Positions 1 through 64,000 of a stretch of 64,000 nucleotides of DNA are shown here, one piece after another. Both the position numbers and the translations under genes were made by a program. The stretch comes from Listeria ivanovii subsp. londoniensis (GTDB taxonomy: Bacteria; Bacillota; Bacilli; Lactobacillales; Listeriaceae), in the NCBI RefSeq assembly GCF_000763495.1, contig NZ_CP009576.1, positions 1,312,001 to 1,376,000 on the forward strand, given 5' to 3'. Positions within the stretch are counted from its first letter, which is position 1. Each line of letters starts with the position of its first letter. The notes under the pieces are model-generated. The model saw nothing but the letters and a program-made list of their open reading frames with translations, was not told the origin of the DNA and searched no databases.

Positions 1-1472
1 TTATCGCTAAATATGGCATTGATTTATCGCGTGTAGAAGAAGTTATGCAAATGGATTCCGTGAAGCTAGCAAATATGCTTTGTGATCCAAATGTTCCGCG
101 TGAAAAAATCGTTTTACTTACAACTGCAATGACACCGGCAAAAATTGTAGAAGTAGTTTCACAAATGAATGTGGTGGAAATGATGATGTCCATGCAAAAA
201 ATGCGTTCACGTCGAACTCCAACTACACAGGCTCACGTAACTAATTTACGTGATAATCCAGTACAAATCGCAGCAGATGCAGCAGAAGCAGCTATTCGTG
301 GTTTTGATGAGCAAGAAACAACCGTTGCGGTAGTTCGTTATGCACCGTTTAATGCACTTAGCTTACTAGTTGGTTCACAAACTGGTCGTGGCGGCGTACT
401 TACACAATGTTCCTTAGAAGAAGCAACCGAATTAGAACTAGGTATGCGTGGTTTAACTTGTTATGCAGAAACTATTTCCGTTTATGGAACAGAACCAGTA
501 TTCACAGATGGAGATGACACACCTTGGTCCAAGGGGATTTTGGCTAGTGCTTATGCTTCTCGTGGTCTGAAAATGCGTTTCACTTCAGGAACAGGTTCCG
601 AAGTTCAAATGGGCTATGCAGAAGGAAAATCGATGCTTTACCTAGAATCCCGCTGTATTTTCATTACAAAAGCAGCCGGTGTTCAAGGACTTCAAAATGG
701 ATCAATTAGTTGTATCGGGATTCCAGGAGCAGTACCAAGTGGAATTCGTGCCGTACTTGCAGAGAATTTAATCGCAGTAATGCTTGATCTCGAAGTTGCT
801 TCTGGTAATGACCAAACATTCTCGCACTCTGATATTCGTCGTACAGCCCGTTTACTAATGCAATTTTTACCAGGAACAGATTATATTTCCTCTGGTTATA
901 GTGCAACTCCAAACTACGATAATATGTTCGCTGGTTCCAATTTTGATGCAGATGATTTTGATGATTACAATATTTTACAACGTGATTTAAAAGTAGACGG
1001 TGGTTTAACGCCGGTTACTGAAGAAGAAGTTGTTACAGTTAGAAATAAAGCAGCACGTGTTATCCAAGTTGTGTTTGAACAATTAGGTCTTCCAAAAGTG
1101 ACGGATGAAGAAGTAGAAGCAGCAACTTACGCACGTGGAAGTAAAGATATGCCAGAACGTAACATGGTAGAAGATATTAAAGCAGCAGCAGAAATGATGG
1201 ACCGCGGTGTAACTGGTCTGGATGTTGTTAAAGCGTTATCTGCTGGTGGATTTGATGATGTTGCCGAAAGCGTACTAAATATGTTGAAACAACGTGTATC
1301 TGGAGACTTCCTGCATACTTCAGCAATTATTGATAAAGACTGGAATGTTATTAGTTCGGTCAATGATTTAAATGATTACGCTGGTCCAGGAACTGGTTAT
1401 CGCTTAGAAGGCGAACGCTGGGAAAAACTAAAAGATATCGCTGTTGCAGTCGATGCAAACGAATTAGACTAA
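1..1472 (+). CDS. pduC: Propanediol dehydratase large subunit (5'-partial)
   Basis: This is the catalytic alpha subunit of AdoCbl-dependent diol dehydratase, which converts 1,2-propanediol to propionaldehyde (and glycerol to 3-hydroxypropionaldehyde) in the Pdu microcompartment lumen. The frame is open to the left edge (first full codon at 3), so about 490 of the usual ~554 residues are present and the true start lies outside. Diagnostic diol dehydratase stretches are visible: [45 protein letters not shown] and [20 protein letters not shown]. The Met at 45 is internal. It is followed 37 bases later by pduD, behind a strong AAAAGGAGGA ribosome site. Identification is firm from family knowledge; the truncation is only the window edge. 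Confidence 0.97.
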
Positions 1473-1509
1473 GCTACTTCCCATTTTTTTAAAAGGAGGA
1501 CTAAAAGAC

Positions 1510-2169
1510 ATGGTTGAAATTAACGAAAAAGTACTTCGCGGAATTATTGCAGAAGTGCTAGATGAATTACAGCTAAAAGAAGATAAAGTTTCTTTCCAAA
1601 AAGAAGCGCCTGCTGTAGCTGTTTCAGGAGAATGTTTTCTAACAGAAGTTGGGGAAGCGGAACCTGGCAGACAAAAAGATGAAGTTGTGATCGCAGTTGC
1701 TCCAGCTTTTGGAAAATACCAAACAAAAAATATTGTGGGTGTACCACATAAACAAATTTTACGTGAAGTGATTGCTGGAATTGAAGAAGAGGGATTAAAA
1801 GCACGTGTTGTTCGTGTATTCCGTTCTTCTGATGTAGCATTCGTCGCAGTAGAAGGAGATAAATTAAGTGGTTCTGGTATTTGTATCGGAATTCAGTCAC
1901 GTGGAACAGCTTTAATCCACCAAAAAGACTTACAACCACTTTCCAACTTAGAACTTTTCCCACAAGCACCACTGATTACGCTAGAAACTTACCGGGCAAT
2001 TGGAAAAAATGCAGCAAAATATGCGAAAGGCGAATCACCAAATCCAGTCCCAATGGTAAATGATCAAATGGCTCGTCCGAAATTCCAAGCAAAAGCAGCT
2101 TTACTTCATATCAAAGAAACAAAGCATGTGGTTCAAGGGAAAAACGCGGTTGAATTACAAGTAAACTAA
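1510..2169 (+). CDS. pduD: Propanediol dehydratase medium subunit
   Basis: This is the beta subunit of AdoCbl-dependent diol dehydratase; with the alpha subunit it forms the cobalamin-binding part of the enzyme. The 219 residues match the family length. The first ~18 residues (starting [20 protein letters not shown]) form an amphipathic helix of the kind known in PduD as an encapsulation peptide that directs the holoenzyme into the shell. The remainder contains the conserved segments [18 protein letters not shown] and [20 protein letters not shown]. It sits between pduC and pduE with short gaps, so the three subunits are co-transcribed. The start at 1510 is supported by the AAAAGGAGGA site just upstream. 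Confidence 0.96.
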
Positions 2170-2187
2170 TAGTGAGGTGAGAAAATA

Positions 2188-2700
2188 ATGAATCAAGAAG
2201 CATTAGAAAATATGGTCAGAGATATTTTACAAGAAGTGAATAGTGGCGCAGTAAAAACAACTACTTCCCAAAAAGTAAGTGGAGATACGCTAACAGTCCG
2301 TGATTATCCACTAGGTACAAAACGACCTGAACTTGTGAAAACATCTACAAAAAAATCATTAGACGATATCACTTTGAAAAATGTTTTAGACGGTACGATT
2401 AAGCCAGAAGATGTAAGGGTTACAGCCGAAACACTAAAAATGCAAGCACAAGTAGCGAGAGACGCAGGACGTGCAACACTTGCTAACAATTTTGAGCGGG
2501 CAGCTGAATTAACCATTGTTCCGGATGAGCGGATTTTAGAAATTTATAATGCGATGCGTCCTTATCGTTCTTCTAAAGCAGAATTATTTGCGATTGCTGA
2601 CGAATTAGAAAATGTTTATCATGCAACGATTTGCTCTAGTTATGTACGCGAGGCAGCAGAGCTTTATCAAGAGCGTAAAAAATTAAAAGGTGATAATTAA
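2188..2700 (+). CDS. pduE: Propanediol dehydratase small subunit
   Basis: This is the gamma subunit of AdoCbl-dependent diol dehydratase (170 residues, normal length). Residues 1-18 (MNQEALENMVRDILQEVN) again look like a short amphipathic helix similar to encapsulation peptides. The body shows the gamma-subunit pattern DYPLGTKRPELVKTSTKKSLDDITL and the C-terminal RPYRSSKAELFAIADELE segment. The gene follows pduD by 18 bases with a GTGAGGTGAG ribosome site and precedes the reactivase gene pduG, the usual order. No anomalies are seen. Confidence 0.96.
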   Translation: MNQEALENMVRDILQEVNSGAVKTTTSQKVSGDTLTVRDYPLGTKRPELVKTSTKKSLDDITLKNVLDGTIKPEDVRVTAETLKMQAQVARDAGRATLANNFERAAELTIVPDERILEIYNAMRPYRSSKAELFAIADELENVYHATICSSYVREAAELYQERKKLKGDN

Positions 2701-2742
2701 AAACACCTTGCTCTCGATTATCTAGGAAATGCGGTGAAGTGA

Positions 2743-4584
2743 ATGAAATATATTGCAGGCATTGATATCGGGAATTCAACAACTGAGGTAGCACTGGCAA
2801 CAACAGACGCACAAAATAAGCCGGATTTTGTTGCCAGTGCTATTTCTGAAACAACTGGTATCAAAGGAACAAAACAAAACCTTCACGGAATTTTTAAAGC
2901 ATTAAAACTTGCTTTGGAAAAAGTAAATGCAACCACTGCGGACTTAATGGAAATACGGATTAATGAAGCGACTCCCGTGATTGGTGATGTGGCAATGGAA
3001 ACAATTACCGAAACAATTATCACCGAATCTACCATGATTGGGCATAATCCAAAAACCCCTGGTGGACTAGGAATGGGCTCAGGTATAACTGTTCTTTTGG
3101 ATGAATTAGCTTCTAAACCTAAAGATGGAAGTTACATCGTTATCATTCCAAAAACAGTAGATTTTGAGGATGCAGCAATCGTGATGAATAAGTATAGTGA
3201 AAGTGGTTATCAAATAACTGCTGCTATTCTTCAAGCAGATGACGGTGTACTTGTTCATAACCGTTTAAATCATAAAATACCGATTGTAGATGAAGTTAGT
3301 TTTATTGATAAAGTTCCAGTAGGGATGTTAGCAGCAGTTGAAGTTGCTGCACCTGGTAAAGTGATTGAGACGATTTCTAATCCATATGGTATCGCGACAG
3401 TATTTCATTTAAGTTCTGATGAAACAAAGAATATTATTCCCGTCGCACGTGCTTTAATTGGAAACCGTTCTGCTGTCGTAATTAAAACGCCAGAAGGTGA
3501 CGTCAAAGCTCGAACTATTCCAGCTGGACATATTGAGCTCGCCTCAGGAAGTCGGACGCTTCGAGTAAACGTAGCTGAAGGTTCTGAAAAAATTATGCAA
3601 GCAATTACGTCATTACCAAAACTGGATAATGCTAGTGGAGAACCAGGAACAAATATTGGCGGAATGCTAGAAAAAGTTCGGCAAACAATGGCCGGGCTTA
3701 CAGATAAACTTCCAGCAGATATTTTTATTCAAGATTTACTTGCTGTGGATACTTTTGTTCCGATGAATGTGCAAGGTGGACTTGCTGGCGAATTTTCGAT
3801 GGAGCAAGCGGTTGGGACTGCATCAATGGTCAAAAGTGATCATTTGCAAATGGCCGCTATCGCTTCTGAAATTGAGCGGGAATTAAACGTTGCTGTCAAA
3901 ATCGGAGGAGCTGAAGCAGAAGCCGCAATTCTTGGTGCACTTACAACTCCCGGAACTAATACGCCACTAGCGATTTTAGATCTTGGTGCAGGTTCGACCG
4001 ATGCTTCCATTATCAATGGTAAAGGAGAAATCATCGCAACGCATTTGGCAGGCGCGGGTGATATGGTAACCATGATTATTCAGTCGGAAATTGGTTTAGA
4101 GGATCGCTACTTAGCAGAAGATATTAAAAAATATCCACTTGCAAAAGTAGAAAGCATTTTCCATATTCGTCATGAAGATGGTACGGTGCAGTTTTTCGAT
4201 ACACCACTTTCTCCAAGCGTGTTTGCAAAAGTCGTGATTGTAAAACCGGATGGCTTTGTGCCGATTCCTGGTGATGTCTCGATTGAAAAAATTAAATTAG
4301 TTCGTCGTTCTGCTAAAGAGCGGGTTTTTGTAACAAACACGATTCGGGCCTTAAAATATGTCAGCCCAACTGGTAATATTCGTGATATTCCATTTGTTGT
4401 AATTGTCGGAGGTTCCGCGCTCGATTTTGAAATTCCGCAATTAATTACGGATGCACTTTCACATTATTCGCTTGTGGCTGGACGTGGGAATATTCGTGGT
4501 AAGGAAGGTCCAAGGAATGCAGTAGCAACAGGTTTAATACTTTCTAATAAGCGAGGCGATGAGCATGATTCCAGTGCTAAATAA
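2743..4584 (+). CDS. pduG: Diol dehydratase reactivase, large subunit
   Basis: This ATP-dependent chaperone-like protein releases damaged cobalamin from inactivated diol dehydratase, together with PduH. At 613 residues it matches the DdrA/PduG family. The actin/Hsp70-like nucleotide-binding fold is marked by GIDIGNSTTEVAL near the N-terminus, DLGAGSTDASI around residue 412, and a late glycine-rich VVIVGGSALDFEIP. The reading frame overlaps pduH by 26 bases, which suggests translational coupling of the two subunits. The start is supported by GCGGTGAAGTGA upstream of the ATG. No frameshifts are seen. Confidence 0.96.
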   Translation: MKYIAGIDIGNSTTEVALATTDAQNKPDFVASAISETTGIKGTKQNLHGIFKALKLALEKVNATTADLMEIRINEATPVIGDVAMETITETIITESTMIGHNPKTPGGLGMGSGITVLLDELASKPKDGSYIVIIPKTVDFEDAAIVMNKYSESGYQITAAILQADDGVLVHNRLNHKIPIVDEVSFIDKVPVGMLAAVEVAAPGKVIETISNPYGIATVFHLSSDETKNIIPVARALIGNRSAVVIKTPEGDVKARTIPAGHIELASGSRTLRVNVAEGSEKIMQAITSLPKLDNASGEPGTNIGGMLEKVRQTMAGLTDKLPADIFIQDLLAVDTFVPMNVQGGLAGEFSMEQAVGTASMVKSDHLQMAAIASEIERELNVAVKIGGAEAEAAILGALTTPGTNTPLAILDLGAGSTDASIINGKGEIIATHLAGAGDMVTMIIQSEIGLEDRYLAEDIKKYPLAKVESIFHIRHEDGTVQFFDTPLSPSVFAKVVIVKPDGFVPIPGDVSIEKIKLVRRSAKERVFVTNTIRALKYVSPTGNIRDIPFVVIVGGSALDFEIPQLITDALSHYSLVAGRGNIRGKEGPRNAVATGLILSNKRGDEHDSSAK

Positions 4585-4912
4585 GCCAGCAATTTACTTT
4601 CATGCCGACACAGATGCGAGTCCAGAAAGTATTAAGCAAGTTTTATTCGGAATAGAAGAAGAAGGCATTCCTTGTGAGTTAGAAATCAAGCCCTTGAAAG
4701 ATGAAGTAGAGGCAGCATTTCGAGCTTCTGCGAGTTCACCACTCCTAGTTGGGGTTACGCTGAAAAATGATCATTTAGTCATTCATTATCGTAATTTGCC
4801 ACCTGATCAACCGCTTTTTTCAGCGTATCGTTTCGAAGCAAATACGAGCGAAGAAAAGCGTAACATGGGAATGAATGCTGCACGGCTCGTCAAGGGTGTA
4901 CCTTTTAAATAA
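4559..4912 (+). CDS. pduH: Diol dehydratase reactivase, small subunit
   Basis: This is the small subunit of the diol/glycerol dehydratase reactivating factor (DdrB type, 117 residues). Its fold resembles the dehydratase beta subunit and swaps with it during release of inactive cofactor. The sequence shows IYFHADTDASPESIKQVLFGIEEEGIPCE and ends with NMGMNAARLVKGVPFK, both typical of the family. It begins inside the end of pduG and is followed within 13 bases by the shell gene pduK, with an AAGGAGGTGAAGG ribosome site between them. Confidence 0.94.
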   Translation: MSMIPVLNKPAIYFHADTDASPESIKQVLFGIEEEGIPCELEIKPLKDEVEAAFRASASSPLLVGVTLKNDHLVIHYRNLPPDQPLFSAYRFEANTSEEKRNMGMNAARLVKGVPFK

Positions 4913-4924
4913 GGAGGTGAAGGA

Positions 4925-5371
4925 ATGCATCAAGCAATTGGTATTATCGAAATTAAAGGACTCGCTTCCGCAATTACTGTGGCCGATACAATGGCAAAAG
5001 TGGCAAATATCGAATTAATTGGCACCGAAAAGGCAAAAGGTTTTGGCTGGATTATGGTGAAAATTGAAGGAGATGTCGCGGCAGTAAATGCAGCTCTCGA
5101 AGCAGGGGAACAAACCGCTTTAGCATCAGATAGCTTTGTTGCTAAAAAAGTCATTCCTCGTCCAGGAGAAGAAATTTTTACTGTTTTTTGGCCAAGAGAA
5201 GAAGTAACGCCAGAACCAGTGAAAGAAGAGCCAGTTCAAATCGAACAAGAAAAACCAGCTGAGCCCGAAGTAACGGCAGAAGCTACTTGTAATTTATGTC
5301 ATGATCCAGCTTGCCCACGGGTAAAAGGGGATCCTAGACAAGATTGTATTCATTTTGAAGAAGAGAAATAA
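4925..5371 (+). CDS. pduK: Microcompartment shell protein with Cys-rich tail (PduK)
   Basis: This is a BMC-domain shell protein of the Pdu organelle. Residues ~3-88 form the single BMC domain (AIGIIEIKGLASAITVADTMAK through VAKKVIPRPGEEI). A linker rich in Glu, Pro and Val follows (~95-122). The tail holds four cysteines in the pattern C-x2-C-x4-C-x10-C within CNLCHDPACPRVKGDPRQDC. PduK proteins are known to carry such an extension, and metal or Fe-S binding has been proposed for it; nothing in the sequence proves which metal. The gene lies directly before the major shell gene pduJ. Total length is 148 residues. Confidence 0.92.
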   Translation: MHQAIGIIEIKGLASAITVADTMAKVANIELIGTEKAKGFGWIMVKIEGDVAAVNAALEAGEQTALASDSFVAKKVIPRPGEEIFTVFWPREEVTPEPVKEEPVQIEQEKPAEPEVTAEATCNLCHDPACPRVKGDPRQDCIHFEEEK

Positions 5372-5395
5372 ACCCAATTTTGAGGAGGAAATATA

Positions 5396-5671
5396 ATGAA
5401 TAATGCACTTGGAATGATCGAAACTAAAGGACTTGTTGGCGCAATTGAAGCAGCTGACGCAATGGTAAAAGCAGCAAACGTATCACTTGTAGGTTATGAA
5501 AAAATCGGTTCTGGACTTGTAACAGTTATGGTACGCGGTGATGTTGGTGCAGTAAAAGCAGCCACAGACGCAGGGGCAGCAGCAGCTCGTAATGTTGGAG
5601 AAGTACAATCTATCCATGTTATCCCTCGTCCTCATAACGATGTAGAAACATTGCTACCAAAAGGTCTGTAA
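5396..5671 (+). CDS. pduJ: Major hexameric shell protein PduJ
   Basis: This is a single-domain BMC protein of 91 residues that builds hexameric facets of the Pdu shell. It carries the canonical [20 protein letters not shown] opening, the [21 protein letters not shown] core and the [11 protein letters not shown] end. A strong GAGGAGGAAATATA ribosome site precedes it, as expected for an abundant structural protein. It could be called PduA-like, but its position between pduK and pduL makes PduJ the better name. It is strongly similar in protein sequence to the EutM copy at 25951, although the DNA has diverged at many third positions. Confidence 0.94.
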
Positions 5672-5674
5672 ACT

Positions 5675-6310
5675 GTGGAAAGAGAAGAATTGAAAAGTCT
5701 GATTAAAAAAATAGTGGCAGATACAATAAATGGTGCGGAAACAGAGATTCCAATTGGAGTCTCTAACCGCCACATTCATCTGACAGAATCGGACTACAAC
5801 CAACTATTCCCGAATGAGCCAATTCAAGTGAAAAAATGGCTAAAACAACCAGGCGAATTCGCAGCAGAACAGACGCTTACAGTTGTGTCTGATAAAGGCG
5901 AATTAAAACGTGTTCGAATTTTAGGACCGTTGCGGAAATTTTCGCAAGTAGAACTTTCTAAAACGGATGCGAGAATGCTTGGTTTACAAATTCCAATTCG
6001 TATTTCCGGTGATATCGAAGGCACACCAGGAATTAAATTAGTTTCCAAAACGCGTGAATTAACTTTACCAAAAGGTGTCATCGTTGCGAAACGTCATATT
6101 CATTTGCCAGAAAATGTAGCAGCTGAATACGGCGTAAAACAAGGCGATGAAGTTTCTGTGGAAGTTGGTTCAGAGTTAAGAAGCCTTATTTTGCATCATT
6201 GCACGATTCGGGTAAACAATCAGTTTATTCCAGAAATGCACATTGATACAGATGAAGCGAATGCAGCAGACATTGCTGGCAATGCTTTTGCAAAAATTAT
6301 CAAGCCGTGA
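5675..6310 (+). CDS. pduL: Phosphotransacylase PduL
   Basis: This enzyme converts propionyl-CoA to propionyl-phosphate inside the Pdu compartment, regenerating CoA for PduP. The 211-residue protein contains the two PTAC half-domains, each marked by a zinc-binding histidine motif: GVSNRHIHLTESD near residue 28 and VAKRHIHLPENVA near residue 135. Residues 1-18 (MEREELKSLIKKIVADTI) resemble an encapsulation peptide. The start is a GTG only 3 bases after the pduJ stop, so translation is probably coupled. A second PTAC gene, for the Eut system, lies at 27165. Confidence 0.95.
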   Translation: MEREELKSLIKKIVADTINGAETEIPIGVSNRHIHLTESDYNQLFPNEPIQVKKWLKQPGEFAAEQTLTVVSDKGELKRVRILGPLRKFSQVELSKTDARMLGLQIPIRISGDIEGTPGIKLVSKTRELTLPKGVIVAKRHIHLPENVAAEYGVKQGDEVSVEVGSELRSLILHHCTIRVNNQFIPEMHIDTDEANAADIAGNAFAKIIKP

Positions 6311-6329
6311 CAGTTAAGGAGGTGTGAAA

Positions 6330-7166
6330 ATGGATGTTTTACAAGGAGCAAATGAACGGATGGAAGAGCTCGCAGCATTAATGAATAAAGATATTATCCA
6401 ACCAGTTGCTGAGGGAACAAACGTGAAAGTTGGCGTCGATTTAGGAACTTCCTCGATCGTTTTTGTTGTATTAGACGAAGAAAATGTACCGCTATTTGGT
6501 GCTTTTGAATTTGCTGATGCTGTAAGGGATGGGCTTGTTGTTAATTACCGGGAATCAGTAGAGGTAGTAACCCGACTGAAAGAAAGGGCAGAGCAGTGTC
6601 TTGGGATAACACTTACACATGCTTCTGGAGCTATTCCACCTGGAACGGTAGGTAACAATAAAAAAGTAGTTGCCAATGTTATCGAAAGTGCTGGAATGGA
6701 AGCTCTTTATACGATTGATGAACCAACTGCTGCTGCTGCCGTACTAGATTTGAAAGATGGCGCTGTAGTAGATGTCGGTGGTGGTACAACCGGAATTAGT
6801 GTTTTTCAAGATGGAAAAGTGATTTATACCGCAGATGAACCAACTGGAGGAACGCATATGACCCTTGTTCTTGCAGGATATTATGGCGTCTCCGTAGAAG
6901 AAGCAGAACAAAAAAAACGAATCAAAAAAGATTCTAGTGAACATTTTTCGGTGATGCGTCCGGTAGTTGAAAAAATGGCGGAAATCACGCGAGTTCATCT
7001 CGAAAAATCGCCCTCGGAACCACTTTTTATTGTTGGCGGTGCTTCTGCTTATAGTCAGTTCAAAGGTACATTTGAAGCCTATTTGAAAATGCCTGTTTTC
7101 CAACCAAATTATCCGCAATATGTTACGCCGCTTGGTATTGCAATGAGTTCAGGGAGCGGAATATGA
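6330..7166 (+). CDS. eutJ: EutJ-like ATPase/chaperone in the pdu operon
   Basis: This is a member of the EutJ group of actin/Hsp70-fold proteins, a suspected chaperone for microcompartment enzymes. The nucleotide-binding motifs VGVDLGTSSIVFVVLDE and VVDVGGGTTGISVF are clear, as is IDEPTAAAAVL. The ATG at 6330 is chosen over a GTG two codons earlier because the AAGGAGG site at 6316-6322 lies at ideal distance from it. The protein is 278 residues. It sits between pduL and pduM rather than in the eut operon, which has no EutJ in this window, so it may serve Pdu or both systems. Its exact client is unknown. Confidence 0.85.
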   Translation: MDVLQGANERMEELAALMNKDIIQPVAEGTNVKVGVDLGTSSIVFVVLDEENVPLFGAFEFADAVRDGLVVNYRESVEVVTRLKERAEQCLGITLTHASGAIPPGTVGNNKKVVANVIESAGMEALYTIDEPTAAAAVLDLKDGAVVDVGGGTTGISVFQDGKVIYTADEPTGGTHMTLVLAGYYGVSVEEAEQKKRIKKDSSEHFSVMRPVVEKMAEITRVHLEKSPSEPLFIVGGASAYSQFKGTFEAYLKMPVFQPNYPQYVTPLGIAMSSGSGI

Positions 7167-7642
7167 TAGAAAAATTAGTGAAAATAATCGTTGCGCGCTT
7201 AATGGCCCGTGAAGCAAACCGAACTTCGATACCCATTTCCAAAATGCCGCGAGATCCAGTTGCTCTTTTTATCGAAAGCGGGACAGTTCGGTTAACACAA
7301 GTCAATCAGCATTTCCTAGAACGATTGCTTAGTGGAAACCGCCCCGGATATTTAACTTGCTGGATAGAAAAAGCAGCGGAATACGATGTTACTTTGGAAC
7401 TGGAACTTTTTGATAGCGGAGAACCTTGGCTTGACTACCAAATGTTAACCCAAATATCGTTACCAATTTATAGTATTAACGGAGAACAACTCGTTCATTC
7501 AACAAGGCGCGTAATTTGTTACAGCGATAGCGCAATAATTCCAAGCGGAAGTACACTTTGCAAAAATAAAAAACAGCTTGTTACACCGCTTGCAAATGAA
7601 TTTTTAATCAAAAATAATATTGCAGTGCGGGAAAGGCAGTGA
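7163..7642 (+). CDS. pduM: Pdu microcompartment protein PduM
   Basis: This 159-residue protein occupies the pduM position between pduL and pduN, and its length fits. PduM is required for proper Pdu organelle assembly in Salmonella, but its molecular function is not established. Residues 1-16 (MIEKLVKIIVARLMAR) form a potential amphipathic helix like the encapsulation peptides. The C-terminal segment LVTPLANEFLIKNNIAV resembles a motif in EutT and in the unknown Eut protein at 27803 (see findings). It overlaps the previous gene by 4 bases. The assignment rests mainly on order and size, with moderate sequence recognition. Confidence 0.78.
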   Translation: MIEKLVKIIVARLMAREANRTSIPISKMPRDPVALFIESGTVRLTQVNQHFLERLLSGNRPGYLTCWIEKAAEYDVTLELELFDSGEPWLDYQMLTQISLPIYSINGEQLVHSTRRVICYSDSAIIPSGSTLCKNKKQLVTPLANEFLIKNNIAVRERQ

Positions 7643-7646
7643 CGTA

Positions 7647-7910
7647 ATGTTTATGGCAAAAATTACCGGAAGTGTAGTTTCCACGAAAAAAGAGGACTCG
7701 CTTGTAGGTAAAAAATTAATGATTGTACAACCCGTTGATGCAAACGGAGAAAATGTTCGCTCAGAAGAAGTAGCATGTGACTCAGTTGGCGCGGGAATTG
7801 GCGAATACGTTCTCGTTGCTCGTGGAAATGCTGCTAGAAGTGTTTTTATGGAACCAAATAGTGCAATTGATTCGGCGATTATTGCAATTGTCGATAGTTT
7901 TGATAAGTAA
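7647..7910 (+). CDS. pduN: Pentameric shell vertex protein PduN
   Basis: This is an EutN/CcmL-family vertex protein that caps the pentameric corners of the Pdu shell. The domain is visible from AKITGSVVSTKKEDSLVGKKLM through DSVGAGIGEYVLVARGNAAR to the final IVDSFDK. The longer open frame begins at 7620, but that would place unrelated residues before the conserved start. ATG 7647 (or 7653, two codons on) fits the family and has AAAGG just upstream. It is 87 residues from 7647. It lies between pduM and pduO, the standard order. Confidence 0.92.
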   Translation: MFMAKITGSVVSTKKEDSLVGKKLMIVQPVDANGENVRSEEVACDSVGAGIGEYVLVARGNAARSVFMEPNSAIDSAIIAIVDSFDK

Positions 7911-7924
7911 GGAGTGAATAACTC

Positions 7925-8920
7925 GTGAGTATTTATACAAAAACTGGTGATAAAGGAACCACTGCGCTATTTGATGGTAGTCGTGTGAAAAAATATGACG
8001 ATCGCGTAGAGACATATGGCTCTTTTGATGAACTAAATGCAGAAATTAGTGTTGCTGAAAAATTTGTGACTTCTGCCGAAAATAAAACGTTACTTCGAAA
8101 TATCGAACGGCAATTGTTTTATGTTTGCGCAGAGCTTGCGACAGAAAATGAAGCAGCCCTTGCTAGTAAAATCATCATCACACAAAATGATATAAGTGAT
8201 TTAGAACAAGTAATTGATACTTACACTGCAAAACTACCAAAAGTAGATAGCTTTGTTTTGCCAGGTTCTAGTACAGCAGGAGCATTTCTCCATAGTGCGC
8301 GCACAATCGCCAGACGCGCGGAACGATTATTAGTTCGTTTTGCTGAACAAACTCCGGTTAGAAAAGAGCTACTTCAATTTGTGAATCGATTATCTGATTG
8401 CTTGTATATCGTTGCTAGAGAAGAAGATTTCAGACAAATGCTTGATAAAGCAACCAAATTAATTGTTGCCAGGTACTTAGAAATAACCGAAGAAAAAAAG
8501 CCGATTACGGCAAATCTATCTTTCTCCTTTTGTGAAAATTTAATGCGTAAAGTTTGTATCGTTTCTGAAGAAGAAGGCGTTCCGGTTACACTTGCGGTGG
8601 TTGATGCGCACGGGAATACTAGGTTTAACTACCGGATGGAGCATGCTCTCCTCGTCAGTGCAGAACTTGCAACGAAAAAAGCCTACTCAGCAGTAGCAAT
8701 GAAAACAAGCACAGAAAATTTAACAGAAGCAGTCCAACCTGGTGCCGCACTTTACCAATTAGAAACTTTAACGAATGGTGATATCGTTACTTTCGGTGGA
8801 GGGGTTCCGCTGTACGCAAAAGACGGAACAATAATTGGTGGAATTGGCATTAGTGGTGGATCAGTAGAGCAAGATATCCGCATTGCAAAAAAAGCATTAT
8901 CAATGATAGAGAAGGGGTAA
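7925..8920 (+). CDS. pduO: Two-domain cob(I)alamin adenosyltransferase PduO
   Basis: PduO attaches the adenosyl group to cob(I)alamin to make AdoCbl for the diol dehydratase. Residues 1-~180 are the PduO-type ATR domain (SIYTKTGDKGTTALFDG, RTIARRAERLLVRF, FVNRLSDCLYIVARE). Residues ~185-331 are a GlcG/HbpS-like (DUF336) domain, as in Salmonella PduO, which is thought to bind heme or cobalamin. The start is GTG at 7925 behind AAGGAGTG. It is one of three different ATRs in this window, the others being EutT at 26398 and a one-domain enzyme at 47964. Confidence 0.95.
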   Translation: MSIYTKTGDKGTTALFDGSRVKKYDDRVETYGSFDELNAEISVAEKFVTSAENKTLLRNIERQLFYVCAELATENEAALASKIIITQNDISDLEQVIDTYTAKLPKVDSFVLPGSSTAGAFLHSARTIARRAERLLVRFAEQTPVRKELLQFVNRLSDCLYIVAREEDFRQMLDKATKLIVARYLEITEEKKPITANLSFSFCENLMRKVCIVSEEEGVPVTLAVVDAHGNTRFNYRMEHALLVSAELATKKAYSAVAMKTSTENLTEAVQPGAALYQLETLTNGDIVTFGGGVPLYAKDGTIIGGIGISGGSVEQDIRIAKKALSMIEKG

Positions 8921-8926
8921 TTCAGT

Positions 8927-10336
8927 ATGGAATCATTAGAACTCGAACAACTGGTGAAAAAAGTTCTCTTAGAAAAATTAGCAGGACAAAACAAAGAAAC
9001 ACCAAAAAAACCAAGCCAAGGTGCGAAAAGTGGCATTTTTGACACAGTGGATGAGGCAGTTCAAGCAGCAGTAATTGCGCAAAATAGCTACAAAGAAAAG
9101 TCGCTAGAAGACCGTAGAAATGTAGTAAAAGCAATTCGCGAAGCACTTTATCCGGAAATCGAAAATATTGCGACACGTGCAGTTGCTGAAACAGGTATGG
9201 GTAACCTAGCCGATAAAATTTTGAAAAATACGTTAGCAATTGAAAAAACACCAGGAGTAGAAGATCTCTATACAGAAGTAGCTACAGGCGATAATGGTAT
9301 GACGCTTTATGAACTTTCTCCTTATGGTGTTATTGGTGCTGTTGCTCCAAGTACGAATCCAACCGAAACATTAATTTGCAACACAATTGGAATGCTTGCA
9401 GCTGGAAATGCAGTTTTTTACAGCCCACATCCAGGTGCAAAAAATATTTCGCTTTGGTTGATTGAAAAACTAAATACGATTGTTCGTGAAAGCTGCGGGA
9501 TTGATAACCTAGTCGTTACAGTAGAAAAACCATCTATTCAAGCAGCACAAGAAATGATGAACCATCCAAAAGTACCGTTACTAGTTATCACTGGAGGTCC
9601 TGGTGTTGTTCTTCAAGCGATGCAATCCGGTAAGAAAGTAATCGGAGCAGGCGCGGGAAATCCACCTTCTATTGTAGACGAAACAGCGAATATCGAAAAA
9701 GCAGCAGCTGATATCGTTGCGGGCGCATCTTTTGATCATAATATTTTATGTATCGCAGAAAAAAGCGTAGTAGCAGTGGATAGCATCACTGATTTTCTAT
9801 TATTTCAAATGGAAAAAAATGGGGCTTTACACGTTACGAATCCAAACGATATTCGCAAGTTGGAAAAAGTGGCAGTTACCGAAAAAGGCGTTACAAACAA
9901 GAAGTTAGTTGGTAAAAGCGCTTCGGAAATTTTAAAAGAAGCAGGGATAGCATGTGATTTCACTCCTCGATTAATTATTGTTGAAACAGATAAATCACAT
10001 CCATTTGCAACGGTAGAACTTTTAATGCCGATTGTTCCAGTGGTACGAGTAGCTGATTTTGATCAAGCACTTGAAGTGGCGCTTGAGTTAGAACAAGGCT
10101 TGCATCATACGGCAACAATGCATTCCCAAAATATCTCTAGACTGAACAAAGCAGCACGAGATATGCAAACATCTATTTTTGTGAAAAATGGACCATCGTT
10201 TGCTGGACTTGGCTTTGGAGGAGAAGGCAGTGCGACTTTCACTATCGCTACCCCAACAGGTGAAGGAACTACTACAGCGCGACACTTTGCTAGACGCCGT
10301 CGTTGTGTTTTAACAGATGGTTTTTCGATTCGTTAA
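8927..10336 (+). CDS. pduP: CoA-acylating propionaldehyde dehydrogenase
   Basis: This enzyme oxidises propionaldehyde to propionyl-CoA with NAD+ inside the Pdu organelle. Its 469 residues have the ALDH fold; the catalytic Cys is residue 275 in FDHNILCIAEK, and the NAD/CoA segments APSTNPTETLICN and GAGAGNPPSIVDE are present. The N-terminus (MESLELEQLVKKVLLEKLAG) is the classic PduP-type encapsulation peptide, separated from the enzyme by a Lys/Pro-rich linker. It begins 6 bases after pduO and is followed by pduQ. Confidence 0.96.
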   Translation: MESLELEQLVKKVLLEKLAGQNKETPKKPSQGAKSGIFDTVDEAVQAAVIAQNSYKEKSLEDRRNVVKAIREALYPEIENIATRAVAETGMGNLADKILKNTLAIEKTPGVEDLYTEVATGDNGMTLYELSPYGVIGAVAPSTNPTETLICNTIGMLAAGNAVFYSPHPGAKNISLWLIEKLNTIVRESCGIDNLVVTVEKPSIQAAQEMMNHPKVPLLVITGGPGVVLQAMQSGKKVIGAGAGNPPSIVDETANIEKAAADIVAGASFDHNILCIAEKSVVAVDSITDFLLFQMEKNGALHVTNPNDIRKLEKVAVTEKGVTNKKLVGKSASEILKEAGIACDFTPRLIIVETDKSHPFATVELLMPIVPVVRVADFDQALEVALELEQGLHHTATMHSQNISRLNKAARDMQTSIFVKNGPSFAGLGFGGEGSATFTIATPTGEGTTTARHFARRRRCVLTDGFSIR

Positions 10337-10352
10337 GAGGAGGCACACGTAA

Positions 10353-11471
10353 ATGAATAGCTTTCAAATCAAGACAAAAGTTGCTTTTGGTACAAATAGT
10401 TTACAAGCATTAACAGAAATTAAAAATAAAAATGTTTGGGTAATTTGTGATCGGTTTTTAGCTGACGGCGAGGGTTTACAAAGCTTGGTTGGTAAGCTAG
10501 ATGCTTCGAACAATGTGCATATTTTTACGGATGTTGTTCCAGATCCACCAATTTCCAAAGTGGCGAGTGGCGTTAGTGAAGCTGGCAAAATTCAGCCACA
10601 AGTAATGATTGCTTTTGGTGGTGGTTCAGCGATTGACACAGCAAAAGGAATTTATTATTTTGCTAAACGATTGGAAAAAATTAATATTGATACATTTATC
10701 GCTGTCCCAACAACTAGTGGAACTGGTTCAGAAGTAACAGCTGCAACCGTTATTACTGACCCAACAACGAAAATCAAATACCCGTTATTCCTTGATGAGT
10801 TGATTCCAGATATGGCAATTCTTGACGCGCAACTTGTTGTCACCGTGCCACCTGTTATCACTGCAAATACAGGAATGGATGTATTAACACATGCAATTGA
10901 AGCCTATGTCTCAAAAGATGCCAATGATTATACAGATGCGCTAGGTGAAAAAAGTGTTCAGTTAACATTGCGCTACTTAACGAGCTGTTATGATGATGGG
11001 CGAAATCTTCATAATCGAGAAAAAATGCATAATGCTTCGACCATGGCTGGAATGGCATTTAACTGTGCTAATCTCGGTTTAAATCATAGCATCGCGCACC
11101 AACTAGGCGCTCAATTTCACGTGCCGCACGGTTTAGCAAATGCGATTTTACTCGATGCCGTAATTCGTTTTAATGCATTTAAAAACCCAGAAACCGAGCA
11201 AAAATATGCAGAAATGGCGCGGATTTGTGGTATTGCTTCTAGATCTGATTCTAATGAAACTGCGGTTAGATTGTTACGCGGGAGGATCACTTTCATGATG
11301 GAACATATGCAAATGCCGCAAACATTAACAGCTGCAGGTGTGGCTAAAGAAAAAGTGCATGCCAAAATGGATGAGATAGCGACGAATGCTCTTAAAGATG
11401 CTTGTTTGCCAACGAGTCCCACAACACCAACACATCAAGAACTAAAAGAAATTTTAGAACAAATAATTTAG
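10353..11471 (+). CDS. pduQ: 1-propanol dehydrogenase PduQ
   Basis: This is an iron-dependent (group III) alcohol dehydrogenase of 372 residues that reduces propionaldehyde to 1-propanol and recycles NADH within the Pdu compartment. Family signatures include [33 protein letters not shown] and metal-binding histidines in NHSIAHQLGAQFHVPHG. An AAGAGGAGGCAC ribosome site precedes the ATG. A paralogue at 16016 shares many segments but lies behind EutV-responsive RNA and is probably the Eut counterpart. Confidence 0.93.
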   Translation: MNSFQIKTKVAFGTNSLQALTEIKNKNVWVICDRFLADGEGLQSLVGKLDASNNVHIFTDVVPDPPISKVASGVSEAGKIQPQVMIAFGGGSAIDTAKGIYYFAKRLEKINIDTFIAVPTTSGTGSEVTAATVITDPTTKIKYPLFLDELIPDMAILDAQLVVTVPPVITANTGMDVLTHAIEAYVSKDANDYTDALGEKSVQLTLRYLTSCYDDGRNLHNREKMHNASTMAGMAFNCANLGLNHSIAHQLGAQFHVPHGLANAILLDAVIRFNAFKNPETEQKYAEMARICGIASRSDSNETAVRLLRGRITFMMEHMQMPQTLTAAGVAKEKVHAKMDEIATNALKDACLPTSPTTPTHQELKEILEQII

Positions 11472-11497
11472 AGATACATTAAAAAGGAGGATAAACT

Positions 11498-12202
11498 ATG
11501 TCAGCATATTTGGCGGAATTTATTGGTACGATGGTTTTGATTATGTTCGGGAACGGGCTTTTAGCAGGACTAAACTTAAATAAATCTTTATCGCAAGGAG
11601 CGAACTGGGTTGTTGTAACATTTGGTTGGGGTTTTGCGGTAATGATTGGGATTTATGTCGCTGGAGCTTATAGTGGTGCTCACTTAAATCCGGCGGTAAC
11701 AATCGCACTGGCAGTAGGTGGAACGTTCCCTTGGACTGATGTTGTTCCTTATATCATCGCACAAGTTGCCGGTGCATTTGTCGGAGCATCGATCGTTATT
11801 TTACATTACTATCCGCACTTCAAAGCAACTCCACAAGAAATTGATACACATGGTATTTTCTCTACTGGACCAGCAATTCGTAATACACCATTCAACTTAA
11901 TTAGTGAAATAATCGCTACTTTTGCTTTTATTTTCGGTCTACTGATGATTGGTGCAAATAGTTTCACAGATGGTTTAAACCCACTGATTCTTGGCTTTTT
12001 AGTAGTAGCAATCGGAATGAGTTTCGGACCAACTACAGGTTATGCAATTAACCCAGCTCGTGATTTCGGACCAAGACTTGCCTATTTCTTACTACCAGTT
12101 CCAAACAAAAGCGGATCTGACTGGCGCTATGCCTGGATTCCAATTGTAGGACCAATTATTGGTGGTATACTTGCCGTTGGACTTTATAACATTTTACTAT
12201 AA
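11498..12202 (+). CDS. pduF: Glycerol/propanediol facilitator (aquaglyceroporin)
   Basis: This is an MIP-family channel of 234 residues with six predicted membrane helices, likely for entry of 1,2-propanediol and/or glycerol. The two pore motifs are visible: SGAHLNPAVTIALAVGG (NPA) and GYAINPARDFGPR (NPAR). The following Asp-Phe-Gly and the glycine-rich GPIIGGILAVGLY segment are typical of GlpF-like proteins. Its place in the pdu operon supports the name pduF; glpF-like is an equally accurate description. An imperfect hairpin lies between it and ackA. Confidence 0.9.
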   Translation: MSAYLAEFIGTMVLIMFGNGLLAGLNLNKSLSQGANWVVVTFGWGFAVMIGIYVAGAYSGAHLNPAVTIALAVGGTFPWTDVVPYIIAQVAGAFVGASIVILHYYPHFKATPQEIDTHGIFSTGPAIRNTPFNLISEIIATFAFIFGLLMIGANSFTDGLNPLILGFLVVAIGMSFGPTTGYAINPARDFGPRLAYFLLPVPNKSGSDWRYAWIPIVGPIIGGILAVGLYNILL

Positions 12203-12213
12203 AAAAATAACTT

Positions 12214-12243
12214 GGAGTAAACGACTAATTCGTTGTTTACTCC
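12214..12243 (+). terminator. Hairpin between pduF and ackA, possible partial terminator
   Basis: GGAGTAAACGA and TCGTTGTTTACTCC form a stem across a short AT-rich loop, followed by only TTTAAAG. The weak U-run suggests attenuation or RNA processing rather than full termination, because the pdu genes downstream lack an obvious promoter. Confidence 0.5.
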
Positions 12244-12270
12244 TTTAAAGATTAGAAAGGACGGATTAAT

Positions 12271-13464
12271 ATGCAAAAAATGATGGCGATAAACGCAGGG
12301 AGTTCTTCACTGAAATTCCAGATTTTCGAAATGCCAGGAGAAGAAGTCTTAGTGAAGGGCTTAATTGAAAGAATTGGATTACCAGGTGCCATATTCAACA
12401 TGTCCTTTCAAAATGAAAAAATTAAAGAAGTTTGTAAAATAAATAATCACGGTGAAGCAGTAGAAACGTTATTAGAACAGCTAAAGGCACATCAAGTAAT
12501 TAATAATCTTTCAGAAATTGCTGGCGTGGGTCATCGTGTGGCACACGGCGGAGAAGATTTTGTGAAGTCATGTGTGGTAACAGATGAAGTAGTACAAGGA
12601 ATTGAAGCTGTAACAAGTCTTGCTCCGTTACACAATCCAGCTAACATTATTGGGATTAAAACCTTCCGTGAATTACTGCCAGAAGCTATTTCCGTGGCAG
12701 TTTTTGATACCGCTTTTCATCAAACCATTCCTGAAGAAAATTTCTTATATGCACTTCCTTATGAACTTTATGAAAAACATCATATTCGAAAATACGGTTT
12801 TCACGGAACAAGTCACCAGTATGTGGCTGGAAAGGCCGCAGAAGTTCTTGGAAAACCTTTAGAAAAATTAAAAATCATTTCTTGTCATTTAGGTAATGGG
12901 GCTAGTGTCTGTGCAATTGAAGACGGAAAATCAGTGAACACATCAATGGGCTTCACGCCAAATGCAGGCTTGATGATGGGAACACGTTCTGGTACAATTG
13001 ACGCGACCATTATCCCGTATTTAGTGGACGAACTAGGCTACAGCTTGGATGAAGTTGTTCAGATGATGTCTAGTGAATCTGGTGTTCTTGGCGTGTCCGG
13101 AATTTCTAGTGACTTTAGAGATATTGAAGTCGCTGCAGAGGAAGGAAATACACGCGCACAATTAACTTTAAGAATGTTTACTGGCCAAATTTGTAATTAC
13201 ATTGGCGCTTACGCTTCGGCGATGAATGGCTGTGATGCGTTATTATTTACGGCAGGTGTTGGAGAAAATTCGCCACTAATTCGTAAAATGGTGACAGAAC
13301 AGTTAAGCTATCTTGGGGTAACATGTGATGTGACAAAAAATAATGCGGGTGATATGATAATTAGCGAAAATGATCAAGCGGTAAAAGTTTGCATTATTCC
13401 TACGAACGAGGAACTAATGATTGCTCGAGATGTAGAAAAATACGCAAAACAACCGACAAGATAG
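12271..13464 (+). CDS. ackA: Acetate/propionate kinase
   Basis: This kinase converts propionyl-phosphate (or acetyl-phosphate) plus ADP to the acid and ATP, the energy-yielding end of the Pdu pathway. The 397-residue protein has the AckA signatures [43 protein letters not shown] and [10 protein letters not shown]. In this position it fills the role of pduW, although its sequence is a normal AckA. Listeria usually has a second ackA elsewhere, so this is probably the pathway-dedicated copy. An AGAAAGGACGG ribosome site precedes the ATG. Confidence 0.94.
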
Positions 13465-13476
13465 GAGCGGTTTTGG

Positions 13477-14562
13477 GTGAAAATAACGACGGCTGCGCAC
13501 GGCGGCAACTACGGCGAACTTGCGAAAAAGCAAGGACTGACGAAAGAAATGGTGCTTGATTTTAGCGCAAATATTAATCCGCTGGGAGTTCCAGCTAGTT
13601 TAAAAACGAAGATAACAGAAAATCTGGACAAACTTGTGGAGTATCCTGAGCCGGATTATTTGGCCCTACGTGCGCGTATTGCGTCGTTTCATCAGCTTGA
13701 AATCAGCAATGTAATTCCTGGAAACGGAGCGACAGAACTGATTTTCGGAATTGCGAAAGTAACGAAGGCGCAAAAAGTTCTTTTACTTGCGCCTACTTTT
13801 GCGGAATATGAACGTGCTTTTTGTGATGCCGATATAATTTACGCAGAACTCACAAAAGAAAATAACTTTGCCGCTTTTGAAAAAGTGTTAGAAACGATTA
13901 AACACGAACCAGAATTAGCTGCGGTCTGTTTATGCAATCCGAATAATCCTACTGGGCAATTAATTAGCCAACAAGAGATGCGGGAAATTGCCGATTTATG
14001 TGAAAAAAGAAACATCTATTTAATTATTGACGAAGCTTTTATGGACTTTTTAGAAGCAAGCGAAGAAATTTCAATGATAAATTATTTGGCTGATTACAAG
14101 CAGCTTGTAATCATTCGCGCTTTTACGAAGTTTTTTGCTATCCCTGGTTTACGACTTGGCTATTTACTTACAAAGAATCATTTTATTGCGGAACACTTAC
14201 TACAAATTCGCGAACCGTGGTCAATTAATGCTTTTGCTGATATTGCTGGCCAATGCTTATTTGACGATGAATCATACATCCAACAAACGTATCGCTGGCT
14301 TTCTCGGGAACGTGCTTTTTTGTATCAAGGCCTACAGCAGTTTCCGGAACTTACTGTTTATGAGCCAAGCGTGAATTATATTTTTTTCCATTTAGAAGAA
14401 AAATTAGATTTACGAAAAGCCTTATTACAGCAAAAAATCTTCATTCGCAGTTGCGCTAATTATCAAGGGCTTTCTGAGAGTTACTACCGTGTCGCTGTCA
14501 AAAGTCGCGCGGATAATGAACAACTTTTAAAGGCACTTGAGGTGATTTTTAGTGGAAATTAA
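13477..14562 (+). CDS. cobD: L-threonine-O-3-phosphate decarboxylase
   Basis: This PLP enzyme makes (R)-1-aminopropan-2-ol O-phosphate, the linker of the cobalamin nucleotide loop. The 361-residue protein is a fold-type I aminotransferase-like enzyme with the CobD opening AAHGGNYGELAKKQG, the NPNNPTGQL motif and the PLP lysine at residue 218 in RAFTKFFAIPGLRLGY. The start is GTG at 13477 with GGAGCGG upstream. It overlaps pduX by 11 bases, so the two steps (threonine kinase, then decarboxylase) are coupled in one operon. It is distinct from the HisC family by its start motif and neighbours. Confidence 0.92.
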   Translation: MKITTAAHGGNYGELAKKQGLTKEMVLDFSANINPLGVPASLKTKITENLDKLVEYPEPDYLALRARIASFHQLEISNVIPGNGATELIFGIAKVTKAQKVLLLAPTFAEYERAFCDADIIYAELTKENNFAAFEKVLETIKHEPELAAVCLCNPNNPTGQLISQQEMREIADLCEKRNIYLIIDEAFMDFLEASEEISMINYLADYKQLVIIRAFTKFFAIPGLRLGYLLTKNHFIAEHLLQIREPWSINAFADIAGQCLFDDESYIQQTYRWLSRERAFLYQGLQQFPELTVYEPSVNYIFFHLEEKLDLRKALLQQKIFIRSCANYQGLSESYYRVAVKSRADNEQLLKALEVIFSGN

Positions 14563-15427
14563 AGCGAAATGTCCGGCTTCTTGTGGGGAGCTTTTGCAAG
14601 GATGGATAGAGGGGAGCGAAAAATTGATTTCGTATCCAATTAACTGGTTTTCTGAAGTTACTCTGTCTGATAAACTAATCGCAAACAAAACTGGTAACAC
14701 GAAAGCCTGGCTCGCTTTTCAACAAACTTGCGAGTACTTTGGTGTGCCAGAAAACGAACGTCCACCCGTGTCGCTCCAAGTTAAATCAACTATTCCAGTA
14801 GCGAAAGGGATGGCTAGTTCTACCGCTGATATTGCAGCAACAATAGGTGCCACAGCAAGTTGGTTACAACAAACAATAACAGAAACGGAAATTGCCAAGC
14901 TTTGTTTGCAACTAGAACCAACTGATAGCACTATTTTTCAAACATTAACGCTTTTTGACCATCTAAAAGGGGCGACGATTCGCTCAACAGAATGGCTACC
15001 AAAACTAGGGGTAGTTGTTTTAGAACCACTTACTATTCTAGAAACAGCGCTATTTAGACAAGAAAGTCACCAAAACCAACTTTTGCAAAATGAAGCGAAT
15101 TTAGCTCGGGGATTTGCGCTTTTTGAACAAGCAATCCGCCAACAAAAGGTAGATTTACTCGGAGCTTCTGCAACGATTAGCGCCGAAAGTAATCAAGCCA
15201 TTTTACCGAAACCTTTTTTTAAAGAAATGTTAGAAGTGATTGAAAAGTTGGATTTGCCGGGTTTAAATGTGTCGCATAGTGGGACCGTTGTTGGTTTATT
15301 ATATGAGCAACAAAAAACCGATCCGCTAGAAATATTATTTGAGTTAGAACGGCGCTATGTCACGACTTTTTACAGTAGATATTATTTCCGGGAATGGACA
15401 ACTGGTGGAGTTCAAATTATTTCATAA
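14552..15427 (+). CDS. pduX: L-threonine kinase PduX
   Basis: This GHMP-family kinase phosphorylates L-threonine to O-phospho-L-threonine, the substrate of CobD, for cobalamin assembly. The 291 residues start with the typical KAKCPASCGELLQGWIEGSE and carry the ATP-binding PVAKGMASSTADIAATIGA. The C-terminal SHSGTVVGLLYE is the third GHMP motif. The start is GTG at 14552 inside the end of cobD. It is the last gene of the pdu operon; no clear terminator lies between its stop and the Rli55-type promoter at 15440, which overlaps the region just after the stop codon. Confidence 0.92.
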   Translation: MEIKAKCPASCGELLQGWIEGSEKLISYPINWFSEVTLSDKLIANKTGNTKAWLAFQQTCEYFGVPENERPPVSLQVKSTIPVAKGMASSTADIAATIGATASWLQQTITETEIAKLCLQLEPTDSTIFQTLTLFDHLKGATIRSTEWLPKLGVVVLEPLTILETALFRQESHQNQLLQNEANLARGFALFEQAIRQQKVDLLGASATISAESNQAILPKPFFKEMLEVIEKLDLPGLNVSHSGTVVGLLYEQQKTDPLEILFELERRYVTTFYSRYYFREWTTGGVQIIS

Positions 15428-15439
15428 GCCAAATTTGTC

Positions 15440-15467
15440 TTGCACCGCGCCGGATTTATGCTATAAT
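15440..15467 (+). promoter_or_regulatory. Promoter of the Rli55-type B12 RNA
   Basis: A -35 box TTGCAC (15440-15445) and a -10 box TATAAT (15462-15467) are separated by 16 bases, placing the start of transcription near 15474, just before the riboswitch. This is direct sequence evidence, with no activator site needed. Confidence 0.75.
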
Positions 15468-15487
15468 AACGTTGATAAACGAATTCG

Positions 15488-15592
15488 CTCATACAAACAA
15501 ATAGATACTGGAAGTCTGGTGAAAATCCAGCACGGTCCCGCCACTGTAAGGAGTTAGACACTCTAAGTCAGGTCTTTTATCTGCTTGTTTTA
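15488..15592 (+). promoter_or_regulatory. Adenosylcobalamin riboswitch (Rli55 type)
   Basis: Conserved cobalamin riboswitch elements are visible: GGTGAAAATCC after CTGGAAGTCT, the GCCACTGTAAGGAG block, and the 3' AAGTCAGGTC B12-box region. It lies just downstream of a promoter and just upstream of a hairpin with a T-run, so ligand binding probably promotes early termination. It controls the non-coding RNA rather than directly a B12 gene. Confidence 0.93.
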
Positions 15593-15635
15593 ACTGGTTG
15601 TACTGCTTCGAGGCAAAGCAAGTACAATTCTTGGT

Positions 15636-15666
15636 TCCAGTGTAGTTGTCTCACTGGGGCTTTTTT
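15636..15666 (+). terminator. Riboswitch-controlled terminator
   Basis: CCAGTG (15637-15642) and CACTGG (15652-15657) pair across TAGTTGTCT, followed by GGC and six T residues. A transcript from ~15474 ending here would be about 190 bases, fitting the short B12-bound form of Rli55. Confidence 0.8.
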
Positions 15667-15749
15667 ATTTGTTTTTAAAACAAATAAGCCCACTGTAAAG
15701 GTTTTGGTGCCGAGAAGTGACCGAATTAATCGTTTATCAAGCACCATAC

Positions 15750-15763
15750 GCACAAAGATGTGC
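15750..15763 (+). promoter_or_regulatory. Extra ANTAR-like hexaloop hairpin inside the B12 RNA
   Basis: GCAC and GTGC flank the six-base loop AAAGAT, which has the A at position 1 and G at position 4 that EutV-type ANTAR proteins need. A second hairpin follows at 15765-15782 (CCGCTA/TAGTGG), but its loop AAGTTA lacks G4, so this pair is imperfect. It may be a secondary EutV contact or chance. Confidence 0.45.
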
Positions 15764-15909
15764 ACCGCTAAAGTTATAGTGGGCAATGGTCTTTTCAATG
15801 CTGAAAAGAGGGATACAAGGAACGTATCTACATTGCCTATTAACAAAAAAAGATTTGACATTTCCACTCGTTTGGTTTTTAATAAAGTGGACAAATAAAA
15901 TATTTTACG

Positions 15910-15944
15910 GTACAAAGGCGTACTGTTTACTTAGCAAAGAAGCT
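15910..15944 (+). promoter_or_regulatory. EutV (ANTAR) binding hairpin pair before eutG
   Basis: The first hairpin is GTAC-AAAGGC-GTAC (15910-15923) and the second is AGC-AAAGAA-GCT (15933-15944). Both six-base loops have A1 and G4, the signature recognised by EutV. The 3' side of the second hairpin is also the 5' arm of the terminator at 15939-15988, so EutV binding should block termination. It is also the likely decoy element of the long Rli55 RNA. Confidence 0.85.
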
Positions 15945-15988
15945 TTGAGTTGGAAGAGGAGAACCCTCTACTCAAAGCTTCTTTTTTT
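15939..15988 (+). terminator. ANTAR-regulated terminator before eutG
   Basis: GAAGCTTTGAGT (15939-15950) pairs perfectly with ACTCAAAGCTTC (15970-15981), with an inner AGAGG/CCTCT stem and seven T residues after it. The 5' arm overlaps the second ANTAR hairpin, which gives mutually exclusive structures. Confidence 0.9.
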
Positions 15989-16015
15989 AGTTTTAAAAAA
16001 TTAGGAGGTAATCTC

Positions 16016-17155
16016 ATGCAAAAAGTTAGTTTTAAAACAGATCTTTATATTGGCCAAGGAGCAACAGATCGTTTACTAGATTTTAAGGACAAGCAAATTT
16101 TTATCGTCACAGATCCATTTATGGTTAGTTCTGGCATGATTAACGCGATTACAGAAAAAATTGACAAATCGAATACATACACGATTTTTAGTGAAATTAT
16201 TCCTGACCCACCGATTGAAAACGTCGTTGCTGGAATCGAAGTTTTAAACCAGTGTGATGCGAATTTAATGATTGCGATTGGTGGCGGATCAGCTATTGAT
16301 GCGGCGAAAGCAATGAAATTTTTCGGACAAAAACTTGGTACGGTGCGTGCGATGCCATTTATCGTAATTCCAACAACAAGTGGAACTGGTTCAGAAGTAA
16401 CTAGTTTTTCCGTAATTACCAACAAAGAAAAAGCCATTAAATATCCACTTATTACTGATGCTATTTTGCCAGATGAAGCGATTTTAGATGCGGATTTAGT
16501 GAAATCGGTACCACCAGCAATCACAGCAGACACTGGGATGGATGTACTAACGCATGCTTTAGAAGCTTATGTTTCAACTAAAGCCAATGACTACTCTGAT
16601 GCAATGGCCGAAAAAGTAATTCAGTTGGTTTTCACTTATTTAGAACGTGCCTATAAAGATGGAAATGATTTAGAAGCTCGCGAAAAAATGCATAATGCTT
16701 CTTGTCTTGCTGGGATGGCCTTTAATATTACATCACTTGGGTTAAACCATGGTATCGCACATACGGCAGGAGCTAAATTCAAAATCCCGCACGGTCGGAT
16801 GAACACATTACTTTTACCTCATGTTATTAGCTATAATGCTGGACTTACAAGTGATTTTGGTAACAATCCAGATAACCGTGCAGCAGAACGTTACACAGCG
16901 ATTGCGAAGTTACTTAAAATGCCAGCATCAAACACAAGACTTGGCGTGCGCAGTCTAATAAATGCAATTAAACAACTCCAAAAGAAACTTAATATGCCAA
17001 CGACTTTGACTGAATGTGGTATTAGCCGAGCAGACCTAAATGAAAATATTACACAAATTGCAGAAGGTGCGCTAAACGATGGATGTACTGCAACGAACCC
17101 AAGAACACCTACAGAAACAGATGTAAGTGCCATTTTGGAAAAAATGCTCGCTTAA
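16016..17155 (+). CDS. eutG: Iron-dependent alcohol dehydrogenase, probable EutG
   Basis: This 379-residue group III alcohol dehydrogenase carries [33 protein letters not shown] and the metal-binding NHGIAHTAGAKFKIPHG. It probably reduces acetaldehyde to ethanol to recycle NADH in the ethanolamine pathway. It is often labelled pduQ by similarity, but it sits behind a EutV-type antitermination leader, as eutG does in Enterococcus, so eutG is the better inference. The open frame reaches back to 15950 through the terminator; the real start is ATG 16016 behind TTAGGAGGTAATC. Confidence 0.85.
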   Translation: MQKVSFKTDLYIGQGATDRLLDFKDKQIFIVTDPFMVSSGMINAITEKIDKSNTYTIFSEIIPDPPIENVVAGIEVLNQCDANLMIAIGGGSAIDAAKAMKFFGQKLGTVRAMPFIVIPTTSGTGSEVTSFSVITNKEKAIKYPLITDAILPDEAILDADLVKSVPPAITADTGMDVLTHALEAYVSTKANDYSDAMAEKVIQLVFTYLERAYKDGNDLEAREKMHNASCLAGMAFNITSLGLNHGIAHTAGAKFKIPHGRMNTLLLPHVISYNAGLTSDFGNNPDNRAAERYTAIAKLLKMPASNTRLGVRSLINAIKQLQKKLNMPTTLTECGISRADLNENITQIAEGALNDGCTATNPRTPTETDVSAILEKMLA

Positions 17156-17191
17156 ATTTAAGTTAATTATGGTTGTGAAATAAATAACCTA

Positions 17192-17220
17192 TTGACATCG
17201 TTTTCATGCTACCTTATAAT
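17192..17220 (+). promoter_or_regulatory. Promoter of eutVW
   Basis: A consensus -35 TTGACA (17192-17197) and -10 TATAAT (17215-17220) are separated by 17 bases. Transcription should start near 17227, immediately before the first ANTAR hairpin, so constitutive initiation is followed by control at the leader terminator. Confidence 0.85.
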
Positions 17221-17228
17221 AGAACCGA

Positions 17229-17273
17229 GCACAAAGACGTGTGGATAATAAATATAGCAGAGCAACGGGGCTC
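17229..17273 (+). promoter_or_regulatory. EutV (ANTAR) binding hairpin pair before eutV
   Basis: The first hairpin is GCAC-AAAGAC-GTGT (17229-17242) and the second GAGC-AACGGG-GCTC (17260-17273). Both loops have A1 and G4. The second abuts and competes with the terminator that follows, so EutV should autoregulate its own synthesis. Confidence 0.83.
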
Positions 17274-17316
17274 CCTCAAAAATATTACACAATATTTTTA
17301 AGGGGCTCTTTCTATT
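17267..17316 (+). terminator. ANTAR-regulated terminator before eutV
   Basis: AAAAATATT (17278-17286) pairs with AATATTTTT (17291-17299), extended by CCCT with AGGGG (one mismatch between), and followed by CTCTTTCTATTTT. The 5' arm is shared with the second ANTAR hairpin. Confidence 0.8.
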
Positions 17317-17432
17317 TTCTTGGAGATTTTTTCTCTAGCTCTTTGACTCTTTCGCTCAAGTAAATGCTTCTAAATAGTGGTACGTATTTATGTACATATC
17401 AACTAATAGCAGAAGAAGAGGACGTGACAGGA

Positions 17433-18005
17433 ATGAATGGAAGAATTGTAATAGCCGATGATGAACCTATTACAAGAATGGATATCCGGGACATACTGGA
17501 AGAAGCGAACTACAATGTTGTAGGGGAAGCAACAGATGGTTTTGAAGCAATCGAACTTTGTAAAAGCCATCAACCAGATCTTGTTATCATGGACATTCAA
17601 ATGCCACTCTTAGACGGTTTGAAAGCAGGAAAACGAATTATTTCAGAAGGTTTAGCCGGTGGAATAATTTTACTTACTGCGTTTAGTGATCCTAAAAACA
17701 CCGAAAAAGCAAAAGGCTTTGGAGCACTTGGTTATTTAGTAAAACCGCTCGATGAAAAAAGTTTGATTCCAACAGTTGAAATGAGTATTGCCAAAGGACG
17801 CGAAACAAGAAAATTAGAACTGCAATTAGAAAAATTAACCAAAAAGCTAGAAGAACGAAAAGTGATTGAAAAAGCTAAAGGTGTGCTTATGATTGAGAAT
17901 AATATCACAGAAGAAGAAGCATACAACATGATTCGAAACTTAAGCATGGATAAACGATGTCCAATGATGGAAATCGCAGAAACGATTGTGATGAGTGATG
18001 ACTAA
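17433..18005 (+). CDS. eutV: Response regulator / RNA antiterminator EutV
   Basis: EutV is the RNA-binding response regulator of ethanolamine use. The receiver domain (about residues 1-125) shows ADDEPITRMD and the phosphoacceptor Asp54 in DLVIMDIQMP. A short coiled linker (ETRKLELQLEKLTKKLEER) leads to the ANTAR domain (about 135-185: KAKGVLMIENNITEEEAYNMIRNLSMDKRCPM). When phosphorylated by EutW it dimerises and binds paired hexaloop hairpins, preventing termination. ATG 17433 is preferred, with GTG 17424 three codons earlier an alternative. It overlaps eutW. Confidence 0.95.
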   Translation: MNGRIVIADDEPITRMDIRDILEEANYNVVGEATDGFEAIELCKSHQPDLVIMDIQMPLLDGLKAGKRIISEGLAGGIILLTAFSDPKNTEKAKGFGALGYLVKPLDEKSLIPTVEMSIAKGRETRKLELQLEKLTKKLEERKVIEKAKGVLMIENNITEEEAYNMIRNLSMDKRCPMMEIAETIVMSDD

Positions 18006-19455
18006 AACAATCAGAGAAATGTGTTTACGTTATACGGATTTAGCTGAATATGATATTGATGAATTAATGCATACAGCGGAGTCACTTAGTAAGTCTTCCA
18101 TGTATCAAGATGTCGATGTTTTTATTGATGTCTACAACAAGTTAACTAGTGAAGCGCTCGTTATCCACCACACACCACCAAAAACAACCAAATCACTTTA
18201 TAAAAATAACGTCGTCGGAGAAACCGCCTTGCGTAGTAATGAGCCAGGTGTACTCAGAACGCTTGAAACAGGAATGAACTCCAACGATTTACTCGCGAAA
18301 ACACAAGAAAATGTGTTGATTCGCCAAAAAGTTTATCCAATTCGCAACAAGCAACGCGTTATCGCTGTTTTGATTTTGGAAAACGACATTAGCGCAGAAA
18401 TTAAGGCTCATTTTGAAATTGGTAATGAAGATATGGCTTATCGAGATGTATCCACTACGCTTTCCGCAATGAGTAAATTAACGGATTCGATAACCGATCA
18501 GTTAGACGATGCGATTTTAATTTTTGACCGAAATGGTATTTTGCAACAGAAAAATTATGCAGCCGACCAATACTACGAACGACTTGGTTATATGGAAAAT
18601 ATCCATGGCATGCATTATGATAATTTGTCGCTTGATCAAATGATGTTTGATGCGATTATGTATCAAATCGAAACTGGCAAGCAACCAATTCAGTTAAAAA
18701 AAGAGGTCGTCATTGCAAATAATTATTTCATTATGAAGCAAATTTTTGTCAAAGAAGATGACGCGCAGGAGTGCAGATTTATTCTTATCTTGCATGATGT
18801 TACCGATATTAAAGTAAAAGAAGCGGAAATCGTATCGAAGTCAGTCGCGATTCGTGAAATTCACCACCGTGTAAAGAATAACCTTCAATCAGTCGTATCG
18901 CTGCTCCGAATTCAGGGGCGTAGATCTACTAGTGTGGAAGCGCAAAAAATTCTAAATGAAAGTGTCAGCCGGATTTTAGCCATTGCTGCAACACACGAAC
19001 TACTCTCGAAGCAAATGGAAGACGGTATTAACCTTTACATGGTGATTGAGACAGTTGCTTACAACGTGGAAAGATGTTGTACCGATTGCCCAAAAATAGC
19101 GGTCCGGATGGATATTGATAAACGAATTTATTTGGATAGTGACCGAACCGTCGCACTTGCTCTAGTCATGAATGAATTACTACAAAATTCTTATGACCAC
19201 GCATTTCATCCAAATGAATCAGGCGAAATTTTACTTCAAATAAAAGAAGAAAAAAATATTATTCATGCCGAAGTAACCGACAACGGACATGGCTTCAACG
19301 TTCGTAAAGTATCTGAGAAGAGCCTCGGACTTTCGATTGTAAAAAGCTATATTAAAGATAAACTTCGCGGCAAAGTAACAATTGAATCCAATGAACATGG
19401 AACCAAAACAATGTTTGATTTTAAATACAATTCTATCCATGCTACAAAGAAGTAG
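17998..19455 (+). CDS. eutW: Ethanolamine-sensing histidine kinase EutW
   Basis: EutW is the soluble sensor kinase that responds to ethanolamine and phosphorylates EutV. Residues ~1-140 are the sensory N-terminal domain, ~160-270 a PAS-like domain, and the HisKA_2 dimerisation box IREIHHRVKNNLQSVVSLLR includes His289/290. The ATPase domain shows MNELLQNSYDHAFHP (N box) and DNGHGFNV (G box). No transmembrane segment is apparent. The start overlaps the last codons of eutV, either ATG 17998 or GTG 17995. The final codons encode part of the first ANTAR hairpin for eutA. Confidence 0.94.
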   Translation: MTKTIREMCLRYTDLAEYDIDELMHTAESLSKSSMYQDVDVFIDVYNKLTSEALVIHHTPPKTTKSLYKNNVVGETALRSNEPGVLRTLETGMNSNDLLAKTQENVLIRQKVYPIRNKQRVIAVLILENDISAEIKAHFEIGNEDMAYRDVSTTLSAMSKLTDSITDQLDDAILIFDRNGILQQKNYAADQYYERLGYMENIHGMHYDNLSLDQMMFDAIMYQIETGKQPIQLKKEVVIANNYFIMKQIFVKEDDAQECRFILILHDVTDIKVKEAEIVSKSVAIREIHHRVKNNLQSVVSLLRIQGRRSTSVEAQKILNESVSRILAIAATHELLSKQMEDGINLYMVIETVAYNVERCCTDCPKIAVRMDIDKRIYLDSDRTVALALVMNELLQNSYDHAFHPNESGEILLQIKEEKNIIHAEVTDNGHGFNVRKVSEKSLGLSIVKSYIKDKLRGKVTIESNEHGTKTMFDFKYNSIHATKK

Positions 19456-19478
19456 CTATGAAAAAAGCGATGAAGCTT
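19441..19478 (+). promoter_or_regulatory. EutV (ANTAR) binding hairpin pair before eutA
   Basis: The first hairpin, GCTAC-AAAGAA-GTAGC (19441-19456), has a loop with A1 and G4 and straddles the eutW stop codon. The second, AAGC-GATGAA-GCTT (19465-19478), has G4 but G rather than A at position 1. Its 3' arm is shared with the following terminator. EutV binding should allow transcription into the eutA operon. Confidence 0.78.
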
Positions 19479-19525
19479 AAAGCCAAGTAACGATACTGTT
19501 ATTTGTCTTTAAGCTTTTTCTTTTT
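19473..19525 (+). terminator. ANTAR-regulated terminator before eutA
   Basis: AAGCTTAAAG (19473-19482) pairs with CTTTAAGCTT (19507-19516), with an inner CAAGTAAC/GTTATTTG stem, then TTTCTTTTT. This is a strong intrinsic terminator whose 5' arm overlaps the second EutV hairpin. Confidence 0.9.
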
Positions 19526-19546
19526 GGAAAGAAAGGAGTGAGAGGA

Positions 19547-20968
19547 TTGGCGGAAACGATTTTAAGTGTAGGAATCGACCTTGGGACATCAACGACACAG
19601 CTGATTTTATCGGAATTAGAAATTCAAAATATGGCATCAAGCTTTACCGTGCCACGGATTGTTATTTCGGATAAACGGATTATTTTCAGAAGTGAAATAC
19701 TTTTTACCCCGATACTTGCGGACAACTTAATTGATGTAGAAGCAATTCGTGATTTTGTTACGAAAGAGTATGCAAACGCTGGTATTAAAAAAGAAGAAAT
19801 TGGCATGGGCGCGGTTATTATCACAGGGGAAACAGCTCGAAAAGATAATGCCAGTAACGTTCTCGATGCAATGAGTGGTTTTGCAGGAGATTTTGTCGTT
19901 GCAACTGCTGGCCCAGATTTAGAAAGTATCATCGCCGGAAAAGGAGCAGGAGCACATACCTATTCCAAAGAAAATAATACGGCTGTTGTGAACTTGGACA
20001 TTGGCGGCGGGACGACAAACTTATCCCTATTTGACCGCGGTGAACTCATTGATACGGCGTGTTTGGATATTGGTGGTCGGTTAATCAAAGTTGATCGTGA
20101 AACCAAAAAAATTACTTATATCGCACCAAAAATTCAAGTTTTAATTGAAAAACGTCATTATCCGATTGCACTTGGTGACATCACTTCCCCAGAAAAATTA
20201 GCGCCAATTTTAGACGAAATGGTGGAACTTTTAAAAAATAGTGTTGGACTTGGTGAGCCGAATGATTACTACGCGACCATCATCACCAATAAAGGATTAA
20301 AACGCGCCAATGAAATTGATTGTATTTCGTTTTCGGGTGGGGTGGCAGATTGTATCGCGACGGGTGCTTTAAATGACCCATTTAGATACGGGGATATTGG
20401 CCTCTTACTTGGAAAGAAAATAGCTGAATCTAGCTTGATGACTGAAAAAAAGTATATCGAATCTGTCGAAACCATACGAGCAACTGTGGTCGGAGCCGGT
20501 TCACATACAGCTGAAATTAGCGGAAGTACAATCACTTACACCGAGAAAATTTTCCCAGTGAAAAACATTCCGATTTTGAAACTTGCCAAACAAGAAGAAA
20601 AAGAGAATATGGCAGAAATCATCCAGGAAAAACTTAACTGGTTCAAAATAGATAATGAAATGGAACGGATTGCACTCGCGATTGAAGGCGAGAATAGTCC
20701 TAGTTTCCAAACAGTAACAGCGTACGCAAAAGCGATATGTGACGGAATGCGAGAACCAATTGCACTCGGTCATCCGCTAATTATCATTACTTGGCACGAC
20801 ATGGCAAAAGCGCTTGGACAAAGTATTTTCGGACACTTACCAGCGGATTATCCACTAATTTGCCTAGATAGTGTCAAAGTCGACAATGGTGATTATATTG
20901 ATATAGGAAAACCAGTTGCTGACGGGAAAGTGCTACCAGTAGTAGTAAAAACCTTAGTCTTTAACTGA
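19547..20968 (+). CDS. eutA: Ethanolamine ammonia-lyase reactivase EutA
   Basis: EutA is the ATP-dependent reactivating factor that removes damaged cobalamin from ethanolamine ammonia-lyase. The protein has the actin/Hsp70-like motifs [16 protein letters not shown] and [19 protein letters not shown] and a normal length of 473 residues. A GTG at 19538 opens the frame, but it lies inside the AAAGGAG ribosome site; TTG 19547 has proper spacing and begins at the family's [13 protein letters not shown]. It is the first gene after the EutV-controlled terminator. Confidence 0.93.
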
Positions 20969-21008
20969 TCCATAAAACTGCTTTAATTTTGAGAGGAGGA
21001 TTTATCGA

Positions 21009-22373
21009 ATGATTTTAAAAACGAATTTATTCGGCCATACATACCAGTTTAAATCCATCACTGATGTGTTGGCAAAAGCAAACGAAGAAAAATCAGGCGA
21101 TCGCTTAGCCGGAGTTGCTGCTGAATCTGCAGAAGAACGTGTAGCTGCCAAAGTAGTGCTTTCTAAAATGACGCTTGGTGAATTACGTAATAATCCTGTT
21201 GTCCCATACGAAACGGATGAGGTAACTCGTATTATTCAAGACCAAGTAAATGACCGTATTCATGATTCCATCAAAAACTGGACAGTGGAAGAATTACGGG
21301 AATGGATTTTAGACCATAAAACAACAGATGCAGACATTAAACGTGTTGCACGCGGGCTTACATCAGAAATAATTGCCGCAGTAACTAAATTAATGTCCAA
21401 CCTAGATTTAATTTATGGCGCAAAAAAAATCCGCGTAATCGCTCATGCAAACACAACAATCGGTCTTCCAGGAACATTCTCTGCCAGACTACAACCAAAT
21501 CACCCAACTGATGATCCAGATGGTATCCTTGCTTCATTAATGGAAGGATTAACATATGGTATTGGGGATGCAGTAATCGGACTTAACCCAGTAGATGATT
21601 CTACTGATAGCGTTGTTCGTCTACTAAATAAATTTGAAGAATTCCGTAGCAAATGGGATGTACCAACACAAACTTGTGTCCTTGCCCATGTGAAAACACA
21701 AATGGAAGCAATGCGACGCGGCGCTCCAACAGGCCTAGTGTTCCAATCAATTGCTGGTTCTGAAAAAGGAAATACTGCTTTTGGATTTGATGGAGCAACC
21801 ATTGAAGAAGCTAGACAATTAGCCCTTCAAAGTGGAGCTGCAACTGGACCAAACGTGATGTATTTTGAAACAGGTCAAGGTTCTGAACTTTCCTCAGACG
21901 CGCATTTTGGCGTAGACCAAGTAACGATGGAAGCTCGTTGTTACGGTTTTGCGAAGAAATTTGATCCATTCCTAGTTAATACTGTAGTTGGATTTATCGG
22001 ACCAGAGTATTTATATGACTCAAAACAAGTTATCCGTGCTGGTCTTGAAGATCACTTTATGGGTAAATTAACTGGTATTTCGATGGGCTGTGACGTTTGT
22101 TACACCAACCATATGAAAGCGGACCAAAATGACGTAGAAAACTTATCTGTATTACTAACAGCAGCTGGATGTAACTTTATTATGGGAATTCCACATGGTG
22201 ATGACGTTATGCTTAATTACCAAACAACTGGTTACCATGAAACAGCTACATTACGCGAAATGTTTGGCTTAAAACCAATTAAAGAATTCGATGCTTGGAT
22301 GGAAAAAATGGGCTTCAGCGAAAATGGTAAATTAACTAGCCGTGCTGGAGATGCATCTATTTTCCTAAAATAA
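21009..22373 (+). CDS. eutB: Ethanolamine ammonia-lyase large subunit
   Basis: EutB is the catalytic subunit of the AdoCbl-dependent lyase that splits ethanolamine into acetaldehyde and ammonia. At 454 residues it has the family segments [52 protein letters not shown] and [35 protein letters not shown] ribosome site precedes the ATG. It is co-transcribed with eutC, 19 bases downstream. Confidence 0.97.
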
Positions 22374-22392
22374 GGAAGGGAGGAACAAAGCG

Positions 22393-23277
22393 ATGAACGA
22401 ACAAGAATTAAAACAAATGATTGAAGGCATTTTAACTGAAATGTCTGGTGGCGAAAAAGCGACTGAAACAGATTCAGCTATGCCTACAAAAGCAGTTACT
22501 GAAACAGTTGTAACAGAAGGAAGCATTCCAGATATTACCGAAGTAGACATTAAAAAACAATTACTTGTCCCAGAACCAGCTGACCGCGAAGGCTATTTGA
22601 AAATGAAACAAATGACTCCTGCTAGACTTGGTTTATGGCGTGCAGGCCCACGTTACAAAACAGAAACAATCCTTCGTTTCCGCGCCGATCATGCGGTTGC
22701 GCAAGATTCCGTTTTCTCTTATGTTTCCGAGGATTTAATTAAAGAAATGAATTTCATCCCAGTTAATACGAAATGCCAAGATAAAGATGAATACTTAACT
22801 CGTCCAGACTTAGGTCGTGAATTCTCCGATGAAATGGTCGAAGTTATTCGCGCCAACACAACGAAAAACGCTAAATTACAAATCGTTGTCGGTGATGGAC
22901 TTAGCTCAGCGGCTATCGAAGCAAACATCAAAGACATTTTACCATCCATTAAACAAGGATTGAAAATGTACAATTTAGACTTTGGAAACATTATTTTTGT
23001 TAAACATTGTCGTGTACCATCTATGGACCAAATTGGCGAAATTACTGGCGCTGACGTAGTTTGCTTACTTGTCGGGGAACGTCCCGGACTTGTAACTGCA
23101 GAATCTATGAGTGCGTATATTGCTTACAAACCAACAATCGGCATGCCAGAAGCTCGTCGTACGGTTATTTCCAATATACATAGCGGCGGAACACCACCAG
23201 TTGAAGCCGGAGCATATATTGCGGAACTAATCCACAATATGCTAGAGAAAAAATGTTCTGGAATTGATTTAAAATAA
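22393..23277 (+). CDS. eutC: Ethanolamine ammonia-lyase small subunit
   Basis: EutC pairs with EutB and binds the cobalamin. The 294-residue protein has an N-terminal amphipathic helix ([20 protein letters not shown]), known in EutC to target the enzyme to the compartment, followed by a variable linker to residue ~55. The conserved body carries [43 protein letters not shown] and [17 protein letters not shown]. It ends just before the shell gene eutL. Confidence 0.96.
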
Positions 23278-23299
23278 ACTAATTAGAGGAGGAAACTTC

Positions 23300-23953
23300 A
23301 TGAAAAATGATAAATTACCTGCATCCGTTTTAAGTGTCAAAGTGGTATCTAATGTAGACAATGGTTTATTCAAACAACTTGACTTAAAACCGCATCAAAG
23401 AAGTCTTGGTATTATTACATCTGATTGTGATGATGTAACTTATACAGCCCTTGACGAAGCAACAAAAGCAGCAGAAGTAGATGTTGTTTACGCGAAAAGC
23501 ATGTACGCTGGTGCTTTGAATGCATCCACTAAATTAGCTGGTGAAGTAATCGGGATTATTGCCGGACCAAGCCCAGCTGAAGTAAAAAGTGGCCTTTCTG
23601 TAGCTGTAGATTTCATCGAAAATGGTGCTAGTTTCATCAGTGCCAACGAAGATGACAGTGTTCCTTATTTTGCTCACTGTGTTTCAAGAACTGGTACGTT
23701 CCTTTCCAAAGAAGCAAATGTTGCAGAAGGTGAAGCGATTGCATACTTAATCGCACCCCCACTAGAAGCAATGTACGCACTAGATGCAGCACTTAAAGCC
23801 GCTGATGTAACGATTGGTACTTTTTATGGTCCGCCGTCCGAAACAAACTTCGGTGGTGCATTATTAACTGGTAGCCAATCTGCATGTAAAGCTGCTTGTG
23901 ACGCATTTAAAATGGCAGTAGAAAACGTGGCTGAAAATCCACTTCAATATTAA
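23300..23953 (+). CDS. eutL: Trimeric shell protein EutL
   Basis: EutL is a tandem BMC-domain protein (217 residues) that forms pseudohexameric trimers with a gated central pore in the Eut shell. Sequences such as KPHQRSLGIITSDCDDVTYTALDEATKAA and GVHC-like segments around VPYFAHCVSRTGTFLSKEAN, plus the ending GGALLTGSQSACKAACDAF, are typical. It lies between the lyase genes and the EutK-like gene. No anomaly is seen. Confidence 0.95.
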   Translation: MKNDKLPASVLSVKVVSNVDNGLFKQLDLKPHQRSLGIITSDCDDVTYTALDEATKAAEVDVVYAKSMYAGALNASTKLAGEVIGIIAGPSPAEVKSGLSVAVDFIENGASFISANEDDSVPYFAHCVSRTGTFLSKEANVAEGEAIAYLIAPPLEAMYALDAALKAADVTIGTFYGPPSETNFGGALLTGSQSACKAACDAFKMAVENVAENPLQY

Positions 23954-23967
23954 GGCGGTGCTGAAAA

Positions 23968-24459
23968 ATGCCAAATGAAGCACTTGGTTTAATTGAAGTT
24001 ACAGGTTTTCTAGGTGCTGTAGTTGCCGCAGATACTTGTTTAAAAGCAGCCAATGTCGAACTAATTCAGTGTGAAGTCATTAAAGGTGGACTAACAACCG
24101 TTGAATTAACTGGCGATGTTGGTGCGGTAAACGCAGCTATTGAAGCAGGAAAAGCAGCAACAGAAAGCTTAGGTTGCCTCGTTTCTAGTCACGTGATTGC
24201 AAGAATGAGTGAGGAAACTAAATCACTCTTTGTCCCTACAGAGCAAGAAAAAGAAGAAGAAGTTATCCAAGAAATCAGAGAAGTAACAACAATCACAGAT
24301 TCAACCGAACAAAAACTTCGCGAAATGAAAGTCATTGATTTAAGGAAACTTGCTTACACATTAGCTAATGTGCCTATCCCAAAAAGCAAGATTAAATATG
24401 CGAACAAAGAAAAACTTGTTCACGCACTAAAAGATATTTATGGAAGGAGTGAAAACTAG
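23968..24459 (+). CDS. eutK: EutK-like shell protein with C-terminal Rho-N/SAP-like domain
   Basis: This 163-residue protein has one BMC domain (about residues 3-88: ALGLIEVTGFLGAVVAADTC to SSHVIARMSEETKSLF), an acidic Glu-rich linker (~90-110), and a basic C-terminal region of ~45 residues. In that tail, MKVIDLRKLAYTLANVPI and KSKIKYANKEKLVHALKDIY fit the helix-helix pattern of Rho N-terminal or SAP nucleic-acid-binding domains. EutK of enteric bacteria also carries a C-terminal nucleic-acid-binding-like domain, but of helix-turn-helix type. Its stop overlaps the eutE start by one base. Confidence 0.85.
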   Translation: MPNEALGLIEVTGFLGAVVAADTCLKAANVELIQCEVIKGGLTTVELTGDVGAVNAAIEAGKAATESLGCLVSSHVIARMSEETKSLFVPTEQEKEEEVIQEIREVTTITDSTEQKLREMKVIDLRKLAYTLANVPIPKSKIKYANKEKLVHALKDIYGRSEN

Positions 24460-25919
24460 TGGCACTAGAAGATAAAGATTTGCGCTCTATCCAAGAAGTT
24501 CGTAACCTCATTGCATCAGCTAACACAGCACAAAAAGAACTTGCTGCAATGAGCCAACAACAAATCGACACCATTGTAAAGGCAATAGCTGATGCTGGTT
24601 ACGATGCCCGCGAAAAACTCGCAAAAATGGCTCATGAAGAAACTGGCTTCGGAATTTGGCAAGACAAAGTAATTAAAAACGTCTTTGCCTCAAAACACGT
24701 CTACAATTACATCAAAGATATGAAAACCATTGGTATGTTGAAAGAAGATAATGAAAAACAAGTAATGGAGGTTGCAGTTCCACTAGGCGTAGTTGCTGGA
24801 TTAATCCCGTCAACAAACCCTACTTCGACTGTCATTTACAAAACACTTATTTCGATTAAAGCCGGAAATAGTATTGTGTTTTCTCCACATCCAAATGCGC
24901 TTAAAGCAATCCTTGAGACAGTAAAAATTATTAGTGAAGCAGCTGAAAAAGCTGGCTGTCCAAAAGGTGCGATTAGCTGCATGACTGTTCCAACAATTCA
25001 AGGAACAGATCAATTAATGAAACATAAAGATACAGCAGTTATCCTTGCAACAGGTGGTTCTGCGATGGTAAAAGCCGCTTATTCTTCTGGAACTCCGGCA
25101 ATTGGCGTAGGTCCAGGAAACGGCCCAGCATTTATCGAACGTAGTGCTAACATACCTCAAGCAGTCAAACATATTCTTGATTCAAAAACATTCGACAACG
25201 GAACAATTTGTGCATCAGAGCAATCAGTCGTTGTGGAACGTGTGAATAAAGAAGCTGTGATAGCTGAATTTAGAAAACAAGGTGCACACTTCTTATCCGA
25301 TGCAGAAGCGATTCAGTTAGGTAAATTCATTTTACGTCCAAATGGCTCAATGAACCCAGCAATCGTAGGTAAAAGCGTACAACATATCGCTAACTTAGCT
25401 GGCCTAACCGTTCCAGCTGATGCACGAGTACTTATTGCTGAAGAAACAAAAGTTGGCGCAAAAATCCCTTATTCAAGAGAAAAATTGGCCCCAATTTTAG
25501 CATTCTACACAGCCGAAACTTGGCAAGATGCTTGTGAACTTAGCATGGATATTCTTTATCATGAAGGAGCTGGACATACATTAATTATTCACTCCGAAGA
25601 TAAAGCGATTATTCGCGAATTCGCACTGAAAAAACCAGTTTCCCGTCTACTTGTAAATACACCAGGAGCACTTGGCGGAATTGGCGCAACAACTAACTTA
25701 GTACCTGCTTTAACACTCGGTTGTGGAGCAGTTGGTGGAAGTTCGTCGTCTGACAATATCGGACCAGAAAATCTATTCAACATTCGCCGTATCGCAACAG
25801 GAGTTAGAGAATTAGAAGACATTCGTAAAGAAGAAAACCAAGCAACATCTGAACTTCCGGCTGATGCAGACGCACTCATCCAAAGTTTAGTCGAAAAAGT
25901 ATTAGCAGAATTAAAATAA
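24459..25919 (+). CDS. eutE: CoA-acylating acetaldehyde dehydrogenase EutE
   Basis: EutE oxidises acetaldehyde to acetyl-CoA with NAD+ in the Eut compartment lumen. The ALDH fold is clear, with the catalytic Cys251 in FDNGTICASEQSVVVE, the PSTNPTSTVIYKTLISIKAGN block and GVGPGNGPAFIE. The targeting-type helix is at the C-terminus (ALIQSLVEKVLAELK), after a flexible linker, rather than at the N-terminus as in PduP. The start is GTG 24459 with GGAAGGAGTG upstream, overlapping the previous stop by one base. It is 486 residues. Confidence 0.95.
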   Translation: MALEDKDLRSIQEVRNLIASANTAQKELAAMSQQQIDTIVKAIADAGYDAREKLAKMAHEETGFGIWQDKVIKNVFASKHVYNYIKDMKTIGMLKEDNEKQVMEVAVPLGVVAGLIPSTNPTSTVIYKTLISIKAGNSIVFSPHPNALKAILETVKIISEAAEKAGCPKGAISCMTVPTIQGTDQLMKHKDTAVILATGGSAMVKAAYSSGTPAIGVGPGNGPAFIERSANIPQAVKHILDSKTFDNGTICASEQSVVVERVNKEAVIAEFRKQGAHFLSDAEAIQLGKFILRPNGSMNPAIVGKSVQHIANLAGLTVPADARVLIAEETKVGAKIPYSREKLAPILAFYTAETWQDACELSMDILYHEGAGHTLIIHSEDKAIIREFALKKPVSRLLVNTPGALGGIGATTNLVPALTLGCGAVGGSSSSDNIGPENLFNIRRIATGVRELEDIRKEENQATSELPADADALIQSLVEKVLAELK

Positions 25920-25950
25920 AAAATAAAACACTAATTGGAGGAATTTTAAA

Positions 25951-26235
25951 ATGGCAAACGCAAACGCATTAGGTATGATCGAAACAAAAGGTTTAGTAGG
26001 AGCAGTAGAAGCAGCAGACGCAATGGTGAAAGCAGCGAACGTAACACTTATGGGTAAAGAACAAGTTGGTGGCGGTCTAGTAACAGTAATGGTTCGCGGC
26101 GATGTTGGCGCAGTAAAAGCAGCAACAGATGCAGGCGCAGCAGCAGCAGAACGTGTTGGAGAATTACTATCTGTACACGTAATCCCACGTCCACACAGCG
26201 AAGTAGACGCAATTCTACCAAAAAGTGCTGAATAA
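25951..26235 (+). CDS. eutM: Major hexameric shell protein EutM
   Basis: EutM is a single-domain BMC protein of 94 residues that forms the main hexagonal tiles of the Eut shell. It contains [41 protein letters not shown] and [11 protein letters not shown]. Codon choice is strongly biased toward GCA and GTA codons, and the ribosome site (TTGGAGGAATTTT) is good, which suits high expression. A long hairpin follows the stop and may protect the mRNA or limit read-through into eutT. The protein closely resembles PduJ at 5396. Confidence 0.95.
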
Positions 26236-26260
26236 TAAAACGAATTTTTAACACAAATCA

Positions 26261-26327
26261 GGAAAAAGCGGTAGTAACTAGCAGGGCGTTCCATCAAATG
26301 CGTATGTTAGTACTTTCGCTTTTTGCC
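26261..26327 (+). terminator. Long hairpin between eutM and eutT, possible attenuator
   Basis: AAAAAGCG (26263-26270) pairs with CGCTTTTT (26317-26324). Inner arms AGTAACTAGCA and TGTTAGTACT extend the stem with one bulge and one G-U pair. A run of only five T residues forms the end of the stem, so partial termination or mRNA stabilisation are both possible. Confidence 0.6.
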
Positions 26328-26397
26328 AGATTTTGTAAGACTAAGCTTCCCAACATTACTAACACCAATTGTAAATGGGATAAAAGGATGTGGTTCT

Positions 26398-27150
26398 TTG
26401 GCTATTTTGACAGAAGATGAATTACGAAAAGCCTATTTACACACCGATTTAAGGACGAAAAAAAAGCTAGATATACAAAAAGGAACGATTATTACTCCTT
26501 CAGCTAAAAGTTTTTTATCTGAAAAGAAAATCGAGCTTCATTTTATCGATGAAATAAAAGAAACAAAAGTTGTAGTAGAGCCAGTTAAAAAAGAAACATC
26601 GCGTGCAAAATTCCAAACGATTTATGGTGGTTCTTTAGACGAAAAGCCAGAGCATATGACCCATCTTCGCGGTAGCTTGCTGGTATTTAAAGACCATCCA
26701 CAAATTGCCTTCCGCGGAAAACTTGATTCACTTGAAGCAGAAATACTGGAAATTCAGTGTTCGGTTGCTAGTGAATATAAGGGCCTCGCAGAAGATTTAC
26801 AAGAAATCCTCAACTTTGTAAGAAATATCGTTCGATCAGAAGTATTGAACGAGCAAATCGAAACAGTCCAAATGCTAGGAATGGATGAAAAAGAACTGCG
26901 GGAACGTAGTCATAATCCTAAAAAATATTATCAAATGACCCACTTTATGCCCGATTATACGATGGGAAGTGTAGTGATTCATTTAAACAAATTAAGAACG
27001 ATGGTCCGTGAAACCGAACTCGCTGCGTTTACAGCATTTAAGGAAGCGGATTATTCGGTAAAAAGGCCAGATATTATGCAAGCGCTCAATCGGTTATCCA
27101 GCTTGTTTTGGATACTTATGTTTCGCGTAAGAACTGGTGAATACAAATAG
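26398..27150 (+). CDS. eutT: EutT-type corrinoid adenosyltransferase
   Basis: EutT adenosylates corrinoids to supply AdoCbl to ethanolamine ammonia-lyase. An open frame runs back to 26323, but TTG 26398 (MAILTEDELRK) follows AAAAGGA at good distance and matches the EutT N-terminus, giving 250 residues. The active region HLRGSLLVFKDHPQIAFRGKLD is present. The Salmonella-type metal motif with adjacent cysteines (CCxxC) is absent, so this is the metal-independent class described for Listeria EutT. Residues 24-46 (DIQKGTIITPSAKSFLSEKK onward) form a motif shared with two other proteins here. Confidence 0.9.
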   Translation: MAILTEDELRKAYLHTDLRTKKKLDIQKGTIITPSAKSFLSEKKIELHFIDEIKETKVVVEPVKKETSRAKFQTIYGGSLDEKPEHMTHLRGSLLVFKDHPQIAFRGKLDSLEAEILEIQCSVASEYKGLAEDLQEILNFVRNIVRSEVLNEQIETVQMLGMDEKELRERSHNPKKYYQMTHFMPDYTMGSVVIHLNKLRTMVRETELAAFTAFKEADYSVKRPDIMQALNRLSSLFWILMFRVRTGEYK

Positions 27151-27164
27151 TAAGGAGGCTTACC

Positions 27165-27806
27165 ATGAATAATGAATTAATCACAAGCCTTATTGAAGAA
27201 GTTACTCGTCGCGCGCTACTTGAAACAGGCGTTGAAGTAGAAGCATCCGGTCGTCACGTGCATTTAGATCGTGAAACGGTGGATGAACTTTTCGGAACTG
27301 GGTATGAACTGACCCATTTCCGTGATCTTTCTCAACCAGGTCAATATGTTTGTAAAGAAAGAATTAGTATCGTTGGACCAAAAAGCGTCATTCATAATGT
27401 CGTTATCCTTGGACCAATCCGCAAGAAAACCCAAGTGGAAATTAGCTCTACTGATGGAACTGCGCTAGGAATAAAAGCACCTGTTCGCGAAAGTGGAGAT
27501 ATTAGTAACACACCAGGTATTTTACTTTTAGCCCCTAAAAACAGTGTCCAACTAACAGAAGGATTAATTGTTGCCAAGCGCCATATCCATATGACACCAC
27601 AAGATGCTGAAAAACATCAAGTAACACAAAGTGAAATTGTTCAAGTGAAAATTAACGGCGAAAGACCACTCATTTTTGATGATGTAGTTGTTCGAATTAG
27701 CCCTGATTTCGCTACATATATGCATATTGATTATGATGAAGCCAATGCGTGCGGATTTAAAAAGGGAATTCGAGGTCAAATCATTAAGAAAACCCCGGTC
27801 AAATGA
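27165..27806 (+). CDS. eutD: PduL-type phosphotransacetylase of the eut operon (EutD role)
   Basis: This 213-residue protein has the same two PTAC half-domains as PduL, marked by the histidine motifs ASGRHVHLDRETV and VAKRHIHMTPQDAEKH. In the eut operon it should convert acetyl-CoA to acetyl-phosphate, filling the EutD role with a PduL-family enzyme rather than the Pta family. The N-terminus (MNNELITSLIEEVTRRALLE) looks like an encapsulation helix. Its stop overlaps the next start (ATGA). Confidence 0.92.
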   Translation: MNNELITSLIEEVTRRALLETGVEVEASGRHVHLDRETVDELFGTGYELTHFRDLSQPGQYVCKERISIVGPKSVIHNVVILGPIRKKTQVEISSTDGTALGIKAPVRESGDISNTPGILLLAPKNSVQLTEGLIVAKRHIHMTPQDAEKHQVTQSEIVQVKINGERPLIFDDVVVRISPDFATYMHIDYDEANACGFKKGIRGQIIKKTPVK

Positions 27807-28378
27807 ATATGGATACAGAATCACTCATAAAATCCGTTACGGAAGAAGTCATGAAGCGACTCCAATTATTACCGACCAAAAAAATGATTATCATGGGAGA
27901 GGACGTAGATCACACTCTCAGACAGTGTTATAAAGCTGATTACCAAGTTTCGCTTTACGATCGATCTGAACGCGCTTGTGATTTTCTGTTGTTGGAATCT
28001 ATCGAAATCGCTGAAATGGCTCGCATTAGTTTGCTTGCACCAATGAACAAAAAAGAACAATTTATCACTGATCAACTTTTACAAGGTGTTCCTGTAGCAA
28101 TTTTAAAAGATGGGGTCAAAGCTCATGAATACAGACGGACGACTAAATATGGTATCAGGCAATTACTACAAGAATACGAAGATAAATTAACTCGCTTTGG
28201 GGTAGAATTTATCACGAATTCAGCTAGCGTAGCGAAAACAACCAAAGTAATTACTGCGCAAGATGTGGAAAAACGAACAAAAAACAAGTCAGCATTTATT
28301 TTACCAAAAGGAAGTTTTTTAACACCACTTGCAAAAGATTATTTACAGGAAAAACGAATTAGCATTAAAGAAAGTTAG
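27803..28378 (+). CDS. Conserved ethanolamine utilization protein of unknown function
   Basis: The product is 191 residues and belongs, as far as I can recognise, to a family known only from Firmicute eut operons. Residues 3-20 (MDTESLIKSVTEEVMKRL) look like an encapsulation peptide, suggesting that the protein enters the compartment. The middle part has a Rossmann-like feel (KKMIIMGEDVDHTL, DFLLLESIEIAEMARISLLAP). The C-terminal ~30 residues (ILPKGSFLTPLAKDYLQEKR) repeat a motif found at the start of EutT and the end of PduM. It overlaps the preceding PTAC gene by 4 bases. No catalytic motif is recognised. Confidence 0.8.
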   Translation: MNMDTESLIKSVTEEVMKRLQLLPTKKMIIMGEDVDHTLRQCYKADYQVSLYDRSERACDFLLLESIEIAEMARISLLAPMNKKEQFITDQLLQGVPVAILKDGVKAHEYRRTTKYGIRQLLQEYEDKLTRFGVEFITNSASVAKTTKVITAQDVEKRTKNKSAFILPKGSFLTPLAKDYLQEKRISIKES

Positions 28379-28392
28379 GAAGGAAGAGCCGC

Positions 28393-28662
28393 ATGCAAAT
28401 TGGAAAAGTTACCGGAAGTTTATGGGCAACGAGAAAAGATGAGAAACTAAATGGTTTGAAACTACTACTAGTAGAAATTTGTACCGATGAAGTGGAAGAA
28501 GTAAGACATTCCATAGTGGCAGCTGATAACGCCGGAGCTGGTAGTGGCGATATTGTTCTCGTTACAACTGGTAGCGCGGCACGAGCATCAACCGGAGATA
28601 ATACGATTCCTGTAGATGCATGTATCGTTGGTATTATCGACTCGGTAGAACGTGATGGCTGA
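28393..28662 (+). CDS. eutN: Pentameric shell vertex protein EutN
   Basis: This is an EutN/CcmL-family protein of 89 residues that closes the vertices of the Eut shell. It starts MQIGKVTGSLWATRKDEKLNG and contains the conserved DNAGAGSGDIVLVTTGSAARAS and the final CIVGIIDSVE. It overlaps the next gene, whose ATG lies inside the last codons. It is comparable to PduN at 7647. Confidence 0.93.
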   Translation: MQIGKVTGSLWATRKDEKLNGLKLLLVEICTDEVEEVRHSIVAADNAGAGSGDIVLVTTGSAARASTGDNTIPVDACIVGIIDSVERDG

Positions 28663-29200
28663 AAAGTCCTTAGGTATTCTTGAACTCAGAAGTATAAGCA
28701 AAGGTTACGAAATGGCTGATAATTTCTTAAAAGCTGGCAATGTGACTTTGTTTACTTTTCGTCCTACTTGTCCAGGTAAATTTCTAATTATTTTGCAAGG
28801 TGCTTCCGGTGAACTTACTAGTGCGATGCAAGATGCAAAAGAAGAAGCAGGGAAATTCCACGTTTCTTCTTACATAATTCATTTAGTACATGAAGAATTG
28901 CTCCATTTTTTACAAAATAAACACACTAAAGTGGACATTGATGCAGTTGGAATTATCGAAATCAGTCAATTAGGCGCAGGGTTAAATGCCGTGAATGAAG
29001 CGTTGAAAAAATCAGCCATTCATTTAAAGCGGATGACGCTCGGTGCCTCGATTGGTGGGAAATTTGTGGCTGTTTTTACAGGGGAAGTTAGTGCTATCAA
29101 AGAAGGGATGCAGATCTTAATAGATACTGCGGAACAAAAAAAGGTGATACATCATACGATCATTCCTTCTCCTGATGAACTTTTAAAACGCTATCTATAG
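28655..29200 (+). CDS. PduT-like tandem-BMC shell protein
   Basis: Two BMC domains are visible: residues ~4-88 (SLGILELRSISKGYEMADNF) and ~96-180 (AVGIIEISQLGAGLNAVNEAL). This is the architecture of trimeric PduT. The loop of the first domain has FRPTCPGKF, with a single Cys at residue 39 that matches the position of PduT Cys38, which in Citrobacter PduT ligates a shared 4Fe-4S cluster on the three-fold axis. A cluster here, and so electron transfer across the Eut shell, is inference. The start is ATG 28655 inside the end of eutN (GTG 28652 also possible). Confidence 0.85.
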   Translation: MAEKSLGILELRSISKGYEMADNFLKAGNVTLFTFRPTCPGKFLIILQGASGELTSAMQDAKEEAGKFHVSSYIIHLVHEELLHFLQNKHTKVDIDAVGIIEISQLGAGLNAVNEALKKSAIHLKRMTLGASIGGKFVAVFTGEVSAIKEGMQILIDTAEQKKVIHHTIIPSPDELLKRYL

Positions 29201-29215
29201 AATGGAGGAACACTT

Positions 29216-30337
29216 TTGAGCATTAATGAAATTATTATTTATTTAATGGTAATCTTTATGATTCTTGGCGCCATCGACAAAATTATTGGTAATAAATTTG
29301 GCCTAGGGGCACAGTTTGAAGAAGGAATTATGGCGATGGGGTCGTTAACCCTTGCGATGGTTGGTATTATAACGCTTGCACCAGTTTTAGCAAAAATTTT
29401 AAGCCCGATTGTTGTACCAATTTACACCGCGCTAGGAGCAGATCCAGCGATGTTTGCAACAACACTTTTAGCAAATGATATGGGTGGCTTCGCGCTAGCT
29501 CAAGAACTTGCACAAACTCCGGATGCTGGACTTTTTGCTGGGGCAATTTTAGGTTCGATGATGGGACCAACCATTGTTTTCACGATTCCAGTAGCTCTAG
29601 GAATTATAAAAAAAGAAGATCATAAATATTTAGCAACTGGAGTACTTTCTGGTATTATTACAATTCCAATCGGTTGTTTAATCGGTGGACTTGTTGCAGG
29701 ATTCTCTCCAGTTATGATTTTCAAAAACTTAGTACCAATTATACTCGTAGCTGTTTTAATTATGATTGGTCTTTGGTTTAAACCTGAAGCAATGATTAAA
29801 GGCTTTACTGTTTTCGGAAAAGGTGTCGTTATCGTCGCTACGATCGGGCTAGTTGCTGGGGCAATTCAACAATTAACTGGTTTAACAATCATTCCGGGAA
29901 TTGCACCAGTAAGTGAAGGGATCGAAATCGTTGGTGGTATCGCTCTTGTACTTGCCGGAGCCTTCTGTTTGGTGTTCGTTATTACAAAAGTCTTCAACAA
30001 GCCACTTATGAAAATGGGTCAACTATTAGGCATGAATGAAGTTGCTGCAGCTGGTATGGTTGCTACACTTGCAAACAGTATTCCCATGTTCCAAATGTTA
30101 AAAGATATGGACGAACGCGGTAAGATTATTAACGTGGCGTTCGCAGTATCGGCAGCCTTTGTCCTTGGAGATCACTTAGGATTTACAGCTGGTGTCGCCA
30201 AAGATATGATTTTCCCAATGATTGTCGGAAAATTAGTTGGCGGGGTTACAGCAGTTGGAGTAGCTATTTATATGGCTAACCGAATGTTGAAGAAGAATAA
30301 AGCAAAAGAACAAACGGCGGTGAAAAATAATGGCTGA
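29216..30337 (+). CDS. eutH: Ethanolamine permease EutH
   Basis: EutH is a polytopic membrane protein (373 residues, about ten hydrophobic helices) that allows ethanolamine uptake at low concentration or low pH. The sequence has family-typical blocks such as IDKIIGNKFGLGAQFEEGIM, LLANDMGGFALAQELA and GDHLGFTAGVAKDMIFPM. The start is TTG 29216 behind ATGGAGGAACAC. It overlaps eutQ by 8 bases. Confidence 0.95.
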   Translation: MSINEIIIYLMVIFMILGAIDKIIGNKFGLGAQFEEGIMAMGSLTLAMVGIITLAPVLAKILSPIVVPIYTALGADPAMFATTLLANDMGGFALAQELAQTPDAGLFAGAILGSMMGPTIVFTIPVALGIIKKEDHKYLATGVLSGIITIPIGCLIGGLVAGFSPVMIFKNLVPIILVAVLIMIGLWFKPEAMIKGFTVFGKGVVIVATIGLVAGAIQQLTGLTIIPGIAPVSEGIEIVGGIALVLAGAFCLVFVITKVFNKPLMKMGQLLGMNEVAAAGMVATLANSIPMFQMLKDMDERGKIINVAFAVSAAFVLGDHLGFTAGVAKDMIFPMIVGKLVGGVTAVGVAIYMANRMLKKNKAKEQTAVKNNG

Positions 30338-30773
30338 TATTTCAAGAGATTTACTAGAACAATTAGTCAAACAAGTTGTCTTAGAAAAGATGGGGAATAA
30401 AACTAAACAAGTTGACGTCAGTGGAATCTTATCCATTAAACTTCCAGAAGTAAAAGTCGCGGAAGAAGACCGACTAGACACGGGAAAACCTGGTGATGTT
30501 GTTTATACAAAAGATTTAGTCACTTTAGAAGAAAGCAAACGACTAGGTTTCGGTTTAATGGAAATGAAAGACACTACATTTGATTGGTTCTTAGACTATG
30601 ATGAAGTAGACTATATCATTGAAGGACGACTAGATGTTGTCATTGATGGCAGAACGATTTCCGCAGGTCCAGGAGAAATTATTTTTATTCCAAAAGGAAG
30701 TAAAATCAAATTTTCAGTAACTGGAGAAGCAAGATTTGTTTATGTTACGTATCCGGCTGATTGGCAGTCGTAA
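30330..30773 (+). CDS. eutQ: Cupin protein EutQ (acetate kinase-type)
   Basis: EutQ is a cupin-fold protein of 147 residues. In enteric bacteria EutQ has been reported to have acetate kinase activity and to help compartment assembly; the activity here is inference. The cupin region shows FDWFLDYDEVDYIIEGRLDVVIDG and GPGEIIFIPKGSKIKFSV. The N-terminal helix MADISRDLLEQLVKQVVLEK resembles an encapsulation peptide. It is the last gene of the eut operon and ends at a bidirectional terminator. Confidence 0.93.
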   Translation: MADISRDLLEQLVKQVVLEKMGNKTKQVDVSGILSIKLPEVKVAEEDRLDTGKPGDVVYTKDLVTLEESKRLGFGLMEMKDTTFDWFLDYDEVDYIIEGRLDVVIDGRTISAGPGEIIFIPKGSKIKFSVTGEARFVYVTYPADWQS

Positions 30774-30777
30774 TAAT

Positions 30778-30816
30778 AAAAAATGATTCCAGCGACTTTC
30801 GTTGGAATCATTTTTT
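30778..30816. terminator. Bidirectional terminator between eutQ and the AraC-type gene
   Basis: AAAATGATTCCAGCGA and TCGTTGGAATCATTTT form a long near-perfect stem with a three- to four-base loop, A-rich before it and T-rich after it. It serves the two convergent genes. Confidence 0.92.
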
Positions 30817-31366
30817 ATTTTAAAGAATCACGATATTCTTTTGGAGTCATATCAAAGGTTTTTTTGAAAACTTTACAAAAGTAACTTGCTCTAGAAAAGC
30901 CTAAGTTTTTTGCGATTGTATGTACAGCCCAGTCGCTTTTTTCTAGCTGGTCTTTCGCGTAAAGCATTTTTTGTTCGTTTACATAGTTGATAAAATTTAT
31001 GTTTAGTTCATTTTTAAATAATTTACTCAAATAAAACGGGCTTAGATACACATAATTTGCGACTTCTTCTAATGTGATAGAACGGTGGATATTTTTTTTA
31101 ATGAAGCGAATTGCTTGCTTGATTTCTTTATGCTCTCCGCCGACTTTATTTGAAGACGCGACTTCTTTTTTTGGTTCTTTTTGTTTTTCATGGGCCATGT
31201 AATAATCACTCAAAACATCCAGCACTTCCACCGTTTCAAGTGAATGGAGCAGGGCGGAGTGATCAGGATTTTTTTGGTTAAAATCGGCTTGAATTTGCTC
31301 TGTAAATTGGTTTTCTACTTGGTTCAACATAACGGGTTGAATATTTATAATCTTTTCTTTCTCCAA
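30815..31366 (-). CDS. Short AraC-family transcriptional regulator
   Basis: This 183-residue protein has an AraC/XylS DNA-binding domain in its C-terminal ~100 residues: the first helix-turn-helix is at SITLEEVANYVYLSPFYLSK and the second at AVHTIAKNLGFSRASYFCKV, ending in the typical FKKTFDMTPKEYR. The N-terminal ~80 residues are too short for a known sensor domain such as the PocR domain of the pdu regulator, so it may be a truncated or ligand-independent relative. It is read from TTG with GGAGGAGTG upstream, and a TATAAT -10 candidate lies at 31399-31404 on the minus strand. It converges on eutQ and diverges from the probable cblT, so both flanks are candidate targets. Confidence 0.85.
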   Translation of the reverse strand: MEKEKIINIQPVMLNQVENQFTEQIQADFNQKNPDHSALLHSLETVEVLDVLSDYYMAHEKQKEPKKEVASSNKVGGEHKEIKQAIRFIKKNIHRSITLEEVANYVYLSPFYLSKLFKNELNINFINYVNEQKMLYAKDQLEKSDWAVHTIAKNLGFSRASYFCKVFKKTFDMTPKEYRDSLK

Positions 31367-31478
31367 AATGCCTCACTCCTCCATTTATTTCTACCGCAAT
31401 TATACCATAAAATAGCTTAAAATAACGTTTTATCCTGTATTTTAAATAGAACAATAAATTCTTTTTTATAACAAAATA

Positions 31479-31506
31479 TTGTCATTTTTGTTTAGTGAAG
31501 TAGAAT
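31479..31506 (+). promoter_or_regulatory. Upstream promoter candidate for the CblT-like gene
   Basis: TTGTCA (31479-31484) and TAGAAT (31501-31506) are separated by 16 bases. A transcript from here would carry the structured region 31524-31620. Confidence 0.55.
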
Positions 31507-31512
31507 ATATGA

Positions 31513-31679
31513 GAAAAAATTCACACTGGTGGCTAATTTGACAGCAAAACGTTGGAACGGGGCGATTATGAAAGCTTGCACTATTTTGCTTTCTAGCCCG
31601 TGCATCCCCTTGTACCAGTGGTTTAACAGGGATATAATAAGGTGAAAATAACGCTTTCACGAGAGGGTGATCTTTTCAG
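31513..31679 (+). promoter_or_regulatory. Structured leader or operator region before the CblT-like gene
   Basis: CACTGGT (31524-31530) pairs with ACCAGTG (31614-31620). Inside this, ACGGG (31557-31561) pairs with CCCGT (31597-31601), closing a GAAAGC/GCTTTC hairpin. A further GTGAAA/TTTCAC hairpin lies at 31642-31660, next to the GAGAGGGTG ribosome site. It does not match the cobalamin riboswitch pattern. It may be an unassigned regulatory RNA, or the paired arms may be protein sites. Confidence 0.5.
31610..31638 (+). promoter_or_regulatory. Proximal promoter candidate for the CblT-like gene
   Basis: TTGTAC (31610-31615) and TATAAT (31633-31638) are separated by exactly 17 bases, a better match than the upstream candidate. 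The -35 overlaps the 3' arm of the CACTGGT inverted repeat, which could then be an operator. Confidence 0.65.
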
Positions 31680-32174
31680 TTGAAGATTCAAAAATTAGTA
31701 TTATGTGCGATGTTAATTGCGATGTGTGTAATTGGCGCAAACATAAAATTAATGGGTTCAGTTGCATTTGATGCGACACCAGCTTTTATCGGTACCTTAT
31801 TACTTGGTCCAATGTACGGGGCAATTCTTGGGATATTCGGTCATTTAACTTCCGCGTTACTAGCGGGTTTTCCGTTAACGCTACCGATTCACTTAATTGT
31901 TGCTGGAATGATGGGCATTACGATGATTGCTTATGGCTTTACACGTCAAATGTTGGCAGAAAAAACACAACTAATTAGCGTTGGTTTATCCAGTCTAGTT
32001 GCTTTTGTTTTTAACTGTCCGCTATCTTTATTAGCACTTTACCCATTTATGCACGAAGCAGTATTGGCATTATTTCCAGTCCTTGCGATTGGCACGATTT
32101 GCAATATTTTTGTAGCAGAAATCGTGTATCAAGTTTTACCGGAACGCTGGAAAAAGCGAATTGCCGGTTACTAA
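31680..32174 (+). CDS. cblT: ECF transporter S-component, probable alpha-ribazole importer CblT
   Basis: This 164-residue protein is almost entirely hydrophobic, with about five to six membrane helices, and has the compact size and glycine-rich loops of ECF S-components (LLGPMYGAILGIFGHLTSALLAG, ALFPVLAIGTICNIFVAEIVY). It lies just before a B12 riboswitch and the cbi operon. In Listeria innocua an S-component called CblT is known to import alpha-ribazole, the lower-ligand nucleoside of B12, and this gene's place fits. Substrate assignment is inference. The start is TTG 31680 behind GAGAGGGTG. No ECF ATPase genes are adjacent, so it would share a common energising module. Confidence 0.7.
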   Translation: MKIQKLVLCAMLIAMCVIGANIKLMGSVAFDATPAFIGTLLLGPMYGAILGIFGHLTSALLAGFPLTLPIHLIVAGMMGITMIAYGFTRQMLAEKTQLISVGLSSLVAFVFNCPLSLLALYPFMHEAVLALFPVLAIGTICNIFVAEIVYQVLPERWKKRIAGY

Positions 32175-32181
32175 AAACTAA

Positions 32182-32345
32182 ATAGGTGAATATATTAATC
32201 CGGGAAAGAGGTGAAAATCCTCTACAGGCCCTAGCTACTGTAATACGGACGAAAGCCAAATGAAACTAAAGTCACTGGAAATTTTTTTCTGGGAAGACTG
32301 GTGAGTAGGATGAAGTTAAGTCAGGAGACCGCTAGTATATTCAAT
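32182..32345 (+). promoter_or_regulatory. Cobalamin riboswitch controlling the cbi operon
   Basis: Conserved cobalamin elements are present: GGGAAAGAGGTGAAAATCC, the variant GCTACTGTAATACGGACGAAAGCC block, a long peripheral arm, and the B12 box AAGTCAGGAGACCGC. A strong terminator follows at 32449-32484, so high AdoCbl should stop transcription before cbiA. This is feedback control of corrin synthesis. Confidence 0.95.
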
Positions 32346-32448
32346 ATTTAAGAAACAACTTCTAAGGGAGCGAGTTGTCTTTATTAATCAGGTTTCATAA
32401 TAGGAACGTTTCTTTGAGTTTGAAAGAAATACCTAGGATAAATCTGCA

Positions 32449-32484
32449 AAAAGACGCCAAAGTTCTGTTTGGCGTCTTTTTTTA
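32449..32484 (+). terminator. Riboswitch-linked terminator before cbiA
   Basis: AAAGACGCCAAA and TTTGGCGTCTTT form a strong stem with a short loop, followed by seven T residues. A separate TTTCTTT/AAAGAAA hairpin lies at about 32409-32428. Confidence 0.93.
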
Positions 32485-32509
32485 TGGCTAAATGGAAAGG
32501 TGAAATCAG

Positions 32510-33868
32510 ATGAAGAAAATCGTAATTGCCGCAGCATCAAGTGGGGCCGGGAAAACAACTGTAACGCTTGGTATTATGCAGGCTTTGAAAAAAAGAGGTC
32601 AACGTGTTCAACCATTCAAAGTGGGACCCGATTATATTGATACGAATTATCATCAAGCAATTACCGGTGTCCCGTCGATCAATTTGGATAGTTTCTTAAT
32701 AGCTGACGATTGTTTGCTAGCTTCTCTGTTTCAAAAGCATGCTGCACTCGCAGATATATCTGTGATTGAAGGCGTGATGGGGCTTTTTGACGGGTTAGGC
32801 ATAGACCGGGATAACGCCAGTACTTCTTTTATAGCTAAATGTACGAAAACACCGGTTATTTTAGTGGTTGATGGAAAGGCAATCTCTACTTCTGCTGCCG
32901 CAATTGTCGCTGGTTTTAACAGCTTTGATCCGGAACTGCAATTAGCTGGAGTGATTGTCAATCGGGTAGCGTCAGAAAGCCATTTTTCCTTAATAAAAGG
33001 GGCGATTGAACGATATACGGATGTTCCTGTGTTGGGTTATTTGCCGAAAAATTCGGAGGTTGCGCTTCCTGAAAGACATCTCGGTTTAGTTCCGCAAGAG
33101 GAAATGGATGAACTAGAGGCGAAGTGGGCGTTACTTGGAGATTTAATCGAAACGCATGTCGATATGGAAAGATTGTTGCAAATTAGTGAACTTGGCGGAG
33201 AACTTGTGAATACTAATCCGAAAGTTCAACTACCTGATTTTTCTGGCAAGAAAGTAGCATACGCGCTAGATGAAGCATTTCATTTTTACTACCAAGATAA
33301 TTTAGACTTAATCAAATCGACCGGGGTAGAATTAATTCCATTTAGTCCACTGGAAGATAAAGCGTTGCCAGAAGCTGATTTCATTTATATTGGCGGAGGA
33401 TTTCCAGAAGTATTTGCAAGTAGGCTAGCACAAAATTACTCGATGCGCGAATCCATTTTGACGGCGCATGAAAACGGCATTCCGATATATGCAGAATGTG
33501 GTGGCTTGATGTATCTCGGTACAAGTTTGGAAGTGAATGGGACGCTTTACGATATGGTAGGCATTTTTGAAGGGGTGAGTAAGATGACGGAGCGACTTCG
33601 GAAATTTGGTTATTGTTTTGCAACTCCAGCATACGATACACTACTTGGCAAAACCGGGACAACGATTCGCGGACATGAATTTCATCACTCCATTTTCGAA
33701 ACAACGGAAAAAACTTGTCTAAATTTGTCTAAAATGCGCGACGGAGCAGTTATTAAAGAATGGTGCGGCGGCTATCAAAAAGGGAATACTTTTGCGAGTT
33801 ATCTGCACATCCATTTCTACCAAAATCCTGCTATCTTAACGCAGATGTTTGGAGCGATGAAACGATGA
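32510..33868 (+). CDS. cbiA: Cobyrinic acid a,c-diamide synthase CbiA
   Basis: CbiA amidates the a and c side chains of cobyrinic acid using glutamine and ATP. The 452-residue protein has an N-terminal P-loop ([15 protein letters not shown]) and a C-terminal glutamine amidotransferase-like domain with the catalytic Cys330 in [11 protein letters not shown] and a late HIHFYQNP. It is the first gene of the cbi operon, behind a B12 riboswitch, and overlaps cbiB by 4 bases. Confidence 0.96.
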
Positions 33869-34815
33869 CGGTGCTGTTTTATACGACATCTTTTATATTA
33901 GATTGCCTTTTGGGGGATCCTTATAGTTGGCCACATCCAATTAAAGCAATTGGCAACTTCATCCAGCTGTTAGTTACTTTTTTACGAAAAATAAGTGAAT
34001 CGGAAAAATGGCTGTATGTTGCTGGTGGAATCTTATTCGTTTTGACAGTTGGCTTGACCGGCGCTTTGTCCGCATTTCTACTTTTTATTAGTGCAAAAGT
34101 GGCTTACTGGTTGTATGTGATTGTTTTTATCTATTTAAGCTACACGACGCTCGCTGTGACATGCCTTGCGAAAGAAGCGCGGAAAATCCAGCGTACGCTA
34201 ACGACTGGGGATTTAGCAGCAGCAAGAATTCAAGTTGGCATGATAGTTGGTCGTGACACAGAAAATCTTTCCAGAGAGCAAATTAGTAAAGCAACAATTG
34301 AAACAGTTGCCGAAAATACCGCGGACGGGGTCATTGCTCCACTTTTTTACTTATTCATTGGTGGTCCGGTGCTTGCCTTAATGTATAAGGCGGTGAATAC
34401 ACTGGATTCGATGGTTGGCTATAAGACAGAAAAATATCGTGCGATTGGTTTTGTTTCTGCCAAAATGGATGACATCGCAAATTTTATCCCAGCGCGGCTC
34501 ACTTGGCTATTCCTAGTAATTGCGAGCTTTCTTTTAAAATATAATAGTCGAGCAGCGTGGAAAATAGGCTTACGGGATCGAAAAAAACATACAAGTCCCA
34601 ATTGTGCTTATCCAGAAGGCGCTGTTGCAGGAGCACTCGATATTACGCTCGGTGGAACACATGAATATTTTGGCGAAACAGTTGTGAAACCAACAATTGG
34701 TGCCGGCGCAAGTCCAGTTACCCAGCAACAAATTATCCAAACAATTAAATTACTTTATACCGCATCCAGTTGTGCATTTATTCTTTTCGCAACGATACAT
34801 TTATTACTATTTTAA
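33865..34815 (+). CDS. cbiB: Adenosylcobinamide-phosphate synthase CbiB
   Basis: CbiB is a membrane enzyme that attaches the aminopropanol (phosphate) linker, made by PduX and CobD, to adenosylcobyric acid. The 316-residue protein has several membrane helices and the conserved [48 protein letters not shown] and [15 protein letters not shown]. The frame is open from 33760 inside cbiA, but ATG 33865 overlaps the cbiA stop and begins at the family's usual N-terminus. Confidence 0.95.
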
Positions 34816-34826
34816 GGAGTGAAAAA

Positions 34827-35459
34827 ATGAACTACATTAAAAACCCCGCAAAAATTGAAGAAAAAAGCTTCGAAATAATTCAACAAATTATTGATGATAT
34901 TAGACCAGATTACACGTTCCAAAATAAGCTAGAAGAAGCAATTATTAAACGAGCAATACATACGACAGCAGATTTTGATTATTTAGATAGTCTGGTTTTT
35001 CAACAGGATGTGATTTCAAAAATTATTCATTGTTTACAAAATAAAGGAACCATTTTTACCGATACGAATATGGCGCTTAGTGGTATTAATAAACGACTTT
35101 TAGATGAACTAGGTTGTAAATATCATTGTTACGTAAGTGATCCTGAAACAATCGAAATCGCTAAGCAACATGGTATTACAAGATCTATGGCCGGAATAAA
35201 ACTTGCTTCATTAAAAGACGGACCGAAACTATTTGTTCTTGGAAATGCTCCAACTGCTGTTTATAAAATTATCGAAATGACAGAAAGCGGCCAGTTGCAA
35301 CCGGATGCCGTAATTGCTGTTCCTGTAGGCTTTGTAGGCGCTGCGGAATGCAAAGAAGAAATTCTTGCGACGGATATTCCAGCTATTGTGGCCCGCGGAA
35401 GAAAAGGTGGTAGTAATTTAGCTGCCGCGATTGTCAACGCAATTCTTATCACAATGTAA
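34827..35459 (+). CDS. cbiC: Precorrin-8X / cobalt-precorrin-8 methylmutase CbiC
   Basis: CbiC moves the C-11 methyl group to C-12, forming cobyrinic acid. The 210-residue protein shows IKRAIHTTADFDY with the catalytic His, DTNMALSGINKRLL, and AVPVGFVGAAECKEE. The frame is open from 34770 inside cbiB, but ATG 34827 follows AAGGAGTG at proper distance and gives the family length. Confidence 0.96.
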   Translation: MNYIKNPAKIEEKSFEIIQQIIDDIRPDYTFQNKLEEAIIKRAIHTTADFDYLDSLVFQQDVISKIIHCLQNKGTIFTDTNMALSGINKRLLDELGCKYHCYVSDPETIEIAKQHGITRSMAGIKLASLKDGPKLFVLGNAPTAVYKIIEMTESGQLQPDAVIAVPVGFVGAAECKEEILATDIPAIVARGRKGGSNLAAAIVNAILITM

Positions 35460-35474
35460 AGAAGGCAGGCCAAT

Positions 35475-36596
35475 ATGGAAGATTTTATTTATTATAATGG
35501 CAAAAAATATCGAAAAGGTTATACAACTGGAACATGCGCAGCCGCAGCCGCCAAAGCTTGTGTGGAAATGATTTTAACGCAAGAAGAAGTGAATGCTGTT
35601 CAAGTAGAAACAACCGGCGGACAGATACTGGAAATCCCAGTAGCAAAACAACAATTTTCTAAAACAAAAGCAACTGCTGCGGTACAAAAAGATGGCGGAG
35701 ATGATATTGATGCAACTCATGGCATGTGGATTTTTGTGGATGTGGAGCTAACGGATGATGACGAAATCCATTTAGACGGAGGAATTGGCATTGGTCGTGC
35801 TACACAAAAAGGAATTTCTGTGGCAGTTGGTGAGGCGGCTATTAACCCGGCGCCACGAAAAAATATCCTGTCAACTGTCCACGAGTCGCTTGGTGCAACT
35901 AGTGGAGCCAATATTTTAGTTTATGCACCAGAAGGAGAAGAACGCGCCAAACGTACAATGAACAGTAATCTTGGTATTATCGGCGGAATTTCTATCCTTG
36001 GAACAACTGGAATTGTCACGCCCATGTCAGATGAAGGCTGGAAAAAGTCGCTATCCATCGAATTGGAAATGAAGCGAACACAAGGAATGGACCAAATCAT
36101 TTTAGTTCCAGGAAATTACGGCGATGATTTTGTCCAAAATATACTTGGATTTTCGAGCAATCAAGTTGTTTCGATGAGTAATTTTGTAGGCTATATGCTG
36201 AAAGAAACACAACGTCTTGCCTTTAAACGAGTTTTAATGGTAGGGCACTTCGGCAAATTAGTTAAAGTATCGGCGGGAATATTTACGACCTACAGTAAAG
36301 ATGCGGATGCGCGTGCAGAAATCTTGGTCGCCAACCTCGCTCTTCTCGGCGCCCCACTTTCACTATTACAAGAAGTCGAAAAATGCAATACAACCGAAGC
36401 AGCAGGTGAATTAATTGAAGCAGCGGGTTTTACGCAAGTTTATGACGTAATTGTTCAAAAAATTAAAGCAAGGTCTGAACGCTTTCTCAAGTTTACCAAA
36501 CCAAGCGTAGAAATTGATGTAGTAACTTTTTCAACCGAACGAGGCTTACTTGCTTCCACGAAAAATATCGAGGTTTTACGGGAGGAATGGCAGTGA
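35475..36596 (+). CDS. cbiD: Cobalt-precorrin-5B C1-methyltransferase CbiD
   Basis: CbiD methylates C-1 of the ring in the anaerobic pathway. The 373 residues start with the typical [21 protein letters not shown] and contain [17 protein letters not shown] and [14 protein letters not shown]. It marks the pathway as the oxygen-independent, cobalt-early route. It overlaps cbiE by 10 bases. Confidence 0.95.
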
Positions 36597-37189
36597 TTAG
36601 TGTGGTAGGAATTGGGCCAGGTAATTCGAGTTTTTTAACGCGTGAAGCAATAGTGGCGCTTGAAACGGCCGATACAATTTTTGGTTCCAAGCGGCAACTA
36701 CAAGAAGTAAGCAATATAACAACAGCAACAAAAGAACTTTTACCAAAAAAGTTAGCAGATTTAAAAACCATCCAACATAAAGGCAAGGAAGTGGTTATTT
36801 TAGCTTCTGGAGACCCGTTGTTGTACGGGATTGGGAACTGGGCGATGACACATTTTCCAGAAGAAGTCCGGATTATTCCAGGTATTAGTTCCATCCAAAT
36901 CATGTTTCATAAAATTGGTCTTCCTATGAATGATTGTTTTATCACAAGTAGTCACGGGAAAACTCCGGATTTCAACTTTTTATTACAACATTCCAAAGTA
37001 GCGATGGTAACAGATACACTGATTGGTCCGTACGAAATCGCCCAAGAAATTTTAAAACGAGACTTGAAAAAAATAATCTATATTGGTGAAAACTTAAGTT
37101 CAGCTGAAGAGCGAATCCATCAACTTTCGCCGAATAAAGTAGCAAAAAAATACGATATGAATGTTGTGGTGATTGTAGATGAAGGATGA
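36587..37189 (+). CDS. cbiE: Cobalt-precorrin-7 C5-methyltransferase CbiE
   Basis: CbiE uses SAM to methylate C-5 and, with CbiT, performs the step done by the fused CobL in aerobic organisms. The 200-residue protein has the tetrapyrrole methylase motifs [16 protein letters not shown] and [13 protein letters not shown]. It overlaps both cbiD and cbiT, consistent with tight coupling. Confidence 0.94.
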
Positions 37190-37748
37190 AGTATTTATTC
37201 GCGGCAAAGTTCCAATGACAAAAGCGGAAGTTCGAGCAGCAAGCATTGATTTACTTGGATTAAATAATACGTGCCGAAAAGTGCTAGATGTTGGCGCTGG
37301 TACAGGAAGCGTGGGGCTCCAAATTGCTTGCGCGTATCCAGAAATCGAGGTAACAGCTATCGAGCGAAATCCAGAAGCAGTAGAACTTATCAACCAGAAT
37401 AAAGCAAAATTCGGGTTGCAAAATATCGCTGTTATCGAAGCTTATGCCCCAGTAGAAATGCCAGCAACTAATCAATTCGATGCGATTTTTATTGGCGGAA
37501 GTGGTGGAAATTTAACCGATATTATTGATTGGTCATTAGAGCATTTGAATACAGACGGGCATTTAGTACTCAACTTTATTTTGCTCGAGAACGCCCTTAC
37601 CGCCATGCAGCATTTAGAAGAATGTGCGGTGAGTGAATTGACGATGAAACAAATCCAAGTAGCAAATTGGCATAAACTCGGTGCAGGACATTACTTTGCA
37701 CCACAAAATCCAACCATGATTATTGGCTGTAAAAAAAATAAGGAGTGA
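37179..37748 (+). CDS. cbiT: Cobalt-precorrin-6B C15-methyltransferase (decarboxylating) CbiT
   Basis: CbiT methylates C-15 and removes the C-12 acetate carboxyl. The 189-residue protein has a Rossmann-type SAM site ([29 protein letters not shown]) and [17 protein letters not shown], distinct from the CbiE fold. It starts inside cbiE and overlaps the region before cbiF. Confidence 0.94.
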
Positions 37749-37753
37749 ATAAA

Positions 37754-38503
37754 ATGGCACAAGTACATTTCGTCGGAGCAGGCCCTGGAGACAAAGAACT
37801 AATTACATTAAAAGGATACCACTTACTAAAAGAAGCAGATGTGGTGATTTACGCAGGTTCGCTAGTGAATCCAGAACTATTAGAATACTGTAAAGCAGAC
37901 TGCGAAATTCATAATAGTGCAAGTATGAACTTAATCGAAATAATTGATTGTATGGAAAAAGGCGTGACTGCCGGGAAAGAAGTAGTTCGCTTGCAAACAG
38001 GCGATTTCTCCATTTATGGTTCGATTCGTGAACAAGTAGAAGAAATGAAAAAGCGTTCAATTCCATTCACATGTACTCCAGGAGTTAGTTCTTTCCTTGG
38101 GGCAGCAAGTAGCTTCGGAGTAGAATATACCGTTCCGGAAGTAAGCCAAAGTGTTATTATTACCCGAATGGCTGGAAGAACCCCGGTGCCATCCCGCGAA
38201 TCGCTCAGATCTTATGCGGCTCACCAAACATCCATGGTCATTTTTCTTTCTGTTCAAGGAATCCGGAAAGTTGTTTCGGAGTTAATCAAAGGCGGCTACA
38301 AACCCGAAACCCCAGCTGCCGTCATTTACAAAGCGACTTGGGCAGAAGAGAAAAAAGTCACAGGAACACTTCAAGACATCGCTGAAAAAGTCACAGAAGC
38401 AGGCATTACAAAAACAGCACTAATCATGGTTGGCGATTTCCTTGGAGAAGAATTTTATTACTCCAAACTATATGACAAGGACTTCAAGCATGAGTATAGA
38501 TAA
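37754..38503 (+). CDS. cbiF: Cobalt-precorrin-4 C11-methyltransferase CbiF
   Basis: CbiF methylates C-11. The 249-residue protein carries [36 protein letters not shown] and [13 protein letters not shown]. The frame opens at ATG 37745, which overlaps the cbiT stop; ATG 37754 is preferred because AAGGAG at 37739-37744 is spaced correctly and the protein then begins MAQVHFVG. Confidence 0.95.
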
Positions 38504-39521
38504 GATTGCGATTATTGCAGTCACAGCTCGTGGCCGAGATTTGGCAATCCAACTAACCAATACTATTGATGCAACTATTTTTGTACCAGCAAAGCATGCA
38601 AACAGTAAAAGCCAAGCCCTACAACCTGATTTTCGAACTGGAATGCAAACACTTTTTTCTAAGTATCAAGGTTTAATTTGTATTATGGCTACTGGAATAG
38701 TCGTTCGAACACTTGCACCAGTCATTCAAGATAAATTATCCGACCCAGCCGTACTTGTTATGGATGAAAATGGTGAATTCGTTATTAGCTTACTTTCAGG
38801 ACATGTCGGCGGGGCAAACGAACTGACAGAAAAAGTTGCCGCTTTAACAAATGGCAAAGCTGTCATTACGACCGCAACTGACCGCGCAAATGTAGCGGCA
38901 ATTGACAATATCGCTAAAGCTATTGATGGCTATTTACCAGATTTTAAAGCAACAACGAAACGTATTAACAGTCTACTCGCTGCTGGAGAAGAAGTTGGAA
39001 TTTACTTGGATGAACCACTAACTATCGACCAAAGAGGTTTTACAGAAAAAGCAGTTAGTCCGCTTATCTATATTTCTACTAAATGGCAACTTCCAGAGAC
39101 AGACTTAGAAAGAATCCGGCTCATCCCAAGGCACCGCGTACTTGGTGTTGGTTGTCGAAAAGGCATTTCAACGGAAACTATTGATACTGCTTTTAAACAC
39201 TTTTGTGAACAAGAAAACATTCATCCACGCGCATTCGCTGAAATTCATAGTATTTCTATTAAAGAACAAGAGCCTGCAATTAGGCATTTAGCAGAGAAAT
39301 GGGAGATGAAATTTATTGTCCATTCAGCAGAGGAACTGCAAACCGTAGCTGAAAAATATCCAACATCTGAATTTGTCAAAAAAACAGTACAAGTTGGCAA
39401 TGTTGCTTTATCCTCGGCTGATATCGGAAGTAGCGGCAACGTAATTTCCCCTAGATTTGCAGAAACTGGTGTGACATTTGCAGCAGGAAAATTAACTAAA
39501 AATAATGAGGTGGCAAAATGA
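38490..39521 (+). CDS. cbiG: Cobalt-precorrin-5A hydrolase CbiG
   Basis: CbiG opens the delta-lactone of cobalt-precorrin-5A and releases acetaldehyde. The 343-residue protein shows [37 protein letters not shown] and the later [11 protein letters not shown]. The frame is open from 38430, but ATG 38490 ([15 protein letters not shown]) fits the family start and overlaps the end of cbiF by 14 bases. Confidence 0.94.
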
Positions 39522-40243
39522 TTTATGTGATTGGGATTGGACCTGGAGATAAAAGCTTAATGACAGGCGAGGCACTACAAGCAATAGAAGAAGCAGAAGT
39601 TATCGTTGGTTATGTAACATATATTAAATTAATCAAAGAACTTATCAAGGACAAAGAAATAGTAAAAACTGGTATGCGCCGGGAAATTGATCGCTGCCAA
39701 GAAGCTGTTGATATCGCACTAACTGGAAAAAATGTAGCGGTTGTTTCCAGTGGCGATGCAGGGATATATGGTATGGCCGGTTTAGTTTTAGAATTAGCTG
39801 AAAAAAGTAATCCAGAACTTGAAGTAAAAGTAGTTCCCGGAATTACAGCCAGTATTGGCGCAGCGGCAGTACTTGGCGCGCCGATTATGCACGACTTTTG
39901 TCATATTAGTCTAAGTGATTTAATGACTCCTTGGGAAGTGATTGAAAAACGTTTGCTACATGCAGCAATGGCTGATTTTGTCGTTTGTTTTTATAATCCA
40001 AGAAGTAAAGGACGCGCAAATCATTTAGCCAATGCTTTTCAAAAAATGATGGAATTTAAATCAGCCGATACGGTCGTTGGCATAGTAAAAGATGTCGGGC
40101 GTAAAGAAGAACGGAAAATCATCACTACGATGCGCGAAATTGATTATGAATTAGTAGACATGACAACGATGGTTATTGTTGGTAACAAAGAAACCTATGT
40201 GAAAAACGGCAAAATGATCACACCACGAGGATACACGCTATGA
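39518..40243 (+). CDS. cbiH: Cobalt-factor III C17-methyltransferase CbiH
   Basis: CbiH methylates C-17 and drives ring contraction. The 241 residues have the motifs [32 protein letters not shown] and VVPGITASIGAAAVLGAP. It overlaps cbiG and cbiJ by 4 bases at each end (ATGA type), which suggests coupled translation. Confidence 0.95.
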   Translation: MIYVIGIGPGDKSLMTGEALQAIEEAEVIVGYVTYIKLIKELIKDKEIVKTGMRREIDRCQEAVDIALTGKNVAVVSSGDAGIYGMAGLVLELAEKSNPELEVKVVPGITASIGAAAVLGAPIMHDFCHISLSDLMTPWEVIEKRLLHAAMADFVVCFYNPRSKGRANHLANAFQKMMEFKSADTVVGIVKDVGRKEERKIITTMREIDYELVDMTTMVIVGNKETYVKNGKMITPRGYTL

Positions 40244-40992
40244 TTTTTGTTCTCGGTGGAACTTCTGATAGCCTAATAATTAGCGATTGGCTAACGGAAA
40301 AAGGACTCGATTTCTCACTATCGGTTGCAACAGATTACGGTGAAACACTTGCAAAACAGCATGCCAAAAAAGTATTTTGCGGGAGATTATCCAAAACAGA
40401 AATGCTAGCAAAGTGGCAAACAGAAAACGTAACTGCTGTCATTGATGCGACCCATCCTTTTGCAACGATTGTTTCTGAAACAGCCATGGAAGCTTGTCTA
40501 GAAGCAGCTATCCCATACATTCGCTTTGAAAGAACAAGTGAGCAAGCGGAAAATACATTTTTAGTCGCTAATATTGAAGAAGCATGTACAACTGCTAACA
40601 AACTGGGAGAACGGATTTTCCTTACAACCGGAAGCAAAAATTTACCAGAATTTGTCGAACGCTTAACAGGTAAACATCTTATCGCACGCATTTTACCAGT
40701 GTCAGATGTGATTCGTTCTGCGGAAAATTTAGGGTTAGTTGCGGATCAGTTAATCGGCATGAAAGGTCCTTTTACGAAAGAAGCTAATAAAACGCAACTA
40801 GAAATGACACAAGCAGATGTTTTAATTACAAAAGAAAGTGGCAAACAAGGTGGTTTTCAAGAAAAACTAGCGGCAGCAGCAGAATTAAACATTCCGGTCG
40901 TCGTTATCCGCCGAAAAATTTTAAACTACCCAATCGAAATAAATCATGTAACAGAACTACCAGAAATTTTAACACAATGGGAGGTCTACTAA
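40240..40992 (+). CDS. cbiJ: Cobalt-precorrin-6A reductase CbiJ
   Basis: CbiJ reduces cobalt-precorrin-6A with NADPH or NADH. The 250-residue protein begins FVLGGTSDSLIISDWL and contains VIDATHPFATIVSETAMEAC and LTTGSKNLPEF, matching the CobK/CbiJ family. It is linked to its neighbours by 4-base and 1-base overlaps. Confidence 0.93.
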   Translation: MIFVLGGTSDSLIISDWLTEKGLDFSLSVATDYGETLAKQHAKKVFCGRLSKTEMLAKWQTENVTAVIDATHPFATIVSETAMEACLEAAIPYIRFERTSEQAENTFLVANIEEACTTANKLGERIFLTTGSKNLPEFVERLTGKHLIARILPVSDVIRSAENLGLVADQLIGMKGPFTKEANKTQLEMTQADVLITKESGKQGGFQEKLAAAAELNIPVVVIRRKILNYPIEINHVTELPEILTQWEVY

Positions 40993-42473
40993 TGGGAAAA
41001 GTCATATTAATCGGTGCCGGTCCTGGAGATGCACAGCTACTGACAGTAAAAGGCCTAGCCGCACTTCAAAAAGCAGATGTCATTGTCTATGATCGTTTAG
41101 TCGAACCGGCAATGCTTCAAGAACGAAAATCAAGTTGCAAACTCATTTATGTTGGAAAAGAACCATTACATCATCCAATTCCACAAGAGGAGATCGAACA
41201 AATACTTGTTAGAGAATCAAAAACAAATGATCTAGTAGTACGCTTAAAAGCAGGTGATCCGTATGTGTTTGGTCGTGGTGGCGAAGAAGGAGAAACGCTT
41301 TATCAAGCAGGAATTCCATTTGAAGTTATTCCGGGAATTACTTCGGCGATTGGCGGTTTGGCTTATGCTGGAATTCCCGTGACCCACCGTGATTTCGCCT
41401 CGAGCTTTCACGTAATTACTGGTCACTTAAAAAAAGGCCGCGACCCACTTGATTGGGAAGCATTAGCGCGGTTAGAAGGAACGCTTATTTTTCTAATGGG
41501 AATGACTAACCTGCCCAATATTTGCGCGAACTTGCTGCAAGAGGGCCGTAACCCAGAAACAGCCGTCGGAATTGTTCAATGGGCCTCGCGCGGGAAACAA
41601 CTAACTGTCACTGGAAACTTAGCAACTATTGAGCAAAAAGTAGCAGAATCTGGTATTTCCTCACCGGCACTTATTGTTGTAGGGGATGTTGTAACTTTAA
41701 GACCACAATTGAACTTTTTTGAAGAATTGCCTCTTTTCCATACGAAAGTTTTACTACCAAGAGCACGCAAAGGCAAAAGTATGCTCGCGGAAAATATTCG
41801 TGATTTAGGCGGCGAAGTAACCATGTACCCAAACATCCAAGTACTCGATATCGCTCCAACAAAAACTGCTGGACAACTCGCGGAATATCAAGAACTACTT
41901 TTCACCTCCAAAGAAGCAGTCGAACGTTTCTTCAATTACTTAGCATCCATTAATTCAGACGTTCGTAGCTTGAAAAACACCCATCTAACTGCAATTGGCA
42001 AACAAACAAAAGAAGCATTTACAGAAAAAGGAATTATACCCGATAGTTTTATAAAAAGACGTAGCCAAGAATTAATTTTAGAGCATGCGCCACGTTTTAA
42101 AGCTAATCAAAGTAGTCTAATTATTGGAAGCGTGCTTGATACTGCAGAAGTACAAACGATGTTAGCAGGAATTGAAACAGTTCAAACCATGCCGTTATAC
42201 GATATGCGCCCAGTGACAGAACGCCCATTTGACCTCGAATGCTTTGATCAAATTTGTTTTTCTAGTTCGCGCGCGGTTCATAACTTGCTTGCAGTTCTAA
42301 CCACGGAAGAAAAAGCACTTTTACAACAAAAAACGATTTTATCTATTGGCAAATTCACAAGCGCTACTTTAGCATCATTTGGTTTTACGAATTATTATGA
42401 AGCCGAAAATGCCACACCAGAAAGTTTCATCGAGTTAATCCAAAAAACAAAACTAGAAGGAGTACTGCAATGA
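40992..42473 (+). CDS. cobA-hemD: Fused uroporphyrinogen-III methyltransferase and synthase (CobA-HemD)
   Basis: Residues 1-~240 form the SUMT domain that makes precorrin-2 (VILIGAGPGDAQLLTVKGL, VVRLKAGDPYVFGRGGEEG, PGITSAIGGLAYAGIPVTHR). Residues ~255-490 form a HemD domain that closes the uroporphyrinogen III ring. The fusion therefore channels hydroxymethylbilane to precorrin-2. The frame opens at 40977, but ATG 40992 follows GGGAGGTCTAC and begins MGKVILIGAGPG. The precorrin-2 dehydrogenase needed next is not in this window. Confidence 0.94.
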   Translation: MGKVILIGAGPGDAQLLTVKGLAALQKADVIVYDRLVEPAMLQERKSSCKLIYVGKEPLHHPIPQEEIEQILVRESKTNDLVVRLKAGDPYVFGRGGEEGETLYQAGIPFEVIPGITSAIGGLAYAGIPVTHRDFASSFHVITGHLKKGRDPLDWEALARLEGTLIFLMGMTNLPNICANLLQEGRNPETAVGIVQWASRGKQLTVTGNLATIEQKVAESGISSPALIVVGDVVTLRPQLNFFEELPLFHTKVLLPRARKGKSMLAENIRDLGGEVTMYPNIQVLDIAPTKTAGQLAEYQELLFTSKEAVERFFNYLASINSDVRSLKNTHLTAIGKQTKEAFTEKGIIPDSFIKRRSQELILEHAPRFKANQSSLIIGSVLDTAEVQTMLAGIETVQTMPLYDMRPVTERPFDLECFDQICFSSSRAVHNLLAVLTTEEKALLQQKTILSIGKFTSATLASFGFTNYYEAENATPESFIELIQKTKLEGVLQ

Positions 42474-43255
42474 AAAAAGCCATTTTAGTTGTTAGTTTCG
42501 GAACAAGTTATCCGGAAACAAGAGCAAAAACAATTGAAGCCTGCGAAAAAAGAGTCGCAAAAGAATTTCCGGATTATACGGTTTTCCGTGCCTTCACTTC
42601 AAATAAAATCATTAAAAAACTGAAAACACGTGACAATATGGATGTCGCTACACCAAGCCAAGCATTGAATAAACTAAAAGAATTAGGATACAACGAAGTC
42701 ATTATTCAATCGTTACATATTATTAGTGGCGGGGAATTCGAAAAAATCACAGCACAAGTGGAAAAATTCCAATCCGCCTTTGATTCAATTATCATCAGCC
42801 AACCGCTACTTGACTCCAAAGAAGATTATGAAAAAGCGATCGAAGCCATTCGTTACCAAATGCCAAAACTAACCGAAAATGAAGCATTAATTTTAATGGG
42901 ACACGGTTCGAAGCATCACGCTTTTAGTGCTTATGCTTGTTTGGACCATATGCTACTAAATGAACCTATCTATCTTTGTGCGGTAGAAAGTTATCCTGGG
43001 CTTGATCAAGTGATTCAGCAATTGCATAAAGCCGGAATCAAGAAAGCGCACCTTATGCCATTCATGCTCGTTGCTGGTGATCATGCCACGAATGATATGG
43101 CTTCGGACGAGGAAGATTCCTGGAAAAGCACGTTAGAACAAGCAGGCATTGAAACAGAATGTCATTTACAAGGCCTAGGTGAAAATCCACTTATTCAAGC
43201 CCAGTTCATCGACCATATTCATACAGCAATCGAAAGGGTGAATCCACGTGGCTAA
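42470..43255 (+). CDS. cbiK: Sirohydrochlorin cobaltochelatase CbiK
   Basis: CbiK inserts Co2+ into sirohydrochlorin, the committing step of the anaerobic route. The 261-residue protein has VVSFGTSYPETRAKTIEAC at the start, ALILMGHGSKHHAFSAYAC in the middle (metal-binding His) and LMPFMLVAGDHATNDMAS near the end. It is of the CbiK rather than the CbiX type and overlaps both neighbours. Confidence 0.95.
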   Translation: MKKAILVVSFGTSYPETRAKTIEACEKRVAKEFPDYTVFRAFTSNKIIKKLKTRDNMDVATPSQALNKLKELGYNEVIIQSLHIISGGEFEKITAQVEKFQSAFDSIIISQPLLDSKEDYEKAIEAIRYQMPKLTENEALILMGHGSKHHAFSAYACLDHMLLNEPIYLCAVESYPGLDQVIQQLHKAGIKKAHLMPFMLVAGDHATNDMASDEEDSWKSTLEQAGIETECHLQGLGENPLIQAQFIDHIHTAIERVNPRG

Positions 43256-43958
43256 ATTTTACGGAATAGGAACTGGACCAGGCGACAGTAAATTAGTCAC
43301 CATTGAAGCAGCAGAACGACTTGGGAAACTTGCAATCCTTTATACACCACAACCGAAAAAAGGCGGCGACAGTTTAGCGAAAAAAATAGTTGCTCCGTAT
43401 TTAAAAGACTCTCTTATCATTAAAGAGCGCCATTTTCCAATGAGTTACAACAAAGAAGAAAAAAAGCTCGCTTGGGAAGAAATTGCCGCAGAAATTAAAA
43501 CAGACATCAACCAGGGACACGATGTTGGCTTTATCACACTTGGTGACCCGATGATTTTCAGCACATACAGCTATCTACTAGAGCTTTTAAAAGGAGAGGT
43601 AGAAACAGTCACATTAGCAGGGATTTCTTCCTTTGCTAATATCGCCTCTAGAATCGAATTACCGCTCGTTATGGAGGAAGAAAGCTTTGCCGTGATTCCA
43701 GTTACGGCGGGTCCTGAAAAAATAGAGCAAGCCTTGAACCTCTTTGACACTATTGTCTTGATGAAAGCAGCTAGTAATTTACCACTTGTAAAAAACTTAC
43801 TTAAAAAAACCAATTTACTTGATTCAGCCGTTGTTGTTAGCGACGTTGCAATGTCCACTGAAAAGATCATCTACGGCATGCAGGAAATAAATCCAGAAGA
43901 AAAAATGTCTTATTTCACAACGATTATTGTGAAAAAAAGAAAGGAGCAATACAGGTGA
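43248..43958 (+). CDS. cbiL: Cobalt-factor II C20-methyltransferase CbiL
   Basis: CbiL methylates C-20. The 236 residues start FYGIGTGPGDSKLVTIEA and contain VGFITLGDPMIFSTYSYLLE and the SAM-binding LAGISSFANIASR. The start is GTG 43248 overlapping the end of cbiK. The protein ends with a basic tail before cbiM. Confidence 0.94.
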   Translation: MAKFYGIGTGPGDSKLVTIEAAERLGKLAILYTPQPKKGGDSLAKKIVAPYLKDSLIIKERHFPMSYNKEEKKLAWEEIAAEIKTDINQGHDVGFITLGDPMIFSTYSYLLELLKGEVETVTLAGISSFANIASRIELPLVMEEESFAVIPVTAGPEKIEQALNLFDTIVLMKAASNLPLVKNLLKKTNLLDSAVVVSDVAMSTEKIIYGMQEINPEEKMSYFTTIIVKKRKEQYR

Positions 43959-44689
43959 AAAAATTATGGAAATTTATCCCATTTGTTTTAATGGGGGTCA
44001 TTTACTTCACATTAACTAACCCAGAATCTGCACACGCAATGCATATTATGGAGGGTTTTTTACCAGTTAAATGGGCTGTGTTTTGGCTAATTGTTTTCAT
44101 TCCATTTCTTGTGCTTGGTTTAATCCGGATTCGCAAATTAATCGCGCTTGATAAAAATAATAAACTGTTATTAGCACTATGCGCTGCGTTTATCTTTGTT
44201 TTATCAGCATTAAAAATTCCTTCTGTAACAGGTTCTTGTTCGCATCCAACTGGTGTGGGACTGGCAACAGTTATGTTTGGGCCACTAGTAGTCAGTGTTC
44301 TTGGAGTAATTGTTTTGCTTTTCCAAGCGTTACTTCTTGCCCACGGTGGCATTACAACACTCGGAGCAAATGCAATGTCAATGGCAGTAATTGGCCCAAT
44401 GGTCGGTTTTGTCGTCTATAAATTAGCGCGTAAACTAAATTGTAATAAAAGTGTATCGATTTTCTTATGTGCGATGACTGCCGACCTTGCAACCTACTTT
44501 ACGACCAGTGTCCAGCTAGGAGTTGTCTTCCCAGATCCAGCATCAGGTATGATGGCATCCATTCTTAAATTTATGGCGATTTTCTGTGTCACCCAAGTAC
44601 CAATTGCGATTGCAGAAGGCTTACTGACCGTAGTTATGTACAACTTAATTAGCAAAAATCTACCAGAAAAGGTGGCGCAATTACGATGA
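43955..44689 (+). CDS. cbiM: Cobalt ECF transporter S-component CbiM
   Basis: CbiM is the substrate-binding membrane protein of the CbiMNQO cobalt importer. Residues 1-28 look like a signal peptide ending ESAHA; cleavage after Ala28 would create a new N-terminus MHIMEGFLP, and the free Met-His start is the metal site known for this family. Several membrane helices follow, with SVTGSCSHPTGVGLATVMFGP and HGGITTLGANAMSMAVIGP. The start is GTG 43955 behind AAAGGAGC. It overlaps cbiL and cbiN by 4 bases. Confidence 0.95.
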   Translation: MKKLWKFIPFVLMGVIYFTLTNPESAHAMHIMEGFLPVKWAVFWLIVFIPFLVLGLIRIRKLIALDKNNKLLLALCAAFIFVLSALKIPSVTGSCSHPTGVGLATVMFGPLVVSVLGVIVLLFQALLLAHGGITTLGANAMSMAVIGPMVGFVVYKLARKLNCNKSVSIFLCAMTADLATYFTTSVQLGVVFPDPASGMMASILKFMAIFCVTQVPIAIAEGLLTVVMYNLISKNLPEKVAQLR

Positions 44690-44982
44690 AAAAAATTAAT
44701 ATTAATGTCATTTTGATACTTTTAGTCATTTTACTAATGGTAAGCCCATTCTTCTTCAATAAAACTGGGGAATATGGCGGTTCAGACGGAGAAGCAGAAG
44801 CAGAAATTACTAAAATTGATCCGAGTTACGAACCATGGTTTACACCGATTTATGAACCAAAAAGTGGCGAAATTGAAAGCTTGTTATTTACGCTACAAGG
44901 ATGTATTGGAACCGGGATTATCGCTTATGTTATCGGGGTAAGCCGCGGCAAACGGAAAGCTGAAAATGATGCTAACGATTGA
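44686..44982 (+). CDS. cbiN: Cobalt transport auxiliary protein CbiN
   Basis: CbiN is a small membrane protein (98 residues) with two helices, near residues 4-24 and 70-88, and an external loop (EYGGSDGEAEAEITKIDPSYEPWFTPIYEPKSGEIES is summarised by its acidic character). It assists metal loading of CbiM. It overlaps cbiM by 4 and cbiQ by 17 bases. Confidence 0.93.
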   Translation: MKKININVILILLVILLMVSPFFFNKTGEYGGSDGEAEAEITKIDPSYEPWFTPIYEPKSGEIESLLFTLQGCIGTGIIAYVIGVSRGKRKAENDAND

Positions 44983-45646
44983 TAAGTATGCCTATCAAAA
45001 TCGCTGGATAGCATACTCACCATCTGGAAAATCATTGTTTTATTTAATTATTTTAGTCTTATCTCTAACAGGCCCTGTACTCGTTCAAGCCAGCTTGTTT
45101 TTATGTATGGTGCCATTAACATTATATGTAGTAAAAATTCACTTCAAACAATATCTAAAATGGCTCCTGCTACCATTTTCATTTCTACTTTTCAGCTTGT
45201 TATCCATCTTAATTTCGATTTCTAAAGACCCAAGCAGTTTTATTACTTCTGTTTCAATTGGCAGTTTTTACCTAGGAATTTCTGATGTGACAATTACAAC
45301 CGCCACGCAAGTTTTCTTTCGTAGTATTGCTTGTTTATCCGCAACTTACTTTTTTGTCTTAACAGTTCCCGTGGTACAGTTAACGAAAGTAATGAAACAA
45401 ATTTTTATTCCTAAAATACTTATCGAATTAACGATTTTGATTTACCGCTTTATCTTCATTTTCTTGGAAGAAGCAGTGGCAATTCGTAAAGCACAGAGCC
45501 TACGTTTTGGTTACCACGGAATTAAAAATAGTTATCGCTCATTTGGGATGCTTGTTAATACATTATTTAATCGAGTTATGAAAAGATATAATGAAATGGT
45601 GATAACACTTGATGTTAAGTTATATCAAGGAGAATTTCATATCTAG
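44966..45646 (+). CDS. cbiQ: Cobalt ECF transporter T-component CbiQ
   Basis: CbiQ is the transmembrane coupling protein of the CbiMNQO importer. The 226-residue protein has four to six hydrophobic helices and the cytoplasmic coupling motifs ending AQSLRFGYHG and a second related helix (NRVMKRYNEMVITLD). It starts at ATG 44966 (a second ATG follows directly) within cbiN. Confidence 0.92.
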   Translation: MMLTIDKYAYQNRWIAYSPSGKSLFYLIILVLSLTGPVLVQASLFLCMVPLTLYVVKIHFKQYLKWLLLPFSFLLFSLLSILISISKDPSSFITSVSIGSFYLGISDVTITTATQVFFRSIACLSATYFFVLTVPVVQLTKVMKQIFIPKILIELTILIYRFIFIFLEEAVAIRKAQSLRFGYHGIKNSYRSFGMLVNTLFNRVMKRYNEMVITLDVKLYQGEFHI

Positions 45647-45658
45647 GAGGAAGCCAAG

Positions 45659-46465
45659 GTGCTTAAAACAGAACATATTTCATTTGAGTACGAAGACGGA
45701 AAAAAAGCGCTAACCGATGTGTCGATTGATTTAGCAAAAGGAGACATTATTGGCCTAATTGGAGCAAATGGTTCGGGGAAATCCACCCTTTTTATGCAGC
45801 TGCTAGGAATCAATAAACCAACAAAAGGCAAAGTGTATTTTGACGACAAGCCACTTACTTACGACAAAAAAGCATTGTTTGCTTTACGAAAAAAAGTAAG
45901 TATCGTATTTCAAGACCCAGATCAGCAAATTTTTTATTCCAATGTTCGTGATGATGTTGCTTTTGCACTTAGAAATCTTGGTGTAAGCGAACGAGAAGTG
46001 GAAAAAAGAGTCACAAGCGTGCTAGAAACCGTTGGAGCAAAAGAATTCCAAGATAAACCAGTGCAATACTTGAGCTATGGTCAGAAAAAACGCGTCGCAA
46101 TTGCCGGAGCGCTCGTACTCGACACAGATTGGCTCTTGCTCGATGAACCTACCGCCGGACTTGACCCGATAGGTAAAAAAATCATGATGGAAATTATTGA
46201 ACGCTTGGCTAATGAAGGAAAGAAAATTCTTATTTCAAGCCACGATATCGATCTGATTTACGAAATATGTGATTATGTTTATGTATTAAAAAATGGAGAA
46301 GTTTTAACGGACGGAGAAACGAGTCAAGTTTTCTTAGAGAAAGACAATATCGAGGAAGCTGACCTAGTTCAACCGTGGTTAATTAAACTGCATCAACAAG
46401 CAGGCTATCCGCTATTTAAAAAAGAAGCGCAATTTTTCGCGCATACAAAAAGAGGTGAAAATTAA
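45659..46465 (+). CDS. cbiO: Cobalt ECF transporter ATPase CbiO
   Basis: CbiO powers the cobalt importer. The 268-residue ABC ATPase has Walker [13 protein letters not shown], the Q-loop [13 protein letters not shown], the signature [14 protein letters not shown], Walker [12 protein letters not shown] and the switch His in ISSHDIDLI. The start is GTG 45659 behind TAGGAGGAAGCC. It overlaps cbiP by one base. Confidence 0.96.
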
Positions 46466-48000
46466 TGGTACAACAAATCATGATTCAAGGTACCGCCTCA
46501 GATGCCGGCAAAAGTGTTCTAGTAGCTGGTCTCTGCCGGTTATTTAAAAATAAAGGATTCCGCGTTGTCCCGTTTAAATCGCAAAATATGTCGCTTAATT
46601 CTTTTATCACAGCCACAGGAGATGAAATGGGGCGAGCACAAGTCTTCCAAGCAGAAGCAGCCGGTGTTTTTCCAGACGTCCGGATGAACCCAGTGTTACT
46701 AAAACCAACCAACGACCGCCAGTCCCAAGTGATTTTTATGGGCAGTATTTTAGCAAATATGGATGCGGTCCGCTACCACGACTTCAAACAAACGCTCATT
46801 CCAAAAATCCAAGCTGTTTACCAGAGTTTAGCCGCAGAAAATGATATCATTGTCTTAGAAGGCGCGGGTAGTCCAGCCGAAATCAATTTAAACGACCGAG
46901 ATATCGTCAACATGGGCATGGCAAAAATGGTTGATGCACCAGTTGTTTTAGTTGCAGATATTGATAAAGGTGGCGTCTTTGCCTCGATTTACGGAACAAT
47001 TATGCTCTTAAAAGACGAAGAACGCACTCGGTTAAAAGGCGTAATTATCAATAAGTTTCGTGGTGATGTGGCGCTTTTACAACCTGGAATCGAAATGATT
47101 GAAGCATTAACTAATGTTCCGGTAATCGGCGTAATTCCGTATGCTAATTTACAACTAGAAGAAGAAGATAGTGTCGCCCTTAGTGGTAAAAAAACAACAG
47201 CCGATGATAACGCACTACTTGATATTGCCGTCGTTTGTTTGCCAAGAATTTCCAATTTTACTGATTTTCATGTTTTGGAAATCCAACCAGATATAAGTGT
47301 GCGTTACATAAGAAGCACCAATGATTTCGGTAACCCAGACCTGCTCATCATTCCCGGAAGTAAAAACACAATAGCAGACATGACCTTTTTAGAAGAATCA
47401 GGCTTAAAAAAAGCAATTCAGCACTTTGCAGAGAAAAATGGAAAAATAATTGGAATTTGTGGCGGTTATCAAATGCTTGGCGAAAAAATGTTAGATCCAA
47501 ACCAAGTAGAAAGTAGCCAACTTGAAATCGCTGGTTTAGGTTTACTTTATACCGAAACTACTTTTCAAGACCAAAAACAAACGACACAAATCAGTGGAGT
47601 TACGCTTTCAGGTGAACAAGTGGAAGGATACGAAATCCATATGGGTAAGACGACCCGCAGTAAAAATATCCAGCCATTCTGTGAAATTCAAGCAGTAAAC
47701 GGTAATAGTGAAATCCACCAAGACGGCGCTGTTTCTGCGAGTAAAAACATTATTGGCACATATATCCACGGTGTTTTTGATAATCCAATATTTCTGAAAA
47801 ACCTTTTCCATGAATTACTAATGAAAAAACAGCAAATGATCTATCCTCATGAAATCACTCCACTAAAAGCGCATAAAGAGCAAGAATACAATAAATTAGC
47901 AACACTTTTAGAAGAAAACATTCAAATGGATAAGCTAGAAAAAATCATGAAAGGAGAAAAAATATGCGTATCTACACCAAAACCGGTGATAAAGGAATGA
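46465..48000 (+). CDS. cbiP: Cobyric acid synthase CbiP
   Basis: CbiP amidates the b, d, e and g side chains of adenosylcobyrinic acid a,c-diamide. The 511-residue protein has the P-loop-like IQGTASDAGKSVLVAGLCRLF, QNMSLNSFITATGDEMGRAQ, and the glutaminase Cys332 in IGICGGYQMLG with the late TYIHGVFDNP. It is related to but longer than CbiA. It overlaps the next gene by 37 bases, an unusually long overlap for this operon. Confidence 0.96.
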   Translation: MVQQIMIQGTASDAGKSVLVAGLCRLFKNKGFRVVPFKSQNMSLNSFITATGDEMGRAQVFQAEAAGVFPDVRMNPVLLKPTNDRQSQVIFMGSILANMDAVRYHDFKQTLIPKIQAVYQSLAAENDIIVLEGAGSPAEINLNDRDIVNMGMAKMVDAPVVLVADIDKGGVFASIYGTIMLLKDEERTRLKGVIINKFRGDVALLQPGIEMIEALTNVPVIGVIPYANLQLEEEDSVALSGKKTTADDNALLDIAVVCLPRISNFTDFHVLEIQPDISVRYIRSTNDFGNPDLLIIPGSKNTIADMTFLEESGLKKAIQHFAEKNGKIIGICGGYQMLGEKMLDPNQVESSQLEIAGLGLLYTETTFQDQKQTTQISGVTLSGEQVEGYEIHMGKTTRSKNIQPFCEIQAVNGNSEIHQDGAVSASKNIIGTYIHGVFDNPIFLKNLFHELLMKKQQMIYPHEITPLKAHKEQEYNKLATLLEENIQMDKLEKIMKGEKICVSTPKPVIKE

Positions 48001-48530
48001 CAAGAATTATCGGGGGGAGTAAAGTTAGTAAAGACAACATTCGAATCAACGCTTACGGAACCCTTGACGAATTAAATTCACTACTTGGTTTTACAATTAC
48101 AACACTTACGGATGAACCAGAAATCCAAGCAGAATTAGAACAAATCCAGCAACAATTATTTGATGCAGGAGGGGATTTAGCGACAGAAGAAGGCAAACGT
48201 CCTTATAAGCTAACTAGCGAGCCAGTAGCTTGGTTAGAAGACCGAATTGACATCTACGCCGACGAACCACCAGAAATCGAAAAATTCATCTTACCAGGCG
48301 GTACAGGGGCAGCTTCTTTACTCCACATGGCAAGAACTGTAGCAAGAAGAGCAGAACGCGAAATTGTCGGCATGCAAAAAATTGCCGCATCTAACCAGGA
48401 AGTACTCAAATATGTAAACCGCTTGTCAGATTATTTTTTTGCCGTGGCCCGAGTAGTTAATTTTCGTGCTGGTAAAACAGATATTTTTTATAAAAACTCC
48501 GAACTTGTTTTTCGAAATAAAAAGAAATAA
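47964..48530 (+). CDS. One-domain PduO-type cob(I)alamin adenosyltransferase
   Basis: This ATR of 188 residues makes AdoCbl or adenosylated corrinoids, and as the last gene of the cbi operon it probably serves de novo synthesis. It shows MRIYTKTGDKGMTRIIGGSKV, NAYGTLDELNSLLG, RTVARRAEREIVG and YVNRLSDYFFAVAR. It lacks the GlcG-like domain of PduO at 7925. The ATG lies 37 bases inside cbiP behind AAAGGAG, so both the overlap and start are well supported. A terminator follows. Confidence 0.93.
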   Translation: MRIYTKTGDKGMTRIIGGSKVSKDNIRINAYGTLDELNSLLGFTITTLTDEPEIQAELEQIQQQLFDAGGDLATEEGKRPYKLTSEPVAWLEDRIDIYADEPPEIEKFILPGGTGAASLLHMARTVARRAEREIVGMQKIAASNQEVLKYVNRLSDYFFAVARVVNFRAGKTDIFYKNSELVFRNKKK

Positions 48531-48532
48531 GC

Positions 48533-48570
48533 AAAAAACCTCTCCCGCAAACTACAGGAGAGGTTTTTCT
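48533..48570. terminator. Bidirectional terminator at the end of the cbi operon
   Basis: AAAACCTCTCC and GGAGAGGTTTTT pair across CGCAAACTACA, with an A-run before and T-run after. It serves the cbi operon and the convergent YdcZ pair. Confidence 0.92.
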
Positions 48571-48571
48571 T

Positions 48572-49039
48572 TTAAAAACGTTGAATTAAAAATACGCCGA
48601 TAAGCATCAATAAAACGCCAATCATTCGGTAACGGTTAATTGGATGAGGAATGACTCCAAAAAAGCCAAAATGGTCAATAATCAGTGCGATAATCATCTG
48701 GCCACAAAGTGCCAAAACAACTGTCATAGCTGATCCAAGTAACGGTAAAAGTAAAATATTCGAAGTAACGAAAAGTACTCCAAGCGCGCCCCCAGTGAAT
48801 ACCCACCAAGGAATTCGCCCAACACCCTTAAGCTGGAATGTCAACCGTCGCTCTACAATTAAACAAATAATCGTCAGCAAAGTGGTTCCTACTAAAAATG
48901 AAATAAATGATGCCACAAAGGGTGAATTAACTGTCTCGCGCAACTGACTATTAATGGATGTTTGAATTGGTGAAAGTAAGCCAGATACAAGCCCCATCGC
49001 CATAAAAAGTAGTAATGATTTGGAAGATCTTTTTGTCAT
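48572..49039 (-). CDS. YdcZ/DUF606-family membrane transporter (first of pair)
   Basis: This 155-residue protein has about five hydrophobic helices and the small-exporter pattern VSGLLSPIQTSINSQLRETV, FVASFISFLVG and PWWVFTGGALGVLFVTSNIL of the YdcZ (DUF606) branch of the drug/metabolite transporter superfamily. The substrate is unknown. It lies 14 bases downstream of a related gene on the same strand, so the two may form a heteromeric exporter, as paired small transporters often do. GGGGGCG upstream is only a fair ribosome site. Confidence 0.85.
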   Translation of the reverse strand: MTKRSSKSLLLFMAMGLVSGLLSPIQTSINSQLRETVNSPFVASFISFLVGTTLLTIICLIVERRLTFQLKGVGRIPWWVFTGGALGVLFVTSNILLLPLLGSAMTVVLALCGQMIIALIIDHFGFFGVIPHPINRYRMIGVLLMLIGVFLIQRF

Positions 49040-49053
49040 GTTTTCGCCCCCTT

Positions 49054-49503
49054 TTAAAATCGCTGCATCAAATAAATGCCGCCAAACATTAAAATAACTC
49101 CAAGTAACCGCTCGAGATTCATTTCATGCATTGGCACCTGGAACAAACCAAAATTATCAATTATAATAGCCATAATCATTTGTCCACAAACCGTAATCAT
49201 CACAAGAAGTGCTGAACCTAGACGTGGTAAAAGTAAAATATTGGCAGTTAAAAAAATAACCCCTAAAGTTCCACCACCAACCCAAATATACCAAGGATTT
49301 GAGGCGATCATTTCTGATGATATTGGCCATGATTTTTGAGTAAATAAACAAACAACAAGCAAAACGGTTGTTCCGACCATAAAAGAAACCCAAGAAGCTA
49401 GGAACGGTGATTTCGTATATGTACTAAGACGCGTATTAATGGCCGTTTGCACTGGTAAAACCATTCCAGCAAGAAGACCAGATACAATAAATAATATAAT
49501 CAA
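49054..49503 (-). CDS. YdcZ/DUF606-family membrane transporter (second of pair)
   Basis: The product is 149 residues, about five helices, clearly paralogous to the neighbouring gene (VSGLLAGMVLPVQTAINTRL, FLASWVSFMVGTTVLLVV, NPWYIWVGGGTLGVIFLTANILLLPRLG). It is the upstream gene of the minus-strand pair, with AAAAAAGGAGGAG before the ATG. It shares a promoter region of about 85 bases with the divergent kinase-like gene. Function beyond export of a small molecule cannot be stated. Confidence 0.85.
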   Translation of the reverse strand: MIILFIVSGLLAGMVLPVQTAINTRLSTYTKSPFLASWVSFMVGTTVLLVVCLFTQKSWPISSEMIASNPWYIWVGGGTLGVIFLTANILLLPRLGSALLVMITVCGQMIMAIIIDNFGLFQVPMHEMNLERLLGVILMFGGIYLMQRF

Positions 49504-49590
49504 GAATGCTCCTCCTTTTTTATCACAATGAACTAATTATAAAGTAAACTAGGGGTAAAAAGATAGTATTTAATTTGACGGAGGTTTTTT

Positions 49591-50109
49591 ATGAAAATTC
49601 GTATTATTGGATCAGTAGGCAGTGGTAAAACAACTTTGGCAAAAAAACTTTCAGATATGGAAGGCATTTCTTTTTTCGAAACCGACCGAATTGTATGGAA
49701 ACGAGAACAAACCGAAGTAAGACGAACAGAACCCGAAAAAAGGGAACTGCTAAAACAAATTATCTGCCAACCAGATTGGATTATTGAAGGAGTACATATC
49801 GAATCATGGGCAATGGAAAGCTTCACACAAGCAGATGTTGTCATTTTTCTAGACATACCAAAACACCAAATCCGCTATCAATTAATTAAACGCCAAATTA
49901 AGCAATTACTTCGGATTGAGTCAGCGCACTATCCAATTCGAATAAAAATGCTCAAGCAAATGTTTTACTGGGATAACTTATTTGATAGCAAAACCAAGCC
50001 AATTATCCAAAATAAAAGAATGGAAAAGCCACAAAAATGGCTCACTATCAAGAAAAAAAGTGAAATCAAAAAAATCTTGCAAACTATATCGAGCCGTGAT
50101 ATAGTATAA
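49591..50109 (+). CDS. P-loop kinase-like protein (topology modulation/FlaR type)
   Basis: This 172-residue protein starts with a Walker A motif (MKIRIIGSVGSGKTTLAKKL) and has the small nucleotide-kinase layout with FFETDRIVWKR and IIEGVHIESWAMESFTQADVVIFLDIP. Such proteins are often labelled DNA topology modulation protein (FlaR), but the real substrate is unknown. An ACGGAGGTTTTTT ribosome site precedes the ATG. It ends just upstream of the PadR operator region. Confidence 0.75.
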   Translation: MKIRIIGSVGSGKTTLAKKLSDMEGISFFETDRIVWKREQTEVRRTEPEKRELLKQIICQPDWIIEGVHIESWAMESFTQADVVIFLDIPKHQIRYQLIKRQIKQLLRIESAHYPIRIKMLKQMFYWDNLFDSKTKPIIQNKRMEKPQKWLTIKKKSEIKKILQTISSRDIV

Positions 50110-50110
50110 T
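50078..50110 (+). promoter_or_regulatory. Promoter/operator of the PadR-DUF2812 pair
   Basis: A TATATC (50085-50090) / GATATA (50098-50103) inverted repeat lies next to TATAAT (50105-50110). A -35-like TTGCAA is at 50078-50083, farther than usual from that -10. PadR proteins commonly bind such ATAT-rich palindromes over their own promoters, so autorepression is likely. Confidence 0.5.
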
Positions 50111-50139
50111 TATCAAATACATCGAGGTGCGATATAATT

Positions 50140-50451
50140 ATGGATGAAAAATTGCAAAAAACATATTTGCCAATGACAGAAACAGCTTTTTATATATTGC
50201 TGTCATTAATAGAACCTAGACATGGCTATGCAATTATTGAAAACGTCGCCGGCATGACCAAAAATCGTATCAAGCTCGGTCCAGGAACAATTTACGGCAG
50301 TTTATCCAAAATGAGTAAAGACGGATTAATCCAAATTATCCAAGAAGAAAGCAATCGAAAAATCTATCAAATAACAGAAACTGGTAAAGAAATCCTACAT
50401 TTAGAAAAAACGCGGATTGAAGAATTGTATAGAAATACGAGGGGGATATAA
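50140..50451 (+). CDS. PadR-family transcriptional regulator
   Basis: This is a 103-residue winged-helix repressor of the PadR family. MTETAFYILLSLIEPRHGYAIIENV and LGPGTIYGSLSKMSKDGLIQ are the classic PadR DNA-binding segments, followed by YQITETGKEIL. The short C-terminal helix is the dimerisation part. It is followed two bases later by a DUF2812 gene, a frequent genomic partner, so the regulator likely controls that membrane protein. GAGGTGCGA precedes the start. Confidence 0.92.
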   Translation: MDEKLQKTYLPMTETAFYILLSLIEPRHGYAIIENVAGMTKNRIKLGPGTIYGSLSKMSKDGLIQIIQEESNRKIYQITETGKEILHLEKTRIEELYRNTRGI

Positions 50452-50453
50452 TC

Positions 50454-50999
50454 ATGGAGAAAAAAACTATCAAATTTTTCACAGTCGATAATATGGAAAA
50501 AGAAGTGGCTTATTTAAATGATATGGCGCAACAAGGTTGGTTTTTGAAAGAATACAAATCATTTAGATACCATTTCGTAAAGGGAACACCGGCAGAGTAT
50601 AGCTATGCGATTGATTATAAAGAAACGACCGGCGATGAGGAGGAATATAAAACCCTTTTTGCAGATGCGGGTTGGGAACATGTCTATTCCTATCCGATTT
50701 TGAATGGGAATTGGATGTATTTTCGCAAACTTATAACCGTGGATGAAACAAGCCAGGCTATTTTCACCGATAAAGAATCTCTTAGTCAGCTATTTAGAAA
50801 AATTCGTAAGCGGTGGTCTTTATTTGGTGCCTTAATAAGCATTATGATTATAGTGAATTTTTTAATCGTTTTTCAAATAAATAATTTTTCGGGTAGTACG
50901 CTATTCATTTTTGCGGTACTACTGTTTCTTGTCATCCTCTATGGCAAAATGTTTATCAATCTTACGCGAAAAATAAACAATCTAAACAGCAACACTTGA
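50454..50999 (+). CDS. DUF2812 membrane protein
   Basis: The 181-residue protein has an N-terminal soluble DUF2812 domain (~1-105: EKEVAYLNDMAQQGWFLKEY, EEYKTLFADAGWEHVYSYPI) and two membrane helices near residues 125-145 and 150-168. DUF2812 proteins travel with PadR regulators and are sometimes linked to membrane stress, but the function is not known. It is co-transcribed with the PadR gene, and its stop overlaps the -35 box of the next gene. Confidence 0.82.
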   Translation: MEKKTIKFFTVDNMEKEVAYLNDMAQQGWFLKEYKSFRYHFVKGTPAEYSYAIDYKETTGDEEEYKTLFADAGWEHVYSYPILNGNWMYFRKLITVDETSQAIFTDKESLSQLFRKIRKRWSLFGALISIMIIVNFLIVFQINNFSGSTLFIFAVLLFLVILYGKMFINLTRKINNLNSNT

Positions 51000-51031
51000 C
51001 AATAAAAACAAATGTAACTATAATTGTTACA
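50996..51031 (+). promoter_or_regulatory. Promoter and operator of the Rrf2-type regulator
   Basis: A consensus TTGACA (50996-51001), 17-base spacer and TATAAT (51019-51024) are present. TGTAAC (51013-51018) and GTTACA (51026-51031) form a perfect inverted repeat centred on the -10, a clear operator for autorepression. Confidence 0.85.
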
Positions 51032-51044
51032 AAGAGGTGAAGAA

Positions 51045-51470
51045 ATGGCCATTTCAACACGTTTTAGCGTCGCCGTCCATATTTTAACATTAATCGATAT
51101 AAACCAAGAACGCGCGATTACATCTGACTTTATTGCCGCAAGCGTAAATACGAACCCAGTTGTCATTAGACGAATCATGAGTAAACTGAAAAAAGCCGGG
51201 CTAATTCATTCAAGTCCAGGTGTTAGTGGTACTTATTTATTAAAAGCAGCCTCGGAAATCACGTTGTATGATATTTATGCCGCGGTGGATGGGACAGAGC
51301 AGCTTTTTGACATTCATAAAAATCCAAATCCGAACTGTGAAGTAGGTGCGAATATTCAAGATACACTTGACACTGTTTTTAACCACGCGCAACAACAGAT
51401 GGAAGCAGATTTAAAACGAACTAATTTGAGTCAAATAACTGCGGATATAAAACAAAAAGCAACAAACTAG
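51045..51470 (+). CDS. Rrf2-family transcriptional regulator
   Basis: The 141-residue protein is an Rrf2 winged-helix regulator (STRFSVAVHILTLIDINQERAIT, VNTNPVVIRRIMSKLKKAGLI, SPGVSGTYLLK). It lacks the three-Cys cluster of Fe-S Rrf2 proteins and has one Cys in NPNCEVG, so it is closer to the YwnA or thiol-switch type. The start ATG 51045 follows AAAGAGGTGAAG; an upstream in-frame TTG at 51024 lies inside the promoter. Its operator recurs before the next gene, which it probably controls. Confidence 0.9.
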   Translation: MAISTRFSVAVHILTLIDINQERAITSDFIAASVNTNPVVIRRIMSKLKKAGLIHSSPGVSGTYLLKAASEITLYDIYAAVDGTEQLFDIHKNPNPNCEVGANIQDTLDTVFNHAQQQMEADLKRTNLSQITADIKQKATN

Positions 51471-51503
51471 CGGGATTTATTTCCCGTTCATTTTTACACT
51501 AAA

Positions 51504-51522
51504 TGTAACTGTTTTGGTTACT
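51504..51522 (+). promoter_or_regulatory. Second copy of the Rrf2 operator
   Basis: TGTAAC (51504-51509), seven bases, GTTACT (51517-51522) repeats the 6-7-6 architecture of the operator at 51013-51031 with one mismatch. It lies about 20 bases before the ATG of the oxidoreductase gene. Confidence 0.75.
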
Positions 51523-51541
51523 AATTAAATTGGAGGAATAG

Positions 51542-52174
51542 ATGATGAAAATAGCTATTATCGGAGCAACTGGAAAAGCAGGAAATGAAATTACGAAGGA
51601 AGCAGTTCGTCGCGGGCATGATGTCACAGGATTCGTTCGTAATAAAGCAAAACTCACCACCGAAATTAAAACAATGGAAAAAGATATTTTCGACCTAACT
51701 ACAAGTTACTTAGAAGGTTTTGATGTGGTCGTTGATGCGTTTAATGCAGCACCAGGCGAAGAAAACTTACACCAAACTTCATTAAAACATCTTTCAACTA
51801 TATTAAAAGGAACAAATACACGCTTAATCGTTGTTGGCGGGGCAGGGAGCTTATACGTTGATCCTGAGGAAACCATTCGTGTCATGGATACAGCAGATTT
51901 TCCAGCCGCCTATTTACCGACAGCAACCAACATGGGAGAAGCTTTTAATGCGCTTCAAAAAGAAACGGATGTCACCTGGACCTACATTAGTCCAGCAGCT
52001 TTCTTCAATCCAAACGGAGCTAGAACTGGGGAATACAAAACAGCGATTAACATCTTAACTACCAATGCATCAGGAAATAGCGAAATTAGTTATGCTGATT
52101 ATGCGATTGCACTCGTGGACGAAATCGAAAATGCCAAACATTTGAAGCAACGTTTTAGTGTCGTATCTAAATAA
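51542..52174 (+). CDS. NAD(P)-binding NmrA/YwnB-like oxidoreductase
   Basis: This 210-residue Rossmann-fold protein begins with the dinucleotide motif IAIIGATGKAGNEITKEAVRRG and has RLIVVGGAGSLYVDP and TYISPAAFFNPNGARTG. It resembles the YwnB/NAD(P)H-binding group rather than classical SDR enzymes and lacks an obvious YxxxK pair. It stands under the same operator as the Rrf2 regulator, an arrangement like the ywnA-ywnB region of Bacillus, so a stress- or electrophile-related reductase role is a fair inference. ATG 51542 or 51545 may be used. Confidence 0.85.
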   Translation: MMKIAIIGATGKAGNEITKEAVRRGHDVTGFVRNKAKLTTEIKTMEKDIFDLTTSYLEGFDVVVDAFNAAPGEENLHQTSLKHLSTILKGTNTRLIVVGGAGSLYVDPEETIRVMDTADFPAAYLPTATNMGEAFNALQKETDVTWTYISPAAFFNPNGARTGEYKTAINILTTNASGNSEISYADYAIALVDEIENAKHLKQRFSVVSK

Positions 52175-52185
52175 AAAAATTGGTG

Positions 52186-52240
52186 AAAGCTAAAAGCAGG
52201 TGTTATTCGTACTAAAAATCGAATAATGCTTGCTTTTATA
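52186..52240 (+). terminator. Hairpin after the oxidoreductase gene
   Basis: AAAAGCA and TGCTTTTA with inner GTTATTCG/CGAATAATG arms form an extended stem around ACTAAAAAT. The final TTTTATATT is a modest T-run, so it is a probable terminator. Confidence 0.65.
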
Positions 52241-52312
52241 TTGTGAACAAAACTGTCCCATGCAAATGATGGTTGACACCAAAAGAAGCCAAAAAAAATA
52301 AAATTTGATGAT

Positions 52313-52636
52313 TCACCAAATTTTTACGACTTTACCAAATATATTTCGTTGTTTAACCCATCCATTAACAAATCCGTGGTTATTAGAAATTTGATATTCT
52401 ACTTGATTATTCCGCGTACGAATCGCTGAAATCAAGTGCGTGTAGTAATTACCTTTCACTTTACAAAACACAATATCTTTTACCTCAAGTGTCGTATCAG
52501 CTGTAATCGGAATAAGCCTGACTGGTTGGTTCGATTTTATAATTGGCAACATGGAATTTCCTGCTTCTTTATACTTTTCAATGTATAGACCTTGTTGTAA
52601 CAAAGAAGCCATAAAGCTTGCCTTTGACATTTTCAC
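52313..52636 (-). CDS. S24/LexA-like peptidase-fold protein without DNA-binding domain
   Basis: The 107-residue protein shows the S24 motif GNSMLPIIKSNQPVRLIPI (candidate catalytic Ser in NSMLP) and VKDIVFCKVKGNYYTHLISAI, where LexA-type proteins have the strand bearing the general-base Lys. No helix-turn-helix precedes it, unlike phage repressors. It may process or bind another protein, or be a signal-peptidase-like domain with lost activity. It is alone between two convergent or divergent units, on the minus strand with AAGGTGGTG upstream. Confidence 0.6.
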   Translation of the reverse strand: MKMSKASFMASLLQQGLYIEKYKEAGNSMLPIIKSNQPVRLIPITADTTLEVKDIVFCKVKGNYYTHLISAIRTRNNQVEYQISNNHGFVNGWVKQRNIFGKVVKIW

Positions 52637-52847
52637 ACCACCTTTCCGCTAGAGTATAACAATTTATTTTTGAAAAGTAAAGCATGTTCAAAGTGAGGTT
52701 AGGCTTAGTATCATTTATATAGAAGAAAAGTAATTTTTTTAAAAGTTTAAGATTTCTTAAATGAACACTAGATGGATTGCAATTGTGGTAAAAGTAACGT
52801 ATTCTAAAATCATCAGGGGATTCGTAGATAGAAAGGCGTGACGAAAT

Positions 52848-53717
52848 CTGAAATATCGAAAACTATCAAAAAAGAAAAAACAAAAAAGACTACTTGGAAT
52901 AGCAGGAGTACTAGTTCTTATTGTTTTAGTAGGAGTCATTGCTTCGGTTGTTAGACAGCAATATTTAATTATGACAGCCCCAGAACCCGATCCAGCATTT
53001 CATTCCAAAGAGCAAAATTTTCTAAATGAACTGTCACCTCACGCGCAAGAAATTCAAGAAAAACATGGCATTTTAACCAGTATCACGTTAGCGCAGGCAA
53101 TTTTAGAATCAGACTGGGGACAGAGTGATTTAGCACAGAAAGGGAATAATTTATTCGGTGTTAAAGGAAAATCACCGCAGCCGCTCATAACCATGTCGAC
53201 AAAAGAGTTTGTTGATGGAAATTGGATTGAAGTAAATGCTAACTTCCGAAAGTATAAAGACTGGAATGAGTCACTCGATGCACATGCAAAACTTTTCTTG
53301 AATGGAACTACTTGGAACAAAGACAAATACAATGGTGTTGTAGCAGCTGACGATTATAAAAAAGCCGCACAAGAGTTACAAGCAGCTGGCTATGCAACGG
53401 ACCCAGACTATGCAGAGAAATTAACGACTATCATTGAAAACTATGATTTACAACTATATGATAGAATCGATGATAAAGTCTATTATGATACCAAAGCAAC
53501 TGGTTATGGTAATGTAAAAGAGGATGTTTCAGGTGCCATATGGACAAGACCATATGGATTATCCGGTGCGCAAAAAGTAGAAGAAATTAACTACTATAAA
53601 CGAGAAGATTTAAAACTCTTGCGTGAAGCAAAAACAGACAGTGGAACATGGTATCAAATTGCTGTAACCGACGAGCCAATTGGCTGGGTAAAGCAAGAAT
53701 TAATTGAAAAAAAGTAG
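52848..53717 (+). CDS. Membrane-anchored GW-module glucosaminidase, probable CTG start
   Basis: The product cleaves cell-wall glycan. The catalytic domain shows HGILTSITLAQAILESDWGQ with the acidic LES.WG motif and KGNNLFGVKG; a C-terminal GW-like SH3 module spans about the last 75 residues (IWTRPYG to PIGWVKQELI). An ATG at 52971 opens the usual frame, but in-frame codons upstream encode a basic stretch plus a strong membrane helix (LLGIAGVLVLIVLVGVIASV). The only plausible start after the in-frame stop is CTG 52848, giving 289 residues with an N-terminal anchor; relatives probably use TTG here. The enzyme identity is firm, the start codon inferred. Confidence 0.8.
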   Translation: MKYRKLSKKKKQKRLLGIAGVLVLIVLVGVIASVVRQQYLIMTAPEPDPAFHSKEQNFLNELSPHAQEIQEKHGILTSITLAQAILESDWGQSDLAQKGNNLFGVKGKSPQPLITMSTKEFVDGNWIEVNANFRKYKDWNESLDAHAKLFLNGTTWNKDKYNGVVAADDYKKAAQELQAAGYATDPDYAEKLTTIIENYDLQLYDRIDDKVYYDTKATGYGNVKEDVSGAIWTRPYGLSGAQKVEEINYYKREDLKLLREAKTDSGTWYQIAVTDEPIGWVKQELIEKK

Positions 53718-53849
53718 CAAAATAACGGAAAAAGACGCAAAAAGGCTTGTCTTATTTATAGGCAAATAGTCCTTTATGTAGTCTTTTTCTTTTTTATTTG
53801 CAAAAAAGCGACCAAAGCAAACAACTTAAATACCAAATACTGCCACGTT

Positions 53850-53887
53850 TTGTAATATATGTCACCTAAAAGTAATGTGTATTACAA
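53850..53887. repeat. Inverted repeat upstream of the second glucosaminidase
   Basis: TTGTAATA (53850-53857) and TATTACAA (53880-53887) form a perfect 8-base inverted repeat across 22 bases, about 100 bases before the next start. It may be an operator. The remaining stretch 53718-53988 holds a weak AAAAAGAC/GTCTTTTT terminator-like pairing and nothing else clear. Confidence 0.45.
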
Positions 53888-53988
53888 GAAACTTTTGATA
53901 GAATAAAGTGGTTGTTTAAAGGACACTGGTTTCTAGTTAAGCAAAAAAACTAGAAGGATAACTCAAAAAGGATGTGCAAAGGATCATT

Positions 53989-55002
53989 ATGTTACAACTC
54001 GCAAAGAAGCATTTGGTGACAATTGGAATTGGACTTACAATTACATTATGTGCATTACCACTCCATAGCCAAGCTGCTGGTCTAGAGGACGGCTTAACTT
54101 CCAAGCAAGAGAAGTTTATTAATGAGATTGCGCCGCATGCAGTGAAAGTACAAAAAGAACATGGTATTTTAGCCAGTATTACTATTTCGCAAGCAATCCT
54201 TGAATCCAATTGGGGAGAAAGCAAGCTCGCAAAAGACGGTAACAATCTATTTGGTATTAAAGGAGCTTACAAAGGAGCTTCTATTAAGCTGCCAACTAAA
54301 GAGCACAATGGTGTTGTTTGGGTTGGAACAGATGCTAAATTCCGAGCATATCCAAGTTGGTATGAATCACTAAATGACCATGCGCTTTTATTTGTTAATG
54401 GTCCATCTTGGAACAAAAACTTATATGCTGGTTTAATCAAAGAATTTGATTTTGAAAAAGCTGCGATAGCACTTGGAAAAACGGGATATTCCTCTGATCC
54501 AGAGTATGCAGCAAAATTAATCGAACTAATAAAAAAAGCAAATCTAACTAAATATGATATGGTTTATAGTGAACCTGTATCCGAAAAAGCAATCAAAGCT
54601 GCAGGAGAAGTAGCATCTATTGATAATAGCTTTATTTGGTCCGCTCCAAGTGGAACAAAAGATGCTAAGCCAATAGAAAAAGTTTCCAAATATAGTAGTC
54701 GAAAAGTTTCTATTAATCAAGAAGTGAAACTCCCTGATTCGAATATTTTATGGTATCATATTCATCAAAATGGTAAGTCTATCGGTTGGATAGAAAGTAC
54801 CTCTATTAAGAATTTTTACCAATCAGAAGACTATTCGCCAACCTTAGAATCACTTCTAAAAACGGATGATCAAAATCGTTTAGTAATCAATATGACTGTG
54901 GACACTACAGAACTTCATAAAACAAGACTAGTAAAAGAAGAGCACAAAGGAAAGCTAGTGAAAAACACACCATTGTTGAGTATTCAATCATTCGCTTGGT
55001 AA
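53989..55002 (+). CDS. Secreted GW-module glucosaminidase
   Basis: This is a secreted peptidoglycan hydrolase of 337 residues. The signal peptide spans about residues 1-29 (basic start, hydrophobic core, HSQAAG cleavage region). The glucosaminidase domain shows HGILASITISQAILESNWGE and DGNNLFGIKGAYKG; a GW-type cell-wall-binding module (FIWSAPSG to KSIGWIESTSI) and a C-terminal tail of ~60 residues follow. The ATG at 53989 with AAAGGA upstream is preferred over GTG 53974. It is a tandem paralogue of the preceding enzyme with a different anchoring mode. Confidence 0.9.
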   Translation: MLQLAKKHLVTIGIGLTITLCALPLHSQAAGLEDGLTSKQEKFINEIAPHAVKVQKEHGILASITISQAILESNWGESKLAKDGNNLFGIKGAYKGASIKLPTKEHNGVVWVGTDAKFRAYPSWYESLNDHALLFVNGPSWNKNLYAGLIKEFDFEKAAIALGKTGYSSDPEYAAKLIELIKKANLTKYDMVYSEPVSEKAIKAAGEVASIDNSFIWSAPSGTKDAKPIEKVSKYSSRKVSINQEVKLPDSNILWYHIHQNGKSIGWIESTSIKNFYQSEDYSPTLESLLKTDDQNRLVINMTVDTTELHKTRLVKEEHKGKLVKNTPLLSIQSFAW

Positions 55003-55114
55003 AAATGTTTTCAAAAAGCTGAAGAGTCCATCTCGGCTTTTTTTGCATTTTAACAGGTTTTTTTAGTAGAAACTGTTATAATGGATAAGGAGTTTATAAG
55101 GAGGGGTTATTTAT

Positions 55115-56194
55115 ATGGATGAACAATTAAAGATGTTAAAAGCGTTAACTGATGCGAAGGGTATTCCTGGTAATGAACGTGCAGTTAGAAATGTATTTCG
55201 TGAGTATATTGAGCCGCTTGCTGATAGTTTTGAAACAGACGGTTTAGGAAGTGCAATTGCGAAAAAAGTTGGTAATGAGGCGGGACCAAAAATTATGATA
55301 GCTGGTCATTTGGATGAAGTTGGTTTTATGGTAAGCCAAATTGACGATAAAGGTTTCATCAAATTTCAAACAGTTGGTGGTTGGGTTTCTCAAGTAATGC
55401 TAGCACAAAAAGTAACGATTGTAACACGTGCAGGAGAAGAAATTATCGGAGTGATTGGTTCTAAACCACCACACGTGATGACAGCTGCAGAACGTCAAAA
55501 ATCATTTGACATTAAAGACATGTTTATTGATGTCGGTGCAGTAGATAAATCCGAAGTAGAAAGTTACGGAATTCGTCCTGGTGACATGATTGTTCCCGCT
55601 TTTGATTTTACAGTAATGAAAAACGAGAAATTTTTACTTGCGAAAGCATGGGATAACAGAATTGGACTTGCAATCGCTATCGAAGTACTTAAAAACTTAC
55701 AAAAAGAACAGCATCCAAATGTGGTATATGGTGTAGGAACAGTTCAAGAAGAAGTAGGTCTACGTGGTGCAAAAACAGCGGCACATTTCGTTCAACCAGA
55801 TATTGGTTTTGGTGTCGACGTTGGTATCGCTGGGGACACACCTGGTGTAACAGAGAAAGAAGCAATGAGCAAAATGGGCAAAGGTCCGCAAATTGTCATC
55901 TATGACGCATCGATGGTTGCACACGCTGGTCTTCGTGACTTTGTAACTGATGTAGCCGATGAATTAGCTATTCCTTACCAGTTCGAAGCAATTCCAATGG
56001 GAGGAACAGATTCCGGATCGATTCATTTAACGGGTAATGGAATCCCTTCCTTATCCATCACAATTGCAACCCGCTACATTCACTCGCATTCATCCATGTT
56101 ACATCGCGATGATTTCGAAAATGCGGTAAAACTAATTACCGAAGTAGTCAAACGTTTAGATCAAGAAAAAGTAACAGAAATTCGACTAGGTTGA
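55115..56194 (+). CDS. M42-family glutamyl aminopeptidase
   Basis: This is a metal-dependent, self-compartmentalising aminopeptidase of the M42 family (359 residues). Motifs are [14 protein letters not shown] (first metal His-x-Asp), [27 protein letters not shown] (catalytic Glu pair) and [11 protein letters not shown], with [12 protein letters not shown] at the end. It is sometimes annotated endo-1,4-beta-glucanase by an old error. A TAAGGAGGGGTT ribosome site precedes the ATG. It is separated by 25 bases from the methyltransferase gene, so the two are likely co-transcribed. Confidence 0.94.
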
Positions 56195-56219
56195 GTTTCG
56201 AGAAAAGAGGCAAATTTTC

Positions 56220-56978
56220 ATGGAACAGATTCAATCTGTAAAAAACGACCGTGTGAAAACATGGAAAAAATTACAAACAAGAAAAGGCCGTGATAAAACA
56301 GGCACCTATTTGGTGGAAGGTTTTCATTTAGTGGAGGAAGCATTGCACCAAGATGGACTTGTAGTAGAGCTACTTGTTTCAAAAGATGTATCTGTTCCAG
56401 AAGAGTGGCTAAAAGGAAATTATGATGTTTTTGAGATTAGCACAGAAATCAGTCATTTTATTAGTGAAACAATGACAGAACAAGGTGTATTTGCGGTAGT
56501 TGCTACGACTGAGCCGGATATGATGTTACTATATGGAAAAAAATTACTATTAGTGGATGCTGTTCAAGACCCTGGGAATGTCGGGACACTGATACGAACA
56601 GCAGATGCAGCTGGATACGATGCGGTAATACTTGGTCGTGGTAGCGCAGATCTTTATAATCCAAAAGTAATTCGTAGTACTCAAGGTAGTCATTTTCATA
56701 TTCCTGTCATTCAAGCAAACTTATTTGATTGGATTGCGAACTTAGAAGAAGAAGGTGTTCCAGTAATTGGTGCAGTGCTTGATGCGCAGGCTAAGTCCTT
56801 AAATGATATTTCAAAACGAGATACACTTGCTTTAATAGTCGGCAATGAAGGAAAAGGAATCTCCGAAGAATTACAAGCCAGACTTTCTGAAAAAGTATAT
56901 ATCCCAATTTATGGCAAAAGCGAATCTTTGAACGTCGCTGTAGCCGCGGGGATTTTGTTGTATGGTTTAAGAAAATAA
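56220..56978 (+). CDS. TrmH/SpoU-family RNA 2'-O-methyltransferase
   Basis: This is a SPOUT-class methyltransferase of 252 residues acting on rRNA or tRNA. An N-terminal substrate-binding domain (SVKNDRVKTWKKLQTRKGR, YLVEGFHLVEEAL) precedes the knot domain with its three motifs, DPGNVGTLIRTADAAGYDAV, LIVGNEGKGIS and IPIYGKSESLNVAVAAGI. The target nucleotide cannot be told from sequence. It is commonly found just upstream of pheST in Firmicutes, which matches here apart from the inserted genes. Confidence 0.92.
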   Translation: MEQIQSVKNDRVKTWKKLQTRKGRDKTGTYLVEGFHLVEEALHQDGLVVELLVSKDVSVPEEWLKGNYDVFEISTEISHFISETMTEQGVFAVVATTEPDMMLLYGKKLLLVDAVQDPGNVGTLIRTADAAGYDAVILGRGSADLYNPKVIRSTQGSHFHIPVIQANLFDWIANLEEEGVPVIGAVLDAQAKSLNDISKRDTLALIVGNEGKGISEELQARLSEKVYIPIYGKSESLNVAVAAGILLYGLRK

Positions 56979-56979
56979 G

Positions 56980-57025
56980 AAAAAGTGGTCGCTAAGCTTT
57001 CAATAACTTAGCGACCACTTTTTTA
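56980..57025. terminator. Bidirectional terminator after the TrmH gene
   Basis: AAAAAGTGGTCGCTAAG and CTTAGCGACCACTTTTTT form a 17-base perfect stem with A and T runs on either side, serving both convergent genes. Confidence 0.95.
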
Positions 57026-57382
57026 AATTTCATTGTCTTTCTCCATTGCTCCTTCGCGAATAGCGACTCGCTTTAAATCGGCCACGACACTATGCATATA
57101 ATCAAAAGCCGCGCCCCAATCAATCCCTGAGAAAAAGCCATTCGAGCTACCGGTTGAGATAATGGTTACTTCTGTTTCACCGTGAAAATTATTTATATTC
57201 ACAAATAAGGCTGCTCGATTAGAGGAACGAAAATAGTATTTCTCACAAGCAATGGTTGCTAGTTCGCCAAAATCAAATGTTCGAAGTTCCGAAAATACAA
57301 TATTAGAACCTACTTGACCTTGTTTAATAATTTCAAAAGTTTCAGCCACATCTGTTTTTACAATGTAACGACTAGATGGCAT
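57023..57382 (-). CDS. Conserved hypothetical protein
   Basis: This 119-residue protein of unknown function, possibly the DUF6054 family, is soluble with alternating strands and one clear pattern (FVNINNFHGETEVTIISTGS, FFSGIDWGAAFDYMHSVV). No signal peptide, membrane segment or catalytic motif is seen. It has an AAGGAGGTCC ribosome site and its own monocistronic unit, ending at the shared terminator. It is conserved next to the TrmH gene in Listeria as far as I recall. Confidence 0.7.
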   Translation of the reverse strand: MPSSRYIVKTDVAETFEIIKQGQVGSNIVFSELRTFDFGELATIACEKYYFRSSNRAALFVNINNFHGETEVTIISTGSSNGFFSGIDWGAAFDYMHSVVADLKRVAIREGAMEKDNEI

Positions 57383-57493
57383 AAGAAAGGACCTCCTTTA
57401 TATCGGCGATTTTAATTATAGTTTAAGTTAATTGAAGAAATAGGTCAAACAAGCTATTAACTTACTAAATATAAGCAACATAATATTAATTAG

Positions 57494-57522
57494 TTACTTT
57501 CTGTTGATAAATATGTTACAAT
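57494..57522 (+). promoter_or_regulatory. Promoter of the HxlR-type gene
   Basis: TTACTT (57494-57499) and TACAAT (57517-57522) are separated by 17 bases, followed by GAGAGGTGAG before the ATG at 57542. Confidence 0.55.
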
Positions 57523-57541
57523 ATCCTGAGAGGTGAGAATT

Positions 57542-57865
57542 ATGACTGATGCACATGTTGTATGTCCGAAGTTTGAATCGGCGTTCCAATTGTTAGGTAA
57601 ACGCTGGACAGGACTTATCATTAATGTCTTACTGACTGGTCCGAAGAGATTTAAACAAGTTGCTGCCGAAATCCCACAAATGAGTGATCGGGTGCTTGCA
57701 GAGCGTTTGAAGGAACTTGAGGAAATGGATATTTGCGTAAGACAAGTTTATCCAGAAACTCCTGTACGCATTGAATATGAACTAACTGAAAAAGGGAAAG
57801 CACTCCAAGAAGTCATGCTTGAAGTTCAGTGCTGGGCTGATAAATGGGTGGAAGTAGCAAATTAA
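57542..57865 (+). CDS. HxlR-family transcriptional regulator
   Basis: The 107-residue winged-helix protein has the HxlR segments ESAFQLLGKRWTGLIINVLL, GPKRFKQVAAEIPQMSDRVLAERLKELEE and EYELTEKGKALQ. An N-terminal Cys (residue 8, VVCPKF) sits where YodB/HypR-like members sense electrophiles or oxidants, so a redox-sensing role is plausible but not shown. The start ATG 57542 follows GAGAGGTGAG. A terminator follows the stop. No obvious target gene is adjacent other than the mobile region. Confidence 0.88.
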   Translation: MTDAHVVCPKFESAFQLLGKRWTGLIINVLLTGPKRFKQVAAEIPQMSDRVLAERLKELEEMDICVRQVYPETPVRIEYELTEKGKALQEVMLEVQCWADKWVEVAN

Positions 57866-57868
57866 ATG

Positions 57869-57908
57869 AAGGATAATCTCTCCACCACAAATGGAGGGAT
57901 TATTTTTT
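57869..57908 (+). terminator. Terminator after the HxlR-type gene
   Basis: ATAATCTCTCCA and TGGAGGGATTAT pair across CCACAAA and are followed by TTTTTTAT. Confidence 0.9.
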
Positions 57909-57914
57909 ATATTC

Positions 57915-58610
57915 TTGTGAAAACCACAGGCTTAGCCTGTGGTTCCAGAGAGCTTTAGCGTGGTATTAAAAAAGCCTCCATAAAATGCTAAGATAAATGA
58001 GGTTCGCCAACCACATTTAAAAGCATAAGGAGGCTATGTCATGAAAGACGATTCAAGTTTAGCACATACAGTATGGAAATGTAAGTATCATCTTGTTTTT
58101 GCACCAAAATATAGGAGACAGATTATCTATGGTAGATACAAAGCGAGTATAGGAACCATTATTCGTTTATTATGTGAGCGGAAAGCTGTGATTATTCATG
58201 AGGCTAATGCATGTAAAGATCCTATTCATTTATTAGTGAGATACCTCCAAAGATAAGCGTATCATCCTTTGTAGGCTATCTAAAAGGAAAAAGCAGTTTG
58301 ATAATATTTGATAGACACGCTAATTTGAAATATAAATATGGAAACAGAAAATTTTGGTGTAGAGGGTATTATGTAGATACGGTAGGAAGAAATCAAAGAA
58401 CGATAGAAGACTACATCCGAAATCAACTTAGGGAAGACTACCAAATGGACCAATTAAATTTATTTGAAGAGGTAGACCCGTTTACTGGAAAAAAGATACG
58501 TGGAAAAAACTAACTAAATTCTAGTAGAATTTGGATGAGAATGTGGTACAAAAGGCGAACCATTCAGAAAGCCTTTAGGCTTAGGTCGTAAAGAGAGGCT
58601 TTCAGCTGAA
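57915..58610 (+). mobile_element. IS200/IS605-family element, degenerate
   Basis: The left end has the subterminal hairpin AACCACAGGC-TTA-GCCTGTGGTT (57922-57944). The right end has GAAAGCCT (58567-58574) pairing with AGGCTTTC (58596-58603). Between them lies a tnpA pseudogene. IS200 elements lack terminal inverted repeats, so the outer limits are approximate. Confidence 0.85.
58041..58513 (+). pseudogene. tnpA: IS200 transposase TnpA, frameshifted and catalytically altered
   Basis: This was a Y1 transposase of about 155 residues (DDSSLAHTVWKCKYHLVFAPKYRRQ at the start, FWCRGYYVDTVGRNQRTIEDYI near the end, with the catalytic Tyr present). The frame is broken once: at about 58239-58241 one base is missing relative to the expected coding GTGAG-ATACCTCCA, so 58041-58256 and 58298-58513 are two halves of one gene. 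The HUH motif, usually Asp-His-x-His, reads DPIH here, so the first His is replaced by Pro and the protein would be inactive even without the shift. It is a fossil. Confidence 0.9.
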
Positions 58611-58619
58611 GAACAAGAA

Positions 58620-58754
58620 GCTGGGACAAAAGGGTCTCTAAAATGAAAAACAAGCAGAAATTATGTCTATTCCATTTTTTGAAATGGCTCTATACAATGA
58701 TTTCTGCTTTTCTATTTTCCGATTTTTATTGCTGAGATTTAGTTATGTCCCACC
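58620..58754. repeat. MITE-like imperfect inverted repeat
   Basis: CTGGGACA at the left and TGTCCCACC at the right are terminal inverted repeats, and AAGCAGAAA (58652-58660) pairs with TTTCTGCTT (58701-58709). The overall palindrome of ~135 bases without a gene resembles the GGGACA/TGTCCC intergenic repeats common in Listeria and related Firmicutes. An overlapping short open frame at 58663-58848 is not thought to be real. Confidence 0.65.
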
Positions 58755-59126
58755 CTCCGTGATTGTAAGAGTACAATCTATTTCTAAAATCAAGTGTCTT
58801 TTTTTCTTAGTAAAATGGAATAGCAGAACAATCACAACGAATTGGTGATCAACGATTTTATCATAGATAAATGTTTCATTCGTTAGAAGAACTTATTACC
58901 AAAAAAACAATAATCTCAAAATCAATGCATTGAAGTTGCGAAATAAAATATCATTTGACATAAAATAATTTTTATCACATTAATCGAAATTATTAAGTTA
59001 ATTCTTCAATTGAAGCTTTTTTTTTGCGAATAGAATGTACAATTTAAATATATTTTTTGCAGACATATTTTTAATTATATGTTAATTTTAAATAGTTAGA
59101 CTATATAAAAAATGGAGGCTTTTATT
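58755..59126. other. AT-rich intergenic stretch with a diverged repeat copy
   Basis: No gene is supported here. It contains, at 58854-58893, a sequence similar to 60727-60766 (see findings), and an AT-rich run that includes a promoter-like TTGAAG/TATAAA area before the small peptide gene at 59127. Confidence 0.5.
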
Positions 59127-59243
59127 ATGAAAAAACTATTTATTATGATTGGTATTATTTTTCTTAGTTTTTCTGTTTTTTCGATTTCAGGAGAGAATGT
59201 ATATGGGTGTAGAATTAAAATTGGACAAAAGATGATAGAATAA
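59127..59243 (+). pseudogene. Small secreted-peptide gene, interrupted by the IS3 element
   Basis: The gene begins ATG 59127 behind AATGGAGG. The encoded start MKKLFIMIGIIFLSFSVFSI is a typical signal-peptide-like hydrophobic helix, followed by SGENVYGCRIK. From 59221 the frame runs into the left end of the IS3 element and stops at 59241 after 38 codons. The original C-terminus is therefore lost. It does not match a family I can name; a small secreted peptide such as a bacteriocin- or signal-type product is a guess. A small membrane ORF follows the IS. Confidence 0.55.
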
Positions 59244-59275
59244 AACCTATCGAAAACATCGGAGGAATTTGTTCA

Positions 59276-59554
59276 ATGAGAAAGCTAGGGAAATGGGACA
59301 CCAGATTTAAAGAAACAATTGTAGAACTGTATATAGCTGGCACTTCCGTGCAAACTTTATCAGAAGATTATGGCATTGCAAAAGCAACCATCTATACATG
59401 GATTAAAAATAAGCAAACAAAAGAAGAAAAACAGAATCGTCCAGAGTTGGCGACAGAGCATGTGGAGATGCAAAAAGAAATCCAGCGATTGAAAGAGGAA
59501 AATGAGATTTTAAAAAAGTGTATCAGCATCTTCACGGAGAAAAAGAAAAACTAA
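59276..59554 (+). CDS. IS3-family transposase OrfA
   Basis: The 92-residue protein has an N-terminal helix-turn-helix (MRKLGKWDTRFKETIVELYI, VQTLSEDYGIAKATIYTWIK) and a C-terminal leucine-zipper-like coiled coil (EMQKEIQRLKEENEILKKCI), the standard OrfA layout for end recognition and dimerisation. Its 3' end (ACGGAGAAAAAGAAAAAC) is an A-rich slippery tract where ribosomes can shift -1 into orfB to make the OrfAB transposase. Confidence 0.93.
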   Translation: MRKLGKWDTRFKETIVELYIAGTSVQTLSEDYGIAKATIYTWIKNKQTKEEKQNRPELATEHVEMQKEIQRLKEENEILKKCISIFTEKKKN

Positions 59555-60411
59555 GGGGTTCAGAAAAAGTGGCTTGGATTGAAAAACACCGAGAGATGCA
59601 TGCACTAGGATCCTTGTTACAAATGATTAAATTAGCGAAATCTACGTACTACGAATACAAAAGGAGAGCAATAAGCCGAAGAGAGCGGGCACGAAAACTA
59701 AGGGAGAAACGTGTCCAAGCGTTATTTTATGAAAATAAGCAGATTTATGGAGCTCGAAAGTTACAGTTTTTGTTACAAAAAGAAGGAATCATGGTGACGG
59801 TTCGAACGATTTCAGCAGATATGAAAAGACTACAACTACGTTGTTGTTATATTAAAAAATGGCGATCTAAGAAGGGTACGAAGCAAGAAGAACTCCTGAC
59901 AAATGAAATAAAAACAAATCAACCGACAACCGCAGGAACGCATGTATTAACGGATATGACCTATGTATGGACGCAAAAAGATAAATGGGTGTATGTCATT
60001 ACATTTTTAGACGCCTTTACCCGAAAGGTCCTTCATTTTGGTGTTGGAAAACAAATGGATAGCACCTTTGTAGATGGTCATACAAAGGCAGTTTTAGAAA
60101 AATATCCCAGTATCACTTTACTGCATTCTGATCGTGGCAGCCAATATACCGCGGGTAGCTATCGCGATTTACTAAATGAAAATAACGTGATAGTTTCTTA
60201 TAGTAAGGCAGGTTATCCTTATGATAATGCAAAAATCGAATCTTACCACGCCAGTATTAAACGAGAACAATTATACCGGCTTGATTTTCAGCACATTAAC
60301 GATGTGTATCAAGCTGTATTTAGCTATAATTATGGTTTTTATAATACAAAGCGTATTCATCAATCTTTAGGCTACTTAACACCAAACGATTTTGAAAGAA
60401 AAGCGAATTAA
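59518..60411 (+). CDS. IS3-family transposase OrfB (DDE)
   Basis: This 297-residue frame supplies the catalytic domain. The N-terminal HTH_21 region (LREKRVQALFYENKQIYGARKL) precedes the integrase core with all three acidic residues: Asp in HVLTDMTYVW, Asp in LLHSDRGSQYTAG and Glu in YPYDNAKIESYHASIK, followed by YNTKRIHQSLGYLTP. It is in the -1 frame relative to orfA and overlaps it by 37 bases, so it is probably made as an OrfAB fusion. The GTG at 59518 is a formal start. It appears intact. Confidence 0.94.
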   Translation: MYQHLHGEKEKLRGSEKVAWIEKHREMHALGSLLQMIKLAKSTYYEYKRRAISRRERARKLREKRVQALFYENKQIYGARKLQFLLQKEGIMVTVRTISADMKRLQLRCCYIKKWRSKKGTKQEELLTNEIKTNQPTTAGTHVLTDMTYVWTQKDKWVYVITFLDAFTRKVLHFGVGKQMDSTFVDGHTKAVLEKYPSITLLHSDRGSQYTAGSYRDLLNENNVIVSYSKAGYPYDNAKIESYHASIKREQLYRLDFQHINDVYQAVFSYNYGFYNTKRIHQSLGYLTPNDFERKAN

Positions 60412-60462
60412 GTTCTATTTATTTTTGTCCAAGTAATAAGAATATGAAGGAGGATGAGATAA

Positions 60463-60642
60463 ATGATTAACTATAAAATTGTTATTTATTTAGGTCAGTT
60501 AATTTTTATTATACCAGCTATACTTTTCGCTTTTCATATAGTTGATTCTATTTATATGATTTTAGGATTTATAATGGGTTTAATAATTATGATTTTAGGA
60601 CTAAGAGCAAAAAAAAAACTACTAGTTAAATATATTTTGTAA
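60463..60642 (+). CDS. Small membrane protein of unknown function
   Basis: This 59-residue frame starts at ATG 60463 behind a strong GAAGGAGGATGAG site. Two hydrophobic helices (IVIYLGQLIFIIPAILFAF and IYMILGFIMGLIIMILGL) are followed by a basic end (RAKKKLLVK). Placed directly after the interrupted secreted-peptide gene, it could be its immunity or export partner, but that is a guess. No family is recognised. AT-rich composition suggests it belongs to the accessory cassette. Confidence 0.55.
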   Translation: MINYKIVIYLGQLIFIIPAILFAFHIVDSIYMILGFIMGLIIMILGLRAKKKLLVKYIL

Positions 60643-60671
60643 GAATAGATACCGATACATTTCAAATACCA

Positions 60672-60719
60672 ATAGAGACATTCCCGTGTATAATTAATCA
60701 ACAGGTGGAATGTCTCTAT
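60672..60719. terminator. Perfect 13-base palindromic hairpin after the small membrane ORF
   Basis: ATAGAGACATTCC (60672-60684) and GGAATGTCTCTAT (60707-60719) pair perfectly across a 22-base AT-rich loop. There is no T-run directly after it, so it may be a terminator of unusual type, an end of a mobile repeat, or an operator. Confidence 0.45.
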
Positions 60720-60867
60720 GCCGAATGACTTTATCATAGACAAAAGTATATTCGTTAGAAAAACATATCTGAAAACCCATGTTATCAAAATTCTACAAGA
60801 AAACACTACTATAAATAATCTTTTCAAACAAAAGATATCTATTAAAAAAATCATTCAAACGAGTTAA
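60718..60867 (+). CDS. Short hypothetical ORF (49 residues), doubtful
   Basis: The frame ATG 60718 to TAA 60867 encodes a basic peptide (MPNDFIIDKSIFVRKTYLKT...). Its start overlaps the 3' arm of the palindrome and there is no good ribosome site. Part of it (NDFIIDK region) is recognisable in the diverged copy at 58854, where the frame is broken, so this may be the end or start of a decayed gene rather than a functional one. Confidence 0.3.
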   Translation: MPNDFIIDKSIFVRKTYLKTHVIKILQENTTINNLFKQKISIKKIIQTS

Positions 60868-60928
60868 CTAAACTATCTATCAAAATTTTTTTGTAACCTA
60901 TGTTTATGTTTTCTAGAATTTTTTTAAC

Positions 60929-60957
60929 TTGAATCTTTGCCTGAACCATACTATAAT
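60929..60957 (+). promoter_or_regulatory. Promoter of pheST
   Basis: TTGAAT (60929-60934) and TATAAT (60952-60957) are separated by 17 bases, giving a start near 60964, just before the T-box. Confidence 0.85.
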
Positions 60958-60984
60958 AGAAACTATCTAAATATCAAAAGACAA

Positions 60985-61225
60985 TGAAAGAGAAAAGTAA
61001 CAAAGCATGTTTGTAATAGGGAGAAGTGGTCATAGACTGAAAACCACTTTACAGACTAATTTGCGAACATTTCAGCTCTGGAGTCGCCACTGGGAAGCGT
61101 ATCTGACGTGAAGGTGGATCGGTTACTAAGCCGTTATCAAAATTTTGAGTGGGAGCAATTTATTTGTTCTTATTAGGGTGGTACCGCGAGAAGTCTCGTC
61201 CCTTTGTGGATAGAGCTTTTTTATT
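60985..61225 (+). promoter_or_regulatory. T-box leader responding to uncharged tRNA-Phe
   Basis: The T-box motif AGGGTGGTACCGCG (61175-61188) binds the tRNA acceptor end. A Phe specifier TTC (61071-61073) lies in the ACATTTCAGC context. The AGGG-CGAGA/TCTCG-CCCT terminator arms (61175-61203) are followed by a later T-run (about 61219-61227). Uncharged tRNA-Phe should favour the antiterminator and pheST expression. Confidence 0.92.
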
Positions 61226-61251
61226 TTGTCTAAAAAGAAGGAGTGAACGGT

Positions 61252-62304
61252 ATGTTAGAACAATTGAAAACGCTGAAAAGTGAGGCAGAAGTACAAATTG
61301 CAGTGGCAACAGATTTAAAAACATTGAACGACTTACGAGTGAAATACCTTGGAAAAAAAGGGCCAATGACTGAAATTATGAAACAAATGGGGAAACTTTC
61401 AGCAGAAGAACGTCCAAAAATGGGCTCACTCGCTAATGAAGTTAGAACAGCTCTAACCGAAGCGATTTCAAGCAAACAAGAAATTTTAGAAAAAGAAGCA
61501 ATCAATGAAAAATTAAAATCCGAAACAATCGATGTTACTTTACCAGGTACGCATCCAAGTATCGGAACTGCTCATTTACTCACACAAGTCATTGAAGAAA
61601 TGGAAGACATGTTTATTGGAATGGGTTATGCCATTGCAGAAGGCCCCGAAGTAGAGCTAGATTACTATAACTTTGAAGCATTAAACTTACCAAAAGATCA
61701 CCCAGCTCGTGATATGCAAGATAGTTTTTATATTACAGAAAACACGCTTTTACGCACGCAAACTTCACCTGTACAAGCAAGAACAATGGAAAAACATGAT
61801 TTTAAAAATGGACCAATTAAAGTGATCTGTCCGGGGAAAGTATACCGTCGTGATAATGATGATGCGACCCATTCGCACCAATTTACTCAAATTGAAGGAC
61901 TCGTAGTCGGTGAAAATATTACTTTTGCAGACTTAAAAGGAACATTGACTGTTCTTGCAAAAACGATGTTTGGAGAAGACCGTGAAATTCGTTTACGTCC
62001 ATCATTTTTCCCATTCACAGAGCCCTCTGTTGAAATGGATATTTCTTGCTTCAAATGTGGTGGAAAAGGTTGCCGTGTCTGTAAAGGAACTGGTTGGATT
62101 GAAATTTTAGGTAGTGGTATGGTTCATCCAAACGTGCTTGAAATGTCGGGAATTGATTCCACGCGTTATAGTGGATTTGCTTTTGGGCTTGGGCCAGAAC
62201 GTGTGGCTATGTTGAAATATGCGGTGGATGATATTCGCCATTTATATACGAATGATTTACGCTTTACGAAACAATTTCAAAGCACAGAAACGGGGGAAAT
62301 CTAA
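61252..62304 (+). CDS. pheS: Phenylalanyl-tRNA synthetase alpha subunit
   Basis: PheS forms the catalytic part of the (alpha-beta)2 synthetase that charges tRNA-Phe. The 350-residue protein has an N-terminal coiled-coil tRNA-binding arm (~1-85), then the class II core with motif 2 around [38 protein letters not shown] and motif 3 [19 protein letters not shown] 61252 has GAAGGAG upstream; the in-frame GTG at 61243 lies in that site. It overlaps pheT by one base. Confidence 0.97.
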
Positions 62305-64000
62305 TGTTAGTTTCATATAATTGGGTCAAAGAATTTTTTGAAGAGTTCCCGTTATCAGCAGAAGAGCTAGGAGAAGCAATTACCAGAACTGGAATCGAAA
62401 TTGAAGGCGTGGAAGAATTAAGCGCTAGTTTGAAAAATGTTGTTGTGGGAGAAGTTTTAACATGCGAACGGCACCCTAATGCAGAAAAACTAAATAAATG
62501 TATCGTTCAAACAGATGAAGCAGAACCTGTGCAAATCATTTGCGGGGCTCCAAATGTGGCAGCTGGACAAAAAGTCATTGTTGCTAAAGTAGGCGCAAGA
62601 CTTCCTGGTGGACTTAAAATCAAACGTGCTAAATTACGCGGCGAAGTATCAGAAGGAATGATTTGTTCACTGGCAGAATTGGGTTTTGAAAGTAAAGTAG
62701 TCCCTAAAGCTTATGCGGAGGGGATTTATGTGTTACCTGAACATGTAGAAGTAGGCGTGAGTGCTATTCGTTTACTTGGTCTAGATGATGCAATTTTGGA
62801 TATGGCGATTACACCTAACCGTGCAGATGCCTTAAGTATGACCGGGGTAGCGCATGAAGTCGGGGCAATTATCCACCAAAAACCAGCACAACCAACTCAA
62901 CCCGATGTATCTGAAAAAGGAAAAGCAGATTCTTTTTTAACGGTAGAAGTGGAAAATCCTATGGAAACACCTTATTATGCCATCAAAATGGTGGAAAATA
63001 TTACGATTAAAGAATCACCGCTTTGGCTACAAACGAAACTAATGAAAGCGGGAATACGTCCACACAATAATGTAGTCGATGTTACTAACTATATCAATTT
63101 ATTATATGGTCAACCACTTCATTCATTTGATTACGACAAAATTGGTAGTAAAAAAATTATTGTTCGTTCTGCCAAAGAACAAGAAGAAATAACTACTTTA
63201 GATGGTGAAAAACGTAAACTTCAAGCCGGTCATACGGTTATTACTAATGGAACCGATCCGATTGCCATTGCAGGTGTAATGGGCGGGGAGTCTTCTGAAG
63301 TTACAGCAAATACAACAACTGTAGCATTAGAAGGCGCTATTTTCAGTAGCTCCTCTATTGGTAAAGCTTCCAGAGAATTATATTTACGTACAGAAGCAAG
63401 CATTCGTTATGACAAAGGATCTGACGCTTTTAAAGTAGAGAAAGCACTTGCTCATGGTGGGGCGCTTATCGCTGAACTGAGCGGAGGAACGCTTGTAGGT
63501 GGTGTTGTCGAAGTAGATAACCGTGAAAAAGCAATCAATAAAATCGAAACAAGCTTAACTCGGATTAATCGCATTTTAGGAACAGCTATTACACTTTCTG
63601 AAATCGAAACCATTTTTAATCGACTAGGCTTTGTACTTGAAGTAAAAGAAGATACACTCATGATTGAAGTACCATCTAGACGTTGGGATATTACAATCGA
63701 AGCCGATATTTTAGAAGAGGTAGCACGTATTTATGGCTACGATGAAATTCCGGTTACACTTCCTGCAACGAGCACAACTGGTGGCTTATCGGATAGCCAA
63801 AAAGCTCGTCGTGTCATGCGTGCTTATTTAGAAGGAGCTGGGCTTAACCAGGCATTAACTTATTCGCTCACTTCTAAAAAAGATGCGACTCGTTTAGCTT
63901 TATCCAATGAAAAAACAGTTGCACTTTCGATGCCAATGAGTGAAGAACATAGCCATTTAAGAACAAGTATCGTACCACAATTAATTCGAAGTGCAAGTTA
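62304..64000 (+). CDS. pheT: Phenylalanyl-tRNA synthetase beta subunit (3'-partial)
   Basis: PheT is the large subunit with editing and tRNA-recognition domains. It starts ATG 62304 ([20 protein letters not shown]), overlapping the pheS stop by one base. The first ~565 of about 800 codons are present. Visible are the N-terminal OB-fold tRNA-binding EMAP-like region (NVVVGEVLTCERHPNAEKLN, ICGAPNVAAGQKVIVAKVGA), the DMAITPNRADALSM block, and the start of the B5/core region (RRWDITIEADILEEVARIYGYD). It runs off the right edge without a frameshift; the truncation is the window end. Confidence 0.95.
   Translation, partial: MLVSYNWVKEFFEEFPLSAEELGEAITRTGIEIEGVEELSASLKNVVVGEVLTCERHPNAEKLNKCIVQTDEAEPVQIICGAPNVAAGQKVIVAKVGARLPGGLKIKRAKLRGEVSEGMICSLAELGFESKVVPKAYAEGIYVLPEHVEVGVSAIRLLGLDDAILDMAITPNRADALSMTGVAHEVGAIIHQKPAQPTQPDVSEKGKADSFLTVEVENPMETPYYAIKMVENITIKESPLWLQTKLMKAGIRPHNNVVDVTNYINLLYGQPLHSFDYDKIGSKKIIVRSAKEQEEITTLDGEKRKLQAGHTVITNGTDPIAIAGVMGGESSEVTANTTTVALEGAIFSSSSIGKASRELYLRTEASIRYDKGSDAFKVEKALAHGGALIAELSGGTLVGGVVEVDNREKAINKIETSLTRINRILGTAITLSEIETIFNRLGFVLEVKEDTLMIEVPSRRWDITIEADILEEVARIYGYDEIPVTLPATSTTGGLSDSQKARRVMRAYLEGAGLNQALTYSLTSKKDATRLALSNEKTVALSMPMSEEHSHLRTSIVPQLIRSAS

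Follow-up and report, generated by a model that had tools for sequence, protein, structure and literature searches.

A B12 riboswitch, a putative three-loop EutV decoy and a probable second RNA unit, the alcohol dehydrogenase leader, at the Rli55 locus of Listeria ivanovii

The stretch of DNA analysed here (the window, 64,000 nucleotides) belongs to a Listeria ivanovii genome of 3,045,035 bases and contains the whole set of elements of an Rli55-type locus: an AdoCbl riboswitch, a first terminator, an ANTAR hairpin pair, a second terminator and an alcohol dehydrogenase (ADH) gene. Systems of the Rli55/EutX type are a well-known case of a riboswitch that controls a protein by way of a decoy RNA, and the core of the locus is already known, as Rli55 in L. 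monocytogenes (reportedly Mellin et al. 2014) and as EutX in Enterococcus faecalis (reportedly DebRoy et al. 2014). By its sequence, the window locus is the Rli55 locus of Listeria, the same locus as in L. monocytogenes with a DNA sequence that differs (92.7% identity to an L. monocytogenes record, 97% of the 561-base query covered). Its 5' side carries threonine-phosphate decarboxylase CobD and a GHMP-kinase ORF, presumably PduX. On its 3' side, the eutV leader (rli56, RF01483) sits between the ADH gene and eutV, and the EutVW pair encoded near the riboswitch consists, by Pfam, of an ANTAR response regulator and a histidine kinase. The features are the following.

15459..15467, + strand: Rli55 promoter, extended -10 (TG-C-TATAAT), read by eye from the sequence
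15483..15632, + strand: AdoCbl (B12) riboswitch aptamer, RF01482 (cmscan 153.1 bits, cut-off 50, E 3.3e-30)
15634..15668, + strand: first terminator, the riboswitch expression platform (hairpin 15634-15660 plus U-run; MFE -14.2 kcal/mol, z -4.9; terminator scan)
15688..15837, + strand: putative decoy domain with three A1/G4 loops (closing stems 15688-15698/15774-15784 and, as an alternative, 15782-15788/15831-15837)
15750..15763, + strand: hexaloop hairpin S, GCAC-AAAGAU-GUGC (sequence and conservation)
15790..15809, + strand: hexaloop hairpin D1, UCUUUUC-AAUGCU-GAAAAGA (sequence and conservation)
15812..15828, + strand: hairpin D2, GAUAC-AAGGAA(C)-GUAUC (7-base loop, or hexaloop plus bulge)
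15855..15883, + strand: probable ADH-leader promoter, TTGACA-17-TTTAAT (11/12 consensus bases)
15907..15944, + strand: ANTAR dual hexaloop of the ADH leader (P1 15907-15926, P2 15933-15944; A1/G4 loops, linker 6 nt)
15936..15987, + strand: second terminator (5' arm overlaps P2)
16016..17155, + strand: iron-containing ADH, EutG/PduQ-like (Pfam Fe-ADH 135.8 bits and ADH_Fe_C 212.8 bits, both over cut-off)
17192..17335, + strand: eutV leader (promoter match 17192-17220, 12/12; hexaloops 17229-17242 and 17260-17273; rli56 17238-17335)
17433..18005, + strand: eutV, ANTAR response regulator (reading frame open from 17364; Response_reg and ANTAR score over the Pfam cut-off)
17995..19455, + strand: eutW, sensor histidine kinase (Pfam GAF_PdtaS, HisKA_2 and HATPase_c over cut-off)

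The histidine kinase is named eutW from its position beside eutV, and NCBIfam models match the ADH ORF below their own cut-offs (e.g. EutG, 203 bits). The window EutV carries D54 and the RNA-contact residues R142, K149, E160, Y164 and M172 named in the 2022 structural work (Walshe 2022); across 19 aligned EutV proteins R142, K149, E160 and M172 are invariant, and position 164 is Y in 17 and F in two. The linker between the hexaloops of the eutV leader (17229-17273) is 17 nt, which exceeds the 5-12 nt of E. faecalis.

A preliminary description, made from the letters of this stretch, had listed a promoter, the riboswitch, two terminators, ANTAR hairpins and the ADH gene. The parts list is borne out by the RF01482 match, the folds and Pfam, down to the promoter before the riboswitch, whose -10 is identical in the 11 other aligned rows that cover the site in the right orientation (L005 has an N at the site, and L006 and L015 lie in the other orientation, so that these three are excluded). 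Strict consensus promoter scans of the window report neither this -10 nor the inner promoter at 15855-15883, which goes unreported by the stricter scans because they require A at position 2 of the -10. Transcription presumably starts near 15474, and from that start the predicted RNAs would measure about 195 bases to the first terminator, 365 to the end of the decoy domain and 515 to the second terminator, in agreement with the forms of about 190 and 515 bases that had been proposed. The Rli55 forms of L. monocytogenes are given as 200 and about 450 bases in a review excerpt; since the published 450 fits neither 365 nor 515, RNA length cannot decide where the long form ends.

Where the preliminary description departs from the present reading is in joining these parts into a single B12 riboswitch-terminator-ANTAR unit. 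The parts exist, but an inner promoter and a three-loop domain intervene. The latter, located between the first terminator and the inner promoter, had been overlooked. It folds with an MFE of -45.2 and a z of -3.06 (15684-15838), and its 57-nt core (15782-15838) with an MFE of -21.2 and a z of -5.1. Its loops S, D1 and D2 have the EutV signature, A at position 1 and G at position 4 (A1/G4), two hexaloop bases reported to matter for EutV (Ramesh 2012, PMC3369931, as excerpted). They thus form a series of EutV-type loops that, by sequence and conservation, lie downstream of the aptamer with no terminator attached. Their conservation was followed in 15 Listeria sequences, namely the window, 13 other loci and L. 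marthii, whose locus is within the nearest EutV loci (among the best 80 of 408 EutV loci in named genomes). The variable loop columns are position 6 of S, positions 3, 5 and 6 of D1 and positions 3, 6 and 7 of D2; all seven avoid positions 1, 2 and 4, which would happen by chance with a probability of 0.0024 (0.034 if only 1 and 4 are taken as protected). The L. monocytogenes record also has the three loops, together with the inner promoter match and the leader pair. The domain is conserved well outside its loops, and in the named helices, those of the ADH leader included, all 765 of 765 cells are paired with no double change. Covariation is therefore uninformative within Listeria, as the helices are too conserved.

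It can thus be proposed that EutV binds S, D1 and D2 and that these form the main sequestering part of the RNA, and the comparative evidence probably places the decoy at 15688-15837. One result of the modelling speaks against open hexaloops S and D1 in the free RNA: RNAfold joins A1 to U6 in both, leaving tetraloops. D1 and D2 were also considered as a classical ANTAR dual-hexaloop site, for which partial accounts of E. faecalis give linkers of 5-12 nt; with a D1-D2 linker of 2 nt and a D2 loop of 7 nt, this assignment was rejected. A 3-base linker is said in such an account to have strongly reduced antitermination in E. faecalis. The D1-D2 pair may still bind EutV, and decoy function may not need paired hexaloops. 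The minimal ANTAR target is described as one hexaloop, with an additional one in EutX (Walshe 2022, as excerpted), and the anatomy of the middle domain suggests that sequestration uses several single loops and not one antitermination site, in agreement with that 2022 structure.

The two closing stems of the domain share bases at 15774-15788: GUGGGC, the 3' arm of the stem that closes the decoy, runs into GGCAAUG, the 5' arm of the stem that closes D1-D2. Because of this overlap the two stems are mutually exclusive, and a bistable switch is possible. Overlapping closing stems look similar by eye in a few other loci.

The ADH leader follows. Only four promoter matches of at least 11/12 occur on both strands of the 64 kb; that at 15855 is one of them, and that at 17192 before eutV is another. 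The match at 15855 is present in all 14 Listeria regions and in L. monocytogenes, and its sequence suggests an active promoter. Downstream, the leader (15888-15990) folds with an MFE of -34.1 and a z of -5.18, and the ANTAR hairpins and second terminator of the preliminary description are present within it: two A1/G4 loops, invariant in the 15 Listeria sequences, with a 6-nt linker, and a P2 that overlaps the terminator in the fold. These properties are those of a dual-hexaloop attenuator, and the pair is alike in linker and overlapping terminator to the eutP leader type, as far as the latter is presented in excerpts of Ramesh 2012 (PMC3369931). The middle domain of Listeria differs from such attenuators, as no U-run follows it. 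A similar contrast is provided by rli56, which shares with the ADH leader a promoter match and two hexaloops before a eut-type gene and differs from the Rli55 decoy in having no riboswitch, a 17-nt linker and the status of a target. Because of the terminator overlap and the strong promoter match upstream, the pair at 15907-15944 is read here as what it looks like from its sequence, an EutV-controlled attenuator of the ADH gene. The preliminary description had taken the hairpins at 15910-15944 for the decoy; their overlap with the terminator, their own conserved promoter match and their resemblance to the eutV leader argue against that assignment. A test of EutV binding at 15910-15944 would accordingly probe the ADH attenuator and not the decoy; placing the decoy at 15688-15837 changes which piece of the RNA should be probed. 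A review, in the part available, likewise describes the EutV site of the riboswitch RNA as "not associated with a terminator". In Listeria there is no terminator between the middle domain and the ADH leader, the U-run being missing (TATTAACAAAAAAAG after 15837). The long RNA thus probably carries both the decoy and the ADH leader.

The explanation of the locus that we favor, with a probability of about 0.73, is that of two tandem RNA units, the Rli55 decoy and the ADH leader. It is built on sequence elements, folds, conservation and, in part of the other loci, the order of the elements. The promoter of the first unit would produce the AdoCbl aptamer. When B12 is present, the first terminator would form and release an RNA of about 200 bases; EutV would be free, and the eut leaders would be antiterminated when ethanolamine is available. 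When B12 is absent, transcription would continue into S, D1 and D2, which would bind phosphorylated EutV away from the eut leaders. The second unit would be the ADH leader, transcribed from its own promoter at 15855, in which EutV bound to the dual hexaloop would prevent the second terminator. The long B12-free RNA of Listeria probably passes the ADH promoter into the leader, giving five loops on one molecule, and may end at the second terminator or be antiterminated into the ADH gene. The anatomy even allows the speculation that EutV gathered on the decoy might pass to the leader pair of the same RNA; if so, the Listeria RNA could both hold EutV and hand it to the ADH leader. The B12-gated termination and the sequestration of EutV by Rli55 are described in several reviews (PMC8079631, PMC5821096, PMC7602753 and PMC11236296, in the parts available), and review excerpts report that EutV is sequestered in trans in both L. 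monocytogenes and E. faecalis.

An alternative is that the pair at 15907-15944 is itself the decoy and the middle domain only a spacer. The pair obeys the classical dual-hexaloop rules with its linker of 6 nt, the lack of an intervening terminator should make it part of the long RNA, and a review excerpt mentions an ANTAR-like motif in full-length Rli55. This reading is nonetheless unlikely, as the pair has its own promoter match at 15855 and is linked, like that of eutV, to a terminator and a gene, whereas the three A1/G4 loops upstream of it show loop-specific conservation. A comparison with other genera also speaks for the two-unit explanation. In the order, EutV was found in 55 of 395 sampled genomes (threshold E<=1e-25). 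RF01482 and EutV share the same 15 of the 25 genomes of the window's genus, and 39 of the 40 other EutV genomes have RF01482 over cut-off, from which 45 riboswitch regions were taken. A scan of named genomes found the aptamer within the flank taken in 24 of the best 80 of 408 EutV loci; 18 of the 24 entered the region comparison, and four duplicate a genome already sampled. The aptamer-bearing loci among the best 80 belong to Listeria, Paenibacillus, Brevibacillus, Enterococcus, Brochothrix, Vagococcus, Pontibacillus, Bacillus methanolicus, Robertmurraya, a Lactobacillales MAG, Streptococcus, Floricoccus and three lactobacilli genera.

The regions with a downstream ADH-type ORF (n = 52) carry at least one A1/G4 hexaloop before the leader pair in 40 cases and at least two in 35. 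Outside Listeria (n = 38, including four duplicates of a genome and two regions of G058), the counts are 26 and 21, and the automatic split found no decoy hexaloop in the other 12. Of the same 38 regions, a crude script finds 16 with a U-run no more than 45 bases past the last decoy loop and 14 with a promoter match of at least 9/12 ahead of the leader; 12 have both, and 22 have no U-run by this test. In regions with such a U-run the riboswitch RNA may stop short of the ADH leader, which would not fit a decoy placed in the leader pair. The order of decoy loops, U-run, TTGACA/TTGACG-type promoter match, leader hexaloops with terminator and ADH recurs in Paenibacillus, Pontibacillus, lactobacilli and others (e.g. 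G259 and G153). In several related loci a U-run thus separates the decoy from the ADH leader, unlike in Listeria.

Some loci have other arrangements. Brevibacillus laterosporus (L097) has an aptamer near eutV, and neither such a loop nor an ADH-type ORF was found behind it. This locus, and the finding of U-run plus promoter match in no more than 12 of the 38 regions, slightly lower the confidence in the two-unit explanation and in the wider proposal made below. Two loci without a decoy call, in G139 and G338, have a G1 loop visible by eye. G058, from the window's family, carries two riboswitch-hexaloop-ADH units in one genome (L056 and L057), and its eutV match is limited to residues 65-213 and runs across a stop. 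In L059, L065 and L071 (G122, G201 and G169) the ADH leaders seem to contain a single hexaloop ahead of the terminator, and that of L059 is closely preceded by a TATAAT-like word; judged by sequence, they are possible single-loop attenuators.

It could also be supposed that there is no decoy and that a cis-acting B12 riboswitch and an EutV attenuator jointly control the ADH gene, since all the elements precede this gene on the same strand. This is highly improbable. Termination by B12 would be expected to turn ADH off, the opposite of what ethanolamine use should need; the loci of genus g6, Streptococcus included, have riboswitch and hexaloops on the strand opposite to eutV, and a search of 700 bases there showed no ADH-type ORF; and the trans sequestration related in the review excerpts disfavors a cis-only reading. 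Least credible of all is a conserved RNA with another role (stability, or another protein) whose A1/G4 loops are a by-product: the middle domain does fold (z -3.06) and is conserved well past its loops, but in 19 genus representatives (18 genera and the window) A1/G4 occurs in 31 of the 57 hexaloop hairpins that lie within about 200 bases of the aptamer on its 3' side (the 31 include some ADH-leader hairpins from short loci). Across 300 shuffles the mean was 0.76 and the maximum 4, and the reverse strand gave 2 of 45, which equally speaks for the two-unit explanation. The loops are also far rarer behind the cobalamin riboswitches of other EutV bearers, as detailed below.

The Listeria locus is close to EutX, in which an AdoCbl riboswitch is likewise followed by an EutV site without terminator (PMC5821096 and PMC8934654, in the parts available). 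The passages of reviews that treat Rli55 speak of an ANTAR element or site and do not set a three-loop decoy apart from the ADH leader. Titles and the openings of abstracts in the literature yielded no description of a separate three-loop Rli55 decoy or of a clostridial EutX, which is weak evidence of absence. For Clostridium, a 2018 review states, in the part available, that the eut loci have EutV and no obvious riboswitch, and asks whether an EutX-like RNA lies elsewhere. A search for RF00174 therefore covered 16 genomes, located by way of named EutV loci from Clostridia, Veillonella, Desulfoluna, Robinsoniella and Cetobacterium, and gave 121 matches; 147 regions were examined, made up of 119 of these matches (80 + 39) and all 28 matches of four relatives. 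They contain 12 consensus hexaloops on the riboswitch strand and four on the other. At least two occur in three of the 147 regions, and in none on the reverse strand, vs 62 of the 77 Bacilli regions within 350 bases (0/77 on the reverse strand; 45 regions of the order, 18 named and 14 Listeria, with some genomes counted repeatedly and leader loops included).

One such case is that of C. sulfidigenes (L254, L281; G399:C3), where two A1/G4 loops lie in a multibranch closed by UAGGAG/CUCCUA after a riboswitch and a terminator, on a different contig from eutV. The sibling genome G413 (L325/L358/L371; G413:C47) has the same element, likewise on a different contig from eutV, in which stem changes keep pairing, one C-G pair having become U-A; the second hairpin has lost one of its outer pairs, and the loops differ from those of C. 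sulfidigenes only at positions 3, 5 and 6. The DNA of the element matches six of 194 genomes of the family, and over most of its length only C. sulfidigenes and G413. G414 has the aptamer, with no such loops and no EutV match. Both C. sulfidigenes and G413 combine a cobalamin riboswitch, at least two A1/G4 hexaloops and a genome with EutV, and the element is, on these sequence grounds, a candidate EutX-like RNA outside the eut locus. In G413 the element may act in cis, because a CbiQ cobalt-transport gene follows it on the same strand; this gene is not adjacent in C. sulfidigenes. If the candidate holds, the Clostridium RNA would answer the question of the 2018 review, and it makes testable how EutV systems without a riboswitch in the eut locus might couple to B12. 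A wider proposal, tentative and with odds falling just short of even, is that the B12-gated EutV sponge is a portable multi-loop module of broader occurrence than the review excerpts portray: its loops would number between one and about four in Bacilli, in Listeria it would be joined in cis to the EutV-controlled ADH leader, and in Clostridium it would lie away from eutV.

The last of the three regions with at least two loops is that of Veillonella magna (L295, L370:8262-8610; G407:C5), where an intergenic cobalamin riboswitch is followed by two AGC-AAAGAA-GCU hexaloops in a stem ending in a U-run; the EutV gene is located on a different contig. Relatives lend this two-loop element no support, as it was not seen at the 18 other matched riboswitch copies of its genus. 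The Listeria window itself has a second cobalamin riboswitch at 32148-32350 (RF00174, 80 bits), 5' of a cobyrinate diamide synthase-like ORF (32510-33868), with no close hexaloop pair found behind it, and a T-box leader at 60975-61206 (RF00230, 113 bits).
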